Shown: piece by piece, positions 1-64,000 of the stretch
How positions within the stretch are numbered: position 1 is the first letter of the stretch
Layout of the letters: every line of letters begins with the position of its first letter
Source of the DNA: Ideonella livida
GTDB lineage: Bacteria; Pseudomonadota; Gammaproteobacteria; Burkholderiales; Burkholderiaceae_C
NCBI RefSeq assembly: GCF_010499455.1
Contig: NZ_JAAGOH010000003.1
Coordinates: 186,001 to 250,000, forward strand
DNA length: 64,000 nucleotides
Direction: 5' to 3'
Made by a program: the position numbers and the translations under genes
The notes under the pieces: generated by a model
What the model saw: only the letters and a program-made list of their open reading frames with translations
Told to the model about the DNA's origin: nothing
The model's database searches: none

Positions 1-1188
1 CCCGCGCATGGCGGCGTACAGGTGCAGGTTGGACACGCCCACCACCGCGCCCAGCTTCTCCAGCATGAAGAAGATCACGCCGTAGTGGATCAGGCCGCGC
101 CAGTCGCGCTGCTGCACCAGGGCCATCTCCTCCTCGGACAGACCGGCGGCCTGCATGTCGGCCTGCTCATCGGCGCGGAAGCGGGCGCGCCGGGCCGGGT
201 CGATCAGGCCATGCAGGTAGCGGTTGAGCCGGTAGGCCTTGACGCTGCGCGCCAGCGTGAAGGGGTAAGTCCCGGTCAGGCGTTCGGCGCCGGCCAGTTG
301 CTGGCCGATGGCCTGGCGGTGGCGCTCCACCTCACCGGCGATGACCGGTCCGGCCAGGTTCTCGTAGACCGCGGCCGCAATGCCGGTCATGGACGGCAGC
401 GTGTAGGCCTGGTGCAGCTTGCGCACCTGGGGCGACAGCGCCCCGCGCATGACCAGCCACATCATCACCTCGGCGCCCTCGGCGCCGCCCAGCTCGGCCA
501 GCTCGGCGTGGGTCAGGCTGGCCAGGCGCTCGGGGTCCTGCTCGAACAGCTCCAGGAACTGCAGGTCCCAGGGCGTGTTGTTGAAGCCGCAGCGCTCGCC
601 ATGGACCTGGTGCGACAAGCCGCCGGTGGCGACGATGACCACCCGCAGGTCTTCCGGGTAGCTCTCGATGGCGCGGCGCAGGGCCTGACCCATGCGGTAG
701 AAGCGCCGTGCGCTGGGCACCGGGAACTGCAGCACCCCCAGTTGCAGGGGAATGATGGGCGTGGGCCAGCCCTGGGCATGGTCCCAGAGCACCGACATGG
801 GCGAGAAGGCACCGTGATCCAGTGGCTTGTCCTGGAAGAAGGATAGGTCGAACTCATCGTGCATCAGCGAGGCGCCGATGTGCGCGGCCAGGCCCGGGTG
901 GCCGGCCACCGCGGGCAGGTCACGCGGGCCGCCGCCCTCGTCGGCGGGCTCGTAGCGCTCGCCAATGCCCAGGGCGAAGGGCGAGTAGTGGTCAAAGAAG
1001 AAGGAGGTGACGTGGTCGTTGTAGGTGACCAGGGCCACGTCGGGTTTCTGCTCGGCCAGCCACTGCTTGACCGGCTCAAAGGCAGCAAAGATGGGCGCCC
1101 AGACCGGGTCGTCCTGCTTCTTCTGGTCAAACGCGAAACCGATGGTGGGCGTGTGCGAGACGGCCACGCCGCCGATGATCTTGGCCAT
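1..1188 (-). CDS. galA: Gallate dioxygenase (3' end outside window)
   Basis: Extradiol ring-cleavage enzyme that opens gallate with O2 to 4-oxalomesaconate, cytoplasmic and Fe(II)-dependent. The first 396 residues are visible and the family is about 420 long, so roughly 25 C-terminal residues lie off the left edge. Residues 1-280 are a LigB-type catalytic domain beginning MAKIIGGVAVSHTP; His12 (SHTP) and His59 (NDH) are the expected iron ligands. Residues about 310-396 are a fused LigA-type alpha domain (LNRYLHGLIDP, DWRGLIHYG). This beta-alpha fusion is the hallmark of GalA/DesB and separates it from two-subunit LigAB. It is the last gene seen of a minus-strand run behind TRAP transporter genes, so that transporter probably brings in gallate or a related aromatic acid (inference). 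Confidence 0.93.
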   Translation of the reverse strand, partial: MAKIIGGVAVSHTPTIGFAFDQKKQDDPVWAPIFAAFEPVKQWLAEQKPDVALVTYNDHVTSFFFDHYSPFALGIGERYEPADEGGGPRDLPAVAGHPGLAAHIGASLMHDEFDLSFFQDKPLDHGAFSPMSVLWDHAQGWPTPIIPLQLGVLQFPVPSARRFYRMGQALRRAIESYPEDLRVVIVATGGLSHQVHGERCGFNNTPWDLQFLELFEQDPERLASLTHAELAELGGAEGAEVMMWLVMRGALSPQVRKLHQAYTLPSMTGIAAAVYENLAGPVIAGEVERHRQAIGQQLAGAERLTGTYPFTLARSVKAYRLNRYLHGLIDPARRARFRADEQADMQAAGLSEEEMALVQQRDWRGLIHYGVIFFMLEKLGAVVGVSNLHLYAAMRG

Positions 1189-1298
1189 GTGGGAACGCCC
1201 CGTGCGGCGGGGCGGATGTGCAGGAGGTAGGAAACCGGCGGGGCACCACGACCGCCGCCGGCGCAGGTGCCGGGCGGCACCGCGGGCGCCGTGGCGCT

Positions 1299-2348
1299 TC
1301 AGCGCTTGGCGGCGTGCTGGGCGATCAGGCTGCGGGCGGCCTCCAGCATCTGGGCGCCGGGCTTGCCCTTGCCGTTCATGTCGCTGACCCAGGCGTCGGT
1401 CAGGCTCTGGCCGGCCTTCTTCCAGTGGGCCAGCTCGGCCGCCGGGATCACCGTGGTGGTGTTCTTGGCGGTGAGCTTCTTGCCCTCCATGTCGGCCTGC
1501 AGGAAGGCCTTGCCGATCTGGCCGGACAGCGCCTGGCCCGAATTGGCGTCAATGACCTTCTTCAGGTCGGCCGGCAGCGACTCGTACTTGGCCTTGTTCA
1601 TCGCGAACACGAAAGTAGAGGTGTAGAACGCGGGCTCGGCCGGATCGGTCTCGACGTGGTACTTCACCAGTTCCTGGATCTTGACCGAGGGCACCACCTC
1701 ATACGGCACCACCGCGCCGTCGATCACGCCCTTGGACAGCGCATCGCCCACCTGCGGCACCGGCATGCCCACCGGCGTGGCGCCCAGCAAGGCCAGGTAC
1801 TTGTTGGTCATGCGGGTGGGCGCACGCAGCTTCAGGCCCTTGAGGTCCGCCAGCGTCTTGATGGGCTTGCTGGTCATGTGGAACACGCCGTCGCCGTGCA
1901 CATGGAAGGCCAGGGGCTTGACGTCCTTGAACTCGTCCAGGCTGTACTTCTGGGTGTAGTCCCACAGGGCCTTGGAGGTGGCCTCCGGGCTCTGCATCAT
2001 GAAGGGCAGCTCAAACACCTCCAGGCTGGGGAAGCGGCCGGCGGTGTAGCCCGGCAGGGTCCAGATCACATCGGCCACGCCGTCCTTGACCTGGTCGAAG
2101 AGCTGCGGCGGCGTGCCGCCCATCTGCATCGACGGAAAGATCTGGCACTTCAGGCGGTTGGCGCTCTCCTTGGCGATCTTCTCGCACCAGGGGGTGATGA
2201 ACAGGGTGTTGGCGTAGCTGGTGGCCGGCAGGAAGAAGTGGACCTTCAGGGTCACTTCCTGCGCCTGCGCGGTGCCGGCCAGCGGGGCCAGCACGGCGGC
2301 CAGCGCGGCCGCGGCCAGGGTCTTGAGCGTCTTGTGGGGGGCGCGCAT
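1299..2348 (-). CDS. dctP: TRAP transporter substrate-binding protein, DctP family (aromatic acid cluster)
   Basis: Periplasmic receptor that captures an organic acid for a Na+-driven TRAP transporter. The 349-residue product starts with a Sec signal peptide (hydrophobic run about residues 9-25, cleavage after AQA near residue 29), then a DctP fold with LPFMMQSPEA and the signature-helix region KLRAPTRMTNKYL. The start at 2348 is preceded by AGGAG at good spacing; in-frame codons reaching 2696 read as arginine-rich non-signal sequence and were rejected. It lies downstream of dctQ and dctM after a 128-base gap and upstream of gallate dioxygenase. The ligand is not shown by the sequence; gallate, protocatechuate or a ring-cleavage product is inferred from the neighbour. 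Confidence 0.92.
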   Translation of the reverse strand: MRAPHKTLKTLAAAALAAVLAPLAGTAQAQEVTLKVHFFLPATSYANTLFITPWCEKIAKESANRLKCQIFPSMQMGGTPPQLFDQVKDGVADVIWTLPGYTAGRFPSLEVFELPFMMQSPEATSKALWDYTQKYSLDEFKDVKPLAFHVHGDGVFHMTSKPIKTLADLKGLKLRAPTRMTNKYLALLGATPVGMPVPQVGDALSKGVIDGAVVPYEVVPSVKIQELVKYHVETDPAEPAFYTSTFVFAMNKAKYESLPADLKKVIDANSGQALSGQIGKAFLQADMEGKKLTAKNTTTVIPAAELAHWKKAGQSLTDAWVSDMNGKGKPGAQMLEAARSLIAQHAAKR

Positions 2349-2476
2349 CGTCGGTCTCCTCGTGAGTCTCAGGTCAAAGTCACCCCGCCAGACCCGACGA
2401 GGCCTGTGGAGTGGGAGGGAACAGGAACAGGCAAAGGGCGCAGCGCCGCCGGGCGGGCGCGCGGCGGCCCGGGGCA

Positions 2477-3802
2477 TCAACCCGCCAGGCGATGGACCAG
2501 CCAGAGCGTGACCGGCGGAAAGCCGATGAGCAGCGCCAGGCGCAGGCCGTCCGTGATCAGGAAGGGCACCACGCCCTTGTAGGTCTCGACCATGGGCACG
2601 TCCTTGGCCAGGCCGTTCATGATGTAGACGTTCAGGCCCACGGGCGGAAAGATCATCCCGATCTCGCAGACGGTGAGGATCAGGATGCCGAACCACAGGG
2701 CCTTGTCGGCCCCGTCCAGGCCGAAGAAGTCCATGCCCATGATCACCGGGAACAGGGTGGGCACGGTCAGCAGGATCATGCTCATCTCGTCCATCACGCA
2801 GCCCAGGATGATGTAGAAGACCATGATCCCGGCCATCACCACCACCGGCGAGATCTGCAGGTGGGCCACCACGTCGGCCAGCTGCGCGGGCAGCTGCGAC
2901 AGGGCCAGGGCGGCATTGATCATGTCGGCCCCGATGAAGATCAGGAAGATCATGCCGCTGGTCTGGGCGGTGGTGCGAACGCAGGACATCAGGCGTTCGC
3001 GGTCCATCTCGCCTCGCAGCACGGTGATGGCAAAGGTCAGCACGTTGCCAATGGCGGCGCCTTCGGTGGCGGTGAACAGGCCGCCGTAGATGCCACCGAA
3101 CACCACCGCGAAGATGGCCACGATGGGCCAGACCTTGGCCGCCGCGGCGAGCACCTCCGCCGGGCTGGCCGCCTGGGCGGCCGGGGCTTGTTCGGGATGC
3201 AGGCGCACCACCACGGCAATGGCGATGAGGTAGCCCACGGCCGCCACCAGCGCCGGCACGTAGGCGGCCAGGAACATCTTGGTGATGTTCTGCTCGGTCA
3301 GGATGGCGTAGACCATCAATGTCACCGAGGGCGGCAGCAGCACGCCCATGGTGCCGCCGGTGGCCAGTGCGGCCGTGGCCAGCCGGCCCGAGAAGCCGAT
3401 GCGGCGCATCTCCGGGTAGGCCACCTGGGCGATGGTGGCGGTGGTGGCCACGGTGGAGCCGGAAATGGAGCCGAAGGCCGCGCAGGCCAGCACGCCCGCC
3501 ATGGCCATGCCGCCACGGAAGCGGCCCAGCAAGGCGTTGGCAAAGTCAAACAACGCCTTGGACAGCCCGCCCTTGACGGCAAAGGCGCCCATCAGCATGA
3601 ACAGCGGGATGACCGAGAGGTCGTAGACCGACACCCGGCCGTACACGGCGCCCTTGAGGTGCGCCAGCAGCGGGTCCCAGCCGGAAAGGGCCACATAGCC
3701 CAGGGCACCGGGCACAAACATGGCGTTGGCGATGGGCACGCGCACCGCCATCAGCACCAGCATGCCGGCAAACAGGGTCAGGCCGATGGACATCGTGCTC
3801 AT
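2477..3802 (-). CDS. dctM: TRAP transporter large membrane subunit, DctM family
   Basis: The ion-coupled transport channel of the TRAP system, 441 residues with about 12 hydrophobic segments. Family features include GSISGSTVATTATI (about residues 110-123), LLPPSVTLMVYAI and the late IGMIFPPVGLNVYIMNG. The ATG at 3802 overlaps the stop of dctQ by four bases (ATGA), indicating translational coupling; the in-frame extension up to 3907 lies inside dctQ and was discarded. It works with the small subunit and the DctP receptor in this operon to take up one substrate class. Confidence 0.94.
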   Translation of the reverse strand: MSTMSIGLTLFAGMLVLMAVRVPIANAMFVPGALGYVALSGWDPLLAHLKGAVYGRVSVYDLSVIPLFMLMGAFAVKGGLSKALFDFANALLGRFRGGMAMAGVLACAAFGSISGSTVATTATIAQVAYPEMRRIGFSGRLATAALATGGTMGVLLPPSVTLMVYAILTEQNITKMFLAAYVPALVAAVGYLIAIAVVVRLHPEQAPAAQAASPAEVLAAAAKVWPIVAIFAVVFGGIYGGLFTATEGAAIGNVLTFAITVLRGEMDRERLMSCVRTTAQTSGMIFLIFIGADMINAALALSQLPAQLADVVAHLQISPVVVMAGIMVFYIILGCVMDEMSMILLTVPTLFPVIMGMDFFGLDGADKALWFGILILTVCEIGMIFPPVGLNVYIMNGLAKDVPMVETYKGVVPFLITDGLRLALLIGFPPVTLWLVHRLAG

Positions 3803-4329
3803 CGCGCACCTCCACGCAGCAGGTGCAGGGTCATGCCGAAGGTCTGGTGGGAGCCGATCACCACCGCCAGCGCCAGGCCGGGCAGCATCAGGGCGTAGGG
3901 CCACCACAGGGGCAGGTTCATGAGCATCGAGGATTCCTGGGACTCGTGCATGGCCACCGCGCCGGCGGCCACGCGCCAGACGATCAGGGCCATCACCAGG
4001 GTGTAGAACAGGGTGCCCAGCGCGTCCATGGCGTGCTGGGTGCGCTCACGGGCGCCCGAGGTGAAGAAGTCGACGATCAGGTTGGCGCGCTGGAACTGCG
4101 CATAGGGCAGGAAGCTGGCCACCACCACGGCGCCCCCCAGCTGCACCAGCTCCACATCGCCCAGGATGGGGTGCGAGAAGAAGGCACGGCCGACCACACT
4201 GACCACCGTCATGGTGGCCATGGCCACCAGCACCAGGCCACCGCCCAGGGCGCTCACGTCGCACAGGCGCCCCAGCAGGCGCTCGATCAGGGGTCCTGCC
4301 CCCAGGTTGTCCGGGACCTCGCGGGTCAT
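3799..4329 (-). CDS. dctQ: TRAP transporter small membrane subunit, DctQ family
   Basis: Four-helix inner-membrane partner of DctM, 176 residues. Hydrophobic segments are at about 28-48, 63-80, 105-125 and 143-163; the family-typical VVGRAFFSHPILGDVELVQL stretch follows helix 1. AGGAG sits just before the ATG at 4329. It is the first gene of the minus-strand operon dctQ-dctM-dctP-galA and starts 143 bases from a divergent LysR gene, whose probable operator lies between them. The substrate is inferred to be gallate-like from the downstream dioxygenase. Confidence 0.93.
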   Translation of the reverse strand: MTREVPDNLGAGPLIERLLGRLCDVSALGGGLVLVAMATMTVVSVVGRAFFSHPILGDVELVQLGGAVVVASFLPYAQFQRANLIVDFFTSGARERTQHAMDALGTLFYTLVMALIVWRVAAGAVAMHESQESSMLMNLPLWWPYALMLPGLALAVVIGSHQTFGMTLHLLRGGAR

Positions 4330-4447
4330 GTCGTCTCCTCTTGTGGCTTCCGTGCTGTGGCGGTCATTCCCTTTGACCTGGATCAGCGCAAGCGGCGCAC
4401 TCTAGGGTTGTGCCCCCCGCCGGCCAAGATGACGGAACACGTCGCGC

Positions 4448-4464
4448 GATAACCATTGGTTATC
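4448..4464. promoter_or_regulatory. LysR-type operator between dctQ operon and LysR gene
   Basis: A perfect inverted repeat with 7-base arms, GATAACC-ATT-GGTTATC, containing the T-N11-A pattern (T4450 to A4462) typical of LysR-family binding sites. It ends 9 bases before the LysR start codon at 4473 and lies 119 bases upstream of dctQ. This position suits autorepression of the regulator and activation of the divergent transporter/gallate operon. Regulator assignment is inference from proximity. Confidence 0.7.
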
Positions 4465-4472
4465 ATGAAGTC

Positions 4473-5387
4473 ATGAAAATACAGGCACTCACCGCCCTGG
4501 TGGCCGCGGTGGAAGAGGGCAGCCTGCGGGCTGCCGCCCGTCGGGTGGGCCTCTCCCAGCCGGCCCTGAGCAAGCTCATGCGCGAGCTGGAGCAGGAGTT
4601 GGCCGCCCCGGTGCTCACGCGCTCCACCACCGGCGTGCTGCCCACCGCCCAGGGCAAGGTGCTGTACGAACGGGCCACCCGGGCGCTGCGCGAGCTGGCC
4701 AGCGCCACCGACGAGATCGCCCAGCTGGGCGGCACCATGGTGGGCGAGCTGCGCCTGGGGGCCGTACCGCTGGCGGTGATGCTGCTGATCCCCGAGGCGG
4801 TGCGCACCTTCAGCCGCGAGTTCCAGGGCGTGCACCTGCATGTGCGCGAGGAGCTCTACATCGAGCAGCTGATGAACCTGCGGCGTGCCGAGGTGGACAT
4901 CGCCATCGGCCCGGTGCCCGAGCACCTGCCACCCGGCGAATTCCACATGGAGGAACTGATGCCGGTGGAGATGGTGGTGGTGGTGCGCCGGGGCAGCCCG
5001 CTGGCCCAGGCCCGCTCGCTGGAAGCCCTGCGCAACGCGCGTTGGGTGTTCACCAGCCTGGGCGGCGTCTCCGGCTATGCGCGCAAGCTGTTTGAGCACC
5101 ATGGCCTGCCGCCTCCGGCCGCGGGCGCCACCGTCAACTCCACCCTGGGCCTGCTGTCCCTGGTGGGCAGCGGAGACTTTGTGGGCCTTATGCCGGCGCC
5201 CTTGCTGGCCCACCCGGCCGCCCGCCTGTTTTTGGACGTACCGCCCCTGGCCGAAGGGCCGCTGCCCCTGTCAGTCAGCGCCATCACCCGGGCCGATCTG
5301 CACCTCAAGCCCGTGGTGCGGCACTTTCTGGCGCATCTGCACCGCGCGGCGCACCACATCCAGCACGGCGGCCTGGGCGGGGCCTGA
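4473..5387 (+). CDS. LysR-family regulator, divergent from the TRAP/gallate operon
   Basis: 304-residue DNA-binding activator. The N-terminal winged helix-turn-helix covers residues 1-60 (LTALVAAVEEGSLRAAARRVGLSQPALSKLMRELE); the rest is the periplasmic-binding-like effector domain (VGELRLGAVPLAVMLLIPEAV onward). The ATG at 4473 gives the standard LysR N-terminus; the longer reading from 4410 would run through the operator at 4448-4464. By position it should control the dctQ-dctM-dctP-galA operon, probably responding to gallate or a related acid. GalR of Pseudomonas plays such a role, but identity with it is not established here. Confidence 0.9.
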   Translation: MKIQALTALVAAVEEGSLRAAARRVGLSQPALSKLMRELEQELAAPVLTRSTTGVLPTAQGKVLYERATRALRELASATDEIAQLGGTMVGELRLGAVPLAVMLLIPEAVRTFSREFQGVHLHVREELYIEQLMNLRRAEVDIAIGPVPEHLPPGEFHMEELMPVEMVVVVRRGSPLAQARSLEALRNARWVFTSLGGVSGYARKLFEHHGLPPPAAGATVNSTLGLLSLVGSGDFVGLMPAPLLAHPAARLFLDVPPLAEGPLPLSVSAITRADLHLKPVVRHFLAHLHRAAHHIQHGGLGGA

Positions 5388-5459
5388 GGCCGCACCGGCC
5401 GGCAGCGGGGCGGCGGAGGGCAGAATCCGGCGGCGGGCGCCCCGCGCGCCCCGGAGCCG

Positions 5460-5507
5460 CCACCGCTGCCACCACCGCTTCCACCACCGCTGCCACCACC
5501 ACTGCCG
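5460..5507. repeat. Four 12-bp tandem repeats upstream of a lipoprotein gene
   Basis: Units CCACCGCTGCCA, CCACCGCTTCCA, CCACCGCTGCCA and CCACCACTGCCG follow one another without gaps between the LysR stop (5387) and the lipoprotein start (5530). On the minus strand this block reads as Gly-Gly-Gly-Ser repeats in open frames around 5075-5565, which look like shadows. The array ends 22 bases before the start codon, where no clear ribosome-binding site is visible. Confidence 0.8.
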
Positions 5508-5529
5508 CCGTCCACACGCCACGACGCTC

Positions 5530-6429
5530 ATGACCCAGCCCCCGCCCCCCCCACCGCGCGCTCACAGCCCCCGACGGGCCGTCGCCCTGGCGATGCTGCT
5601 GCCGCTGGCGGTGCTGGGCGGGCTGCCGGCCTGCGGCGGCGGAGGGGGCAGCTCAGAAACCCCCACCTCCGACCTGTCCACCACCGGCCTGCAGCAGGCG
5701 CTGGCCGGCTACACCGCGCTGCGGGTGGCCACCAGCCTGCCCCTGCTCTGGCCCTTGTCCCTGGGCCAGCTGGGCTGCGACGTGGGCGGCCACCGTGAGT
5801 CCACCACCGGCCTGCCCGCCGGCTTTGGCACGCTGCTGCAGGACTGCCGCAGCGGCCTGGACCCGCAGACCGCCTACAGCGGCAGCTTCAACGGCTCGGC
5901 CTATGTCTTCAACGGCCTGCAGCTGGCGCTGGACCTGGCAGGCCGGCCGCTGGCGGTCGTGCCGGCCACGGTGATGACCCTGGATGAGGTACAGGCCGAC
6001 CTGGGCACCCCGGCCAGCGACACCGCGCTGCCGCCCCTGAGCGCCTGGGGACGCCTGCAGGCGCTGGACTTCACCGTCGGCGCGGCCAGCACCTACCGGC
6101 TGCAGGACCTGCGCCTGGGCGACGGTGGGGCCGCGCCACTGACCCGCACGCCGGGCGACGACGGCCCGCAGGTCCACCTGCCTGCGGCCAGCGGCCCGGT
6201 GCGCCTGGGCACCACCACCCTGACCCTGCAGGTCAGCCACCCGCTGGCCTGGCGTGGCCAGGCGATGCCTACCGAGGGCACGCTGCAGATCACGCCGGAC
6301 GGTGCCGCGGCCCTGACCCTGACCTTCCTGCCGGACGACCGGTTGAGCCTGAGCCGCGGCGGCCAGCGCCTGGACCTGCACTGGCAAGACCCCCAGGTGC
6401 AGGCCGCCCTGTCCGCCGTCACCCACTGA
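5530..6429 (+). CDS. Putative lipoprotein of unknown function
   Basis: 299 residues. A proline-rich, RR-containing n-region and hydrophobic segment (about 17-31) lead to a lipobox GLPAC with Cys35, followed by GGGGGSS, a typical flexible linker after a lipid anchor. The remainder (about 45-299) is a predicted beta-rich domain with many Leu/Thr strands; a Cys pair (about 92 and 115) could form a disulfide. I do not recognise a family. It sits between two convergent or parallel LysR genes and shares no obvious operon. The start has no good ribosome-binding site; earlier in-frame codons belong to repeat sequence. Confidence 0.65.
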   Translation: MTQPPPPPPRAHSPRRAVALAMLLPLAVLGGLPACGGGGGSSETPTSDLSTTGLQQALAGYTALRVATSLPLLWPLSLGQLGCDVGGHRESTTGLPAGFGTLLQDCRSGLDPQTAYSGSFNGSAYVFNGLQLALDLAGRPLAVVPATVMTLDEVQADLGTPASDTALPPLSAWGRLQALDFTVGAASTYRLQDLRLGDGGAAPLTRTPGDDGPQVHLPAASGPVRLGTTTLTLQVSHPLAWRGQAMPTEGTLQITPDGAAALTLTFLPDDRLSLSRGGQRLDLHWQDPQVQAALSAVTH

Positions 6430-6445
6430 AGCCGCGCGCCGGGCC

Positions 6446-7432
6446 TCAGCCCTGCAAGGCCCGCAGCAGCACCCGCAGCGGTGCGGCGGCCTTGCCCCGC
6501 CGGCACAGCAGCATCATGGTCTGCCGGTAGCTGAACTGTGCTGGCCAAAGCGGCCTCAGGCCCGCCAGCGCGGGCTGGGCGGCCACCACATGGTCGGGCA
6601 GAAATCCGGCAAAGCAGCCGGTGGCCACCAGCAGGGCCACGCCCTCCATGCTGTCGGCCCGGGTGGGGGTGGCACGGGCCGCCTCAGGCAGCAGGCGGGC
6701 CCCCGGGCTGGTGTCGAAGAAGGGGTCGGTCACCAGCGCCAGACCGGGCAAGGGCGCCAGCACCGGGGCGGTTGGTGGGGGCGGTGGCGCGGCGCACCAG
6801 GGATGTCCCGGGCCCACATACAGGCTGCTGGGTTCGTCGTAAAGCGGATGGGCCTCCAGCCCGGCGGGCCAGCGCGGACGCTCCACCGCCAGCCCGGCAT
6901 CCAGCTCCCCGGCCAGCACCGCGCGCTCGATCTCCTGCGGGCGCAGGGTGCGCAGCTGCAACTGCAGCCCCGGCAGGGCGACCACGCAGGCCGCCAGCGC
7001 CTGCGGCAGGGACCGGCGACCGGCCGGCCAGAGCGGCCCGGTGTCCAGCACCGCGTCCAGCAGGCCCAGGCGCAGACAAGGAGGCGGCGGCCGCCCCACC
7101 TCGGCCAGGGCTTGGCCCAGGCTCTGCAGCTGGCCCAGCGCCTGGCGGGCCAGCGCATACACCTGAGCGCCCTCCGGCGTCAGCACAAAGCCCTCACGAC
7201 CGCGGCGCGCCAGACGCACACCCAGGACCTGCTCCAGCTCGCGCAGCTGCCGGCTTACCGTGGACAAGTCCACCCCCAGGACCAACGCCGCCGCCGACAG
7301 GCCGCCCGCCTCCACCACCGCCACAAAGCCGCGCAGCAAGCGCAGCTCCGCCTCGCCCAGCCCCAAGGTGGAGGGGGCCTCGCCCGCCGCCAAGCGGGCA
7401 TGCCATGCCAGTGAACTTGCCGATCGCGCCAT
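6446..7432 (-). CDS. LysR-family transcriptional regulator
   Basis: 328 residues from ATG 7432. The helix-turn-helix (LRGFVAVVEAGGLSAAALVLGVDLSTVSRQLRELE) lies at about residues 30-65, so an N-terminal tail of about 28 residues precedes it, longer than usual. A further in-frame start at 7492 is possible; AGGA about 10 bases before 7432 favours the shorter form. The effector domain contains proline-rich stretches (CAAPPPPPPTAP) unusual for the family. Divergent from the agmatinase-type gene at 7516, which it may regulate, and convergent with the lipoprotein gene. Confidence 0.85.
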   Translation of the reverse strand: MARSASSLAWHARLAAGEAPSTLGLGEAELRLLRGFVAVVEAGGLSAAALVLGVDLSTVSRQLRELEQVLGVRLARRGREGFVLTPEGAQVYALARQALGQLQSLGQALAEVGRPPPPCLRLGLLDAVLDTGPLWPAGRRSLPQALAACVVALPGLQLQLRTLRPQEIERAVLAGELDAGLAVERPRWPAGLEAHPLYDEPSSLYVGPGHPWCAAPPPPPTAPVLAPLPGLALVTDPFFDTSPGARLLPEAARATPTRADSMEGVALLVATGCFAGFLPDHVVAAQPALAGLRPLWPAQFSYRQTMMLLCRRGKAAAPLRVLLRALQG

Positions 7433-7515
7433 GCCTGTGCCGTCCTGCGCCGGGCTAAGCTGCCCGGGCGGGGTCGCCCCCGCGTCACCCATTCTCCCGC
7501 CAAGCCCTTCCTCCC

Positions 7516-8475
7516 ATGCCCGAGACGCCCCCGCTCCCCCCCCCCCACGGCTTTGCCTTCACCGACCAGGCCAGTTTCCTCAAGGCGCCCCGCGACGAAT
7601 CCGCCGGCCTCAAGCCCTTCGGCCTGGCCGGCTTGTGCTGGGACGGCTGCGTGACCAACCGACCTGGGGCGCGCTTCGGCCCCCGTGCCATCCGGGCCGC
7701 CAGCCACATGCTGTGCGACGGCATCCACCCCCATTTCAACGTCAGCCCGCTGCAGCACCTGACCGACCTGGGCGACCTGCCCCTGCCCAACACCAGTCTG
7801 GAGGCCATGCGTGCAGCCCTGGCCGCCCAGCTGCCCGCGCTGCTGGACCAGCGCCACATGGTGTGGCTGGGCGGGGACCACTCCGTCACCTTGCCGCTGC
7901 TGAGGGCGCTCAAGGTCCGGCATGGCCGGCCGCTGGCGGTCATCCATTTCGATGCCCACTGCGACACCTGGGAGGACCACTTCGGCGAACCCAGCGGCCA
8001 CGGCACCTGGGTCTATGAGGCCTTTGTGGAGGGCCTGGTGGAGCCGGCGTGTTTCACCCAGCTGGGCATCCGCTCGTCTGGCGAGCGCGCAGCACGCGAG
8101 TACGTGCGCGACCAGGGCGGCCAGATCTTCACCGCCCGCGACCTGCGCGGGCTGGAGAGCCCCGCCCAGCTCGCCGCCGTGATGGACGCCATCCGCCAGC
8201 GCCAGGCCGCGCAGGACCACCCGCCGGTCTACCTCAGCCTGGACATCGACTGCCTGGACCCCGCCTTCGCCCCGGGCACCGGCACGCCAGAGCCCGGTGG
8301 CATGAGCAGCAACCAGGTGCTGAGCCTGCTGGAGGGCCTGGCCGACCTGCCTTTTGTCGGCATGGACTGCGTGGAAGTGGCGCCGCCTTATGACCATGCT
8401 GAGATGACGGCCAATGCCGCCGCGCATTTCGTCTGGACCTATCTCAGCGGACAGTTGGCCAAGCGCAAAGACTGA
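7516..8475 (+). CDS. speB: Agmatinase/ureohydrolase family protein
   Basis: 319 residues, the usual agmatinase length. Binuclear Mn motifs are intact: GGDHS (119-123, His122), HFDAHCD (Asp146, His148, Asp150) and SLDIDCLDPAFAPGTGTPEP (Asp243, Asp245). Such enzymes hydrolyse a guanidino group to urea, agmatine to putrescine in the best-known case; guanidinobutyrate or guanidinopropionate are equally possible because substrate choice is not readable here. Codons 7-11 lie in an 11-base run of C (7536-7546). A LysR gene is divergent 83 bases away. Confidence 0.85.
   Translation: MPETPPLPPPHGFAFTDQASFLKAPRDESAGLKPFGLAGLCWDGCVTNRPGARFGPRAIRAASHMLCDGIHPHFNVSPLQHLTDLGDLPLPNTSLEAMRAALAAQLPALLDQRHMVWLGGDHSVTLPLLRALKVRHGRPLAVIHFDAHCDTWEDHFGEPSGHGTWVYEAFVEGLVEPACFTQLGIRSSGERAAREYVRDQGGQIFTARDLRGLESPAQLAAVMDAIRQRQAAQDHPPVYLSLDIDCLDPAFAPGTGTPEPGGMSSNQVLSLLEGLADLPFVGMDCVEVAPPYDHAEMTANAAAHFVWTYLSGQLAKRKD
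7536..7546. repeat. 11-base poly-C tract inside the 5' end of the ureohydrolase gene
   Basis: Eleven consecutive C bases begin 20 bases after the ATG at 7516 and encode part of a Pro-rich N-terminus. A one-base slip would abolish the protein, so the tract could mutate at high rate or could be a sequencing-error hotspot; as given, the frame is open. Confidence 0.85.
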
Positions 8476-8605
8476 GAGCGCCCGCCAAGCTCCCCGGACG
8501 GGGAGAAGTGCCCCTCAAGAGCCGAACGGTTCCGCCGATAGGCCCTTGGGGGCGCCAGTCCGTGGACGCTCCGGCTGCGCAGCCCCCCTGCGCAAGGAGC
8601 GCCAC

Positions 8606-10060
8606 TTGGCCGACCTGTCCAGCACCCTGCAGCAGTTCATTCCCCACGGCTTCTGCCTGTCGTGGGAGCCCCGGCTCGTGGCCCTGCACCTCATCTCTGA
8701 TGGGGTGACGGCGCTGGCCTACGCCACCATACCGTTCATGCTGATCAAGCTGGTGCGCGCGCGCAGCGACCTGCAGTTCAGCTGGATGTTCGTGCTCTTT
8801 GGCGCGTTCATCCTGGCCTGCGGGGCCACCCATGCCATGTCCATCTGGACGCTATGGCACCCCGACTACCTGGCCGCAGGTCTGGTCAAGGCGCTCACCG
8901 CCCTGGTGTCGGTGGGCACGGCGGCGGTGCTGTGGCCCCTGATCCCGCGGGCCATCGCCCTGCCGGGCCCGGCCCAGTGGGAGGCCGTGCACCAGGACCT
9001 GCGCCGCCAGATCAACGACCGCGAAGCCGCGGAGCAGGAAGTGCGCCGGCTGAATGCCGAGCTGGAGGTCCGCGTCGCCGCCCGCACGGCCGAGCTGCAG
9101 GAGGCCCATGACCGCCTGAGCGCCCTGCATGCCGAGCTGGAGCAGCGGGTGCGCGACCGCACCCAGGAGCTGGAACAGGCCCAGGCGGCGCTGGTGGCCA
9201 CCGCCCGGCAGGCCGGCATGGCCGAGGTGGCCACCAACGTGCTCCACAACGTGGGCAACGTCCTCAACAGCGTGAACGTCTCGGTCGGCCTCATGGGGCA
9301 GCAGCTGCGGCAGTCGCGGCTGGGCGGCCTGGGCCGCACGGTGGGCCTGCTGGCCGAGCACCGTGCCGACCTGGGCGCCTTCATGGGCCAGGACCCACGC
9401 GGTCAGATGCTGCCCGACTACCTGGCCCGGCTGGACACCACCTTGCAGGACGAGCAGCGCGCGCTGCAGCACGAGCTGGAGGGCGTGGCCAAGAGCCTGG
9501 ACCACCTCAAGGATGTTGTGGCCACCCAGCAGACCTACGCCGGCCACCGCCAGATGCTGGCCCCGGTCCGCGTGGACGAGCTGGTGCAGGACGCCCTGCG
9601 CATGAACGCCGGCGCCCTCTCGCGCCATCAGGTGCGGGTGGAGCTGGCGCTGCAGGAGCTGCCGCCCCGCCTGCTGGACCGCCACCGCGTGCTCCAGATC
9701 CTGGTCAACCTGATCAGCAACGCCAAGCAGGCCATGGACGCCAAGGAGGCGGGGGGGCACACCCTGAAACTGAGCGCCCACCAGGACGAGGAGGGTACCC
9801 TGCATCTGGCCGTGCAGGACCAGGGCGACGGCATCGCGCCGGAAAACCTCACCCGCATCTTCCACCACGGCTTCACCACCCGCGCCCAGGGCCACGGCTT
9901 TGGCCTGCACAGCTGCGTGCTGGCCGCCCGCGAGATGGGCGGCGAGCTGCGGGTGCACAGCGACGGCCCCGGCCATGGCGCTACGTTCACCCTGGTGCTG
10001 CCCAGGGTCGCGCCACCCGCAGATCCCTCCGGCGCCACCCCGTCCCCGTCTGCGGCTTGA
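8606..10060 (+). CDS. Sensor histidine kinase with ethylene-receptor-like membrane domain
   Basis: 484 residues from TTG 8606, chosen because AAGGAG lies 6 bases upstream and the protein then begins just before the membrane domain. Residues about 25-118 form three transmembrane helices that match the ethylene-binding domain of plant ETR1, with Asp32, Tyr39, Ile42, Pro43, Ile69, Cys72 and His76 at exactly the spacing of ETR1 Asp25, Tyr32, Ile35, Pro36, Ile62, Cys65 and His69 (the last two bind copper in ETR1). A coiled coil (about 126-200) leads to a phosphoacceptor region MAEVATNVLHNVGNVLNSVN with His214, then an ATPase domain (NLISNAKQAMDA, DQGDGIAPENL, GHGFGLH). The next gene, a REC-PAS-GGDEF protein, starts 11 bases later and is the likely partner. 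Ethylene as ligand is inference. Confidence 0.9.
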   Translation: MADLSSTLQQFIPHGFCLSWEPRLVALHLISDGVTALAYATIPFMLIKLVRARSDLQFSWMFVLFGAFILACGATHAMSIWTLWHPDYLAAGLVKALTALVSVGTAAVLWPLIPRAIALPGPAQWEAVHQDLRRQINDREAAEQEVRRLNAELEVRVAARTAELQEAHDRLSALHAELEQRVRDRTQELEQAQAALVATARQAGMAEVATNVLHNVGNVLNSVNVSVGLMGQQLRQSRLGGLGRTVGLLAEHRADLGAFMGQDPRGQMLPDYLARLDTTLQDEQRALQHELEGVAKSLDHLKDVVATQQTYAGHRQMLAPVRVDELVQDALRMNAGALSRHQVRVELALQELPPRLLDRHRVLQILVNLISNAKQAMDAKEAGGHTLKLSAHQDEEGTLHLAVQDQGDGIAPENLTRIFHHGFTTRAQGHGFGLHSCVLAAREMGGELRVHSDGPGHGATFTLVLPRVAPPADPSGATPSPSAA

Positions 10061-10070
10061 GGAGCCCGCC

Positions 10071-11696
10071 ATGCACGCCCCCAAGTCCGAGACGCCGGCC
10101 CTGCCCCCCGTCCTGCGCGTGCTGCTGGTGGACGACATGCCCGCCATCCACGAGGACTTCCGCAAGATCCTGCTGCCGGCCCCACCGTCGGGCAGCGCCC
10201 CCGCCGCCGTCCCCGGCAGCCCGGTGGTGGACGGGCTGGACACCCTGGACGCCCTGGAGGCCTCACTCTTTGCCGCGCCCACCGGCGCCGCCCCTGCCGC
10301 CCCGGCGGCGGCGCCCAAACTGAGACCGGCAACCTTTCTGCTGGACTCCGCCTACCAGGGTCAGGAGGCGCTGCAGAAGGTCGAGACCGCGGTGCAGGAA
10401 GGCCGCCCCTACGCCCTGGCCTTCGTCGACATGCGCATGCCCCCGGGCTGGGACGGTGTGGAGACCCTGGAGCACCTCTGGCGCGTGGACCCGGCCCTGC
10501 AGGTGGTCATCTGCACCGCCTACTCCGACTACGCCTGGGAGACGGTGTTGGAGCGGCTGCAGGCCCAGGACCGGCTCATCATCCTCAAGAAGCCCTTTGA
10601 CCCCATCGAGGTCTCCCAGCTGGCCCATACCCTGTGCGCCAAGTGGCTGGCGGCGGCCGCGGTGGCGCGCCACACCCGTGAGCTGGAGGAACAGGTCGCC
10701 CTGCGGACCGCCGAGCTGCAGCAGGCCAACGCCCAGTTGCAGGACGAGCTGGCCGAGCGGGTCCGGCGTGAGGCGGACCTGCAGCTGGCCGCCAGCGTCT
10801 TCCGCAACGCCCTCAACGGCATCGTGGTCACCGACGAGCGCAGCTGCATCCTGTCGGTCAACCCGGCCTTCACCCAGCTCACCGGCTACGAGGCCCACGA
10901 GGCTGTCGGTCAACGCATGAGCCTGCTCAGCTCGGACCACCATCCCGCCGGCTACTACCGGGCCCACTGGCAGGCCCTGCTGGCCCATGGGCACTGGAGC
11001 GGCGAGCTGTGGAACCGCCGCAAGGACGGCAGCCTGTTCTGCGAGTGGCTGAGCCTGTCCCGGGTGCCGGCGGCCCCTGGCCAGCCCGACCGCTATGTCG
11101 GCATCATGGCCGACGTGACCGAGCGCAGGCGCCTGGACGAGCATTTCCGCCACCTGGCGCTGCACGACCCCCTGACCGGGCTGGCCAACCGGGTGCGCCT
11201 GGAGGCTTGCGTGGCCGAGGCGCTGACCCTGGCGCAGGCCGGTGCCGAAGGCACGACGCGCCAGATGGCCCTGCTGTTCATTGACCTGGACCGATTCAAG
11301 CCCATCAACGACGACCTGGGCCATGAGGCCGGCGACGCCGTGCTGCGGGTGGTGGCCGAGCGCCTGACCGGCATCATCCGCCAGGGCGACACCGCCGCCC
11401 GGCTGGGCGGTGACGAGTTTGTGCTGCTGCTGCGCGACCTGCGCGGTGTGGACGATGCCCTGCAGGCCGCCCAGCGCACCTTGGCCAGCCTGCTGCAGCC
11501 CATCTGGCTAGACCGCCTGGTGGGTCCCCCCTTGCAGATCGGTGCCTCCATCGGCGTGGCCTGCGGCCCGCTGCACGGTACCGACGCCGCCACCCTGCTG
11601 CGCCACGCCGACGTGGCCATGTACGCCGCCAAGGCCGCCGGCCGGGAACAGGTGGTGCTGTTCAGCCCGGTCGAGGATCCGGCCACCCACATCTGA
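10071..11696 (+). CDS. Response regulator with PAS and GGDEF domains (diguanylate cyclase)
   Basis: 541 residues. A receiver domain starts at about 15 (LLVDD) with phospho-acceptor Asp120 (FVDMRMP) and LKKPFDP near 172-178; an Ala/Pro-rich insertion of about 50 residues (36-85) splits its first helix from the next strand. A coiled coil (200-235) and PAS domain (about 237-352) follow, then GGDEF (357-530) with the intact active-site GGDEF at 446-450 and an inhibitory-site RQGD at 437-440, five residues upstream as expected. It should make c-di-GMP from two GTP and be product-inhibited. GAGGAG overlaps the stop of the preceding kinase gene, so the two are an operon. Confidence 0.93.
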   Translation: MHAPKSETPALPPVLRVLLVDDMPAIHEDFRKILLPAPPSGSAPAAVPGSPVVDGLDTLDALEASLFAAPTGAAPAAPAAAPKLRPATFLLDSAYQGQEALQKVETAVQEGRPYALAFVDMRMPPGWDGVETLEHLWRVDPALQVVICTAYSDYAWETVLERLQAQDRLIILKKPFDPIEVSQLAHTLCAKWLAAAAVARHTRELEEQVALRTAELQQANAQLQDELAERVRREADLQLAASVFRNALNGIVVTDERSCILSVNPAFTQLTGYEAHEAVGQRMSLLSSDHHPAGYYRAHWQALLAHGHWSGELWNRRKDGSLFCEWLSLSRVPAAPGQPDRYVGIMADVTERRRLDEHFRHLALHDPLTGLANRVRLEACVAEALTLAQAGAEGTTRQMALLFIDLDRFKPINDDLGHEAGDAVLRVVAERLTGIIRQGDTAARLGGDEFVLLLRDLRGVDDALQAAQRTLASLLQPIWLDRLVGPPLQIGASIGVACGPLHGTDAATLLRHADVAMYAAKAAGREQVVLFSPVEDPATHI

Positions 11697-11726
11697 GGCG
11701 GCCCGTGGCCGGGCCCGGCGTGCAGA

Positions 11727-12152
11727 TCAATCCACCGGCACGGGCCAGTGCGGGTTGTGGGCGATCTCCCAGAGGTGCCCGTCGGGGTCCTGGAACTGGG
11801 CGGTCCAGCCGCCCCAAAAGGCGGGCCCCGGCCGCTTGAGCACGGTGGCCCCCGCGGCCTCGGCCTGCGCCAGCACGGCCTCCACCTCCCGGGGCGTGGC
11901 CACGTTGTGGGCCAAGGCCATCTCGGTGGCGCTGCGCGGCCCCTGGGGTACGCCCGCGTCGGCGGCCAGGCTGGCCCGCGGCCACAGCGCCAGCTTCAGG
12001 CCGGGCTGCAGCTCAAAAAACACCACCGCCCCATGCGGATACTGGGTGCCCACAATGCCGGGCGTGGCCCAGCCCAGGCCGTCGCGGTAGAAGCGCAGGG
12101 CGCGTTCCAGGTCGTCCACCCCGAGGGTGATCACGGTGAGTCGGGCTTGCAT
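11727..12152 (-). CDS. VOC (glyoxalase/bleomycin-resistance fold) family protein
   Basis: 141 residues, one two-module vicinal-oxygen-chelate domain: strand LTVITLGVDDLERALRFYRDGLG at the start, second half LAHNVATPREVEAVLAQAEAAGATV, and the C-terminal FQDPDGHLWEIAHNP that commonly supplies a metal ligand Glu. Members include glyoxalases, dioxygenases and drug-binding proteins; substrate cannot be told. A GTG at 12158 would add two residues. Convergent with the GGDEF gene and divergent from a LysR gene 40 bases away, which may control it. Confidence 0.85.
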   Translation of the reverse strand: MQARLTVITLGVDDLERALRFYRDGLGWATPGIVGTQYPHGAVVFFELQPGLKLALWPRASLAADAGVPQGPRSATEMALAHNVATPREVEAVLAQAEAAGATVLKRPGPAFWGGWTAQFQDPDGHLWEIAHNPHWPVPVD

Positions 12153-12192
12153 GGGCACCGATTGTGGCGCGCGCCCTTACCATCGCGCCCCC

Positions 12193-13089
12193 ATGAACCT
12201 GCGCTTCGTCGAGGCCTTCCACTGGGCCGTCTCCCTCAAGAGCGTCACCCGCGCGGCGCAGAAGCTGCACATCACCCAGTCAGCCCTGTCCGCGCGCATC
12301 GCTGCGCTGGAGGAGGAGCTGGGCACCGTGCTGGTGGACCGCCGCGACAAGCAGTTCCGCCTGACCATTGCGGGCCAGCGTTTCCACGCCCTGGCCCTGC
12401 GCCTGCTGGAGGTGCAGCGCCAGGTCAAGGCCGAGATGGGCAGCCACGCCGGGCGGCCCATGTCGCTGCGCCTGGGGGCCATCGAATCGGTGGTGCACAG
12501 CTGGCTCACCGGCTGGCTGCAGCAGATGCGCCGCACCCAGCCCGACTTTGAGCTGGAGCTGACGGTGGAAACCTCGCCCGTGCTGGTCGATCAGGTGCGA
12601 CGCGGCGCGCTGGACCTGGTGTTCGCCGCCCTGCCGGCAGCCGACTCCGCGGTGCGCACTCGCCCGTTGCCGCCCATGCCCATGGTCTTTGTGGGCCATG
12701 CCCAGCAGCATGCCCAGCCGCGCTACAGCCTGCTGGACTTGAGCTGCATCGAATTGCTGACCTTCCAGCGGGGCTCACAGCCGCACCAGGCCTTGCTGGA
12801 GCTGTTCCAGCGCCACCAGGCGCCGCTGCCGCGGGTGCACACCATCTCCTCCATCTCGGCCATGGTGCAGCTGGTGGAGGGCGGCTTCGGGGTGGCGACC
12901 CTGCCGCAGGCCACGGTGGCCACGCTGGCGCGTGGCGCGCCGCTGCGCGAATTGCCCGCCGAGCGCCGCCTCCAGCCCTTGCCCATCCACGCCAGCTACC
13001 GGGAGGACCCGACCTCTTCCCTGACGGAGTCGGTGCTGGAGTCGGCCCTGGCCTATGTGACCCAGGAGCCAGCGCCGCCCATGGCCTGA
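12193..13089 (+). CDS. LysR-family transcriptional regulator
   Basis: 298 residues starting MNLRFVEAFHWAVSLKSVTRAA, a canonical LysR helix-turn-helix (2-60), followed by the effector-binding domain with VVHSWLTGWLQQMRR and late motif MVQLVEGGFGVATLPQ. The ATG at 12193 gives the standard family start; earlier in-frame codons back to 12127 lie in the divergent VOC promoter. Divergent arrangement with the VOC gene suggests it as one target. Effector unknown. Confidence 0.9.
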   Translation: MNLRFVEAFHWAVSLKSVTRAAQKLHITQSALSARIAALEEELGTVLVDRRDKQFRLTIAGQRFHALALRLLEVQRQVKAEMGSHAGRPMSLRLGAIESVVHSWLTGWLQQMRRTQPDFELELTVETSPVLVDQVRRGALDLVFAALPAADSAVRTRPLPPMPMVFVGHAQQHAQPRYSLLDLSCIELLTFQRGSQPHQALLELFQRHQAPLPRVHTISSISAMVQLVEGGFGVATLPQATVATLARGAPLRELPAERRLQPLPIHASYREDPTSSLTESVLESALAYVTQEPAPPMA

Positions 13090-13238
13090 GCCTTCGACGG
13101 GCCCGGCAGGCGCAGCGGGGCGCCAGCGGCCCCGTCCAGCCGCGGAACCTCACGATCGCGGCCTGCTCGCCCGCCGGGGCGGGCTCCAGGGGCGGGCGCG
13201 GCCAGAGGCGGCGGGTGGCCGCTGCGCCCGTCCGGTGC

Positions 13239-15212
13239 TCAGCGGATGTTGAAGCTCACATCCGAGAGGTCGAAGAACACGTTGCTGCTGCACTTGACCT
13301 TGATGCGGGCGTTGGCCAGCGCGGCATCGGGCAGCTTGACCTTGGCCTCGCCGTTGTTGGGCACGGCTTCGGCCAGCAGGCGGCGGGCCTTGGCGCCGTG
13401 GGCGGACATGAGCCACACGTCCACCGCGGTGCAGGACACGGGCGCCACATCGGTGCCGGCCACGTCCCAGCGCACGGTCATGCGGCTGCCACGGGTGAAC
13501 TCGCCGCCGGCGTTGGGCGACTTGATCTTGAACGGGCCGGCATTGGCGGTCACGTTCAGGGCGTAGTCGGTCCAGCCCACACCGCCGGCCATGGGGGCCG
13601 CCTTCTGGTCGCGCACCAGGAAGCGGAAGTGCAGCGTGCGGGTGGTGCTGGGCAGCACCTCGCCCAGGGTCTGGGTGTTGCCGATCAGGTCACTGATCTG
13701 CGGGAACACGCGCACCGGAGAGCTGCCGGGCACAAAGGTGCGGAACAGCGGGGCATTGCCCGTGGGCGCGGTGGGGGTGCCGGCCGGACCCAGGTCGCGC
13801 TGTTCCCACAGGTAGTCCAGCTTGTCGGCGTCCTCGTCGCTGCCCTTGCCCACCAGCTCGAACGGGGTGTTGCGCGGAATGGTCAGGCCCACGGGCGACA
13901 ACACCTTGGCCTTGGGCACGGTGTTGTCGCCCGCGGTCACCGCCGCACAGCTGCCACCGCTGCCGGCCAGGAAGGCGCGGATCTCGTCCTGGCTGCCGCT
14001 GTGGAACAGGGCGTCGCTGTGCGGTTGCAGGTCGTCGGCGCCGCAGATGCCGGCATAGGCCATGATGGTCGAGCCGCTGCCCGGCTCGTAGGCCACCGAA
14101 GCCACCCGGTTGCCACGGCAGGCGCCGGTGATGCTGTTGAAGGTGTGGTTGGCGCCGAACTGGTGCCCCATCTCATGGGCCACGTAGTCGATGTAGAAGC
14201 CGTCGCCCACCGGCGCGCCCAGGCCGGTCACGCCGCCGGCCTTCCAGTTGGCGCAGACCGCCTGCAGGTAGGCCACACCACCGCCGCCGGTGCTCACCAC
14301 ATGGCCGATGTCGAAGTTGGCGTTGCCGATCACGCTGGCCAGCGTGTTGATGTTCTGGCCCAGCATGGCGCCGCCGTCCTCGTTGGTGTAAGGGTCGGTG
14401 GCGGCATCGGTGTAGATGAGCGACTCGCTGTCCTCGATCAGCTCCAGGCGCACGCCCAGCTCACGCTCATAGACCCCGGAGACGCGGTTGACCAGGCTCA
14501 CCAGCTCGGCCAGCACCACCTCCTTGCGCGGCACAGCCTGCAGGGGGTCGAAGAATCGGGCGTATTCGCCCGTGGTGGCCAAGGCCAGGCGGTAGGTGCG
14601 CAGCCGGGTCTGGCCGGTGGGCGTGGCCTGGGCCTGCAGCGCCTGGCGCATGACACCTGCCGGCGGCTGCAGCACCTGGTCGGCCTGGCGCTGGCGCGGC
14701 AGCAGGTCCTGACGCCAGTAGACCTGGTGCAGACCGGCCTGGGCGTCGCGGCCCGGGTCGATGAACACCCGGCCTTGCGGGGTGAACAACATGGCCTTGA
14801 AACCTTGCGGGCTCCAGTCGATGCGGCCGCGCACCGCCGAGCCGTCGGTGGCCACCGCCTCGAAGGTGCGGATGTCGGGGTGGCGGGCCGCCAGGGCCGG
14901 CGCCATCACGGCCACCGGGGTCAGGTCCACGGTGACCTGACGGCCATCGGGCAGCGGCAGGGTGAGCGTGCCGCGGGTACCGCGGCCGGCCAACACGGCC
15001 TGCAGGGCCGAGGCCTCCCAGCGCACCCAGCGGGCGGCCACCGCGCGCGAGACCTCCGCCTCGCGGCTGGCGGCGACAGCCGGAGCGGCCTGGTCGGTCC
15101 ACAGGGCGGTGGCATGGGCGGGGCTGGCCAGCCAGGCCAGGGCGGCGGCGCAGATCAAGCCGGCGGCATGGCGGCGGGGCGAGGCGTGGACGGTGTGGGC
15201 GCGGGCGGTCAT
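13239..15212 (-). CDS. Secreted zinc metalloprotease, reprolysin-like (M12B-type)
   Basis: 657 residues. A Sec signal (hydrophobic ICAAALAWLASPAHA, about 20-35) precedes a propeptide-like region to about 200 and a metzincin catalytic domain: zinc motif HEMGHQFGANH near residue 315 and a Met-turn STIMAYAGIC about 30 residues later, with Cys residues for disulfides. The part after about 400 is made of beta-sandwich modules (FELVGKGSDEDADKLDYLWEQ; MTVRWDVAGTDVAPV), likely fibronectin/PKD-like accessory domains. It should be an exported protein-degrading enzyme. ATG 15212 has AGAGG nine bases upstream; ATG 15221 is in frame but has this AGAGG abutting it. Confidence 0.9.
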   Translation of the reverse strand: MTARAHTVHASPRRHAAGLICAAALAWLASPAHATALWTDQAAPAVAASREAEVSRAVAARWVRWEASALQAVLAGRGTRGTLTLPLPDGRQVTVDLTPVAVMAPALAARHPDIRTFEAVATDGSAVRGRIDWSPQGFKAMLFTPQGRVFIDPGRDAQAGLHQVYWRQDLLPRQRQADQVLQPPAGVMRQALQAQATPTGQTRLRTYRLALATTGEYARFFDPLQAVPRKEVVLAELVSLVNRVSGVYERELGVRLELIEDSESLIYTDAATDPYTNEDGGAMLGQNINTLASVIGNANFDIGHVVSTGGGGVAYLQAVCANWKAGGVTGLGAPVGDGFYIDYVAHEMGHQFGANHTFNSITGACRGNRVASVAYEPGSGSTIMAYAGICGADDLQPHSDALFHSGSQDEIRAFLAGSGGSCAAVTAGDNTVPKAKVLSPVGLTIPRNTPFELVGKGSDEDADKLDYLWEQRDLGPAGTPTAPTGNAPLFRTFVPGSSPVRVFPQISDLIGNTQTLGEVLPSTTRTLHFRFLVRDQKAAPMAGGVGWTDYALNVTANAGPFKIKSPNAGGEFTRGSRMTVRWDVAGTDVAPVSCTAVDVWLMSAHGAKARRLLAEAVPNNGEAKVKLPDAALANARIKVKCSSNVFFDLSDVSFNIR

Positions 15213-15578
15213 GGAGAGCATCCTCTGAAGGGTGTGGAGGCGCCGCGGGGCGGGGTGGCTGACTGGCTTGCGTCAGGCCCACCGGCGAGGCGAGTCCGCG
15301 AGTCTCTCCGCCGACCGGCCCCGCCGCCGCCGGTGGCGCCGGCCCTGGCGCAGACGGCAGACCGACGGCGCTGCTGGCGCGACAGATCGCCTGCCACCCC
15401 CCACAGGCAAGGGGTGCACCACCGGCCATGCACCAAGCCGGGTGAACCCTGACAGGGTGAACCCGCCCCAAGTTTGATCATGAAAAAAAATGATGAGGCC
15501 ACAAGGAAATTTCTCGTTGGAACGGGTCGATGCGCACTTTCACAATCCGCCGCATCGCAGACGTACACGGAGCCCGGC
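15213..15578. other. Intergenic region between metalloprotease and DUF1445 operon
   Basis: 366 bases without a convincing gene. Most is GC-rich; an A+T-rich patch at about 15472-15515 (TTTGATCATGAAAAAAAATG) is the best place for a promoter of the plus-strand operon. An open frame begins at 15474, but its codons before 15579 do not belong to the DUF1445 family. An inverted repeat at 15446-15458 is listed separately. Confidence 0.6.
15441..15464. promoter_or_regulatory. Inverted and direct repeat upstream of the DUF1445-TRAP-oxoprolinase operon
   Basis: ACCCTG-A-CAGGGT is a perfect palindrome at 15446-15458. It is nested in a direct repeat GGTGAACCC at 15441-15449 and 15456-15464. It lies about 115 bases upstream of the first gene, next to an A+T-rich stretch, and may be an operator. 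No regulator gene is adjacent on this side. Confidence 0.4.
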
Positions 15579-16403
15579 ATGAGCACTTCCCCCCCTCTCC
15601 CTCCCGGCGGCAGCGCCCTGGACGACCGCAGCAGCGGCCGCGCGGTGCGCCTGGCCGCCCGCCAGGGGCAGCTCAGCACCCACACCAGCGGCCTGGCACG
15701 CGAGCAGGTGCAGGCCAATCTGGCCATCCTGCCCGCTGCCCTGGCGGGTGACTTCCTGCGCTTTTGCCAGCGCAACCCCAAGCCCTGCCCGCTGCTGGCG
15801 GTGTCTGAACCCGGCCAGTACCTGCTGGACGAACTGGGTGAGGACCTGGACATCCGCACGGACGTGCCGCGCTACCGCGTGTGGCGCCAGGGCGAGCTGG
15901 TGGCCGAGCCCACCGACCTGCGTGCGCATTGGCGCGACGACCTGGTGACCTTTGCCCTGGGCTGCTCGTTCAGCTTTGAGCATGGCCTGCTGGCGGCCGG
16001 CATCCCGCTGCGCCATGTGCAGCAGGGGCGCAACGTGGCCATGTACCGCACCCACATCGCCACCCGGCCTGCCGGCCCCTTCCACGGCCCCATGGTGGTC
16101 TCCATGCGCCCGATGAAGGCGGCCGACGCCATCCGCGCGGTGCAGATCACGGCCCGGGTGCCCGAGGTGCACGGCGCCCCCATCCACCTGGGCGACCCGG
16201 CGCTGATCGGCATCCACGACCTCTCGCGCCCCGACTATGGCGACGCGGTCGAGGTGCTGCCCGATGAGTTACCCGTGTTCTGGGCCTGCGGCGTGACGCC
16301 GCAATCGGCCATTGCCACCGCCCGCCCCGAGTTCTGCATCACCCACGCCCCCGGCCACATGCTGGTGACCGACCGGCTCAACCGCCAGCTTGGCCTGGGC
16401 TGA
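15579..16403 (+). CDS. D-glutamate cyclase-family protein (DUF1445, putative hydro-lyase)
   Basis: 274 residues, matching the roughly 265-residue DUF1445 family. Recognisable stretches are RGQ-type start [78 protein letters not shown] and the end CGVTPQSAI... [12 protein letters not shown]. Mammalian D-glutamate cyclase, which converts D-glutamate to 5-oxo-D-proline, contains this domain. Here it heads an operon that ends in a 5-oxoprolinase, which supports a role in D-glutamate or 5-oxoproline metabolism (inference). ATG 15579 has GGAG six bases upstream; the frame from 15474 adds an unrelated leader. Confidence 0.85.
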
Positions 16404-16461
16404 GCCGTCCGGCCCACCGCCCCGGCCCCACCCCCAACCACCCCACCCAGAGGAGATCTCC

Positions 16462-17454
16462 ATGCGCACTGCCACCCCCCGCCGCCAGCTGCTGGCCCTG
16501 ACCGCCGCCGCCACCCTGGCCTGGACGGCCCCCCTGGCCCGGGCCACCACCGCCTGGGACCTGCCCACCGCCTACCCCCTGTCCAGCTTCCAGACCGAGA
16601 ACCTGATGGCCTTTGTGGCCGAGGTGGACAAGGCCACCGCCGGCAAGCTCAAGATCACGGTGCACCCCAACGCCTCGCTCTACAAGGCCAACGAGATCAA
16701 GCGCGCGGTGCAGACCGGCCAGGTGCCGGTCGGTGAATTCATCCTCTCCGGCGCCAGCAACGAAAACCCGCTCTTCGGCACCGATGCCCTGCCCTTCCTG
16801 GCCGACAGCTATGCCGAGGCGCGCAAGCTCGCCGGCATCGAGCGCCCCTACCTGGAGAAGCTGCTGGCCGCGCAGGGCATGAAGCTGCTCTACACCGTGC
16901 CCTGGCCAGGCCAGAGCCTCTACAGCGTCAAGCCCATCGACTCGGTGGCCGACCTCAAGGGCACCAAGATGCGCGCCTACAACCCGGCGTCCTCGCGCAT
17001 CGCCCAGCTGGTGGGTGCCCAGCCCACCACCATTCAGCTGGCCGAGCTGGGCCAGGCCCTGGCCACCGGCACGGTGCAGAACTTCCTGACCAGCAGCGCC
17101 AGCGGCGTGGAGAACAAGCTCTACGAGAGCGTCAAGTACTTCTACCGCGTCAACGCCTGGCTGCCCAAGAATGCCGTGGTGGTCTCCCAGAAGGCCTTTG
17201 ATGCGCTGGACAAACCCACGCAAGAAGCCCTGCTGCGCGCCGCCGCCACCGCCCAGGAGCGTGGCTGGAAGCTCAGCGAGGCCAAGGACGCCGAGTACCA
17301 GAAGGAGCTGGCCGCCAAGGGCATGAAGGTGGCCGACCCCAGCCCGGCGCTGAAGAAGGACCTGAAGGCGGTGGGCGACAAGATGGTGGCCGATTGGCTC
17401 AAGACCGCCGGCCCCGAGGGCCAGGCCATCGTGGACGCTTTCAGCAAGCCCTGA
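16462..17454 (+). CDS. dctP: TRAP substrate-binding protein, DctP family (first of two)
   Basis: 330 residues with an N-terminal signal peptide (LLALTAAATLAWTAPLARA, cleavage near residue 26) and a DctP fold: LPFLADSYAEARKL, VPWPGQSLYS, MRAYNPASSRIAQLVGAQP, GQALATGTVQNFLTS. AGAGGAG precedes the ATG. It is the periplasmic receptor for the membrane subunits that follow (17571 and 18105). A second, clearly paralogous receptor lies after them at 19458. Genomic context suggests 5-oxoproline, D-glutamate or a related compound as ligand. Confidence 0.92.
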   Translation: MRTATPRRQLLALTAAATLAWTAPLARATTAWDLPTAYPLSSFQTENLMAFVAEVDKATAGKLKITVHPNASLYKANEIKRAVQTGQVPVGEFILSGASNENPLFGTDALPFLADSYAEARKLAGIERPYLEKLLAAQGMKLLYTVPWPGQSLYSVKPIDSVADLKGTKMRAYNPASSRIAQLVGAQPTTIQLAELGQALATGTVQNFLTSSASGVENKLYESVKYFYRVNAWLPKNAVVVSQKAFDALDKPTQEALLRAAATAQERGWKLSEAKDAEYQKELAAKGMKVADPSPALKKDLKAVGDKMVADWLKTAGPEGQAIVDAFSKP

Positions 17455-17570
17455 GGCTGGGAGGCGGGCCCCCCCCCACCGCCCCTTCCCCCGCTGCCCT
17501 GACCCCACCGCCGCCCGTCACCGCCGGTGGCCCGGGCGGCCCCCAACCCCTTCTCTGGAGGACGCCGCGC

Positions 17571-18086
17571 ATGAAGACGCTGCTCCTGGCCTTCTACCGT
17601 CTGCTGGGCCTGCTGGCCATGCTGGCGATGGCGGCCGCATTCATCACCGTCGGCCTGGGCGTGCTTGCCCGCGAGGCCGGCTGGGACGTCCAGGGCCTGG
17701 ACGGCTACGCCGGCTATGCCATTGCCGCCGCGCTGTTCCTGGCCCTGCCCACCACCTTCCAGCGCAGTGAGCACATCCGCGTCACGCTGCTGATGGAAAA
17801 GGTCTCGCCGCGCTGGCGCAACGCGCTGCAGGTCTGGAGCCTGGCCGCGGGCACCGCCCTGTCGGTGTACCTGGCCTGGTTCGCTACTCGCCTGGTGTGG
17901 ATCTCCTACAGCACCCACGACATCTCGCCCGCCATGGACGCCACGCCGCTGTGGATCCCGCAGCTGGCCATGGCGCTGGGCGCTGTGGGGCTGGCCGTGG
18001 CCCTGGCCGACGCGCTGGTCAGCCACTGGCTGGGCCTGCCTTTCTTTGCCACCCCGGCCGACGGCGAAGCCGCCCGTGTCGAGTAA
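17571..18086 (+). CDS. dctQ: TRAP transporter small membrane subunit, DctQ family
   Basis: 171 residues with four hydrophobic segments (about 8-30, 45-60, 92-112, 130-150). The loop between the first two carries DVQGLDGYAGYAIAAALFLALP and then the positively charged FQRSEHIRVTLLMEK, as in DctQ proteins. TCTGGAG lies upstream of the ATG. Seventeen bases separate its stop from the start of dctM. Confidence 0.92.
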   Translation: MKTLLLAFYRLLGLLAMLAMAAAFITVGLGVLAREAGWDVQGLDGYAGYAIAAALFLALPTTFQRSEHIRVTLLMEKVSPRWRNALQVWSLAAGTALSVYLAWFATRLVWISYSTHDISPAMDATPLWIPQLAMALGAVGLAVALADALVSHWLGLPFFATPADGEAARVE

Positions 18087-18104
18087 CCCCCAGGAGAACC
18101 CAAC

Positions 18105-19400
18105 ATGGATGCACTCATTGCCCTGTTGCTTATCGTGCTGATGCTGGTGGTGCTGGGCTCGGGCCTGTGGATCGGCCTGTCCCTGCTTGGCGTGGCGGTC
18201 TTTGCCATGCAGACCTTCAGCAGCCGCCCGGTGGGCGACGCCATGGTCCTGACCATCTGGGGCTCCACCTCCAGCTGGACCTTGACCGCCCTGCCCCTGT
18301 TCCTGTGGATGGGGGAGATCCTGTTCCGCACCAAGCTCTCTGAAGGCATGTTCCGCGGTCTGGCGCCCTGGCTCAACCGCCTGCCCGGACGGCTGCTGCA
18401 CATCAACGTGATCGGCTGCGCCATCTTCGCGGCGGTGTCGGGCTCGTCGGCCGCCACCTGCGCCACCATCGGCAAGATCACCCTGCCCGAGCTGAAGAAG
18501 CGCGGCTACCCTGACCACATGGCCATCGGCACCCTCTCAGGTGCCGGCACCCTGGGCCTGCTGATCCCGCCCTCGATCATCATGATCGTCTACGGCGTGG
18601 CCGCCAACGTGAGCATCGCCAAGCTGTTCATGGCGGGCGTGTTGCCGGGCATCCTGCTGGCGCTGGTGTTCATGGGCTACATCGTGGTGTGGGCGCTGCG
18701 CCACCCCGATCAGGTGCCCGCCGCCGAGGCCAGCCTGGGCTTCTGGGCCAAGGTCTACGAGGGCCGCCACCTGATCCCGGTGGTGCTGCTCATCGCCCTG
18801 GTGCTGGGCTCCATCTACTCCGGCCTGGCCACCGCCACCGAAGCCGCCGCCTTGGGCGTGGCCGGCTCCCTGGCCCTGGCCGCGGTCGAGGGCTCACTGA
18901 ACTGGCAGCGCTTTGTGGAGGGGCTGTCGGCCTCGGTGCGGGTGTACTGCATGATCGGCCTGATCCTGGCGGGCGCCTCCTTCCTGACGCTGGCCATGGG
19001 CTTCATCGGCCTGCCGCGCCACCTGGCCGAGTTCATCGGCGGCCTGGGCCTGTCGCCCTTTGTGCTGATGCTCAGCCTGGTGCTGTTCTTCATCGTGCTG
19101 GGCTGCTTCCTGGACGGCATCTCCATGGTGGTGCTCACCATGGCCGTGCTGCTGCCCACGGTGGAGAAGGCCGGGTTTGACCTGGTGTGGTTCGGCATCT
19201 TCATCGTGCTGGTGGTGGAGATGGCGCAGATCACCCCGCCGGTCGGCTTCAACCTCTTCGTGCTGCAGGGCCTGACCCAACGCGAGATCACCTGGCTGGC
19301 CCGCGTGTCCATGCCCCTGTTCTGGCTGATGGTCGGCTTTGTGCTGCTGGTGTATTTCATCCCCGGCATCGTCACCTGGCTGCCCAGCCAGATGCAGTGA
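18105..19400 (+). CDS. dctM: TRAP transporter large membrane subunit, DctM family
   Basis: 431 residues, about 12 transmembrane segments. Signature stretches are VSGSSAATCATIGKITLPELKKRGY (family VSGSSxA motif), GTLGLLIPPSIIMIVYG and AQITPPVGFNLFVLQG. Forms the transport channel with the DctQ protein just upstream. Two receptor genes, one on each side of dctQ-dctM, could deliver different or overlapping ligands to it. Confidence 0.94.
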   Translation: MDALIALLLIVLMLVVLGSGLWIGLSLLGVAVFAMQTFSSRPVGDAMVLTIWGSTSSWTLTALPLFLWMGEILFRTKLSEGMFRGLAPWLNRLPGRLLHINVIGCAIFAAVSGSSAATCATIGKITLPELKKRGYPDHMAIGTLSGAGTLGLLIPPSIIMIVYGVAANVSIAKLFMAGVLPGILLALVFMGYIVVWALRHPDQVPAAEASLGFWAKVYEGRHLIPVVLLIALVLGSIYSGLATATEAAALGVAGSLALAAVEGSLNWQRFVEGLSASVRVYCMIGLILAGASFLTLAMGFIGLPRHLAEFIGGLGLSPFVLMLSLVLFFIVLGCFLDGISMVVLTMAVLLPTVEKAGFDLVWFGIFIVLVVEMAQITPPVGFNLFVLQGLTQREITWLARVSMPLFWLMVGFVLLVYFIPGIVTWLPSQMQ

Positions 19401-19457
19401 CCCCTGCGCCAGGCCCACGCCCACGCCCCCGACCCTCCACCCCAGCGGAGACCCGTC

Positions 19458-20468
19458 ATGCACCGTCGCGACATGCTGCTGGCCGGCACGGCCAGCCTGG
19501 CAGGGCTGCTGACCGCCCTGCGCCCGGCCAGCGCCGCCCCCCAGGGCAGCGCTGCCGCCACCCGCTGGCCGGTGGCCACCGGCTACCGCGCCGAGGGCTA
19601 CCACGCCCGTAACCTGCAGGCCATGGGCGAGGCCCTGGCCCAGGCGAGCGGCGGCGCCTTCAGCCTGGAGGTGCGGGCCGACAACAGCCTGGTGCCGATG
19701 GCGGGCATCCCGGCGGCGGTGGCCGGCGGCCAGCCGCCGCTGGGCGAGGCCATCATGACCGGCTTGAGCAGGCGCTGGCCGGTGTGCGGCGCCGACGCCG
19801 TGCCCTTCCTCACCCGCAGCCTGGACGATGCCCAACGCCTGTGGCGCGCCCAGCGCCCGGTGGTGGAAGCGGCCCTGGCCCCCGCCGGCCTGGGCGTGCT
19901 GCTGGCCGTGCCCTGGCCGGGCCAGGGCCTCTACACCCGCCAAGCCGTCACCAGTCCTGAAGACCTGCGCGGCCTGCGCATCCGGACCTACAACCCCACC
20001 ACCGTGCGCATTGCCGAGCTGCTGGGCGCCACGCCGGTGGACGTGCCCATGGCCGGCATCGGTCAGGCTCTGGCCGAAGGGCGCATCGACGCGCTCATCA
20101 CCTCCGCCGTCACCGGGGTGGAGCAGCAGGTGTGGCGCTGGCTCACCCACTTCCAGGACCTGAACGCCTGGATGCCCAAGAACCTGGTGATGGTGAACGC
20201 CGCCGCCCTCAAGGCCTTGCCCGCCCCACACCGCGAGGCCCTGCTGCGCGTCGCCACCGACGCCGAAGCGCGCGGCTGGGCCGCCTGCCGCCAGGCCGGC
20301 CAAGACGCCCTGGCCACCTTGCAGGCCAACCGCATGAGCCTGGACGCCACCCCGCCCCCGCTGGCCCGGCAGCTGCAGCGCCTGGGCGAGCGCTTCTCGC
20401 GCGAATGGGTGCGGGAGGTGGGTCCCCAGGCCAATGCGATCTTCATTCCCTACTACACGCAGTCCTGA
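19458..20468 (+). CDS. dctP: TRAP substrate-binding protein, DctP family (second, paralogous)
   Basis: 336 residues. The N-terminus MHRRDMLLAG followed by a hydrophobic stretch and AxA near residue 25 resembles a Tat signal, whereas the first receptor has an ordinary Sec-type leader. The body aligns by eye with the receptor at 16462: VPFLTRSLDDAQRL, VPWPGQGLYT, RTYNPTTVRIAELLGATP, GQALAEGRIDALIT and NAWMPKNLVM. The duplicated pair shares one set of membrane subunits. It lies 71 bases before the 5-oxoprolinase gene. Confidence 0.9.
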   Translation: MHRRDMLLAGTASLAGLLTALRPASAAPQGSAAATRWPVATGYRAEGYHARNLQAMGEALAQASGGAFSLEVRADNSLVPMAGIPAAVAGGQPPLGEAIMTGLSRRWPVCGADAVPFLTRSLDDAQRLWRAQRPVVEAALAPAGLGVLLAVPWPGQGLYTRQAVTSPEDLRGLRIRTYNPTTVRIAELLGATPVDVPMAGIGQALAEGRIDALITSAVTGVEQQVWRWLTHFQDLNAWMPKNLVMVNAAALKALPAPHREALLRVATDAEARGWAACRQAGQDALATLQANRMSLDATPPPLARQLQRLGERFSREWVREVGPQANAIFIPYYTQS

Positions 20469-20539
20469 GGCTGCTCACCGCCCTGGCTTCAGCGGGTGCT
20501 CCACCCAACGCTCCCCCAACACGCTCCTAATACACCGCC

Positions 20540-24295
<3,756 letters not shown>

Positions 24296-24502
24296 GCGGG
24301 TCTGCCGTCCCGGCCTGGCCCGGGCAAGTCCGTGCTTGAGCCGCACCGGGTCGGCGTGCGACGCCCGCCGGGACGGGCACCGGCAGGAGTTCGCCAGCGG
24401 ATCGTCCTCCGGTACGTCCCGACACGCCGCAGGGGCACCGCCCGGGCACCGGCGCCCCCTGGCTAGAATCGCGCGGGCTTTCGGCAATGCCGAAGGCTTG
24501 AA
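24296..24502. other. Intergenic region before the TPP riboswitch
   Basis: No gene seen. TAGAAT at 24464-24469 is a plausible -10 box for the riboswitch transcript; no clear -35 was found. A hairpin, TTCGGC-AAT-GCCGAA at 24480-24494, lies between it and the riboswitch and might stabilise the 5' end of the RNA. Confidence 0.45.
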
Positions 24503-24616
24503 CTTTGCTGGGGGTGCCGCCCCGGCGTGCAAACAGCGTCCATGTGGCCTGTGCGCCGCCGCAGGTGGCTGAGAGAGTCCCTTTGAACCTGTGAGGTCAT
24601 CCTCGCGCAGGGAAAG
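24503..24616 (+). ncRNA. TPP (THI-element) riboswitch
   Basis: Conserved elements appear in order: GGGGTGCC near 24511, a long variable stem, GGCTGAGAGAGTCCC at 24567-24581, TTGAACCTG just after it, then GCGCAGGGAAAGC at 24605-24617. The outer helix can pair CTTT (24503-24506) with AAAG (24613-24616). Such RNAs bind thiamine pyrophosphate and shut off thiamine genes. It lies 118 bases upstream of cytX, which it should repress when TPP is plentiful, probably by hiding the ribosome-binding site since no clear terminator follows. Confidence 0.92.
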
Positions 24617-24734
24617 CTGGGTGAATCGGGTCAGGCGTGACCGTGCGGCCGTGCAGAGCGCGGCGGTGACGGTGTCCAGCACCGGTCGCGCGGTCTGGCC
24701 TGCCGGGGCGGGCCGATGAAAGCCGTACCCACCC

Positions 24735-26015
24735 ATGTCCACCGTCTCCTCCTCTTCCGCCACCGACGTGGCGCACGACGCGCTTACGCCCGTGCCCGCC
24801 GCCGAGCGTGTCTTCGGCTTCTCCGACCACGCCGCGCTGTGGTTCAGCCTGGGCGTGGGCCTGCTGGTCATGCAGGTGGGCGCCTACCTCATGCCCGCGC
24901 TCAGCCCGCAACAGGCGCTGCTGGCGGTGCTGCTGGGCTCCGTGCTGGGCGCCGGCCTGCTGGCCCTGGTGGCCCGCATCGGCTGCACCCTGGGCCTGTC
25001 CAGCTCGGCCCTCATCAGCCGCAGCCTGGGCCGCCGTTTTGCCCTGCTGCCCGTGGGCCTGAACGTGGTGCAGCTGCTGGGCTGGACCGCCTTTGAGCTG
25101 GTGGTCATGCGCGACGGCACCGCCGCCATCGTCAAGCAGCTCATCGGCCTGGAGGCCAGCTGGCTGACCTGGGCCGCCACCCTGCTGTGGGGCGGCCTGC
25201 TGCTGGCGCTGGCCAGCGGCACCATGATCGGCCTGGTGCGCCGCTTTGTCAGCCGCTTCGGTCTTCCGCTGGTGATCTTGTCGCTGCTGTGGCTGACCTG
25301 GCAGTTCGGCTCGCGCCTGGCCGCCCAGGGCTTTGACGCCTGGTGGACCCGGCCTGGCGCCGGTGGCATGAGCCTCCTGGCCGGCATCGACCTGGTGGTG
25401 GCCATGCCCGTGTCCTGGCTGCCCCTGGTGGCCGACTACGCCCGCTATGGCCGCAGCGCCGGCAGCGCCCTGCGCGGCACCTGGCTGGGCTACGCCGTGG
25501 CCAACATCTGGTGCTACACGCTGGGCATCCTGGTGGTCAGCACCGCCCCGCAAGGCGCCGATCTGGTGAGCACCCTGCTGCTGGCCCAGGGCGGCCTGCT
25601 GGCGCTGGGCCTGATCCTGATCGACGAGGCCGACAACGCCTTTGGCGACGTGCACTCCGGCGCCGTGTCCATCAACTTCCTGCGGCGCGGCCTGAGCATC
25701 CGCCACGCCGGCCTGGGCCTGGCCGTGGCCGCCACCCTGGCTGCCCTGGCCCTGGACATGCATGGCTTGGAACCCTTCCTGCTCATGCTCAGCAGCATCT
25801 TTGTGCCGCTGTTCGGCGTGGTGATCTCCCAACTGGCCGGCCGCAGCGCCGCCGAGCTGCCCACCGAACGCGCCGTGCGCTGGGCCCCCGCAGCCGTGTG
25901 GCTGCTGGGCATCGCCTGCTTCCACGCCGGCGCCGCCTGGTGGCCCAGCCTGGGCTCGGCCCTGCCGGCCCTGGCCCTGACCTTGGCTCTGGGCTGGGTG
26001 GTGCGTGGACGTTGA
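24735..26015 (+). CDS. cytX: NCS1-family transporter CytX (putative hydroxymethylpyrimidine permease)
   Basis: 426 residues with about 12 hydrophobic segments of the nucleobase:cation symporter-1 family: GFSDHAALWFSLGVGLLVMQ at the start, MPVSWLPLVADYARYGRSAG in the middle and LIDEADNAFGDVHSGAVSIN later. The TPP riboswitch upstream and thiD downstream mark it as CytX, thought to import the thiamine pyrimidine HMP. The direct activity is inference from context. A rho-independent terminator follows the stop. Confidence 0.88.
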   Translation: MSTVSSSSATDVAHDALTPVPAAERVFGFSDHAALWFSLGVGLLVMQVGAYLMPALSPQQALLAVLLGSVLGAGLLALVARIGCTLGLSSSALISRSLGRRFALLPVGLNVVQLLGWTAFELVVMRDGTAAIVKQLIGLEASWLTWAATLLWGGLLLALASGTMIGLVRRFVSRFGLPLVILSLLWLTWQFGSRLAAQGFDAWWTRPGAGGMSLLAGIDLVVAMPVSWLPLVADYARYGRSAGSALRGTWLGYAVANIWCYTLGILVVSTAPQGADLVSTLLLAQGGLLALGLILIDEADNAFGDVHSGAVSINFLRRGLSIRHAGLGLAVAATLAALALDMHGLEPFLLMLSSIFVPLFGVVISQLAGRSAAELPTERAVRWAPAAVWLLGIACFHAGAAWWPSLGSALPALALTLALGWVVRGR

Positions 26016-26037
26016 AGGGCGCCTTGCCTGGATGAAC

Positions 26038-26068
26038 AAGCGGGCCTACACGGCCCGTTTCTTCTTTG
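26038..26068 (+). terminator. Rho-independent terminator after cytX
   Basis: Perfect stem CGGGCC-TACAC-GGCCCG (26041-26057), extended by A-T and G-U pairs to 26038 and 26060, followed by TTTCTTCTTT. It separates cytX from the lower-GC gene at 26180. Confidence 0.88.
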
Positions 26069-26179
26069 CGACGGCGTGAGTGCAGCATCAACGCGACAAT
26101 CAGTGGCGCTATAGGATCGGTCGATGGCCAGTGCGCCAATCACTGAACCTGTCCTCCTCAACGCCACGATGACGCACCC

Positions 26180-28276
26180 ATGTCCCGCCTGCTTTCCGCC
26201 AAAGAACAGCCGCTGTCAAAGATCTTCAGCAGCGACTACCTCTTCACGATTCCGGGCTACCAGCGGCCCTACGCTTGGGGCACCGAACAGGCGGAAGAAC
26301 TTTTGGATGACGTGCTAGCGGCCTCAGCAGCCGCGGGCACGAATCTGCAAGAGGCAGCGCCGTACTTCCTCGGCAGCATCGTGCTCATCCAAAGTGAAGG
26401 CGTTCCAGACGCCACTGTAGTGGACGGGCAACAGCGTTTGACCACGCTCACGCTGCTGCTTTCCGCGATCCGGGCGACGGTGAAAAGCCCCGAGGTGCAG
26501 ATTGGCATCAGTGCTTGCATCTACCAAAAGCCCAACGTCATTCAGAACCTGCCGGCCAGCTACCGCCTGACGCTGCGCGAGCGTGATCAAGCGTTTTTCC
26601 GGCAATACATCCAGCATGAAGGCGGCTTGAGCCAGCTAGAACACATCAGCACCGCGCTGCCGGATGCACAGGCGCGGCTGAAAGCCAACGCTGAACTCTT
26701 CCTAGAACGCCTACAAGACCTTGACGACGCCCAGCGAGTGGAGCTTGTGCAGTTCATCGTGACACGGTGCTTTTTGGTCGTGGTAGCTACGCCAGATCTA
26801 GATTCGGCATACCGCATTTTTGGAGTGCTCAACAGCCGGGGGCTCGACTTGAGTGCCACTGACATTTTGAAAGCGGAAATCACCGGCGCCATCACACAAG
26901 AGCGCCGCGAGGATTACACGCGCCAGTGGGAAGATTTTGAAGAATCGTTGGGCGGCGATGCTTTTGGCGAGCTGTTCAGCCACATCCGCACGGTGTTCCG
27001 CAAGGCCAAATCCAAAGGCACATTGCTCAAAGAGTTCACCGACCATGTGAAGCCCAAGGCCAACCCTGTGGCCTTCATGGACGACGTGCTTATTCCCATG
27101 GCACGCGCCTTCAAGGTCATCCGTGATGAGTCGTTCTCTGCGACTCATCTGGCCGAGGAGGTCAATGACACCCTGGGCTGGCTGAATCGCCTGGAGTTCA
27201 CCGATTGGGTGCCACCAGCGCTGGCCTTTTTCGTCCGACACCACTCTAAACCACCAGCCTTGCTGGCCTTTTTGCGTGATTTGGAACGGCTGGCGTATTC
27301 GATGCTGGCCCGCAAGTCAGGGATCAACGACCGGATTGAGCGCTTTTCATTGCTGACCACCGCCATTGAGGTCGGTGCCGATCTGCATGTAGCCAACGCC
27401 CCGCTGCAGTTGTCCCCGCAAGAGCAGCATGAGACCTACGAGGCGCTCAACGGACCGCTTTACGAGACTCACGCCCCTCGCGTGCTGGCGGTGCTGTTGC
27501 AGCGCCTTGATCAATTGCTGTCGGATCAAGCGGTCAAGTTCAAGCTGGCGAATGTCTCGGTTGAACATGTATTGCCCCAGCAGCCCGCCCCACGCAGCCA
27601 GTGGCTGCAGTGGGTGAGCGACCCCCAAGCCCACCAGTTTTGGGTTCATCGCTTAGGCAACCTCGCCCTGCTGAGCCGAAACAAGAATAGCGCGGCCAGC
27701 AACTTTGAGTTCGACAAGAAAAAGACCGCTTACTTTCAGAAAGGTGGCGTGTGCCTGTTTGCGCTCACCACCCAGGTGCTGACCCATGCGGAGTGGACAG
27801 CAGAGGTCATCGAACAGCGCCAGAAGGCGTTGCTGGCGAAGCTGGAGGCCCACTGGCGCCTGCAAGACCGCCAAAGCCTCGAACAGCACCGCGCCACGCT
27901 GCAAACCCAGGTGGCACTGGGCGGGCATGGCTTGGTGTTCGAACTGCAAAGCTCCAAACTCGGCCTGCATGCGAAAGCCCGCGTCGATGGCACGCAATTC
28001 ACGGTGTTGGCAGGCTCGCTGGCACGAAAAGAGTGGATTGGTGTAGACGGTGGTTACCAATTACACCGACAGACTTTGATCGAAAGCGGACGCTTGCCAT
28101 TGACCCCTGACGGCCAACGCCGCTACTTCACCGAAGACACCGTGTTCAACAGCGCCAGCGCCGCTTCCGCCACCGTGCTGGGCCGATCTGACCGTGGCAC
28201 AACAACGTGGAAACTGCCCAACACCCTGATGAGCTACGGCGACTTGCTGGACAGCGCACCACCTGAACAAGCTTGA
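26180..28276 (+). CDS. GmrSD-like type IV restriction protein (DUF262-DUF1524-DUF4357)
   Basis: 698 residues. DUF262 (about 1-230) has [10 protein letters not shown] (24-33) and [10 protein letters not shown] (81-90), the ParB/sulfiredoxin-like NTP-using site. DUF1524 HNH nuclease (about 430-570) has VEHVLPQ (His463) and [19 protein letters not shown]. The C-terminus (about 590-690) fits DUF4357 ([11 protein letters not shown], then [17 protein letters not shown] ... WKLPN). GmrSD enzymes cut glucosylated or otherwise modified phage DNA. Sample lines are about 50-58% G+C against about 70% around it, and codon use differs (many TTG, TTT, CAA), so it was probably acquired. It stands alone between convergent cytX and thiD. 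No ribosome-binding site is evident at ATG 26180, chosen from the family N-terminus. Confidence 0.88.
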
Positions 28277-28309
28277 CCCACAGCACGGGCCGCGCTGGCC
28301 CAGGTGCAC

Positions 28310-29212
28310 TCAACTGATCAGAGCAACCCTCACCGCCGCCTTCGGCGCATGCCCGTGGTTGAGGGGGCCGTGGCCGTGGCCCACTTTCAGGTCGGCGCCG
28401 GCCAGCAAGGCCTCGCGCACGTAGGCGCGGGCAGCCACCACGGCGGGTTCCAGCGCCAGGCCCAGGGCCAGGTGGCAGGCAATGGCGCTGGAGAGGGTGC
28501 AGCCGGTGCCGTGGGTGTTGCGGCTGGGGATGCGTTCGTCGTGCCAGCGGTGCAGGGCGGGCTCGTGGGCATTGGCCGCCGTGTCCAGCAAGAGCACGTC
28601 ACTCACCTGGGCACCGGGCAGGTGGCCCCCCTTGACCAGCACGGCGCGTGCGCCCAGGGCGTGCAGGGCCTGGGCGGCGGGGGCCAGGTCGTCCACGGCG
28701 GCAATGGGGCGGCCCAGCAGCCAGGCGGCCTCGTCCAGGTTGGGGGTGATCACGCTGGCCAGCGGGAACAGCTCGCGCACCAGCACGGCCACGGTCTCTT
28801 CAGCGATGAGCTTGTCGCCGCTGGCAGCCACCATCACCGGGTCCAGTACCACATGGGCAAAGCGGTGGCGGCGGATGGCCTGGGCCACCACCTGCACCAC
28901 GGCGGGGTCGTGCAGCATGCCGATCTTGACGGCGTCCACGCCGATGTCCTCCACCACCGCGTCGATCTGCTGGGCCAGCAGCTCGGGCGGCAGGGCCTGG
29001 ATGGCGCGCACGCCCTGGGTGTTTTGCGCCGTGATGGCGGTGATGGCGCTCATGCCGTAGCAGCCCAGGGCGGCCATGGTTTTCAAGTCGGCCTGGATGC
29101 CGGCACCGCCACCGCTGTCAGAGCCGGCGATGGTGAGCACGCGGACATAACGCGCCGTGGGGACCGCGGCAGCGGGCGTTGACGGATCGGCAGGGCGGAG
29201 GATGTCGCTCAT
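28310..29212 (-). CDS. thiD: Hydroxymethylpyrimidine/phosphomethylpyrimidine kinase ThiD
   Basis: 300 residues. Phosphorylates HMP and HMP-P for thiamine synthesis. Motifs: [16 protein letters not shown] (about 30-45), [47 protein letters not shown] and the catalytic [17 protein letters not shown] 29212 fits the family with a roughly 20-residue leader; longer readings to 29602 do not. It converges on the GmrSD-like gene, 33 bases apart, and belongs functionally with riboswitch-controlled cytX; no riboswitch was seen upstream of thiD. Confidence 0.95.
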
Positions 29213-29294
29213 GGGGCAATTGAGATGGCGCGGTAAGACAAGGGAGAGGCGGCCAGGGCGGTGCCGGGCGTGGACCAGGGCCCACAGACGGGGT

Positions 29295-29729
29295 TCAGGG
29301 CCGCGCGGCGGGCATTGTCGCCGTCTGGGGCAAGGCCCCGCTGCGGGTGCAGGGCCCCTGGCCACGGGCCTTGCCGCGGAAATCGCTCTGCCACAGCCCC
29401 TGGGCGAGGTCCAGGGCAATGCGTTCGTTGTCCAACGCGGTGAACACCTGCTCCCCTTCCACCTGGAAGCTGTGCACCGCCAGGCCGTCAATGCGCAGGG
29501 CCAGAAGGCGCTGACCGTCGTGGTCCAGGGCCACCTGGCGCGGCCAGCGGCTGCGCGCGGGCAGGTAGAACGGCTCGCAGTCCCAGACCACCGTGGCCAC
29601 ACCGGGGGCAGGCACCCCCTGGGCCGGGCCGTTGCCTGCCGGCAAAGCCAGCGCCGCGCCCACCCATGAAGCGATCACCACCAGGACGGCCAGCCGGTGC
29701 AGCAACGGGCCAGAATGCAAAGTTTTCAT
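29295..29729 (-). CDS. Exported protein of unknown function
   Basis: 144 residues from ATG 29729. An N-terminal signal segment (LAVLVVIASWVGAALALPA, about 13-31) is followed by a small domain with Cys near 51 (VVWDCEPF) and another near 130 (GQGPCTRSG), a spacing that loosely recalls MliC-type lysozyme-inhibitor domains; I do not claim membership. Start codons of this gene and the Sel1-repeat gene are only 17 bases apart and divergent, so promoters must overlap the other gene's 5' end. No good ribosome-binding site is visible. Confidence 0.55.
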   Translation of the reverse strand: MKTLHSGPLLHRLAVLVVIASWVGAALALPAGNGPAQGVPAPGVATVVWDCEPFYLPARSRWPRQVALDHDGQRLLALRIDGLAVHSFQVEGEQVFTALDNERIALDLAQGLWQSDFRGKARGQGPCTRSGALPQTATMPAARP

Positions 29730-29746
29730 ACAAGAGGGGCAGGAAG

Positions 29747-31408
29747 ATGACCGCAGGACAAAGGCGCACCTGGCACCGGGCGGGGCGGAGTGCGGGCGTG
29801 CTGGGAGCGGGCGCGTTGGTGGCGGGCCTGCTGGGCTGGGCCAGCCTGGTGGCCCCGGCCTGGGCCGGACATGCCGAGGGTCTGGAGGCCCTGGCCCGGC
29901 GGGATGCCGTCCGTGCCCGGGCGGAGTTTGAGGCCGCGCCACAGGATCCCAAGGCGCAGTATGAACTGGCAAGGCTGTGGCAGGAGGGCCAGGGCGGTGC
30001 CAAGGACGAGGCCCGGGCCACGCAGCTGCTGCGCAGCGCCTCCGACCGAGGGCACCTGGACGCCCGGCTGGCCCTGGCCTACAGCGCCGGCAATGGCCGG
30101 GGCATGTCCAAGGACGGAGACGAGGCCATGCGCCTGCTGCGCAGCCTGGAGGCCGCCGGCCACACCCAGGGCACCCTGGTGCTGGGCCGCGCGCTGCGCT
30201 GGGGCTGGTGGGGCGTGCCGCGTGACGAGGTGGCGGGCGTGACCCTCTTCAAGCGCCTGATGACGGAACAGGACCACGACGACGCCCGGCTGTACTACGC
30301 TATGGCCTTGCAGAGCGGCGTGGGGGCCGCCAAGGACGAAGCCGGCGCCGCGGCCCTCTACAAACACGGCGCTGAACGCCAGCACCTGGGCTCGATGGTG
30401 GCTTATGCCCGCGCGCTGACCTATGGCCATGGGGTGACGGCGGATGAGGCGGCCGGCCTGGACTGGTACCGCCGGGCAGCGGAGCGGCACGACCCCGAGG
30501 CCCAGCTGGCGGTGGGCCTGGCCCACCTCTGGGGGCGGGGGGTGGGCCGGGATGAGAAGACCGCCGCGCGCTGGATCGACGCCTCGGCGCGCCAGGGCTG
30601 GGCCTTCGCCCAGGAGCAGCTGGCCGACCTGTTCCGCCGTGGTGCCGGCGTGCCGCGCAGCCCGACCGAAGCCTACTTTTGGTATTCGGTGGCGGCGCGG
30701 GACCGTTTCAGTCCTCTGGTGGTCGAGCGTGCGCAGCAGCAGCGCGTGACCCTCTCGCGCGAGCTCAACGACGGCCAGCTCAGCCGCGTGCAGGCGCGCG
30801 CCGAGGCCTTCCAGCCCACCGTGCCGTTCAAGGTGCTGGCCGAGGCCCCCGCCCCGCTGAGCCGCAACGACCGGCTGCAGATGGGGGGGGTGGAGCTGCG
30901 CGTGCCGGCGCCGCGAGGTTATGTCAACAGTTGGGCGGTGCTGGAATGGATGCAGGGCATCAACCCCAACGAGCCCGCCGTGCGTGCCGTGCTGATGTCG
31001 CTGACCTCTCAGGAGGACCACGACCGCGCCCGTCTGGGCATGCCGGGCCGCCTGCGCAACATCGAGATCAGCCGCCACCAGCAGGACGACGCGGTGGCCG
31101 TCACGCCGGCCCTGTTCAAGTCCCTGCAGGAGCAGACCCGCCGGGCGATGGAAGGCGCCGTGCAGGAGGGGCGCTACAAAGTGGAGGGGGAGCTGGAACA
31201 GGACGAGGCGCGCCTGGTGATGGTGCGCTCCAGCCCCGACGGCACCCAGCTGGACGCGGTGGCGCTGCTGCGGGTCAAGGAACGGGTGTTGCAGCTGGTG
31301 TTCACCGGCTTTGCGCCAGGGCAGATGGCCGAGCTGCACGACCTGATCAAGCAGACCCTGGGCGGCGCCCTCTCGGCCAACCGCAGCGGCGGTTTCTGGC
31401 CCTTCTGA
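29747..31408 (+). CDS. Sel1-repeat (SLR) exported protein
   Basis: 553 residues. N-terminal hydrophobic segment (GVLGAGALVAGLLGWASLVAPAW is the region, about 17-39, ending AWA) suggests secretion. Residues about 60-330 are tandem Sel1 repeats of 36 residues, recognisable by phrases such as ARLWQEGQGGAKDEARATQLL, ALQSGVGAAKDEAGAAALY and AHLWGRGVGRDEKTAARWI; the final one has FRRGAGVPRSPTEAYFWYSVAA. Residues about 375-553 form a non-repeat domain. SLR proteins act as protein-binding scaffolds. AAGAGG lies nine bases before ATG 29747. Function unknown. Confidence 0.85.
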   Translation: MTAGQRRTWHRAGRSAGVLGAGALVAGLLGWASLVAPAWAGHAEGLEALARRDAVRARAEFEAAPQDPKAQYELARLWQEGQGGAKDEARATQLLRSASDRGHLDARLALAYSAGNGRGMSKDGDEAMRLLRSLEAAGHTQGTLVLGRALRWGWWGVPRDEVAGVTLFKRLMTEQDHDDARLYYAMALQSGVGAAKDEAGAAALYKHGAERQHLGSMVAYARALTYGHGVTADEAAGLDWYRRAAERHDPEAQLAVGLAHLWGRGVGRDEKTAARWIDASARQGWAFAQEQLADLFRRGAGVPRSPTEAYFWYSVAARDRFSPLVVERAQQQRVTLSRELNDGQLSRVQARAEAFQPTVPFKVLAEAPAPLSRNDRLQMGGVELRVPAPRGYVNSWAVLEWMQGINPNEPAVRAVLMSLTSQEDHDRARLGMPGRLRNIEISRHQQDDAVAVTPALFKSLQEQTRRAMEGAVQEGRYKVEGELEQDEARLVMVRSSPDGTQLDAVALLRVKERVLQLVFTGFAPGQMAELHDLIKQTLGGALSANRSGGFWPF

Positions 31409-31470
31409 GCCGCGCCGCGCCATGCCGCACAGGTGACAGGCTTTGCCCCGCTCAAGGCTAGGATGCGACC

Positions 31471-31827
31471 ATGACCACCGCTGCCCACCTCGTCGCCCTT
31501 CTTGTGGGCCTGCTCCATGTGTACATCCTGGTGCTGGAGATGTTTCTCTGGGACACACCCAAGGGCCGCAAGGCTTTTGGCATGACCGCGGAACAGTCCG
31601 CCGCCACCAAGGTCCTGGCGGCCAACCAGGGGCTCTACAACGGCTTCCTGGCCGCGGGCCTGTTCTGGGGCCTGTGGCTGGGCGCCGCCGGCACCGGGGT
31701 GCTGGTGTTCTTCCTGGGCTGCGTGGCGGTGGCCGGGCTCTATGGGGCGGCCACCGCCGCCCGCAAGATCCTGTTCATCCAGACCGTACCGGCCACCCTG
31801 GGCCTGGTGCTGCTGGCCCTGGCCTGA
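31471..31827 (+). CDS. DUF1304 small membrane protein
   Basis: 118 residues with four hydrophobic helices (about 6-26, 52-70, 75-93, 98-117). Family phrases include LLHVYILVLEMFLWDTPKGRKAFGM and NQGLYNGFLAAGLFWG, then GLYGAAT and QTVPATLGL. Function of the family is unknown. Starts 62 bases after the Sel1 gene and is convergent with the hybrid kinase genes. Confidence 0.9.
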   Translation: MTTAAHLVALLVGLLHVYILVLEMFLWDTPKGRKAFGMTAEQSAATKVLAANQGLYNGFLAAGLFWGLWLGAAGTGVLVFFLGCVAVAGLYGAATAARKILFIQTVPATLGLVLLALA

Positions 31828-31886
31828 AACGGGGCCGCTGAACGCACAGGCATTGCAAGCGGTGCGGGCGGGCCGCGGCCGCCGCC

Positions 31887-33530
31887 TCAGCGCCCGGGCG
31901 CGGCCCCCGCCGGCGCGTCCAGCCAGCGCAGCAGGCACAGGTAAAACCCCAGCGGCTCCACCGGTTTGGCAATGAAGTCCTCCATGCCGGCGTCCAGGCA
32001 GGCTTGGCGGTCCTCGCCAAAGGCATTGGCGGTCATGGCGATGATGGGTCGCTGCGGCCAGTCGGGCTGCGACCGCAGCTGACGGGTGCTGGTCAAGCCG
32101 TCCTGCCGCGGCATCTGCATGTCCATCAGCACCAGGGCGTAGTCGTGGCGGCGTGCCATGGCCACGGCCTGCAGGCCGTCCTCGGCCAGATCCACCGTCA
32201 GCCCTGCCAGTTCCAGCAGGGCGCGGGCCACCTCGGCACTCACCGGGTTGTCCTCGGCCAGCAGCAGGCGCTGGCCGGCGTGGCGTTGGCGCAGCCGCTC
32301 GCGCGCGGCCTGCAGGTCGTCCGGCCCAGGCGCCGGCGCGGCCGGCACCGGCGCGGCGGCCTCCACCTCGGCGGTGAACCAGAAGCAGCTGCCCTGGCCC
32401 GGGCGGCTGCGCACGCCGGCCGCGCCCCCCATGCACTCGGCCAACCGTCGGGTGATGGCCAGCCCCAGACCCGTGCCGCCATACTGCCGCGTGGTGCTGG
32501 CGTCGGCCTGGGTGAACTCGCCAAACAGTGCCTCGGCGGCCTGCGGGTCGATGCCAATGCCGCTGTCCTCCACCTCAAAGCGCAGGCGCAGGCGGCCCTC
32601 GGGCAGGGTCGCCTCCACCCCGCCACGCAGGTCGATGTGGCCGCTGGCGGTGAACTTCAGTGCATTGCCGGCCAGGTTGAGCAGGCACTGGCGCAGGCGG
32701 GTGGGGTCGCCACGCAGGCGGGCGGGCAGGCCTGAGCCCTCCACCCGCAAGGCCAGCCCCTTGGCCCGGGCCGACTCGGCCAGCAGGTCGGCCACCCGGT
32801 CCAGCAGGTCCTCGCGCCCGAAGTCCACACATTCCAGGGGGAGCTTGCCGCCCTCCACCCGGGCCAGGTCCAGCACATCGTTGATCACGCCCAGCAAGTG
32901 CTGGGCAGCGCCCTCAATCTTGTTGAGCCGGTCGGCGGCCTGGCCCGGCCCCACCTCTTCGCGCAGCAGGTGGGTCATGCCCAGGATGGCGTTGAGCGGG
33001 GTGCGGATCTCATGGCTCATGTTGGCCAGGAAGCGGCTCTTGGCACGGCTGGCGGCCTCGGCGGCCTCGGCGGCCGCCTGCAGGCTGCGGGTGCGGGCCT
33101 CCACCAGCGCTTCCAGGCGGTCACGCTCGGCGCCCAGGGCCGCGCGCAGCCGCTCGCGCTCAAGCTGGTTGCGGATGCGCTGGCGGGCGATGTCCAGCTG
33201 TATGGGCTTGGTGATGAAGTCCACCGCCCCCAGGGCCAAGCCTTCCTGCTCGGCCTGCGCATCGGCCAGCCCGGTCAGGAAGATGACGGGCACCTCGCAC
33301 AACAGCGGGTCGGCGCGCAGCGCCCTGCAAGTGGCAAAGCCGTCCATGCCCGGCATCATGATGTCCAGCAGGATCAGGGCGGGGGGCGACTGGGTGGCCA
33401 GCCGCAGGCATTCCGGCCCCGAGGTGGCAATGCTCAGGTCGAACTCGCCGGCCAGGGCGCGGCCCAGGGTGTGGAGGTTCTCGGGCACGTCATCGACGAT
33501 GAGCACCGTCTGCGGTGTGGGGACATTCAT
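31887..33530 (-). CDS. Hybrid histidine kinase, REC-HisKA-HATPase-REC
   Basis: 547 residues, no membrane segment. Receiver 1 (7-120) has Asp13/Asp14, acceptor Asp56 (LILLDIMMPGMDG) and Lys108. A coiled coil (about 122-165) leads to HisKA with His173 in NMSHEIRTPLNA, then HATPase (NLAGNALKF, EDSGIGIDP, GGTGLGLAI). Receiver 2 (about 420-540) has AEDN and VLMDMQMPRQDG. Its ATG at 33530 overlaps the stop of the preceding large kinase gene by four bases, so the two are translationally coupled and probably form one phosphorelay, the first kinase feeding receiver 1. Confidence 0.93.
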   Translation of the reverse strand: MNVPTPQTVLIVDDVPENLHTLGRALAGEFDLSIATSGPECLRLATQSPPALILLDIMMPGMDGFATCRALRADPLLCEVPVIFLTGLADAQAEQEGLALGAVDFITKPIQLDIARQRIRNQLERERLRAALGAERDRLEALVEARTRSLQAAAEAAEAASRAKSRFLANMSHEIRTPLNAILGMTHLLREEVGPGQAADRLNKIEGAAQHLLGVINDVLDLARVEGGKLPLECVDFGREDLLDRVADLLAESARAKGLALRVEGSGLPARLRGDPTRLRQCLLNLAGNALKFTASGHIDLRGGVEATLPEGRLRLRFEVEDSGIGIDPQAAEALFGEFTQADASTTRQYGGTGLGLAITRRLAECMGGAAGVRSRPGQGSCFWFTAEVEAAAPVPAAPAPGPDDLQAARERLRQRHAGQRLLLAEDNPVSAEVARALLELAGLTVDLAEDGLQAVAMARRHDYALVLMDMQMPRQDGLTSTRQLRSQPDWPQRPIIAMTANAFGEDRQACLDAGMEDFIAKPVEPLGFYLCLLRWLDAPAGAAPGR

Positions 33531-36500
33531 GGGGGCGGGCTCACGGCATCGGCGGCCCCGGCCTCACGGTCCAGCCGTGCGGCCAGGTCGGCCAGGGGTT
33601 GCAGGGCATCCTCGTAGCGCATGCGGTCCAGGGCCTGGCGCGCCTGCTCCAGTGGCGCGGCCCAGGGGCCGCCTTGACCCTGGCGGACCAGCTGCTCCAG
33701 CGCCTCGACGGCTGCGTATTTGCGCTGGGCCAGCAGCGCCTGCACACCGGGCAGGGCCAGGCGCAGCGCGGCGGCCTGCAGCGGGTCGGGCGGCCGGGCG
33801 GAAGGCCCGCCGTCGGCCGACGGACCGCTGGCCGCCGCGGCCGCACCGGGGTCCGGGGTGGCGGTCCATCGCGCCAGGACCTCATGCAGGCGCTCCAGCG
33901 GCAGCGGTGGGCTGAGCACCTCGGCAAAACCGGCCTGCAAGACCGCGTGGCGGGTGGCGGGCAGCGCATCGGCCACCAAGGCCAGCACCGGCGGGGCGCC
34001 GGGGGCCTGCAGCGCCGGGGGCAGCTGCCCTACCGTGCCGGACAACGCCCACAGCACCACGGCCGGCGCGGCAGCCGCAGGGCCGAGGCCTGACCCTGAC
34101 CCGTCGGCGCAGACCAGCGCCGCGGCGGGCACCGCCCGCGGGCTCAGGCCCAGGGCAGTCAGGCTGGCCAGCAGCAGTTCGCGGGCAGGCCCTTCGTCCT
34201 GGGCCACCAGCACCTCCCCGCGCAACGGGGGCAATGCCGGGGCCGCCAATGCCGGCCGCTGGGCGGGCAGGGGCTGGTCGGCCGGCGCGCAGCGGGCGGT
34301 GAACCAGAAGCGGGCGCCCTGCCCGGGGCGGCTCTCCACCCCGGCCTCGCCTTGCATGGCGCGGGCCAGCCCGCGCACGATGGCCAGGCCCAGTCCGGTG
34401 CCGCCGTGTGGGCGGGTCATGGGATCATCCACCTGCGAGAAGGGCAGGAACAGCCGCGCCTGGGACTGCGCCGCGATGCCCGGCCCGGTGTCGCGCACGC
34501 TGAATTCCAGGCAGCCGTCGCCGCCCAGGGTGCCGGTGGCTCGGGCCGACAGTGTCACTTGGCCGCGGGTCGTGAACTTCAGGGCGTTGGACACCAGGTT
34601 GGCCAACATCTGGCGCAGCTTGCCAGCATCGCCCTGGCAGGCGGGCTCGTCACCCGGTCCGGCCCAGTGCCAGGACAGGGCCAGGCCCTTCTGCTGTGCC
34701 AGGGGCCGGAACAGGGCCGCCACATCGGCCAGCAGCCAGCCGGGCCGGAAGGGCTCGGTCGCCAGCCCGGGCTGTCCGGCCTCGAGTTTGGAATAGTCCA
34801 GCACCTGGTTGACCTGGGCCAGCAGGCCGTGGCCGGCCTCCAGCACCGTACCGGCCCAGCGCACGCGCTGGGCCTCGGACACGTCCGGCCGCATGAGCAG
34901 CTGGGCGGTGCCCAGCATGGCGTTCAGGGGGGTGCGCAGCTCATGGCTCATGGTGGCCAGAAAGCGGCTCTTGGCCTGGCTGGCTGCCTGGGCCGCGGCC
35001 AACGCGGTCTCCAGCGCCTCGCGGGCCATGCGGGCGGCGGTCACATCGCGCGAGAAGCCGATGACCCGGGTGGGCCGCCCCTGCGGGTCGCGCTCCAGGT
35101 AGGCCGAACCTTCCAGCCAGCGCAGGCGGCCATCGGGCAGCACGATGCGGAACACCGGGTCATACACGCCCCGGCCCTCCACCAAGGCCAGGCGACTGGC
35201 CTCCACCACGGGCAAGTCTTCCGGGTGGACCAGGGGCCGCCACAGCGGCACCTCCAGCACGGCCGGGGTGGCGGACGGCGCCGGCAGCCCGTAGAGCTCG
35301 AACATGCGGGCATCCCAGATCAGGCGCTCGGAAGGCAGCTCACGGATCCACACCCCCAGCTGCGCCGCCTCAGCGGCGTGGGCCAGGCGCTCGCGGTTGG
35401 CCTCGGCCTCCCGGCGCGCCTGTTCGGCGGCCTGCTGCTCCTGGCGCTGGCGGCTGATGTCCACCGCCTGCAGCAGCAGGTGGGGCTGCCCGGCCAGCCG
35501 GGTGCGACCCAGGTGGAGCACCAGGCTGCGCACGCCGGGGCTGCCTGCAGGGCCGGGCAGGTCCACCGCCTGCTCTCGCGGCAGCCCATCGGCCAAGGTC
35601 TGACGAGCCAGGGCCTGCAGGTCAGGCGCAGCCAGCAGGGGCAGATCCGACAAGGTGCCATGGGCCCGCCCCATCTGCTGCAAGCCGGCCTCATTGGCCA
35701 GCACCAGCCGGCCCTCACCGTCAAACAGGAGCATGCCGGTGACGGATTCATCAAGCAGCCGGGCGGTGGTGCCCAGCTCAGCGGCCAGGCGTCCGGCCCG
35801 CGCCGAGGCCAGCCGGTGCCGGGTGAACTCGCTGGACAACCAACCACACAGCAGCGCGGCCAGCAACGCCACCTGGGCCAGGGTGGTCAGCCCGGCAGGC
35901 GCTCCCCCCCGGGGGGGCCCGACCTCCACCCGCAGCTGCAGGCCGGGAGCCCGGCGCACCAGGGCAGCCGCGTCCGGGCGCGCGGCAGGCAGCCGGGCCA
36001 GGACCTCCACCTCACCCTGCTCGCGCAGCCAGCCGGCGGGCGGCGCCTCATCGCCCGTGGGCAGCAGCGGTGGGTCCAGGGCCGTGGCGGCTTCGTTCTG
36101 CCAGGCCAGCCGGAAGGGCTGCCCCGGCGGCGCCAGCCAGAGGCGCAGCGGCAGGGTTGCGTCGCGCAGCGGGGGCAGTTCGGCCAGGCCTTCGGGCAGG
36201 TGCAGGATGGCCAGGGCCAGGCCACGGGTGGTCGGCGCCGTGCCGTCCGCAGGGCCGCTGGGGCTGCCGGAGGCCACCGGCAGGAAGTAGGCGATGGCCT
36301 GCCCGCCCTCCACCTTGGGGAACACCGGGCTCCACCCGCCCTGGCCGGTCTGCAGCAGCTGGCGCACCGTGGTGCCGTTGCCCGGGTGCTCGCGCAAGTC
36401 CAGGCCGCGTACCGCTGGCGCCAGGGCGCGGGGAGCCCCCAGCGCCAGGCGGCCCTGGGGCGCCCACTGCAGGGACAGGCCCGGCCCCATGGGCCGCAAC

Positions 36501-38014
36501 AGCTCGGCCGACCAGCCGGCAAAGACCTCGGGCGTGGGGTCGGCCCAGGCCAGCAGCGGCGACATGGCGTGCGGCAGCTGCTCCACCAGCAGCAGGTAGG
36601 TGGACAAGGACTGCAGGCTGGCCTCCACCGTGGCCTGCTGGACCTGGTGGGCGGCCTGCAGACGGTCGTCGCGCCATTGCCAGCCGGCCAGGCCCGCCAA
36701 GAGCAGCACCAGCGTCCCGGTGGCCACGCCCACATGGCGGCTGGTGCTGTCCTGGCGACCCGAAGGGGTGGCGCCCGCCTCTGCCTGCTCCGCCGCCAGC
36801 GGTGGCAGGGCCAGGCGCTGCGGCACCGCGGCGGCGGGCGGCGACGGGGCCGGCCAGGCCGCGGCCTGGGCCGTGGCGGGCAGCGAGCGCGCCCAGTGCA
36901 GGGTCAGCGCCAGCACCCCGGTGGCCTGCAGCGCTTGCAGGAACCAGGGCTGCAGCGCCTCGGCCGGCAGCACGGCGCCGGTGGTGGCCAGCACCGCCAG
37001 CCACAGGCCCAGCATGGTGCGCCAGGCCCTGGCCGGCAGCATGACCGCCAGGGCGTAGGCCAGCAGGCTCAAGAAAGCCAGGGCCACCGCCCCGTTGCGC
37101 CAGATGGAGGTGACGATGGTGAACAGCAGGACCATCAAGGCCAGGCGCAGCGTGGTCTCTCCCGGCCAGCGCCGCAGGGCCAGCAAGACCGCGGCACCCA
37201 GCGGAAAGAACATCAGGCTCAAGGGCGCCACCGGCTGCACAGTGCTGTGGGCCTGCAGCCAGGGGTAGAGCAGGTTGTGCAGGGCCATCATGCCCAGCAC
37301 AAAGCCCCCCAGCCCGGAGGTCAGCGCCAGCCGGTGGTCGCCGGCGGGGTCGCGGGCATGCAGCGACCACTGGTGCGCCCAGCCCATCAGCAGCAGCAGG
37401 AACATGCCGGCGCCGCGGTACATCAGGTGCGCCTCGGGCAGACCGGCGGAGGTGCCGGGCCCGGTGGCGCGCAGCGTGAGCACGGTCAACGCCAGGAGGA
37501 ACACCGGCACCGCCAGACCCAGCACCCACTGCGGGCGCCGGGGCGGCGGCCCCCAGTGGAGCGGCCACCCCCCCCAGGGCCGGCCTGCGGGCGCGCCCGG
37601 GTCGACGCCGTGGCCCAGCACATGCCAAGTCAGGGCCAGCACCGCCGCCAGCGGCACCAGCTGGCGCCAGGGCCGCAGCCCGCCCAGGCTGGCCACCACC
37701 AGCAGCAGCAGCGCCGCCACCCCGGCCAGGGCCAGCAGCGGCCGGCGCAGCTCGGCCAGGCGCTGGCGTCCGCGCCAGGGCAGGCCCAGGGCCGCCACCA
37801 GCGGCAGCAGCACCAGCAGGCCCATGCCCACCGGCAAGGTAGCCATGACCGAGCCGCGGGGGTAGACCACCGCCCGCAACAGGACCGACGCCAGGCTGAA
37901 GGCGATGATGGCCACCATGCTCTGCCCCAGCAGCGCGGCGCGCCCCGCCTCGCCGTTGGGGCTGGGCGTGGCGGGGGCCGCGGGCGGCAGGGGGGCGGAC
38001 GTAGGGTCGGTCAT
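33527..38014 (-). CDS. Very large membrane hybrid sensor histidine kinase with degenerate receiver
   Basis: 1495 residues. About ten hydrophobic segments fill residues 30-380; another at 426-445 starts a periplasmic sensor region to about 705, closed by a segment at 708-725. Two PAS-type domains follow (about 750-870 and 890-1010; the second has DPVFRIVLPDGRLRWLEG), then HisKA with His near 1023 (TMSHELRTPLNAMLG), HATPase (NLVSNALKF, DTGPGIAAQ, GGTGLGLAI) and from about 1265 a receiver-like region in which the expected acceptor Asp is absent (VVLWALSGT). The C-terminal helical part resembles an Hpt domain without a His. The ATG at 38014 follows a GTG at 38017; no ribosome-binding site is clear. 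Confidence 0.88.
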   Translation of the reverse strand: MTDPTSAPLPPAAPATPSPNGEAGRAALLGQSMVAIIAFSLASVLLRAVVYPRGSVMATLPVGMGLLVLLPLVAALGLPWRGRQRLAELRRPLLALAGVAALLLLVVASLGGLRPWRQLVPLAAVLALTWHVLGHGVDPGAPAGRPWGGWPLHWGPPPRRPQWVLGLAVPVFLLALTVLTLRATGPGTSAGLPEAHLMYRGAGMFLLLLMGWAHQWSLHARDPAGDHRLALTSGLGGFVLGMMALHNLLYPWLQAHSTVQPVAPLSLMFFPLGAAVLLALRRWPGETTLRLALMVLLFTIVTSIWRNGAVALAFLSLLAYALAVMLPARAWRTMLGLWLAVLATTGAVLPAEALQPWFLQALQATGVLALTLHWARSLPATAQAAAWPAPSPPAAAVPQRLALPPLAAEQAEAGATPSGRQDSTSRHVGVATGTLVLLLAGLAGWQWRDDRLQAAHQVQQATVEASLQSLSTYLLLVEQLPHAMSPLLAWADPTPEVFAGWSAELLRPMGPGLSLQWAPQGRLALGAPRALAPAVRGLDLREHPGNGTTVRQLLQTGQGGWSPVFPKVEGGQAIAYFLPVASGSPSGPADGTAPTTRGLALAILHLPEGLAELPPLRDATLPLRLWLAPPGQPFRLAWQNEAATALDPPLLPTGDEAPPAGWLREQGEVEVLARLPAARPDAAALVRRAPGLQLRVEVGPPRGGAPAGLTTLAQVALLAALLCGWLSSEFTRHRLASARAGRLAAELGTTARLLDESVTGMLLFDGEGRLVLANEAGLQQMGRAHGTLSDLPLLAAPDLQALARQTLADGLPREQAVDLPGPAGSPGVRSLVLHLGRTRLAGQPHLLLQAVDISRQRQEQQAAEQARREAEANRERLAHAAEAAQLGVWIRELPSERLIWDARMFELYGLPAPSATPAVLEVPLWRPLVHPEDLPVVEASRLALVEGRGVYDPVFRIVLPDGRLRWLEGSAYLERDPQGRPTRVIGFSRDVTAARMAREALETALAAAQAASQAKSRFLATMSHELRTPLNAMLGTAQLLMRPDVSEAQRVRWAGTVLEAGHGLLAQVNQVLDYSKLEAGQPGLATEPFRPGWLLADVAALFRPLAQQKGLALSWHWAGPGDEPACQGDAGKLRQMLANLVSNALKFTTRGQVTLSARATGTLGGDGCLEFSVRDTGPGIAAQSQARLFLPFSQVDDPMTRPHGGTGLGLAIVRGLARAMQGEAGVESRPGQGARFWFTARCAPADQPLPAQRPALAAPALPPLRGEVLVAQDEGPARELLLASLTALGLSPRAVPAAALVCADGSGSGLGPAAAAPAVVLWALSGTVGQLPPALQAPGAPPVLALVADALPATRHAVLQAGFAEVLSPPLPLERLHEVLARWTATPDPGAAAAASGPSADGGPSARPPDPLQAAALRLALPGVQALLAQRKYAAVEALEQLVRQGQGGPWAAPLEQARQALDRMRYEDALQPLADLAARLDREAGAADAVSPPP

Positions 38015-38081
38015 CACGGGCAGGGGGCGCCTGCCCCATGTTGCGACAGAACGGGCCCGCCGGCCAGTGCCCCGCGGTTTC

Positions 38082-39437
38082 TCAGGGCATCACCAGCAGC
38101 GCCCGGAAGTCGTTGACATTGGTCATCGTCGGCCCGGTCACCAGGGCGTCACCCAGGGCGCCAAAGAAGCCGTGGCCGTCGTGGCGGTCTAGGCTCTGGC
38201 GCGGCGGCCGGCCCAGCGCCCAGGCACGGGTCAGGGTGTCGGGGGTGAGGAAGGCACCGGCCACCTCCTCCACCCCGTCCACGCCATCGGTGTCGGCCAT
38301 CAGGCCCCACACGCCGGGCTGGCCGTCCAGCGCCAGGGCGGCGGCCAGCAGGCACTCCACATTGCGCCCGCCGCGGCCCCAGTCGGGCGCGCTGCCGTCG
38401 GCGGGTGGGCGGAAGGTGACGGTGGTCTCGCCCCCGGAGAGCAGCACACAGGGCCCTGTCAGGGGCTGGCCGCGGGTGGCCGCCTGGCGGGCGATGGCGG
38501 CCAGCACCTGGCCCACGTCGCGGGCCTCGCCCTCCAGGCTGTCGCCGAGGATCACCGGGGTCACGCCGGCGGCACGGGCCACCTCGGCCGCCGCCTCCAG
38601 CGCCTGCTGAGGCGTGGCGATCAGGCGCACGGCGTGCCCGGCCAGGCGGGGGTCGCCGGGTGGCACCGATTCGGCTTCGGGCCGGTCCAGCAGCGCGGCA
38701 ACGGCCGGCGGCAGCGTGGCCAGCAGGCCGTAGCGGGCCAGGATGGCGCGGGCATCGGCGGTGGTGCTGGCGTCGCCCACCGTGGGTCCGGAGGCGATGT
38801 CCACCGGCCGGTCACCCGGCACATCCGACACCACCAGCGTCAGCACCCGAGCCGGGGCGCAGGCCGCCGCCAGCCGGCCGCCCTTGATGGCCGAGAGGTG
38901 GCGGCGCACGCAGTTCATTTCGCTGATGGTGGCGCCGCTGGCCAGCAAGGCGCGGTTGACGGCCTGCTTGTCGGCCAGGGTAAGGCCCGGGCCCGGCGCC
39001 ACCAGCAACGAAGAACCGCCGCCGGAGATGAGCGCGATCACCAGGTCATCGGCCGACAGGCCGGCCACCGTGGCCTGCAGGGCCTGGGCAGCGGCCAGGC
39101 TGGCGTCATCGGGCACCGGATGGGCGGCTTCAATGATGCGCAAGTGCCGGCACGGCACGGCATAACCGTAGCGCGTGACCACCGTGCCACTGAGCCGGCC
39201 ACTGGCGGCGTAGGCCGGACCCCAGGCGGCGTCCAGCGCCTCTTCCAGCGCCTGGGCCATGGCGGCGGATCCCTTGCCGGCCCCGATGACCACGGTGCGG
39301 CCGACCGGCGGCTGGGCCGGCAGGTGCGGGGCGATGCAGCGGCGGGGCTGCACCCGGGCCACGGCGGCTTGGAACATGTCGCGCAGCAGGGCGCGGGGGT
39401 CCAGGGTGGAGGTGGCAGGCGGGGTGGGCAGGCTCAT
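38082..39437 (-). CDS. ttuD: Glycerate 2-kinase, GckA/TtuD (MOFRL) type
   Basis: 451 residues. N-terminal DUF4147 domain: VIGAGKGSAAMAQALEEAL, RIIEAAHPVPDDASLAAAQ, ALISGGGSSLLVAP, MNCVRRHLSAIKGGRLA. C-terminal MOFRL domain: LLSGGETTVTF, GRGGRNVECLLAAAL, DTDGVDGVEEVAGAF. Such enzymes phosphorylate D-glycerate with ATP (older literature names them hydroxypyruvate reductase TtuD). It is divergent from the FadR-type regulator, 133 bases away. Glycerate is an intermediate of glucarate and tartrate breakdown, so it suits the sugar-acid theme. Confidence 0.92.
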   Translation of the reverse strand: MSLPTPPATSTLDPRALLRDMFQAAVARVQPRRCIAPHLPAQPPVGRTVVIGAGKGSAAMAQALEEALDAAWGPAYAASGRLSGTVVTRYGYAVPCRHLRIIEAAHPVPDDASLAAAQALQATVAGLSADDLVIALISGGGSSLLVAPGPGLTLADKQAVNRALLASGATISEMNCVRRHLSAIKGGRLAAACAPARVLTLVVSDVPGDRPVDIASGPTVGDASTTADARAILARYGLLATLPPAVAALLDRPEAESVPPGDPRLAGHAVRLIATPQQALEAAAEVARAAGVTPVILGDSLEGEARDVGQVLAAIARQAATRGQPLTGPCVLLSGGETTVTFRPPADGSAPDWGRGGRNVECLLAAALALDGQPGVWGLMADTDGVDGVEEVAGAFLTPDTLTRAWALGRPPRQSLDRHDGHGFFGALGDALVTGPTMTNVNDFRALLVMP

Positions 39438-39540
39438 GCAGAAGGGGCCGGGACGCGGCGGTGTCTGTGGATGGAGGGGGGCGAAAACAGACCAAATGCC
39501 CGGTGCAACGTACGTGTCGGACAGGGTGTAGCTTATATTG

Positions 39541-39551
39541 TTGTCATACAG
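39541..39551. promoter_or_regulatory. Probable FadR-type operator in front of the regulator gene
   Basis: TTGTCATACAG matches the FadR-family pattern TNGTNNNACNA at all but the last base. It lies immediately downstream of a -10-like TATATT (39534-39539) and before GTG 39571, so binding would block the regulator's own transcription. The same sequence, inverted and perfect, lies at 40482-40492. A related TGTCGGACA palindrome is at 39515-39523. Confidence 0.6.
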
Positions 39552-39570
39552 CTTTGAAACCCCGCTTGCC

Positions 39571-40386
39571 GTGAACGCCCCCGCCGACGCCGATTTCCCC
39601 CTGTCTGCCCTGCCGGCCGTGAAGCTGGGCGCACGACTGTCCGAGCAACTGGCCGACGCGCTGGCCGGCGGTATCCGCGAAGGACAACTTCAGCCCGGCC
39701 AGCGCCTGCCCACCGAGGCCGCGCTGGTGGAGCGTTTTGGCGTGAGCCGCACCGTGGTGCGCGAGGCCCTCTCACGGCTCAAGACCCTGGGCCTGATCGA
39801 GTCCCGCCAGGGCTCGGGCGCCTATGTGCGCCGCCCGCCGGAGGCGGCCACCGCGCAGCCCCTGCTGTTGGCGCCGGATGGCTCGGTGGAGGCGGTGCTG
39901 CAGATGGTGGAGGTGCGCCGCGCGCTGGAGGCTGAAGCCGCCGCGCTGGCCGCCGCGCGGGTGACGCCGGCCACCTTGGCGCCCATTCAGGCGGCGCTGC
40001 AGACCTTGGAAGCGGCGGTGGCCGCAGGCAGTGAGGGCGTGGAGGAAGACATGGCCTTTCACGCTGCCATCGCCCAAGCGGCGGGCAATCCCTTTTTGTT
40101 GGCCACCCTCGCCCACCTGGGCCAATTCCTCACCGGCGCCATGCGCGTGACCCGGGCCAACGAGGCCACGCAGGACCGCATGCAGCAGGAAGTGCGCGCC
40201 GAGCACGCCGCCATCGTGCGGGCCATTGCCGAGGGTGACGTGGTGGCCGCGCGTTTTGCCGGCGCCCAGCACATGGTCAACGCCGCCCAGCGCATGGGCC
40301 AGGCCGATCCCGCCTTCTGGGCGGCGCGCGGCCGGCAATTGGCCGAACGCCTGCGGGCCGAACTGGGCGAACGGACGACGCGCTGA
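39571..40386 (+). CDS. GntR-family regulator, FadR/FCD type
   Basis: 271 residues from GTG 39571. Winged helix (about 20-85: GGIREGQLQPGQRLPTEAALVERFGVSRTVVREALSRLKTLGLIE is the region, with SRTVVREAL as recognition helix), then an FCD ligand domain (about 105-240) with the metal-type residues in EEDMAFHAAIAQAAGN and AEHAAIVRAIAEGD. A TTG at 39538 is in frame, but the operator at 39541-39551 would lie inside the gene. It sits in front of the TRAP and tetronate operon, whose promoter has the same operator, so it probably represses that operon until a four-carbon sugar acid binds. Confidence 0.9.
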   Translation: MNAPADADFPLSALPAVKLGARLSEQLADALAGGIREGQLQPGQRLPTEAALVERFGVSRTVVREALSRLKTLGLIESRQGSGAYVRRPPEAATAQPLLLAPDGSVEAVLQMVEVRRALEAEAAALAAARVTPATLAPIQAALQTLEAAVAAGSEGVEEDMAFHAAIAQAAGNPFLLATLAHLGQFLTGAMRVTRANEATQDRMQQEVRAEHAAIVRAIAEGDVVAARFAGAQHMVNAAQRMGQADPAFWAARGRQLAERLRAELGERTTR

Positions 40387-40467
40387 CGCGGCCCCGGCCG
40401 GCCTCGCGCCGGGCGGCGGCCACGGTGGCGGTTACATGGGGTTTCCACGAATGCTGAGGTGTGCGGT

Positions 40468-40508
40468 TTGTCCGGCAAAATTTGTATGACAACCTGACAG
40501 CCGGACAA
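40468..40508. promoter_or_regulatory. Nested palindromes in the promoter of the TRAP/tetronate operon
   Basis: The centre is TTGTATGACAA (40482-40492), which fits the FadR pattern TNGTNNNACNA. It is flanked by a nine-base inverted repeat, TTGTCCGGC (40468-40476) and GCCGGACAA (40500-40508), whose centre falls within one base of the inner palindrome's centre. The block ends 38 bases before the dctP start. It probably binds the GntR-type regulator encoded just upstream. Confidence 0.65.
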
Positions 40509-40546
40509 GAACCCGGTTGTTCTTTCACCACCGCCTGGAGACCTGC

Positions 40547-41542
40547 ATGACCGCCATTCGCCCCCGTCGCCCCCTGTCCCTGCTGGCTGCAGCCTGCGCC
40601 GCCCTGCCCTTGTTGGCCGCCCTGCCCGCCCAGGCCCAGACGGTGCTGAAGATGGGCCATGTGCTGGCCAAGGGTTCGCATTACGACGTGGGCGCCAACA
40701 CCTTCTGTGAGGAGCTGGACAAGGGCACGCAAGGTCGCATCAAGTGCCAGATCTTTGCGGCCGGCGCCTTGGGCGGCGAGCGTGAGATGGTGGAGGCGGT
40801 GCAACTGGGCACGCAGGACGCGGTGATCACCTCCACCGGCCCGGTGGGCAATTTCGTGCCCGAGATCAAGGTGCTGGACATCCCCTTCCTGTTCCGCGAT
40901 TACGCCCACGCCCGCGCCGTGCTGGACGGCAAGATCGGCCAGGACCTGCTGGGCAAGTTCCCGGGCAAGGGGCTGGTGGCACTGGCCTGGAGCGAGAACG
41001 GTTTCCGCCACATGACCAACAACAAGCGGCCCATCGTCACGGCCGCCGACGCCACCGGCCTGAAGCTGCGCACCATGGAGAACAAGGTGCACATGGCCGG
41101 CTACAAGACCTTCGGCATCCTGCCCACGCCGATGTCGATGACCGAGGTGTTCACCGCCCTGCAGCAGGGCACGGTGGACGGGCAGGAGAACCCGGTGGGC
41201 GTGATCCTGGCGTCCAAGTTCTCCCAAGTGCAGAAGCACCTGTCGCTGACCGGCCACGTCTATTCGCCGGCGTTGATCATGGTGTCGCCCGGCGTGTGGG
41301 GCAAGCTGAGCGAGGCGGACAAGAAGGTGTTCCAGGCCGCCGCCGCCAAGAGCGTGGCCGCCAGCCGCAAGAAGGTGAACGACGACGAGGCCAACGGCCT
41401 GGCCCAGCTGAAGAAGGATGGCATGCAGATCGTCGAGCAGGTCGACGGCGCCAGCTTCCGCAAGGCCATTGCGCCGGCCTATGCCGAGTTCGCCAAGGAA
41501 TTCGGCGCCGACAAGATCGCCGCCATCCAGGCCGTGCGCTGA
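40547..41542 (+). CDS. dctP: TRAP substrate-binding protein, DctP family (tetronate operon)
   Basis: 331 residues. Signal peptide to about residue 30 (LLAAACAALPLLAALPAQAQ). The mature part has LKMGHVLAKGSHYDVGANTF, LDIPFLFRDYAHAR, GLKLRTMENKVHM and VDGQENPVGVI, all typical of DctP receptors for small sugar acids. TGGAG precedes the ATG. It is the first gene of an operon with dctQ, dctM and five tetronate enzymes, so L-threonate, D-erythronate or close relatives are the likely ligands. Confidence 0.93.
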   Translation: MTAIRPRRPLSLLAAACAALPLLAALPAQAQTVLKMGHVLAKGSHYDVGANTFCEELDKGTQGRIKCQIFAAGALGGEREMVEAVQLGTQDAVITSTGPVGNFVPEIKVLDIPFLFRDYAHARAVLDGKIGQDLLGKFPGKGLVALAWSENGFRHMTNNKRPIVTAADATGLKLRTMENKVHMAGYKTFGILPTPMSMTEVFTALQQGTVDGQENPVGVILASKFSQVQKHLSLTGHVYSPALIMVSPGVWGKLSEADKKVFQAAAAKSVAASRKKVNDDEANGLAQLKKDGMQIVEQVDGASFRKAIAPAYAEFAKEFGADKIAAIQAVR

Positions 41543-41559
41543 TCTGAAGGACGCCCGCC

Positions 41560-42051
41560 ATGCGATCTCTCCTTCTGGCCCTGGACCGCCGGGCCATCGC
41601 CCTGGCCTCGGGCGCCGCCTGCGCCCTGCTGGTGCTCATCAGTGCCCTGGGCCTGTGGCAGGTGGCCGCGCGCTTTGTCTTCTCCCAGCCCTCCAGCTGG
41701 ACGGAAGAAGCCATGCGCCGGCTGCTGATCTGGTGCGTGATGCTGGGCACCGCGGTGGCCTTCCGCCGTGGGGCGCTGGTGTCGGTGGACCTGGCGCTGC
41801 GCACCGCCACCGGGTGGTGGCGCGGGGTGCTGCGCCACCTCATCACCGGCACGGCGCTGGCCTATCTGGCGGTGCTGCTCTGGTACGGGGCTGACCTGAC
41901 CTGGCGCGTGCGCTTCCAGAGCTTTGCCTCGATGGAGCTGTCCATGGCCTGGGCCTATGCCGCGCTGCCGGTGGGCGCCCTGCTGTGCATGGTGGGGGTG
42001 CTGGGCCACCACCTGGACCCGGTCCATGAAGAACTCGAAAACGCTCAATAA
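41560..42051 (+). CDS. dctQ: TRAP transporter small membrane subunit, DctQ family
   Basis: 163 residues with four hydrophobic segments (about 15-38, 55-68, 92-112, 128-148) and the family stretch QVAARFVFSQPSSWTEEAMRR. It lies 17 bases after dctP and 18 before dctM. Membrane partner for import of tetronates in this operon. Confidence 0.93.
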   Translation: MRSLLLALDRRAIALASGAACALLVLISALGLWQVAARFVFSQPSSWTEEAMRRLLIWCVMLGTAVAFRRGALVSVDLALRTATGWWRGVLRHLITGTALAYLAVLLWYGADLTWRVRFQSFASMELSMAWAYAALPVGALLCMVGVLGHHLDPVHEELENAQ

Positions 42052-42069
42052 AGCGCGGAGCCCCCTGCC

Positions 42070-43377
42070 ATGTCCCTCACCCTGCTTGTGACCATGATGC
42101 TGGGCTTCGCGCTCAGCATCTCCATCGCCGTGTCCATCGGCGGCTCGGCCATGCTGGGCATCGCGGTCTTCGACCCCGAACGCCTGGTGCTGGCCCCCAA
42201 GGAGATGTTCACCGCCATCGACAAATTCCCGCTGGCGGCCATCCCCTTCTTCATCCTGGCTGGCAACCTGATGGAGACCGGCGGCATCAGCCGGCGCCTG
42301 GTGGACTTTGCCAAGAGCCTGGTGGGCGGCGTGCAGGGCGGCCTGCCCATGAGCTGCGTGCTCACCTGCATGATCTTTGCGGCCGTGTCCGGCTCCTCGG
42401 TGGCCACCACCTTCGCCATCGGCTCGGTGCTGATCCCGGCGCTCATCAAGCACGGCTACCCCACGCCCTACGCGGCGGCGCTGCAGGCCACCTCGGCCGA
42501 GCTGGGGGTGATCATTCCGCCGTCCATCCCGATGATCCTGTTCGGCGTGTCGGCCGAAGTCTCCATCGGCGAGCTGTTCATCGCCGGCTTCGGCCCGGGC
42601 CTGCTGATTGGTGGCGTGCTGATGCTGTTCGTGCACCTCTACTGCCGCTACAAGGGCTGGGGCCAGCACGATGGCGACGGCCGCCTGAGCGTGGGCACCG
42701 CCAGCCGCAACGCGGCCTGGGCGCTGCTGATGCCGGTCATCATCCTGGGCGGCATCTACGGCGGCATCTTCACGCCCACCGAGGCCTCGGTGGTGGCGGT
42801 GGCCTACGCGCTCATCGTCGGCCTGGTCATCCACCGTGAGCTGACGCTCCAGGACGTGCTGCCGGTGCTGCGCAAATCGGTCATCTCCAGCGCGGTGATC
42901 ATGTTCATCATCGCCAACGCCGGGCTGTTCGCCTTCCTCATCACCCGGGCCGGCGTGCCTGAGGCGATTGGTGAATGGCTGGTGAGCGTGCTGCAGTCGC
43001 CGCTGTGGTTCCTGCTGGGCGTGAACGCCGCGCTGTTTGTCATCGGCATGTTCATCGAGACCTCGGCCGCCATCATCGTGCTGGCGCCCATCTTGGTGCC
43101 AGTGGCCCGCCACTTCGGCGTGGACCCAGTGCACTTCGGCACGATCATGGTGGTGAATTTGGCGCTGGGCATGATCACCCCGCCCTTTGGCGTCAACCTG
43201 TTCGCCGCCTGCACCGTGGCCAAGATCTCGCTGGACCGCATCGTGCGCCACCTGCTGCCCTTCGTGCTGGTGGTGCTGGGCTGCCTGATGCTCATCACCT
43301 ACATCCCCGGCATCAGCCTGGGCCTGCGCGACCTGGTGTTCCCGCCGGCCGTGGTCGCCCCCATCGGGCCCCAGTGA
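42070..43377 (+). CDS. dctM: TRAP transporter large membrane subunit, DctM family
   Basis: 435 residues with about 12 transmembrane segments. Signature stretches: FAAVSGSSVATTFAIGSVLIPALIK region, ELGVIIPPSIPMILFG, GGIYGGIFTPTEASVVAV and LGMITPPFGVNLFAAC. AGCCCCCTGCC rather than a strong ribosome-binding site precedes the ATG, but the position directly after dctQ supports the start. Confidence 0.94.
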   Translation: MSLTLLVTMMLGFALSISIAVSIGGSAMLGIAVFDPERLVLAPKEMFTAIDKFPLAAIPFFILAGNLMETGGISRRLVDFAKSLVGGVQGGLPMSCVLTCMIFAAVSGSSVATTFAIGSVLIPALIKHGYPTPYAAALQATSAELGVIIPPSIPMILFGVSAEVSIGELFIAGFGPGLLIGGVLMLFVHLYCRYKGWGQHDGDGRLSVGTASRNAAWALLMPVIILGGIYGGIFTPTEASVVAVAYALIVGLVIHRELTLQDVLPVLRKSVISSAVIMFIIANAGLFAFLITRAGVPEAIGEWLVSVLQSPLWFLLGVNAALFVIGMFIETSAAIIVLAPILVPVARHFGVDPVHFGTIMVVNLALGMITPPFGVNLFAACTVAKISLDRIVRHLLPFVLVVLGCLMLITYIPGISLGLRDLVFPPAVVAPIGPQ

Positions 43378-43418
43378 CCCCCGGCTCCGCCCTCTTCCCC
43401 CTTTCTGGAGACCTCCCG

Positions 43419-44348
43419 ATGAACGCCCCTGCGTCGTCTTCCCCCCTGCCCGCCGTGGGCCTCATCGGCCTGGGCGCCATGGGCCGCGGCATGGCCGCCT
43501 CGCTGCGCCGCGCCGGCCATCCCGTCTTCGTGCACGACGTGCGCCCTGAGGCCGTGAGCGCCTTCGTGGCCGAAGGCGGCACCGGCTGCGCCAGCCCGGC
43601 CGCGCTGGCCGCGCAGGTGGACATCGTCGTCAGCGTGGTGGTCAACGCCGCGCAAACCGAGGCCCTGCTGTTTGGCGAGCACGGCGCCGCCGCCGCCCTG
43701 CGCCCGGGCAGCCTGTTCGTGATGTGCTCCACCGTGGACCCGAACTGGTCCATCGCGCTGGAGGCGCGCCTGGCCGCGCTGGGCGTGCTGTACCTGGACG
43801 CGCCCATCTCCGGCGGCGCCGCCAAGGCCGCCAGCGGCCAGATGACGATGATGACCGCCGGCACCCCGGCCGCCTACGCCAAGGCCGGCGGCACGCTGGA
43901 CGCCATGGCCGCCAAGGTCTACCGCCTGGGTGAGCAGGCCGGCAACGGCAGCAAGGTCAAGATCATCAACCAGCTGCTGGCCGGGGTGCACATCGCCGCC
44001 GCCGCCGAGGCGATGGCCCTGGGCCTGCGCGAAGGGGTGGACGCCGCCGCGCTGTACGAGGTGATCACGAACAGCGCCGGCAACAGCTGGATGTTCGAGA
44101 ACCGCATGGCCCATGTGCTGGCGGCGGACTACACGCCGCTGTCGGCCGTGGACATCTTTGTGAAGGACCTGGGCCTGGTGCTGGACACCGCCCGCGCCAC
44201 CAAGTTCCCGCTGCCCCTGTCGGCCACCGCGCACCAGATGTTCATGCAGGCCAGCACCGCCGGCTTCGGCCGCGAGGACGACTCGGCGGTCATCAAGATC
44301 TTCCCGGGCATCACCCTGCCCGGGGCCTCTGAATCCTCTGCCGGCTGA
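43419..44348 (+). CDS. ltnD: L-threonate dehydrogenase
   Basis: 309 residues, beta-hydroxyacid dehydrogenase family. NAD-binding GLIGLGAMGRGMA (15-27), substrate motif DAPISGGAAKAASGQMT (about 127-143) and catalytic GSKVKIINQLLAGVHIAAAAEAM with Lys about 178. The family also includes 3-hydroxyisobutyrate and tartronate-semialdehyde reductases; the denD-otnK-otnC-otnI genes that follow identify it as LtnD, oxidising L-threonate at C2 to 2-oxo-tetronate. Confidence 0.88.
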   Translation: MNAPASSSPLPAVGLIGLGAMGRGMAASLRRAGHPVFVHDVRPEAVSAFVAEGGTGCASPAALAAQVDIVVSVVVNAAQTEALLFGEHGAAAALRPGSLFVMCSTVDPNWSIALEARLAALGVLYLDAPISGGAAKAASGQMTMMTAGTPAAYAKAGGTLDAMAAKVYRLGEQAGNGSKVKIINQLLAGVHIAAAAEAMALGLREGVDAAALYEVITNSAGNSWMFENRMAHVLAADYTPLSAVDIFVKDLGLVLDTARATKFPLPLSATAHQMFMQASTAGFGREDDSAVIKIFPGITLPGASESSAG

Positions 44349-44367
44349 TCTCTTCGAGGTTCCACCC

Positions 44368-45393
44368 ATGCGCATCCTCGTCACCGGCGCGGCCGGCTTC
44401 CTGGGCACCCGCCTGGCCCGCACCCTGCTGGCCGGCGGCCCCATCTCGCTGGCTGGCGCCCCGGCCCAGGCGATCACCGCCCTGCGCCTGACCGACCTGT
44501 TCGCCCCCCCAGCCGATCTGGCCGCCGACCCGCGGGTGCAGGCCGTCACCGGCGACCTGGGCACCCTGCTGGCCGAGGGCCGGCTGCGGCTGGACGATGT
44601 GGACGCGGTGGTGCACCTGGCCTCCGCCGTGAGCGCCGACTGCGAGGCCGACCTGGACCTGGGCCTGCGCAGCAACCTGGCCGGCAGCCTGGCGCTGCTG
44701 CAGGCCGCTCGCCAGGGGGGCATCGCCAGTGGCCGCCCGCCGGTGTTCGTCTTCGCCAGCTCGGTGGCCGTGTTCGGCGCCGCGCCGGGCCACGCCTTGC
44801 CCGCCCTGATCGAAGACGAGCACCTGCCCACGCCGCAGGGCAGCTACGGCATCCAGAAGTTCATGGTCGAGCAGCTGGTGGCCGACTTCTCGCGCCGCGG
44901 CCTGGTGCAGGGCCGCACCGTGCGGCTGATGACCGTGGCGGTGCGCCCGGGCCGGCCCAATGGCGCGGCCTCCAGCTTTGTCAGCGGCATGCTGCGCGAA
45001 CCCCTGGCCGGCCAGCGCTGCACCGTGCCCGTGGCGCCCGAGACCGCCGTGGCCCTGGCCTCGCCCGGCCGCACCGTGGCCGGCCTGCTGGCCGCGCTGA
45101 GCACGCCCGCGGCCACCTGGGGCCCGCCCACCGCCGTGAACCTGCCGGCCCTGACCACCACCGTGGGCGAGATGGCCCGCACCCTGGCCGCGCTGGCCGG
45201 CCCCGAGGCCGCCGCCCGGCTGGACTGGGTGCCCGACGCCCGCATCACCGCCATCGTCGGCGGCTGGCCGGCGCGCATTGCCGCCACCCGCGCCGCCGGT
45301 CTGGGCCTGCAGCCCGACGCCAGCGTGGCCGAGCTGCTGCGCGCCTACGCCGCCGACCACCCCGAGGCGCTGGCCCAGCCGCTGCGCGCCTGA
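44368..45393 (+). CDS. denD: D-erythronate dehydrogenase
   Basis: 341 residues of the extended short-chain dehydrogenase/epimerase fold: NAD-binding VTGAAGFLGTRLA (5-17), DAVVHLASAVSADCEADLD, catalytic FASSVAVFG with YGIQKFMVEQL (YxxxK) and RLMTVAVRPGRPNGAASSF. Sugar epimerases share this fold, but this length and the operon with ltnD, otnK, otnC and otnI match DenD, which oxidises D-erythronate at C2. 19 bases after ltnD. Confidence 0.9.
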   Translation: MRILVTGAAGFLGTRLARTLLAGGPISLAGAPAQAITALRLTDLFAPPADLAADPRVQAVTGDLGTLLAEGRLRLDDVDAVVHLASAVSADCEADLDLGLRSNLAGSLALLQAARQGGIASGRPPVFVFASSVAVFGAAPGHALPALIEDEHLPTPQGSYGIQKFMVEQLVADFSRRGLVQGRTVRLMTVAVRPGRPNGAASSFVSGMLREPLAGQRCTVPVAPETAVALASPGRTVAGLLAALSTPAATWGPPTAVNLPALTTTVGEMARTLAALAGPEAAARLDWVPDARITAIVGGWPARIAATRAAGLGLQPDASVAELLRAYAADHPEALAQPLRA

Positions 45394-45425
45394 GCGCCTG
45401 ATCCCGACCCAAGGAATCCAACCCC

Positions 45426-46721
45426 ATGACCCGCCCCCTGCTCGGCTGCATCGCCGACGACTTCACCGGCGCCACCGATCTGGCCAACAACCTGGTGCGC
45501 GCCGGCATGCGCACTGTGCAGACCATCGGCGTGCCCGCCGGCCCGCTGGACGCCAGCGCCGATGCGGTGGTGGTGGCGCTCAAGTCGCGCACCGTGCCGG
45601 CGGCCCAAGCCGTGGCCCAGTCCCTGGACGCGCTGCGCTGGCTGCAGGCGCAGGGCGTGCAGCAGGTCTACTTCAAGGTCTGCTCCACGTTTGACTCCAC
45701 GCCCGCCGGCAACATCGGCCCCGTCACCGAGGCGCTGATGGACGCGCTGGACGCACCCTTCACCATCGCCACGCCGGCCTTTCCGGACAACGGCCGCACC
45801 GTCTTCAAGGGCCACCTCTTCGTGGGCGACGTGCTGCTGAGCGACAGCGGCATGCGCCACCACCCGCTCACCCCCATGACCGACGCCAACCTGGTGCGGG
45901 TGATGCAGGCCCAGTGCCAGCGCCGGGTGGGCCTGATCGACCACCGCACCGTGGCCGCCGGGCAAGCCGCCATCCGCGCCCGCATGGCCGCGCTGCAGGC
46001 CGAAGGCGTGGCCATTGCCATCGTCGATGCGGTGAGCAACGACGACCTGCTGCGCCTGGCCCCGGCGCTGAAGGACCTGCCGGTGCTGTGCGCCGGCTCG
46101 GGTGTGGCCATCGGCCTGCCGGGCAACTTCGGCCTGAGCCCCTCGGCGCAGACCGCCCGCCTGCCGGCGCCGCAGGGCGCGCAGGCCATCGTCTCGGGCA
46201 GCTGCTCGGTGGCCACCAACGGCCAGGTGGCCGACTTCATCGCCCGGGGCGGCGCGGCGCTGGCCATTGACCCCCTGCGCGTGGCGGCTGGTGAGCCGGT
46301 GGCCGAAGCCGCCTTGGAATGGGCCCGACCACGCCTGGCCCAAGGCCCGGTGCTGGTGTACTCCACCGCCGCCCCCGAGGCCGTGCAGGCCATCCAGGCC
46401 CAGCTGGGCGTGGAGGCGGCCGGCGCCCTGGTGGAGGGCTGCATCGCCCGCATCGCCCGGGGCCTGGTGGATGTCGGCGTGCGCCAGCTGGTGGTGGCCG
46501 GGGGCGAGACCTCCGGCGCCTGCGTGCAGGCCCTGGGCATCACCCAGCTGGCCATCGGCGCGCAGATCGACCCCGGCGTGCCCTGGTGCCATGCCCAGCC
46601 CACCTGCGCCCCAGAAGGCCTGCACCTGACGCTGAAGTCCGGCAACTTCGGCACGCCGGACTTTTTCACCAAGGCTTTTTCCGCGCTGGCCTTGGCGGTC
46701 GCGGCGGCGGAGACCGTCTGA
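45426..46721 (+). CDS. otnK: 3-oxo-tetronate kinase
   Basis: 431 residues of the DUF1537 four-carbon acid sugar kinase family. Sugar-binding N domain: CIADDFTGATDLANNLVRAG (about 8-27), KVCSTFDSTPAGNIGPV, ATPAFPDNGRTVFKGHLFV. Nucleotide-binding C domain: VSGSCSVATNGQV, VVAGGETSGACVQALG and the end LKSGNFGTPDFF. It phosphorylates 3-oxo-tetronate at C4. Follows denD by 32 bases; its stop is two bases before otnC. Confidence 0.93.
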   Translation: MTRPLLGCIADDFTGATDLANNLVRAGMRTVQTIGVPAGPLDASADAVVVALKSRTVPAAQAVAQSLDALRWLQAQGVQQVYFKVCSTFDSTPAGNIGPVTEALMDALDAPFTIATPAFPDNGRTVFKGHLFVGDVLLSDSGMRHHPLTPMTDANLVRVMQAQCQRRVGLIDHRTVAAGQAAIRARMAALQAEGVAIAIVDAVSNDDLLRLAPALKDLPVLCAGSGVAIGLPGNFGLSPSAQTARLPAPQGAQAIVSGSCSVATNGQVADFIARGGAALAIDPLRVAAGEPVAEAALEWARPRLAQGPVLVYSTAAPEAVQAIQAQLGVEAAGALVEGCIARIARGLVDVGVRQLVVAGGETSGACVQALGITQLAIGAQIDPGVPWCHAQPTCAPEGLHLTLKSGNFGTPDFFTKAFSALALAVAAAETV

Positions 46722-46723
46722 CC

Positions 46724-47449
46724 ATGGCGCCCTTCATGGACGAGGCCCTGGCCCGCGAGGAGATCTGCCGCGTCGGCCGCTCGCTGTTCGAGCGCGGCTA
46801 CGTACACGCCACCGCCGGCAACCTCAGCGTGCGCCTGGCCGACGGCTACCTCATCACCCCCACCGACGCTTGCCTGGGCACGCTGGACCCCGCCCGCCTG
46901 GCGCGGCTGGACGCCCACGGCCAGCAGGTGGCCGGCGACCGGGGCAGCAAGACCATCGTCCTGCACCGCCGCATCTACGCCGCCACCGAGGCCGCCGGCA
47001 CCCCCGCCCGCTGCGTGCTGCACACCCACAGCACGCACCTGGTGGCCGCCTCGCTGCTGCAGTGCGGCGCCGCCAACGGCCCGGCCGACCCCGAAGCCGA
47101 GCTGCTGCCCCCGCTCACGCCCTATTTCGTGATGAAGGTGGGCCGGGTGCCGCACATCGCTTACCACCGCCCCGGCGCCCCCGAGGCGGCCGAGGCCGTG
47201 GCCGCGGCCATCGCCCGCCACGCTGGCGCCGGCCGTACCCTGCGCGCGGTGATGCTGGCGCGCCTGGGCCCCAACGTCTGGCACGACAGCCCGGCCGCCG
47301 CCCTGGCCACGCTGGAGGAGCTGGAGGAGACCGCGCGCCTGTGGCTGCTCACCCGCCCCACGGCCGCAGCCCCCGCCAGGCCTGCCCCTGCCCCCCTGGA
47401 CGCCGGCGCCCTGGACGCCCTGCAGCAGGCCTTCGGCGCCCGCTGGTGA
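46724..47449 (+). CDS. otnC: 3-oxo-tetronate 4-phosphate decarboxylase
   Basis: 241 residues, class II aldolase/adducin family. Phosphate-site [22 protein letters not shown] is the region near residues 24-45, Zn-ligand cluster [11 protein letters not shown] near 95-105, and further His in the C-terminal half ([10 protein letters not shown]). OtnC splits 3-oxo-tetronate 4-phosphate into dihydroxyacetone phosphate and CO2. Starts two bases after otnK ends, so coupled. Confidence 0.9.
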
Positions 47450-47486
47450 GGCCCGCCACCCCCAAGATCCCCGGAGAATCGCCCCC

Positions 47487-48311
47487 ATGCCCCGCTTTGC
47501 CGCCAACCTGACGATGCTCTACAACGAGCACCCCTTCCTCGACCGCTTCGCCGCCGCCGCCGCCGACGGCTTCGAGGGCGTGGAGTACCTGTTCCCCTAC
47601 GCCTTCCCCGCCGAGGCCATTGCCGAGCGCCTGAAGGCCCACGGCCTGCAGCAGGTGCTGTTCAACGCCCCGCCCGGGGACTGGGACGCCGGCGAGCGCG
47701 GCATCGCCTGCCTGCCCGGCCGCGAGGCCGAGTTCCGCGCCGGCTTCGCCACCGCCCTGGCCTACGCCCAGGTGCTGGACTGCCCGCGCATCCATGTGAT
47801 GGCGGGCCTGGCCCCGGCCGGCGTGCCGCACGCCACCCTGCTGGCCACCTACGAGGCCAACCTGGCCTGGGCCGCCGGGCAGGCCGCCGCCGCCGGCCGC
47901 GACGTGCTGATGGAGCCCATCAACCCGCGCGACATGCCGGGCTACTTCCTCCACCACCAGGCCGAGGCCCACCGCATCGCCCAGGCCATCGGCGCGCCCA
48001 ACCTGAAGGTGCAGTTCGACCTTTACCACGCGCAGATCGTGGAGGGCGACCTGGCCATGAAGATCCGCCAGTGGCTGCCCACCGGCCGCGTGGGCCACTT
48101 CCAGCTCGCCGGCGTGCCGATGCGCCATGAGCCTGACCTGGGCGAGCTGCACTACCCCTACCTGTTCTCGGTCATCGACGAGGTGGCCGCGCAGTGCGGC
48201 TGGCAGGGCTGGATCGGCTGCGAGTACCGCCCGGCGCGCGGCGCCGTGGCCGGCGGCACCTCGGCCGGCCTGGGCTGGCTGCGGGCGGCCGGCGTGCCGG
48301 CCCGAGGCTGA
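47487..48311 (+). CDS. otnI: 2-oxo-tetronate isomerase
   Basis: 274 residues, hydroxypyruvate isomerase-like TIM barrel: [67 protein letters not shown] (metal Glu), [14 protein letters not shown] (metal Asp/His) and GWIGCEYRP (catalytic Glu). Converts 2-oxo-tetronate to 3-oxo-tetronate, the substrate of OtnK. It is the last gene of the operon and converges on the SMP-30-like gene with 16 bases between them. Confidence 0.9.
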
Positions 48312-48327
48312 CCCCGCCCGCAAAGGC

Positions 48328-49377
48328 TCAAGCCCGATCCGGCCAGCCCGCGCCGCGGGTGTTGAAGTGCATGGCGTACACCGAGTGTGAGGCCGCCATG
48401 TAGAGGCGGTTGCCCTTGGGGCCGCCCCAGCACAGGTTGGCGCAGCGCTCAGGCAGGCTCAGGTGGGCCAGGGCGCGACCTTCGGGGCTGAAGACGCGCA
48501 CGCCGTCCAGGTCTTCGCTGCGGGCAGCGGGCAACCAGACCTGGCGGCCGTTGAGGGTGACGGGCGCGTCGGCCAGTTCGCTGCTGGCGCCCCAGCCGCA
48601 CCACAGGTTGCCCTGCTCGTCTACACGCAGGCCGTCCAGGGCGCCGTGGTCGGTGGCTTGCACCACGCGCACGGCGCCGGCCAGGTCCAGGGTGCGGCCG
48701 TCGGCGCTCAACGCATAGCGCCAGATGCTGCGCCAGGGCGAAGGCCGGCACTCCACCACATACAGGTAGCGCTCATCGGGGCTGAAGGCCAGGCCGTTGG
48801 GGTTGCCCAGGTCGGTGATGACGGGTGTGACCTCGCCGCTGTCCGGGTCCAGGCGAAAGACCCAGGTGCCGGGCAACTCGGGCGTGGCAGGCTCACCCTC
48901 CCACCAGCCTTGGATGCCAAAGAGCGGGTCGGTGAACCAAATGCTGCCGTCGGACTTGACCACGATGTCATTGGGCGCATTGAAGCGCTGGCCCTGCCAA
49001 CCGGTGGCCAGCACCGTGACCGTGCCGTCATGCTCGGTGCGGGTGATGCGCCGGGTGACGGAGTGCTCGCAGCTCACCAAGCGGCCTTGTCGGTCACGGG
49101 TGTGGCCGTTGGCGTGGTTCGAGGGCGAGCGGAAGACCGAAAAGCGGCCATCGGTCTCGTCGAACCGCAGGATCCGGTTGCCCGGGATATCACTCACCAG
49201 CAGGTGGCCGGGCCCGCCCTGCTGGCCGGGAAAGTACACCGGCCCCTCGGCCCAGCGCAGGCCGCTGGCCACCTGCTCCAGCGTGCTGCTGTACAGGCGC
49301 AGCGGCAGGAAGGCTGGGTCCAGGATCTGCAGCGCCGGGTCGGGGTAGCGGGCGTGGGGCTGGAAAGGAACGTGCAT
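48328..49377 (-). CDS. SMP-30/gluconolactonase family protein (cytoplasmic copy)
   Basis: 349 residues with a six-bladed propeller of the SMP-30/LRE lactonase family: LRWAEGPVYFPG (metal Glu), NAPNDIVVKSDGSIWFTDPLFG (Asn and Asp ligands), NPNGLAFSPDERYLYVVE, DGLRVDEQGNLWCGWG (Asp ligand). Predicted role is hydrolysis of a sugar-acid lactone. No signal peptide. It is strikingly similar over its length to the Tat-exported protein at 57158-58270, sharing phrases such as YPDPAxQILDPxF, SSTLEQV, RDRQGRLxSCEHSVTRR and LPERCANLCWGGPK. Last gene of a minus-strand run from 54334. Confidence 0.9.
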   Translation of the reverse strand: MHVPFQPHARYPDPALQILDPAFLPLRLYSSTLEQVASGLRWAEGPVYFPGQQGGPGHLLVSDIPGNRILRFDETDGRFSVFRSPSNHANGHTRDRQGRLVSCEHSVTRRITRTEHDGTVTVLATGWQGQRFNAPNDIVVKSDGSIWFTDPLFGIQGWWEGEPATPELPGTWVFRLDPDSGEVTPVITDLGNPNGLAFSPDERYLYVVECRPSPWRSIWRYALSADGRTLDLAGAVRVVQATDHGALDGLRVDEQGNLWCGWGASSELADAPVTLNGRQVWLPAARSEDLDGVRVFSPEGRALAHLSLPERCANLCWGGPKGNRLYMAASHSVYAMHFNTRGAGWPDRA

Positions 49378-49403
49378 GGGCAGGCGGTAGAGCGGCGGGC
49401 GGG

Positions 49404-51014
49404 CTACTGCGGGGCGAGGTAGAACCTCTTCAGGGCGTCGCCGCGCAGGTAGTCCGGCAGGTTGGGGCTTTGGGCGATGGTGGTGCAGTAGTCGGGATCA
49501 TCCACCACGGTCAGCGGGGCGAGTGTGAGCGGCTTGATGGGGGTCGGGTGGGCCGGCGCCCAGGCCATGGCCATGCCGCCGGGCTGGTCGGCAGCGGGCT
49601 CTGCCTGCGGGGGCGACGCCAGGTCGTCGCCCATGTCAAAAACCAAGCCGAAGGCGGCGGGGCCCACCGGGGCCGCACTGGCCGCCCAGTCGGCCCCGGC
49701 GGGCGCCAGGCCGGGCGCCGCTGACGGTGCAAGGGCCTCGGGATGGGCCAGGGCCTGGCTCAGCAGTGCCATGCAGGCCGACACGTTGGGCCCGGCGTCT
49801 GGCAGGCGCAGGCGTTTGGGTACCCCCCCCACCGTCAGGGTGTCCCAGTGCGGCCAGATGGGGGTGTCAGCGGCGCTCAACTGCAGCATCAAGTCGGCAT
49901 CACCGTACAGGGGGACGCCATCGACCCACACCGCGGCCACCTCGCGCTCGGTGGCATGCAAAAGGTTGGCGTAGGGGTCGTCGTGCCGGCGGCGGACCAC
50001 CAGCAGGTCGGCCAGGTAGCCGGCACGCAGCTGCCCCAGTTGGCCGCCCCATTGCACCACCCGGGCGGCATCCGCGGTGAGGGCCTTCACCAGGCGCTCG
50101 GTGCCCAGGCGTTGGTCGACCTCTTGCTGCTGGTCCACCAGGTGGGCCACCTTGAGTTCTTGCAGCAGGTTGCGGCTGCCGCTGGGGGTCCAATCGCAGC
50201 CCAGGGCAAAGGGGTGGTGGGTGTTGAGATCGGCCGGGTCCAGCGTCTTGCCATACAGCAGCAGGTTGGACAGGGGGGACCACACCACATGGCTGCCGGC
50301 GTCGCGCAGGGCCTGGTGGTCATCGCGCGTCAAGGCCAGGCAATGGATGCAGATGAGATTGGGGCGGAGCAGTTGGTGCTCTCGCACCACACTGACCTGT
50401 CGCACGGCGGACGGGTTCTCTGCGGTGCCCTCAGCCCAGTGGAAAAAGGTGGGTTGCTGAGAGTCCAGGACTTCGGCAAAGCTCTTGAGCTCGTCGTCCG
50501 AATCCACGTCAGCCACGCGGGTGCGGGCTCGCGGCAGGCCACCGTTCGACGTTTCCTCAAAGTTACGGACCAGCCCCCGGTAGTGGGTCGATCCGCCCTT
50601 GGCGGAAAGGCCCTGCAGTGCGGTACATCCGCCCATGAGCGAGCGCAACTCCACATAACGGGCCAGTGCCCGCAGGTAGGGTGAAGGCGCCTTGAGCAAG
50701 GCTGTTGCGGGGGCGCTCACCTGCGCGCGATACCGCTTGTCATCCAACCACTGGCTGCGTCCTGTGTACCTCTTGGGCACTGGCCACAAGGGCAAGGCGT
50801 TGTAAGCCGGGTGGTTATGCAGGTCCATCAGGCCGGGCAGCACGTCGTAGCCGGACAGGTCGTGCACCGTCACGCCGGCAAAACCCGGTGGCGGGGGCAC
50901 AGTGGCGTCTTGGGCGGCCACGATGCGGTCGCCCTTCAGGTACAGGTGCCCGGTGGCAAGGACGCCAGCGGGACCCATGGTGACCAGGCGCGCAGCCAGG
51001 ATGCAACGTTTCAT
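49404..51014 (-). CDS. Amidohydrolase-superfamily protein
   Basis: 536 residues. Metal motif MDLHNHPAYN (about 63-72, HxH), then LICIHCLALTRDD (His), HVVWSPLSNLLLYG and GCDWTPSGSRNLLQELK (Asp) follow in the order of mononuclear amidohydrolases such as guanine deaminase and AtzA/TrzN-type enzymes. The last 150 residues or so (from about 390) are Pro/Ala-rich and not part of the barrel. Probable hydrolysis or deamination of a small ring or amide compound; substrate unknown. MKRCILAARLVTMG looks cytoplasmic. The UDG-like gene ends 10 bases upstream. Confidence 0.85.
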   Translation of the reverse strand: MKRCILAARLVTMGPAGVLATGHLYLKGDRIVAAQDATVPPPPGFAGVTVHDLSGYDVLPGLMDLHNHPAYNALPLWPVPKRYTGRSQWLDDKRYRAQVSAPATALLKAPSPYLRALARYVELRSLMGGCTALQGLSAKGGSTHYRGLVRNFEETSNGGLPRARTRVADVDSDDELKSFAEVLDSQQPTFFHWAEGTAENPSAVRQVSVVREHQLLRPNLICIHCLALTRDDHQALRDAGSHVVWSPLSNLLLYGKTLDPADLNTHHPFALGCDWTPSGSRNLLQELKVAHLVDQQQEVDQRLGTERLVKALTADAARVVQWGGQLGQLRAGYLADLLVVRRRHDDPYANLLHATEREVAAVWVDGVPLYGDADLMLQLSAADTPIWPHWDTLTVGGVPKRLRLPDAGPNVSACMALLSQALAHPEALAPSAAPGLAPAGADWAASAAPVGPAAFGLVFDMGDDLASPPQAEPAADQPGGMAMAWAPAHPTPIKPLTLAPLTVVDDPDYCTTIAQSPNLPDYLRGDALKRFYLAPQ

Positions 51015-51024
51015 GAGGGCGACC

Positions 51025-51861
51025 TCACCAGTTCAGGGCTTGGCCATGAGCGTCTGCAAGCGCTTGATTGGCCGTGGAGAAGGGGTTGGGCTGATCAAAG
51101 AACAGTGGCTTGTCTCCGGAGCCCCTGGCGTTGGGGTGATGGCCAGGCAGGCACAGCGCACGCGGTAGGGCCAGGTCGAGTGGCGCCAAGGCGTTCCTGA
51201 CCTTGCCGCTCCAGGGCATCACCAGCAGCGGGCGCGGGGACTCCCGCCCGGCCAGGTGGCGCACCACGGCCTGCAGCACCGGTTGCCACAGCGCCATGTG
51301 CTGGTCCTGCTCCGGACCCTCGAATTTCGTGTGGGTCAGGGCCAGGTTCAGACACAGCACCCCCTGGCCGGCCCAATGGGCAAAGAGCGCCGGTGGCGGC
51401 GGCAGTCGGCCCTTGTTGAACCGCTCGCACCAGGTCGCCCAGTGCGCGTCACCTAAAGGGGGGTCGGTGGACTGCCCGTCTCGGTGCACGGCCAGCATCT
51501 GCGCGATGCGCTGCAGGCTTTTGGGCGTCTGGGGCGACCAAGTGGTCTGGTCGCCCGGTTCAAAGGATCGGCCGGTGGCGAGTTTGGGATGGGGATACGG
51601 GTCTTGGCCGATCATCACCGCCCGCACCTGGTGGGGGGGCACTTCGTCAAGGGCCTTGAAGAGGTGGCTGCCCGCAGGTCGGCCTGATGCCACTTGGCCT
51701 CGGCGCTGCGGGATCACCGGGTGCTCCGAGGCCTTCCGGGTGGGCGACACGCCTGCCCAGTTCAGCTCCACATCCTTGAGCACGGGGACCCACGCGGGTG
51801 GCAGGTCTTCTTGCCAACCCTCCAGGTGGCCGCGCAACTGGTCGATGAGCAGTGCCGTCAT
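51025..51861 (-). CDS. Divergent uracil-DNA glycosylase-like protein
   Basis: 278 residues. The family I active site is recognisable: GQDPYP (85-90, catalytic Asp87; usual form GQDPYH), VLCLNLALT (169-176; usual LLLN, Asn172), PWSGKVRN and LCLPGHHPNARG (237-246), taking the place of the HPSPLS loop. The DNA-loop residues differ from true Ung, so the substrate could be altered bases or something else. ATG 51861 overlaps the preceding stop (ATGA), which rules out the longer frame to 52071. The surrounding genes are metabolic and regulatory, not repair genes. Confidence 0.8.
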   Translation of the reverse strand: MTALLIDQLRGHLEGWQEDLPPAWVPVLKDVELNWAGVSPTRKASEHPVIPQRRGQVASGRPAGSHLFKALDEVPPHQVRAVMIGQDPYPHPKLATGRSFEPGDQTTWSPQTPKSLQRIAQMLAVHRDGQSTDPPLGDAHWATWCERFNKGRLPPPPALFAHWAGQGVLCLNLALTHTKFEGPEQDQHMALWQPVLQAVVRHLAGRESPRPLLVMPWSGKVRNALAPLDLALPRALCLPGHHPNARGSGDKPLFFDQPNPFSTANQALADAHGQALNW

Positions 51862-52595
51862 GGCTGCACCTCGGTCAGGCCCAGGGCCATGTGCCAGGTG
51901 TGCAGGTCGTCCACGGCCACCCCGGCCGGGGCCAGCACGGGCACGGGCGTGGCCTGCTGCGCCAGGTGCACGGTCAGGCCCGGCACGGCGTGCTGCAAGG
52001 CTTGTTGGCATGCGGTCAGGTTCAGGGGCGCAGCGCTGCTGAGCCAGACCACTGCCTTGCCGTCCACGCACCAGGCCACGGCCTCGCTGTCGGGTTCAGG
52101 GCAGATTGCCAGGAGTTGGCCAGGCGTCACGTTCGGCGGCACCGCCAGAAACAGCACCGAGATGCGGGCCGTGGGCTGCGCGAAGTGGGCCCCGTCGGCG
52201 CTGGGCATCCGGCGCAGGGGCTTGCCCGGCTCCTCGGCCGCCGTGGCCCATTTGGAGCGGGAGTGCCGCGCACCGGTGCCAAAGCGGAAAACCTCGCCAT
52301 GCAGGTCGCTGTAGGCCTGGCCCTCAGCGTCGGCCTTGTGGCGTTCGTAGTCTTCGCGGCTGCGGTAGACCAGCAGGGCCGTCTCGTCTGGCCAGGCCAG
52401 GGTCGCGGCATCGTCGTCGGCGGTCAGCACGGTGGGCACGTAGGCCATCAGGCCAAAGCGGGTCATCACCCGCCAGGTCTGTGGCAGAAAGACCTGGCCC
52501 AGGGTCTGCCGGAAGGTGGGCCAGTCGGTCGGGCCTGCGTCGGCGGCGGGCTTGCGCCAGCCCAACCAGAGGCGCGGTTCGTGCGTGAGGCTCAT
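51858..52595 (-). CDS. Unrecognised protein coupled to LysR and UDG-like genes
   Basis: 245 residues, no signal peptide or membrane segment. The N-terminal half is Trp/Tyr-rich (LWLGWRKP, WPTFRQTLGQVFLPQTWRVM, LLVYRSREDYERHKADAEG) and might be a ferredoxin-like or EthD/monooxygenase-like fold; the C-terminal half has VLFLAVPPNVTPGQLLAI and AVAWCVDGKAVVWLSS. I do not recognise a family. It shares four-base overlaps (ATGA) with both the LysR gene upstream and the UDG-like gene downstream, so all three are translated together. Confidence 0.75.
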   Translation of the reverse strand: MSLTHEPRLWLGWRKPAADAGPTDWPTFRQTLGQVFLPQTWRVMTRFGLMAYVPTVLTADDDAATLAWPDETALLVYRSREDYERHKADAEGQAYSDLHGEVFRFGTGARHSRSKWATAAEEPGKPLRRMPSADGAHFAQPTARISVLFLAVPPNVTPGQLLAICPEPDSEAVAWCVDGKAVVWLSSAAPLNLTACQQALQHAVPGLTVHLAQQATPVPVLAPAGVAVDDLHTWHMALGLTEVQP

Positions 52596-53563
52596 TCCAG
52601 AAACTCCTGTGGGATGGGTTGCAGTTCGGTGTGCATGTCCAGGAACCAGCGGATGACGCGCCGCACCCGCGCCGGCATGCGCCGCTCACGCAGGCGCACG
52701 ATCCAGATTTGTTGCATGGCCGCCTGCTGGGCCTGGCCCAGGGGGCCGGTCAGGGCCCGCAGGCGGCCTTGGGCCAGGGCCTCGCCCACCACATGGCGGG
52801 GTAGCACGGTGCAGCCCAGCTCCCCCTCCACCATGGCCAGCACGCCGCGCAAATCGTTGAACTGGCCGCAGGTGCGCAGCGAGACGGTGCTGATGGGGTC
52901 GGTCTCGCCAAACTGTGCACGGATCCAGCGGTTGAGCCCGTGCAACATGCCGGGGTAGACGATGAGCGGCAGGCTCAGCAGCCCGTCCAGGTGCTCGGGC
53001 AGCGCCGGCGCCTGGCCGTTGCCCGGCCCCACCAGCACATAGTCCTCGCAGCAGAAGGGGTAGGCCTGCACCGCCTGGCTGTCCGCGGGCTGGTTCATGA
53101 AGCCAAAGTCGACGGCGCCGGCCAGCACGTCAGCCAGCACTTCAGGGGCGGGCTTGAGCTCGATGCTCAGCACCAGATCGGGATGCGCCTTGCGCCGCTC
53201 CAGCAGCCAGCCAAAGTGCGGGGCGTGGATGCAGCTCTCGGGCATGGCGTAGCTCACGCCGCCGCGCATGGACTCAAACTCCTCGTTGAGCTGCTCCAGA
53301 AACCGCGCGGTGTGGTCCATGTAGGCCTGCGCATGCAAGGCCAGCATGCGGCCGGCGGTGGTGGTGAGCACGCGGCCGTTGGCCCGCACAAAGAGCTGGG
53401 TGTTCAGCCGCTCCTCCAGCTTGGCGATCTGCTGGCTCACGGCCCCCTGGGTCAGCGAGGCCTCCACGGCGGCGGCCGAAAAGCTCTCGGTGCGCACGAC
53501 CGCCAGAAAGGCGCGGAACAGCCGCGGGTCCAGGCGCTCAAAGTCACTGGCTGTCCATCGCAT
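52592..53563 (-). CDS. LysR-family transcriptional regulator
   Basis: 323 residues. Helix-turn-helix at about 13-65 (RLFRAFLAVVRTESFSAAAV, then GAVSQQIAKLEERL); effector domain with VLADVLAGAVDFGFMNQP and ELGCTVLPRHVVGEALAQGRL. It lies inside a minus-strand operon rather than divergent from it: 12 bases after the 53576 gene and overlapping the next. That layout suggests it regulates the promoter upstream at 54335-54476 or a distant target. Confidence 0.9.
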   Translation of the reverse strand: MRWTASDFERLDPRLFRAFLAVVRTESFSAAAVEASLTQGAVSQQIAKLEERLNTQLFVRANGRVLTTTAGRMLALHAQAYMDHTARFLEQLNEEFESMRGGVSYAMPESCIHAPHFGWLLERRKAHPDLVLSIELKPAPEVLADVLAGAVDFGFMNQPADSQAVQAYPFCCEDYVLVGPGNGQAPALPEHLDGLLSLPLIVYPGMLHGLNRWIRAQFGETDPISTVSLRTCGQFNDLRGVLAMVEGELGCTVLPRHVVGEALAQGRLRALTGPLGQAQQAAMQQIWIVRLRERRMPARVRRVIRWFLDMHTELQPIPQEFLE

Positions 53564-53575
53564 GGGCGACTCCTC

Positions 53576-54334
53576 TCAAGCTGGGCGGTACAGGCGGAAG
53601 TGGTTGAAGACCACGTGGTTGGCCGGCGGGCTGTAGACCTGCTTCCGGGGTTTGATCCAGTGCTTGGCCGCCAGGCGTAAATGCACCGGCCCGGCCAGAA
53701 AGGCGGCGTCCAGCGTGGTGTCCTGCTGCGTCGGGCTTGGCCGCAGGTCCAGCCAGGTGTCCTGCGCCGTGGCCCGGCCCCGTGCGCGCCAGTGGCCGCC
53801 CAGGCGCTCCAGCCACAGCCAGCCGCTGGCCGGGCCGGTGATGTCGCCGGTGCGGGCGTTCACCCCGTAGCGGTTGTGCCGGCTGTCGGCGATGGGCTGG
53901 CCTTGGGCACCCGGCTTGAAGACCGGCGGTTCGGTGTTCCAGCCGATGCGCCAGCCGTCGTCCTCGTCAAACTCGGCGCTGACGTAGGGCGGCTCGCCGT
54001 GGACGTTGAACACCAGGGCGCACGCCTGCGCCTGGGTGGGCTGCAACACCGTGGCCGGTGGCGGCGACGCACCGATGGCGGCCAACTCCAGCGTGCTGGC
54101 CTGCTGGGGGTGACTCACCGTGAAGGCGACTTCGGCGGCAAAGTCGCCGGCCAGGGCCTCGGCGCTCACCACCCCACCCGAGGCGTAGTCCCCGCCGGCC
54201 TGCATGTCCAGGTGCAGGCCCTCCCGCAGCTCGATGCGGTACTGCGGCGCCACTTGCAGCTGGCCACCGATCCACCGCGCCGACAGCGCGGGGCCCTCGA
54301 AGGCCTCCTCCCAAACCACCTTCCAAGACGGCAT
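53576..54334 (-). CDS. Unrecognised protein, possible concanavalin-like beta-sandwich
   Basis: 252 residues from ATG 54334, which has GGAGG four bases upstream; GTG 54364 would add ten. No signal peptide. The start WKVVWEEAFEGPALSARWIGG and the beta-rich middle (SGGVVSAEALAGDFAAEVAFTV, ACALVFNVHGEPPYVSAEF) recall concanavalin-like or DUF1349-type sandwich domains. Membership is a guess. First gene of the minus-strand run that includes the LysR, UDG-like, amidohydrolase and lactonase genes. Confidence 0.65.
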   Translation of the reverse strand: MPSWKVVWEEAFEGPALSARWIGGQLQVAPQYRIELREGLHLDMQAGGDYASGGVVSAEALAGDFAAEVAFTVSHPQQASTLELAAIGASPPPATVLQPTQAQACALVFNVHGEPPYVSAEFDEDDGWRIGWNTEPPVFKPGAQGQPIADSRHNRYGVNARTGDITGPASGWLWLERLGGHWRARGRATAQDTWLDLRPSPTQQDTTLDAAFLAGPVHLRLAAKHWIKPRKQVYSPPANHVVFNHFRLYRPA

Positions 54335-54389
54335 AGGTCCTCCCGGTTTGTCGCTGTTCGCCACTAATTGGGGCGATTAGCAGCCGTAG

Positions 54390-54456
54390 CTTTGCACGGT
54401 TGGCAGGCGGATGCAAAGTGTTTCGCATGTTCAAGGTTTGATTCTTGACTGCCAAC
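54390..54456. promoter_or_regulatory. Two interleaved inverted repeats in a divergent promoter
   Basis: CTTTGCA (54390-54396) pairs with TGCAAAG (54412-54418), and GTTGGCAG (54399-54406) pairs with CTGCCAAC (54449-54456). They lie between divergent starts at 54334 and 54477 in locally A+T-rich DNA. TTGACT at 54445-54450 resembles a -35 box for the plus-strand gene. A LysR-family operator is possible. Confidence 0.4.
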
Positions 54457-54476
54457 ACAAAAGAGGGATGCCCAAA

Positions 54477-54980
54477 ATGAATACAACGGCACACACGCCC
54501 GAGGACGCTTCGGCCGTCAGCCAGACGGCGCTGGAGGTCATCGGCCTGAGCCTGCTGATGGTGGATGCGCACGGCCGCCTGCGCTATGCCAATGCCCACG
54601 GACACCGCGACCTGGCCCGCCAGGACATCCTGCGGCTTGAGGGCGGCCGTGTGGTGGGAGTGGGGCCGGAAGGTCTGCGGCAGTTCACGCTGGCGCTCCA
54701 GGCCGCCGGCGCCGGCGCCCGCAGCGTGCTCACCCTGGGGCCTGCGGAAACCTCGCTGGCGGTGGTGCCCATGCACCGCTGCCCTTGCCCGGTGGACGCG
54801 CAGCGGGTGTTGGTGACCTGGAGCGGTGACGCCCCCAACATGGGCCTGACCCTGCACCTGTTTGCCAAGGCGCTGGGCCTGGCCCCCGGCGGACAGGACG
54901 AGCCCGCCGAGCGCCCCGAGGGCGGCTCCCCGCTGCTGCCGCGGCTGTCCTCTGCCCTGGCCCGCCACTGGCCGCTCTGA
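54477..54980 (+). CDS. Orphan PAS-like protein, probably a truncated LuxR-type regulator
   Basis: 167 residues from ATG 54477 (AAGAGGG nine bases upstream). Residues about 15-130 match the N-terminal sensor half of a LuxR-family regulator group: VIGLSLLMVDAHGRLRYANAHG and DILRLEGGRVVGVGPEGLRQF. In such proteins a helix-turn-helix follows a phrase like LHLFAKALGL; here that phrase is present (about 129-138) but is followed by a short GGQDEPAERPEGG tail and stop. No missing helix-turn-helix was found in the other frames before the next gene. It could be a remnant or a stand-alone sensor. Confidence 0.6.
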   Translation: MNTTAHTPEDASAVSQTALEVIGLSLLMVDAHGRLRYANAHGHRDLARQDILRLEGGRVVGVGPEGLRQFTLALQAAGAGARSVLTLGPAETSLAVVPMHRCPCPVDAQRVLVTWSGDAPNMGLTLHLFAKALGLAPGGQDEPAERPEGGSPLLPRLSSALARHWPL

Positions 54981-54999
54981 GCGGCGGGCCGGAGGCGCT

Positions 55000-55581
55000 T
55001 CAGGCCGGCGCGTCGCGGCCGGGGTCGCGCACCACCACGCCGCGGGCCACCACCAGATAGCGCGCCGGCTCGGTGCCGGGGTTGTGAAAGCCGTGCTCGC
55101 CGTCGGTGGCCATGCGCAGGCAGTCGCCCGGGGCCAGCTCAAACCATTCTGACCCGGCCTGCACCCGCAGCCGCCCGGCGGTGAGCAGCACCTGCTGGTC
55201 ATAGCGCAGGCGGGCGGTGGGGGCAAACCGCACCTGGGCACCGGCCGGCAGGTCCACGGCAATGATCTCCACCTCGTCGGCCACGCCGGTGGGCGAGACC
55301 ATGCGGCGCACATAGCCGGTGTCGGGATCCACCCACTGCGGCTGCTCGGCAAGGCGGCGCAGCGCACTGGCCTGCGGAGCGGGCGGCTCGCTCATCAGGG
55401 CCGACAGGCTTTGCCCCAGGGCATCCCCCAGGCGCACCAGCAGGGTGGCAGAGGGGTTGGCTTCGCCCCGCTCGATGCGGGAGATCATGGCCCGACTGAC
55501 CTGGGCCTGGGCGGCGAGCTGCTCCAGTGTCCAGCCCCGGCGCTTGCGCTCCTGGCGAAGGCGGCGGGCGATCAGGGTCAT
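55000..55581 (-). CDS. XRE-cupin transcriptional regulator
   Basis: 193 residues. Helix-turn-helix at about 5-60 (RLRQERKRRGWTLEQLAAQA, then SRAMISRIERGEANPS), then a cupin domain (about 105-185: VDLPAGAQVRF, LLTAGRLRVQAG, ELAPGDCLRM). ATG 55581 has GGAG nine bases upstream. A longer start at 55620 would run into the palindromic operator. Divergent from the acetyltransferase gene; twin palindromes between them are its likely target. Confidence 0.88.
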   Translation of the reverse strand: MTLIARRLRQERKRRGWTLEQLAAQAQVSRAMISRIERGEANPSATLLVRLGDALGQSLSALMSEPPAPQASALRRLAEQPQWVDPDTGYVRRMVSPTGVADEVEIIAVDLPAGAQVRFAPTARLRYDQQVLLTAGRLRVQAGSEWFELAPGDCLRMATDGEHGFHNPGTEPARYLVVARGVVVRDPGRDAPA

Positions 55582-55619
55582 GGTTCGGGCTCCGGGCAGG
55601 CTGGACGACGGGGAATGCA

Positions 55620-55652
55620 TCCACTATAGTGGAATTTCTACTGTAGTGGAAA
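55620..55652. promoter_or_regulatory. Twin palindromic operators between XRE-cupin and GNAT genes
   Basis: Perfect 14-base palindrome TCCACTATAGTGGA (55620-55633) is followed by an imperfect copy TTTCTACTGTAGTGGAAA (55635-55652). The sites lie between the divergent starts at 55581 and 55659, as expected for a regulator that represses both genes. Confidence 0.75.
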
Positions 55653-55658
55653 TTTGCC

Positions 55659-56135
55659 ATGCCCTCCCCCGCCAGCCCGCTGCGCATCGTCCTGGACGAC
55701 CTGACCCACCCGGCCCTGCATGCCCTGCTGCAAGAGCATCTGGACCACATGTACTCGCTCTCACCACCTGAGAGCGTGCACGCCCTGGACCTGGACAAGC
55801 TGCGCGCGCCGGACGTGAGCTTCTGGTCGGTGTGGGCAGGAGATGAACTGGTGGGCTGCGGGGCCCTGAAGGCGCTGGACGCCACCAGCGGCGAGCTCAA
55901 GAGCATGCGCACCCCGCAGGGGCAACGCCGCCGCGGCGCCGGCCGGGCGGTGCTGCGCCACATGATCGACGAGGCCCGCCGCCGCGGCTACACCCGCCTT
56001 TACCTGGAGACCGGGCCCGCCAGCACCTTTGGCGCGGCCCATGCGCTGTACCTGAGCGAGGGGTTTGAAGCGTGCGGCCCGTTTGCGGACTACCGGCCGG
56101 ACCCGTTCAGCGTCTTCATGACACGGGCGCTTTGA
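55659..56135 (+). CDS. GNAT-family N-acetyltransferase
   Basis: 158 residues with a GNAT fold: ELVGCGALKALDATSGELKSMRT (strands 4), acetyl-CoA loop QGQRRRGAGRAVLRHMIDEARRRG (Q/RxxGxG/A) and LYLETGPASTFGAAHALYLSEGFEACGPF. The GELKSMRT motif and length suit small-molecule acetyltransferases such as amino-acid or aminoglycoside types; substrate unknown. Start follows the twin operator by six bases; controlled with the XRE-cupin gene. Confidence 0.9.
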   Translation: MPSPASPLRIVLDDLTHPALHALLQEHLDHMYSLSPPESVHALDLDKLRAPDVSFWSVWAGDELVGCGALKALDATSGELKSMRTPQGQRRRGAGRAVLRHMIDEARRRGYTRLYLETGPASTFGAAHALYLSEGFEACGPFADYRPDPFSVFMTRAL

Positions 56136-56157
56136 GGCGTGGACAGGTGCGGTGGCC

Positions 56158-57117
56158 TCAGCCCCTGGCCACTTCCGTGACCAGCCGGCCCTGGCCAAAG
56201 TAGCCCAGCAGGTTCTCCACCACCCGGTCGGCCATGGCCTGGCGGGTTTCCTGGGTGGCGCTGGCGATGTGCGGGGTCAGCACCACGCGCTCCAGGGTGT
56301 GCAGCGCGGGGTTGCCGGCGGGCTCGCGCTCAAACACATCCAGGCCTGCCCCGCCCAACGTGCCCTGGGTGAGGGCGCTCACCAGCGCGGCCTCGTCCAC
56401 CACGCTGCCTCGGGCCACGTTGATGAGGAAGCCCTGCGGCCCCAGGGCCTGCAGCACCGGGGTGTCGACCAGATGGCGCGTCTGCGGCCCGCCACTGGTG
56501 ATGACGACCAGGTAGTCGGCCCAGTCGGCCAGGGCCAGCAGCTGGGGCTCATGCGCCCAGGGCACGCCGGCCACCGGCCGGCGGCTGTGGTAGCGCACCG
56601 TCATGTCAAAGCCACTGGCGCGGCGGGCAATGGTCTGGCCGATGCGGCCCAGGCCCAGCAGGCCCAGGCGCGCGCCGCTGACCTTGCGTCCCAGCGGAAA
56701 GGGCCCGGTGCTTTGCGGCCAGTGGCCGGCGCGCATCCAACGGTCGGCCTCGGCGGTGCGGCGGGCGCAGGCCAGCAGCAGCGCAAAGGCGTGGTCAGCC
56801 ACGCAGTCATTGAGCACATCCGGCGTGTAGCCCACCGGGATGTGGCGGGCGTGCGCGGCGGCCACCGGCACCTTGTCCAGCCCAACGCCGAAAGACGAGA
56901 TCACCTGCAACGCGGGTAATTGGTCCAGCAAGGCCGCCTCGGCGCCGGAGGCGGCCGAGGTGACCAGGGCCTGCACCTGCGCGCCATGCCGGGCCAGCAG
57001 CGCCGCACGGTCCTCCGGCCGCTGGGCGTCCACCAGGGTGAAGTGCTGCCGCAGGCGGTCCAGCAGGGTGGCGGGCAGGCGGCCCACGTTGAGCACGGTG
57101 CGGTCTTGGAAGTTCAT
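56158..57117 (-). CDS. D-isomer-specific 2-hydroxyacid dehydrogenase (glyoxylate/hydroxypyruvate reductase-like)
   Basis: 319 residues. NAD(P)-binding LGLLGLGRIGQTIARRA (about 148-164), INVARGSVVDE (catalytic Arg), LDVFEREP (Glu) and LTPHIASAT (His) are all present. Substrate-binding part SFGVGLDKVPVAAA. Last gene of the minus-strand operon after the exported lactonase (40 bases apart). It could reduce hydroxypyruvate, glyoxylate or tartronate-type acids formed during aldarate breakdown; exact substrate uncertain. Readings upstream of 57117 overlap the lactonase gene. Confidence 0.9.
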   Translation of the reverse strand: MNFQDRTVLNVGRLPATLLDRLRQHFTLVDAQRPEDRAALLARHGAQVQALVTSAASGAEAALLDQLPALQVISSFGVGLDKVPVAAAHARHIPVGYTPDVLNDCVADHAFALLLACARRTAEADRWMRAGHWPQSTGPFPLGRKVSGARLGLLGLGRIGQTIARRASGFDMTVRYHSRRPVAGVPWAHEPQLLALADWADYLVVITSGGPQTRHLVDTPVLQALGPQGFLINVARGSVVDEAALVSALTQGTLGGAGLDVFEREPAGNPALHTLERVVLTPHIASATQETRQAMADRVVENLLGYFGQGRLVTEVARG

Positions 57118-57157
57118 CGGCAGGCGGAAAAGGTCAGGTGAAAGGCAAAGCCGGCCA

Positions 57158-58270
57158 TTACACCGCCCCGTGCGCCTCAAAGTACATGGCGTACAGCGAA
57201 TGGCAGCTGGCCATGTAGAGGCGGTTGTGCTTGGGGCCGCCCCAGCACAGGTTGGCGCAGCGCTCGGGCAGGCGGATGTGGGCCAGCGGCTTGCCCGCCG
57301 GGCTGAAGACCATCACGCCGTCCAGGTCCTCGGGTCGGCCCTTGAGCTGGAACACCTGGCGGCCGCCCACGGCGCTGGGCTCGGCCTGCAGGGCGCCGTT
57401 GCTGCCCCAGCCGCACCACAGGTTGCCGTCGCGGTCCACCTTGAAGCCGTCCAGGGCGCCAAAGTCGGCGGCGTCGATCAGCTTGGTCTTGTTGGAGAGC
57501 GTGCGGCCATCGGCGCCCACGTCGTAGGCCCAGATGCTGCGGTTGGGCGTGCCCTTCCACTCCACCACGTAGAGCTTCTTCTCGTCGGGGCTGAAGGCCA
57601 GGCCGTTGGGGTTGACGATGTCGGTGATGACGGCGCTGAGGCTGCCGTTCGCATCAATGCGGTAGACGTTGGTGGTGGCCTGCTCGGGCTTGGCACGGCT
57701 GCCTTCCCACTCGCCGTTGATGCCGAACAGCGGGTCGGTGAACCACACGCTGTCGTCACTCTTGACGACGATGTCATTGGGCGCATTCAGGCGCTTGCCT
57801 TCGAAGCTGTCGGCCAACACGGTGAGCTTGCCGTTTTTCTCGGTGCGCACCACCCGGCGGGTGACCGAGTGCTCGCAGCTGATGAGCCGCCCCTGGCGGT
57901 CACGGGTGTTGCCGTTGGCGTAGTTCGACGGGCTCTTGAACACGGTGAACGCGCCGGTCGCCTCGTCGAACTTCATGAGGCGGTTGTTGGGGATGTCACT
58001 GACCAGCACATGGCCCGGGGCCCCGTTGTCGCCGGGGAAGTACACCGGCCCCTCGGCCCAGCGCATGCCGGTGCCCACCTGCTCCAGCGTGCTGCTGTAG
58101 ATGCGGTACTTGGCGAACGACGGGTCCAGGATCTGGACGGCCGGGTCGGGGTAGCGCTGGTTGGGGGTGAAGGCAAAGGCCTGGGCCAGCGCGTCGCCGG
58201 TCAGAACGGCGGCGCCGGTGGCGGCACCGGCGGCCAGCAGCTGGCGGCGGGCGGGGTTGAACGGGTTCAT
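57158..58270 (-). CDS. Tat-exported SMP-30/gluconolactonase family protein
   Basis: 370 residues. Twin-arginine leader ARRQLLAAGAATGAAVLTGDALA (residues 7-29, split by the hydrophobic core) indicates export as a folded protein. The propeller has MRWAEGPVYFPGDN, NAPNDIVVKSDDSVWFTDPLFG, NPNGLAFSPDEKKLYVVE and DGFKVDRDGNLWCGWG, giving Glu/Asn/Asp metal ligands. Same family as the cytoplasmic protein at 48328. GGAG precedes ATG 58270. Between glucarate dehydratase and the hydroxyacid dehydrogenase; probably opens an aldaric-acid lactone in the periplasm before uptake (inference). Confidence 0.92.
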   Translation of the reverse strand: MNPFNPARRQLLAAGAATGAAVLTGDALAQAFAFTPNQRYPDPAVQILDPSFAKYRIYSSTLEQVGTGMRWAEGPVYFPGDNGAPGHVLVSDIPNNRLMKFDEATGAFTVFKSPSNYANGNTRDRQGRLISCEHSVTRRVVRTEKNGKLTVLADSFEGKRLNAPNDIVVKSDDSVWFTDPLFGINGEWEGSRAKPEQATTNVYRIDANGSLSAVITDIVNPNGLAFSPDEKKLYVVEWKGTPNRSIWAYDVGADGRTLSNKTKLIDAADFGALDGFKVDRDGNLWCGWGSNGALQAEPSAVGGRQVFQLKGRPEDLDGVMVFSPAGKPLAHIRLPERCANLCWGGPKHNRLYMASCHSLYAMYFEAHGAV

Positions 58271-58316
58271 GGGCGTGTCTCCGGATGAATCGGCCCTCTG
58301 CGGGGCCATGGGAAGA

Positions 58317-58338
58317 CCGGCACGCGGCAGCGTGCCGG
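58317..58338 (-). terminator. Intercistronic hairpin between gudD and exported lactonase
   Basis: CCGGCACGC-GGCA-GCGTGCCGG is a perfect nine-pair stem with a four-base loop in the 100-base gap. No T-run follows on the minus strand, so it is more likely an mRNA processing or partial-termination element than a full terminator. Confidence 0.4.
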
Positions 58339-58370
58339 TGAAGGGGGAGCGTCAGGGCGCTCCGCGTGCC

Positions 58371-59717
58371 TCAGCGCACCAGGCAGGGCTTCTTGTTGTC
58401 GAAGGTCCAGCCCGGGATCAGGTACTGCATGGCGGTGGCGTCGTCGCGGGCGCCCAGGCCGTGCTGCAGGTAGAGCTGGTGGGCCTTCTCCACCTCGGCC
58501 ATGTCCAGCTCCACGCCCAGACCCGGCTTCTTGGGCACTTCCACATGGCCGTCGATGATCTTCAGCGGGTCTTGGGTCAGGCGCTGGCCGTCTTGCCAGA
58601 TCCAGTGGGTGTCAATGGCCGTGACCTTGCCCGGGGCGGCGGCGCCCACATGGGTGAACATGGCCAGGGACACGTCGAAGTGGTTGTTGGAGTGGCTGCC
58701 CCAGGTCAGGCCCCAGTCGCGGCAGGTCTGGGCCACGCGCACGCTGCCGGCCATGGTCCAGAAGTGCGGGTCGGCCAGCGGGATGTCCACGCTTTGCAGC
58801 GAGAGCGAGTGCACAAACTGCCGCCAGTCGGTGGCCACCATGTTGGTGGCGGTGGGCAGGCCGGTGGCGCGGCGGAACTCGGCCATCACCTCGCGGCCGC
58901 TGAAGCCCCCTTCGGCGCCGCAGGGGTCTTCGGCATAGGCCACCACACCACGCATGCGCTGGCCCAGGCGGATGGCGTCCTTCAGCAGCCAGCCGCCATT
59001 CGGGTCCAGGGTGACGCGGGCGTCAGGAAAGCGCTCGTGGATGGCGGTGACGGCGTCCACCTCGGCATCACCGGCCAGCACGCCGCCCTTCAACTTGAAG
59101 TCATTGAAGCCGTAGCGGGCGCGGGCGGCCTCGGCCAGGCGCACCACGGCCTCGGGCGTCATGGCGGCCTCGTGGCGCAGGCGGGTCCAGTCGTCGGCGT
59201 CGGGGTTCTTGGCCAACTCGTCGGCGGCGCTGACGTAGGGCAAGTCTGTCTTGGTGCGGTCGCCCACAAAGAAGAGGTAGCCCAGCATTTCCACCCGGTC
59301 GCGCTGGCGGCCTTCGCCCAGCAGGTCGCACACGGGCAGGTCCAGGTGCTGACCCAGCAGGTCGAGCATGGCCGATTCAATGGCCGCCAGCGCGTGGATG
59401 GTGGTGCGCAGGTCAAAGGTCTGCAGGCCACGGCCGCCGCTGTCGCGGTCGGCAAAGGCCTTTTGCACGGCTTGCAGCACGGCCAGGTGGCTGCCCACCG
59501 GCTGGCCCACCACCAGGGCGGCGGCGTCTTCCAGGGTTTGGCGGATCTTCTCGCCACCCGGCACCTCACCCACGCCGGTGCGGCCAGCGGAGTCGGTCAG
59601 CACCAGGAGGTTGCGGGTGAAGAAAGGGGCGTGCGCGCCGCTGAGGTTCAGCAGCATGCCGTCGCGGCCCGCCACAGGGATGGCGCGCAGGGAAGTGATG
59701 CGAGGAGTGGTGGTCAT
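58371..59717 (-). CDS. gudD: Glucarate dehydratase
   Basis: 448 residues, enolase superfamily; E. coli GudD has 446. N-terminal capping domain [45 protein letters not shown]; barrel with FKLKGG (KxK catalytic Lys), LDPNGGW (Asp, Asn ligands), EDP, TNMVATD and [14 protein letters not shown] (catalytic His with the downstream Asp pair). Converts D-glucarate (and L-idarate) to 5-keto-4-deoxyglucarate by loss of water. Starts eight bases after the Bug receptor gene stop and shares its operon. Confidence 0.93.
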
Positions 59718-59725
59718 GGTCAAAC

Positions 59726-60694
59726 TCAATCTGCGGTGATCTTGCGGGTGTCGATCAGCTGCTTCCAACGGGCGTTTTCCTTGGCCTGGAAGGTCACAAA
59801 CTGCTCGGGGGTGTTGCCCACGATCTCCAGGCCCACGGCGGTGAACTGCTGCTTGATCTTGGGGTCGTTCAGGGCAGCCAGCAGGGCTTCCTGCATCTTG
59901 CTGCGCACCTCGGCGCTCAGGCCCTTGGGCGCCACGATGGCTTGCCAGGAATACACGTCGGCCCCCTTCACACCGGCCTCGCCCAGCGTGGGCACGCCGG
60001 GCAGCACCGGCGAGCGCTTGTCGCCGGTCACGGCCAGGGCCTTGAGCTTGCCGGCATTGATGTGCTGCAGCACGGCGTTGACGTTCTGGAATGAGGCATC
60101 CACCTGGCCGCCCAGCAGGTCAGAAATGGCCGGCGCACCGCCCTTGTAGGGAATGTGCAGGCCACTGGTGGCGGTCTGCAGCCAGAACAGCTCGGCGGTG
60201 AGGTGGTCGGAGGAGCCGTTGCCCGAGGAGGCGAAACTGACCTTGTCCGGGTTGGCCTTGAGCGCTGCCACCACATCGGCCACGGTCTTGTGGGGCGAGT
60301 TGGCCGGCACCACCAGCACATTGGGCGCCTGCACCAGCACGGTCAGGTAGTCAAAGTCCTTGGCCGCGTCGTAGGCCACGTTCTTCATCAGGTGCGGGGC
60401 AATCACCAGCGGGCCCAGCGAGGTGACCAGAAAGGTGTGGCCATCGGCCGGTGAACGCTTGACCAGCGTGGCGCCGATGGTGCCGGTGGCGCCTGCCTTG
60501 TTGTCCACGATGAAGGTCTGGCCCAGGCGCTCCTGCAGCTTGGTGCCCACGGCCCGGGCAATGGTGTCGGTGGCGCCGCCCGGGGGAAAGGGCACCAGCA
60601 GGGTGACAGGCTTGGCGGGCCAGGTCTCGGCCTGGGCGCCGGTGGCGGCCAGCAGGGCCAGTGCCAAGGTGCAGAACAGACGCTTGGTGAACAT
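59726..60694 (-). CDS. Bug/TctC-type solute-binding protein (tripartite tricarboxylate transporter receptor)
   Basis: 322 residues with signal peptide ([17 protein letters not shown], cleavage near residue 22) and Bug fold: [84 protein letters not shown]. Such receptors are strikingly abundant in Burkholderiales. No tctA or tctB lies nearby, so it must share membrane subunits elsewhere. First gene of an operon with gudD, the exported lactonase and a hydroxyacid dehydrogenase; glucarate-like acids are the likely ligands. Confidence 0.93.
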
Positions 60695-60772
60695 GCGAAG
60701 TCTCCGGTTGCGAGGCGATGGGGCCGTCCCCTGTGGGGGCACGGCTTGGTTGTGGTGGAGCGCCGCCGGCAA

Positions 60773-60812
60773 TTGGTAGCGCTACCAAATATGCACCAAT
60801 GGTAGCGCTACC
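60773..60812. promoter_or_regulatory. Two LacI-type palindromes upstream of the Bug-gudD operon
   Basis: TTGGTAGCGCTACCAA (60773-60788) is a perfect 16-base palindrome, and GGTAGCGCTACC recurs at 60801-60812, centres 26 bases apart. The central CG and length are typical of LacI-family operators. They lie 79-118 bases upstream of the Bug start and 99 from the divergent LysE-type gene. No LacI gene is in the window. Confidence 0.8.
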
Positions 60813-60910
60813 TTGGCAGGCTGTCCGCTGCGGGAGTTGCGTAAGGGCAAACCCTAGCGCTCACCTCCATCCCGGCGCCCCCCGGTCCGGTGCGCCCGTA
60901 ACATGTCCGT

Positions 60911-61537
60911 ATGCTCACCTTCGACCAAGCCGGCGCCTTTGTGCTGGCCGCCCTCCTCATCACCGCCTCCCCGGGCCCGGACAACCTCATGGTGCTGGGC
61001 ATGGGCATGTCACGCGGGCGCGCCGCCGGTGTGGCCTTCGGCCTGGGCTGCGCCCTGGGCTGCCTGAGCCACACCCTGCTGGCCGCCGTGGGCGTGAGCG
61101 CCCTGGTGGCCGCCTCCCCACTGGCCTTCACCCTGCTCAAGATGGCCGGCGGCCTGTACCTGTGCTGGCTGGGCTGGCACGCGCTGCGAAGCGCCGGCGG
61201 CACCACTGCCGCGCAGGCCCAAGGCGCCCCGCAAAGCCTGGGCCGCCTGTTCGCCAAGGGCTTGCTGGCCAATGCCATCAACCCCAAGGTGGTGCTGTTC
61301 TTCCTGTCCTTTCTGCCGCAGTTTGTGGACACCGCACGCGGTGAGGTGGCCGGCCAAACCGCCGCCCTGGGCCTGCTCTTCACCCTGCAAGCCGCCCTGC
61401 TGTTTGGCACCTTGGGCCTATTTGCCGGCCAAGTGGGCCAATGGCTGCAGCGCCGCCCGCGTGCCGGCCTGTGGCTGGACCGCGTGGCCGGCACGGTGTT
61501 CATCGGCCTGGGTGTGCGGCTCATCTTGTCGCGTTGA
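60911..61537 (+). CDS. LysE/RhtB-family amino-acid exporter
   Basis: 208 residues with six hydrophobic segments. Family phrases: AALLITASPGPDNLMVLGMGMSRGRAAGV region at the start, KMAGGLYLCWLGWHALRSA, FAKGLLANAINPKVVLFFLSFLPQFVD and VAGTVFIGLGVRLILS. Exports small amino acids or derivatives; substrate unknown. Divergent from the Bug operon. Confidence 0.92.
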   Translation: MLTFDQAGAFVLAALLITASPGPDNLMVLGMGMSRGRAAGVAFGLGCALGCLSHTLLAAVGVSALVAASPLAFTLLKMAGGLYLCWLGWHALRSAGGTTAAQAQGAPQSLGRLFAKGLLANAINPKVVLFFLSFLPQFVDTARGEVAGQTAALGLLFTLQAALLFGTLGLFAGQVGQWLQRRPRAGLWLDRVAGTVFIGLGVRLILSR

Positions 61538-61602
61538 AACCCGCCGCAGCGTGCGGTTAACGTCGGCGCCCCTGTCAAAGCAGCCTGTCATCGCCCCCCG
61601 CC

Positions 61603-63930
61603 ATGCCCCGCACGCCTGCCCCTTACCGCCCGTTTGGCAGCCGTGCCAACTTGCGGCCCACCCGGCCTCAAGCCCTTGAAGTCCAGATCCATGCTTGCCC
61701 TGGCCGAGCGCTGGCGCCACTGATCCTGACCGTGCTGGCCCCCCATGCGCTCTGCCAGGCACCGGCCGAGCCCGTGCAGCAAGTGGAAGTGCGTGGCAAC
61801 GCCAACAGCAGCAGCGCCCAGCGCCGCGCCGACGTGGCCGGCCAGCAGGTGGTGACCCGGCAAGAGCTGCTGCAGCACGGCGACACCCGCCTGGCCGACG
61901 CCCTGCGCCGCGTGCCCGGCGTGAGCGTGGACCACCGTGGCCAGGGCACCGAGGTCAAGCTCGGCGGTTTGGGCAACGGCTACACCCGCCTCCTCATCAA
62001 TGGCGAGCCGGCGCCGCCCGGCTTCACGCTGGACAGCCTGCCGCTGGACAGCCTGGAGCGGGTGGAGATCTTGCGTGGCGCCTCGGTGCAGACGGCGCAG
62101 GCGATTGCGGGCACGGTCAACTTGGTGACCCGCAGCAGCAGCAAGCTGGCCACGCGTGACTTCAAGCTCAGCGCGGCCACCCAATGGGGGCAGCCGCAGG
62201 CGCAGGCCAGCGTGAACCTGGGCAACGCCTGGGGGCTGGCCACCTGGGGCCTGGGCCTGGTGGCCAGCAGCGAGCGCCAGCGCTGGCCGGCCGAGGTGGT
62301 GCAGCAGCGCCGCGAGGACGCTGCCGAGGGCTCCGGCAGCGCCACCGTGACCCAACGCTACGCCACCCACAAGCGCGAGGACGACCGCACCGACGCCCTG
62401 GCGGCCAACCCCCGCTGGTCTTGGAAGCAGGGCGACGGCGACGGTGGCCAGTGGCAGGCCAGCCTGGACCACAGCCTGCGCTACGCCCGTTCCCACGGCG
62501 GCTCACGCGACCAGCGGGAACCGCTGGTGGGCCCGCCCCCGGACATGGCCGCCGACGACATGCGGCTGAATTTTGTGCGCCGCTTCTGGCGTGGGCGCCA
62601 GCAGCTGCAACATCAAACCGCCGACGGCACGCTGTGGCAGGTGCGCCTGAGCTTCAACCAGGTGCGCCGCGACCAAGACAGCCATGTGGACGGCTGGAAC
62701 GCCGAGGGCACGCCCGTCAAGTTCAGCGACGTGGACGGCCGCGCCACCGACCAGACGCTGCAGCTCACCCTGGTGCACCAACGCCCGCTGGGCGAGGACC
62801 ACCGCCTGGACTTGGGCCTGGAGCGGGAACAGGCCCGCCGGCGCGAGAGCCGGGTGCAGACCGAGCTGGCCCTGCCCGGTGGCCTGCCTGCCGAGAACCT
62901 GGACGAGCGTTACGACGCCCACGCCACACGCCACGCGGTCTATCTGCAGGACGACTGGGCGCTGAGCCCGCGCACCCAGGCGGTGGGTGGCGTGCGGCTG
63001 GAGCAGCTCAGCACCCACAGCAGCGGCAATGTGTTTGAGACCGTGCGCCAAACCCACCAGCTGGTGGGGCCGGTGCTGCGTCTGTCCACCACGCCGGCGG
63101 GCGATGTGGGGGTGTTCAAGCTGGGCCTCTCACGTGGGTTCAAGCTGCCGCAGCCGCGAGACGTGATGCCGCGCCGTTATGTGAACGTGGAGACCACGCC
63201 GCTGACCCCGGCCAACATGGGCAACCCCGACCTGAAGCCCGAGCGCGCCTGGAGCTTGGACGGCAGCTGGCAGCGCGGCTTGCCCGGCCTGGGTGGCCCC
63301 GGTGGCCAAGGCGGAGAGGTGGTGGTCTCCGGTGCCCTGCGCCGCATCCAGGACGTGATCCTGGACCGCTTGCAGGTGCGACCCGACGATGCCGTCATCC
63401 CCTGGGTGCTGGAGCGCTACAACGCCGGCCGGGCCTGGGCCGCGAGCCTGGAGCTGGAGCTGCGGGGCCAGGCCCGGGCCGGCCTGGCCGGCTGGCTGCC
63501 CGGCGCCACCGGCCCGCTGCGCTGGCAGACCAGCCTCGGCGTGAACCGGTCGCGCCTGCGCGATGTGGTGGCCGAACACCCGGCGCTGCCCAACCAACCG
63601 CGCTGGGTGGCCAAGGGGGAGCTGAGCCAGGACTTTGGCCCCCAGTGGCAGACCCACGCCGGGCTGGAGGCCCGTGGCCCGGCCCTGGCCGACCTGCCCA
63701 GCGGCCGTCGCCAGGCCTTTGACGCCCAGCAGGCGCTCAATGCCGACGTGAGCTGGCTGCCTGCCCCACGCCAGCGCCTGCGCCTGGCCGCCACCACCCT
63801 GGCCGCCAGCGACGAGGTGGAGCGCAAGCGCGTGGCCCTGGTGGAGGATGGCCGCCGCGTCACCTACGACAGCCGCGAGGCCTGGCAGCGCCAGACCCTG
63901 TGGCGGCTGAGCTGGGAAAGCGGCTTCTGA
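61603..63930 (+). CDS. TonB-dependent outer-membrane receptor
   Basis: 775 residues. Plug domain (about 58-165): VQQVEVRGN, VTRQELLQHGDTRLADALRRVPGV, GLGNGYTRLLINGEP, LERVEILRGASVQTAQAIAGTVN. The barrel follows to a C-terminal WRLSWESGF, ending in Phe as outer-membrane barrels do; KLGLSRGFKLPQPRDV, NPDLKPERAWSLDGSW are typical. The first 35 residues are long and basic before the hydrophobic ALAPLILTVLAP segment; TTG 61651 in frame may be the real start. An out-of-frame ATG at 61691 heads a ten-codon frame. No siderophore or sugar genes are adjacent, so substrate unknown. Confidence 0.88.
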   Translation: MPRTPAPYRPFGSRANLRPTRPQALEVQIHACPGRALAPLILTVLAPHALCQAPAEPVQQVEVRGNANSSSAQRRADVAGQQVVTRQELLQHGDTRLADALRRVPGVSVDHRGQGTEVKLGGLGNGYTRLLINGEPAPPGFTLDSLPLDSLERVEILRGASVQTAQAIAGTVNLVTRSSSKLATRDFKLSAATQWGQPQAQASVNLGNAWGLATWGLGLVASSERQRWPAEVVQQRREDAAEGSGSATVTQRYATHKREDDRTDALAANPRWSWKQGDGDGGQWQASLDHSLRYARSHGGSRDQREPLVGPPPDMAADDMRLNFVRRFWRGRQQLQHQTADGTLWQVRLSFNQVRRDQDSHVDGWNAEGTPVKFSDVDGRATDQTLQLTLVHQRPLGEDHRLDLGLEREQARRRESRVQTELALPGGLPAENLDERYDAHATRHAVYLQDDWALSPRTQAVGGVRLEQLSTHSSGNVFETVRQTHQLVGPVLRLSTTPAGDVGVFKLGLSRGFKLPQPRDVMPRRYVNVETTPLTPANMGNPDLKPERAWSLDGSWQRGLPGLGGPGGQGGEVVVSGALRRIQDVILDRLQVRPDDAVIPWVLERYNAGRAWAASLELELRGQARAGLAGWLPGATGPLRWQTSLGVNRSRLRDVVAEHPALPNQPRWVAKGELSQDFGPQWQTHAGLEARGPALADLPSGRRQAFDAQQALNADVSWLPAPRQRLRLAATTLAASDEVERKRVALVEDGRRVTYDSREAWQRQTLWRLSWESGF

Positions 63931-63954
63931 AGGCCGGCGGCGCCGGCAGGTGCC

Positions 63955-64000
63955 TCAGGCCCCTGCGTGAGCGGCGGGGGCGGCCGGCGCAGCAGCAGCT
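63955..64000 (-). CDS. Possible 3' end of a minus-strand gene running off the window
   Basis: A minus-strand frame entering from the right edge reads AAAAPAAPAAHAGA and stops at 63955-63957. Such Ala/Pro-rich tails are common in this genome type, but 14 codons cannot identify a protein. A GCCGGC-rich inverted repeat separates it from the TonB receptor stop. Confidence 0.25.
   Translation of the reverse strand, partial: AAAAPAAPAAHAGA

Follow-up and report, generated by a model that had tools for sequence, protein, structure and literature searches.

In Azospirillum brasilense, the receptor AzoEtr1 carries an N-terminal ethylene-binding domain (EBD) with seven ligand residues followed by a histidine kinase, and the gene for its regulator, AzoRR-etr1, lies directly downstream (PMC11819568). 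In the same organism, ethylene was reported in 2025 to lower both c-di-GMP and biofilm, and the authors describe the pathway from AzoEtr1 to these responses as unknown (PMC11819568). SynEtr1/UirS–Slr1213 of Synechocystis likewise links a histidine kinase that carries an EBD to a two-component regulator (PMC11819568, PMC5812497, PMC6682694). The EBD and its ligand residues are also those of plant ETR1 (PMC11819568), and in PcrK/PcrR of Xanthomonas a plant-hormone histidine kinase is coupled to a regulator that acts on c-di-GMP (PMC7700396). Here we describe a locus with features of each of these systems, found in a 64,000-nucleotide stretch of DNA (the window) from a bacterium related to Sphaerotilus.

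Results

An ethylene-receptor-like histidine kinase

The kinase gene (8606..10060, + strand; 484 aa) starts with TTG, 6 nt behind a ribosome-binding-site-like AAGGAG (8594..8599, +), and its stop codon occupies 10058-10060. Profile match, conserved residues and predicted helices place an ETR1_N ethylene-binding domain at residues 24-119 (8675..8962, +). The profile search against Pfam PF25487 gave E = 2.2e-37 and 127.6 bits (cut-off 27), a value that rules out a chance match of the motif. A preliminary description of the locus had reported seven ETR1-type ligand residues in an ethylene-receptor-like kinase; all of them, listed for ETR1 as necessary to bind ethylene, are present (D32, Y39, I42, P43, I69, C72 and H76) and, with the ETR1_N match, confirm that identification. 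That description also set the seven at a constant offset of 7 from ETR1, using for Y32, I35, P36 and I62 its own numbers. Helices are predicted at residues 22-52, 58-84 and 88-118 (model from a 10-row alignment, block pLDDT 73-83), of which only the second and third pass the threshold in a plain hydropathy plot. The offset itself stands for D25, C65 and H69, whose numbering is given in PMC11819568, as is that of the helix-3 lysine (ETR1 K91, AzoEtr1 K98) matched by K95.

No other sensor domain rose above cut-off in a Pfam scan of the kinase, which leaves the EBD as its sole recognised sensor; a hybrid or SynEtr1-like light input was ruled out by the same scan, with no GAF or other sensor found. 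A profile search of the host genome at E <= 0.001 returned no second ETR1_N match. Downstream of the EBD, residues 122-202 (8969..9211, +) are modeled as a long helix, probably a coiled coil. The proposed phospho-acceptor, His214 (9245..9247, +), sits in an LHNVGN H-box, in the alignment column that holds the H-box histidine in other EBD kinases. The H-box is of a divergent HNVGN form, and no Pfam HisKA family matches the kinase at E up to 0.01. The HATPase_c domain follows at residues 358-467 (9677..10006, +; profile match E 6.6e-20). Sequence alignment recovers the H-box and the N, G1, F and G2 boxes, with H214, N368/N372, G407/G409, F419 and G429/G431/G433 invariant and D405 nearly so in a 10-row alignment. 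In a Foldseek search the top match was ZraS, and the 50 matches listed were kinase-domain structures with no EBD structure among them.

Conservation of the ligand residues

Across 137 EBDs, the residue of the window kinase is found in 134 rows at D32, C72 and H76, in 131 at Y39, I69 and K95, in 129 at I42 and in 125 at P43; the seven ligand positions are among the most conserved columns. An EBD tree of 135 rows, built on few columns (106), gave only 97/52 for the seven-row subclade that includes the window kinase and 91/85 for the fork joining the S. hippei (L061) and Aquabacterium (L062) loci. We infer that this EBD may bind Cu(I) and ethylene, the residues being identical to those of experimentally tested receptors.

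The domain might instead sense another cue, such as copper status, another small gas or the state of the membrane, and relay that cue to the cyclase. Sphaerotilus and Leptothrix are freshwater organisms, and an ethylene source is not obvious in that habitat; moreover, C72 or H76 is changed in 5 of the 137 rows, so that some relatives dispense with the Cys or the His. SynEtr1 is described as bifunctional for light and ethylene (PMC11819568, PMC5812497). Nonetheless, we consider this alternative unlikely. The window kinase and the six other subclade rows keep all seven residues, the Pfam scan identified no light- or metal-sensing domain, and ethylene binding has been published for AzoEtr1 and SynEtr1, which have the same seven residues. 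Copper, for its part, is the cofactor in known EBD members, and a copper-sensing role gained no positive support.

A receiver-PAS-diguanylate cyclase downstream

Ten bases separate the kinase gene from the next (10071..11696, +; ATG start), which encodes a 541-aa REC-PAS-GGDEF response regulator and diguanylate cyclase; the spacing of 11 given previously counts from the last stop base to the start base. A long-type receiver (10113..10655, +; placed by profile and alignment, outer limits set by eye) matches PF00072 at E 8e-9 and keeps the acidic pair D21/D22, T149, K174 and the proposed phospho-acceptor Asp120 (codon 10428-10430, +). It is followed by a PAS domain that is NifL/MmoS-like by sequence (10815..11123, +) and a GGDEF diguanylate cyclase domain (11157..11651, +). 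Both the cyclase active site (A-site GGDEF, residues 446-450; 11406-11420, +) and the RxxD inhibitory site (I-site RQGD, residues 437-440; 11379-11390, +) are intact, and the sequence bears out the domain order and motifs first proposed for this gene.

The gene pair in different chromosomal contexts

The pairing of an EBD-HNVGN kinase with a REC-PAS-GGDEF protein recurs in S. natans (L059), Leptothrix sp. C29 (L060) and S. hippei (L061). With the host this makes three chromosomal contexts, L059 and L060 being counted as one because they have an upstream flank of ~4 kb in common at 90% DNA identity. When the DNA of six loci was compared in all pairs, homology between the window locus and L059, L060 or L061, and between L061 and either L059 or L060, was confined to the two genes, with no flank. 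The only other shared flanking DNA was two short stretches of 66-67% identity between L060 and L057. A search at six relatives' loci for the four genes beside the window pair (arginase family, glyoxalase and two LysR genes) yielded a single 34% LysR match, at L062. Together, the flank-gene search and the DNA comparison rule out a conserved neighbourhood as the cause of the pairing. The S. hippei cyclase is without the I-site arginine pattern.

An Aquabacterium MAG (L062) encodes EBD-PAS-GGDEF in a single frame, with the kinase and receiver cleanly absent; this fusion comes from one MAG contig. Its ends align with the S. hippei operon at ~78% DNA identity, and 16 bp stand where that operon has the 1,566 bp of kinase and receiver. 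Of the GGDEF proteins encoded at loci L029-L136, those of the EBD pairs are closest to its PAS-GGDEF part, at 71.5% identity for L061, 61% for L059 and L060 and 52% for the window, with the next best at 38%. Because the EBD is here in frame with the PAS-GGDEF of the same two genes, the fusion argues strongly that the cyclase is the intended target of the EBD signal. The sensor-to-c-di-GMP route suggested at the outset gains support that goes further than adjacency from the pair in three other genomes, which add two contexts, and from this fusion.

GGDEF genes near EBD genes were also counted more widely. In a phylum sample, a GGDEF domain was fused to the EBD protein or encoded in a neighbouring gene at 8 of 32 loci (L168, L171, L176, L182, L186, L187, L189 and L199), a count that omits the window locus, one 26-position fragment and two below-cut-off matches. 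L199, which lacks Cys72, seems to share a single arrangement with L182 and L187. In the genus and family samples, the window locus aside, the link was seen at 5 of 27 loci (L037, L038, L040, L046 and L049), the 27 including one family locus (L055) with no EBD by the model used. Among named loci it was seen at 18 (6 fused, 12 nearby) of the 80 that were best, out of 495, by similarity to the window EBD. In a rough control on seven genomes picked for having an EBD-GGDEF link, 9 of 150 listed HATPases (361 in all) lay within 3 kb of one of 171 listed GGDEFs (313 in all), and 5 of these 9 were at EBD loci. At most, these counts suggest that GGDEF genes are generally enriched next to EBD genes, and our case is not built on enrichment.

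Possible partners of the long receiver

Outside EBD systems, a long receiver adjoins an HNVGN kinase in 13 of 17 other loci, and because of this adjacency they appear to be a cognate type of pair. At each of these 13 EBD-less loci a long receiver forms a fusion with a second HATPase kinase instead of simply with a cyclase. L228 has a further long receiver on a GGDEF-EAL protein, and the EBD-HNVGN kinase of P. rivuli (L065) stands opposite a REC-HATPase protein. Given the 13 HATPase-fused receivers and P. rivuli, this type of pair does not usually have a cyclase as its output.

A genuine EBD sensor could have its main partner elsewhere, and the host genome offers a candidate. A second long receiver (57% identity) lies on contig 30 as part of an orphan REC-PAS-GGDEF-EAL protein, with no kinase in the surrounding 12 kb, and the P. 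rivuli kinase is placed with a different output. We regard this as quite improbable, as the tight two-gene unit is kept in different contexts and the EBD-PAS-GGDEF fusion links the same parts; the contig 30 target, moreover, would likewise act on c-di-GMP.

A full-length search at E 1e-60 through 399 genomes from the order found two matches, the host's own and one to the kinase half only. The distribution of the pair is patchy: of 16 genomes in the genus, 3 have any EBD, and in the two besides the host the architecture is different. A decaying relic without function would fit this pattern, but is very improbable with both frames open, catalytic residues intact and protein identities across genera of 63-69% for the kinase part and 61-65% for the receiver.

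Discussion

We think it fairly probable that the two genes form a two-component system that turns an ethylene signal into a change in c-di-GMP. Judging from residue identity with experimentally tested receptors, three predicted membrane helices would coordinate Cu(I) through Cys72 and His76, and ethylene would bind there. Binding would act on the long helix and alter how active the HNVGN-type kinase is; as the analogy to ETR1 and to the bacterial receptors suggests, it would lower autophosphorylation of His214. Pairing and conservation suggest that the His214 phosphate would pass to Asp120 of the adjoining receiver, and phospho-REC would activate the GGDEF cyclase, with product inhibition expected at RQGD. 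The NifL-like PAS domain may supply a second input, perhaps redox or oxygen. If ethylene lowers kinase activity, less phospho-REC and therefore less c-di-GMP would be formed, which would favour a dispersed, motile state. By this analogy a lowering of c-di-GMP is the most likely sign, and it fits the Azospirillum data reported in PMC11819568. The sign does vary between organisms: ethylene is reported to raise biofilm in Synechocystis and to lower it in Azospirillum (PMC11819568).

In S. natans and in a MAG, EBDs of the same subclade are fused to a chemoreceptor domain. In our view the odds are even that the EBD of the Sphaerotilus group serves as an interchangeable ethylene input which evolution has joined to three outputs (a kinase acting on a c-di-GMP cyclase, the same cyclase directly without the phosphorelay, and a chemoreceptor domain). 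In that case the single L062 polypeptide would act as a gas-gated, membrane-bound switch from ethylene to c-di-GMP, and the EBD-MCP fusion would serve as a dedicated ethylene chemoreceptor. The pair may show how bacteria convert a plant gas signal into a choice of lifestyle. As the regulator is itself the second-messenger enzyme and a natural version with the relay removed exists, direct receptor control of c-di-GMP becomes a question answerable in a laboratory strain with two genes, and the system could yield a one-polypeptide ethylene biosensor.

Several features set the window pair apart from the described systems. AzoEtr1 has a PAS domain, whereas none is recognised in the window kinase, whose H-box is of the HNVGN form; AzoRR-etr1 is described as a 135-aa lone receiver with no recognisable output, whereas the regulator here is itself a cyclase (PMC11819568). 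SynEtr1 additionally senses light, and its output runs through Slr1213 and a small RNA (PMC11819568, PMC5812497, PMC6682694). PcrK differs in its CHASE domain and its cytokinin ligand, and PcrR degrades c-di-GMP (PMC7700396); the parallel implies no homology of the sensors. Plant receptors are reported to pass their signal to a ser/thr kinase, for the most part independently of histidine kinase activity (PMC11819568). Bacterial EBD kinases are thus already known, and what the pair would add to them is direct wiring to c-di-GMP.

Architecture of the kinase–cyclase pair

The preliminary description of an ethylene-receptor-like histidine kinase followed by a REC-PAS-GGDEF protein holds on closer analysis. 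The kinase gene (8606–10060, forward strand; 484 residues) has a TTG start with AAGGAG six bases 5' of it. Pfam places an ethylene-binding domain (EBD; ETR1_N, E 2.2e-37) at kinase residues 24–119 and HATPase_c at residues 358–467, with no further sensor domain above cut-off beyond ETR1_N and no HisKA match. All seven EBD residues named earlier (D32, Y39, I42, P43, I69, C72, and H76) were found, and K95 matches the position of the helix-3 lysine discussed for ETR1 K91 and AzoEtr1 K98 in PMC11819568. The structure model predicted from a 10-row alignment (mean pLDDT 76) contains helices at residues 22–52, 58–84, and 88–118 and a single long helix at 122–202, followed by the kinase helices and ATPase fold; the Foldseek matches shown for this model are kinase structures, ZraS being the top one. 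The H-box sequence is LHNVGN, whose histidine (His214) lines up with its H-box counterpart in other EBD kinases.

The REC-PAS-GGDEF gene (10071–11696, forward strand; Pfam and sequence) follows after 10 bases. Its product has the usual receiver residues, and the GGDEF motif and RQGD inhibitory site are intact as first described. The PAS domain is similar in sequence to a NifL-type regulator (2gj3) and to 3ewk, which we take to be MmoS; PAS domains of this type presumably bind FAD.

Elsewhere, the window encodes an M12B reprolysin-like metallopeptidase (13239–15221, reverse strand), a GmrSD type IV restriction endonuclease with a C-terminal DUF4357 (26180–28276), and, in overlapping reverse-strand genes, a hybrid kinase with two receiver matches (31887–33530) and a 1496-aa PAS histidine kinase (33527–38017).

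Distribution and chromosomal contexts

The 5.26 Mb genome of I. livida contains a single ETR1_N match and 35 GGDEF matches. Within the genus, 3 of 16 genomes have an ETR1_N match; the corresponding counts are 26 of 397 for the family (25 above cut-off) and 33 of 397 for a phylum sample (31 above cut-off). Hybrid and multi-PAS kinases are numerous among the relatives. The EBD kinase and REC-PAS-GGDEF pair was seen in I. livida, S. natans (L059), Leptothrix sp. C29 (L060, identical to L038), and S. hippei (L061, identical to L049). A full-length search at E 1e-60 of 399 genomes of the order, a sample evidently without the Sphaerotilus and Leptothrix genomes, returned only the I. livida protein itself and one match confined to the kinase half.

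When the window was compared with each of these three relatives, and S. hippei with the other two, DNA homology ran from near the kinase start to near the cyclase end (71–91% identity by stretch), and no flank homology was detected at E 1e-8. The exception is S. natans versus Leptothrix, where ~4 kb upstream is also common (identity 90% across a total of 7 kb) and homology likewise stops with the cyclase gene. Because of this common upstream region, we count these two loci as one context, and the pair thus occupies three contexts in four genomes. Relative to the window proteins, identity in these pairs is 63–69% for the kinase part, 71–73% for the EBD, 61–65% for the receiver, and 56–58% for PAS-GGDEF.

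Kinase–receiver pairing outside EBD systems

A search with only the receiver, of the type here called long, gave matches in 15 of 299 genomes of the family. Apart from the EBD pairs, 17 loci were compared; in 13 of them an HNVGN-type kinase that has no EBD directly adjoins a long receiver, making the two a repeated pair type. The remaining four comprise an orphan REC-PAS-GGDEF-EAL gene in I. livida (L221), a similar gene in S. hippei (L222, genome G167), a long receiver accompanied by different kinase genes (L226), and a locus lying at the end of its contig (L237). In 13/13 of the HNVGN loci lacking an EBD, a second HATPase kinase is fused to a long receiver, so the cyclase output of the window pair is the less usual one; L228 has an additional long receiver fused to GGDEF-EAL. 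This recurrence supports kinase–receiver specificity, not the cyclase output.

The recurring pairs (L223–L225 and L227–L236) could represent a two-kinase relay. The orphan long-REC-PAS-GGDEF-EAL gene (L221 5486–7858; I. livida contig 30), whose receiver shares 57% identity with the one in the window pair and which had no kinase detected in the surrounding 12 kb, is a possible second target of the window kinase.

A natural EBD-PAS-GGDEF fusion

An Aquabacterium MAG (L062, JAIZVX010000098.1) has an EBD 74% identical to that of the window, in one open frame that runs from EBD through PAS to GGDEF. Its DNA aligns with S. hippei L061 in two blocks, L062 7935–8371 with L061 7935–8371 (77.8%) and L062 8388–9275 with L061 9938–10825 (78.0%), such that 16 bases stand for the 1,566 bases of S. 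hippei holding kinase and receiver. In the protein, the join falls between the helix after the EBD and the helix before the PAS, and the EBD tree places L062 beside L061 with modest support (91/85). Together, the alignments and tree position indicate that one sensor type and one PAS-GGDEF type are joined directly in some cases and through a phosphorelay in others. The relay may have been gained by insertion; its loss in L062 is the simpler reading.

Loss or gain aside, this fusion, seen on one MAG contig, offers the best evidence that the EBD message is destined for the cyclase. The conservation argument is slightly weakened by the common context of S. natans and Leptothrix and by the uniform kinase output of non-EBD pairs, and most of the weight is carried by the fusion. 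With the three contexts, it supports the sensor route into c-di-GMP proposed at the outset.

Other outputs of the EBD

In the EBD tree, the window subclade comprises 7 rows (support 97/52), and support is 100/89 for the fork that contains 125 of the remaining 128. The subclade includes EBD fusions to an MCP signalling domain in S. natans, as its second EBD gene (L057 7653–8999, NZ_FTMZ01000005.1), and in a MAG (L058 2566–3675); the MCP domain apparently ends early (profile 2–158 of 172). These are candidate ethylene chemoreceptors, on which the reported ethylene chemotaxis of Pseudomonas species bears (PMC4686702, citing Kim et al. 2007).

Outside the subclade, five Nostocales loci encode EBD-PAS(n)-GGDEF (for L087, the one tested, Pfam confirmed an EAL domain) and a proteobacterium encodes EBD-PAS-PAS-GGDEF-EAL (L168), and REC-GGDEF-EAL genes lie near EBD kinases in Marinobacter mobilis, Saccharospirillum salsuginis, and Novosphingobium umbonatum. 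Four cyanobacterial EBD kinases (L111, L115, L119, L131) have a REC-REC-REC-GGDEF gene directly upstream. A 143-aa EBD-only frame (L176 4882–5313), between a REC-GGDEF-EAL gene and an overlapping histidine kinase frame, may be a split receptor or a frameshift. Cys72 or His76 is missing in 5 of 137 rows (L054, L195, L196, L198, L199), and these EBD-like domains perhaps bind neither copper nor ethylene.

Proposed mechanism and comparison with known systems

In the mechanism we propose, the EBD would bind Cu(I)/ethylene, a step suggested by the residues it shares with AzoEtr1 and further receptors whose binding has been published; this would change the signalling helix, lower His214 autophosphorylation, leave less phosphate on Asp120, and yield less c-di-GMP. 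The sign is assigned by analogy: ethylene is reported to inhibit AtETR1 kinase activity, with indirect evidence for SynEtr1. A decrease of c-di-GMP under ethylene is reported for A. brasilense (binding, inhibition and decrease from PMC11819568).

Among the literature matches listed, judged by title and the start of the abstract, none reports wiring between an EBD system and a cyclase; other papers may list cyclase fusions. Cytokinin signalling by PcrK/PcrR is an earlier example of a plant hormone that influences c-di-GMP via a two-component system (PMC7700396). EBD kinases themselves are known, and the window pair is a variant of them. Whereas the window kinase adjoins a cyclase, the neighbour of AzoEtr1 is a 135-aa lone receiver, so A. 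brasilense does not have the direct wiring found here. The relay-less fusion, and the Azospirillum question that is now testable, are what lift the pair above one more EBD kinase.
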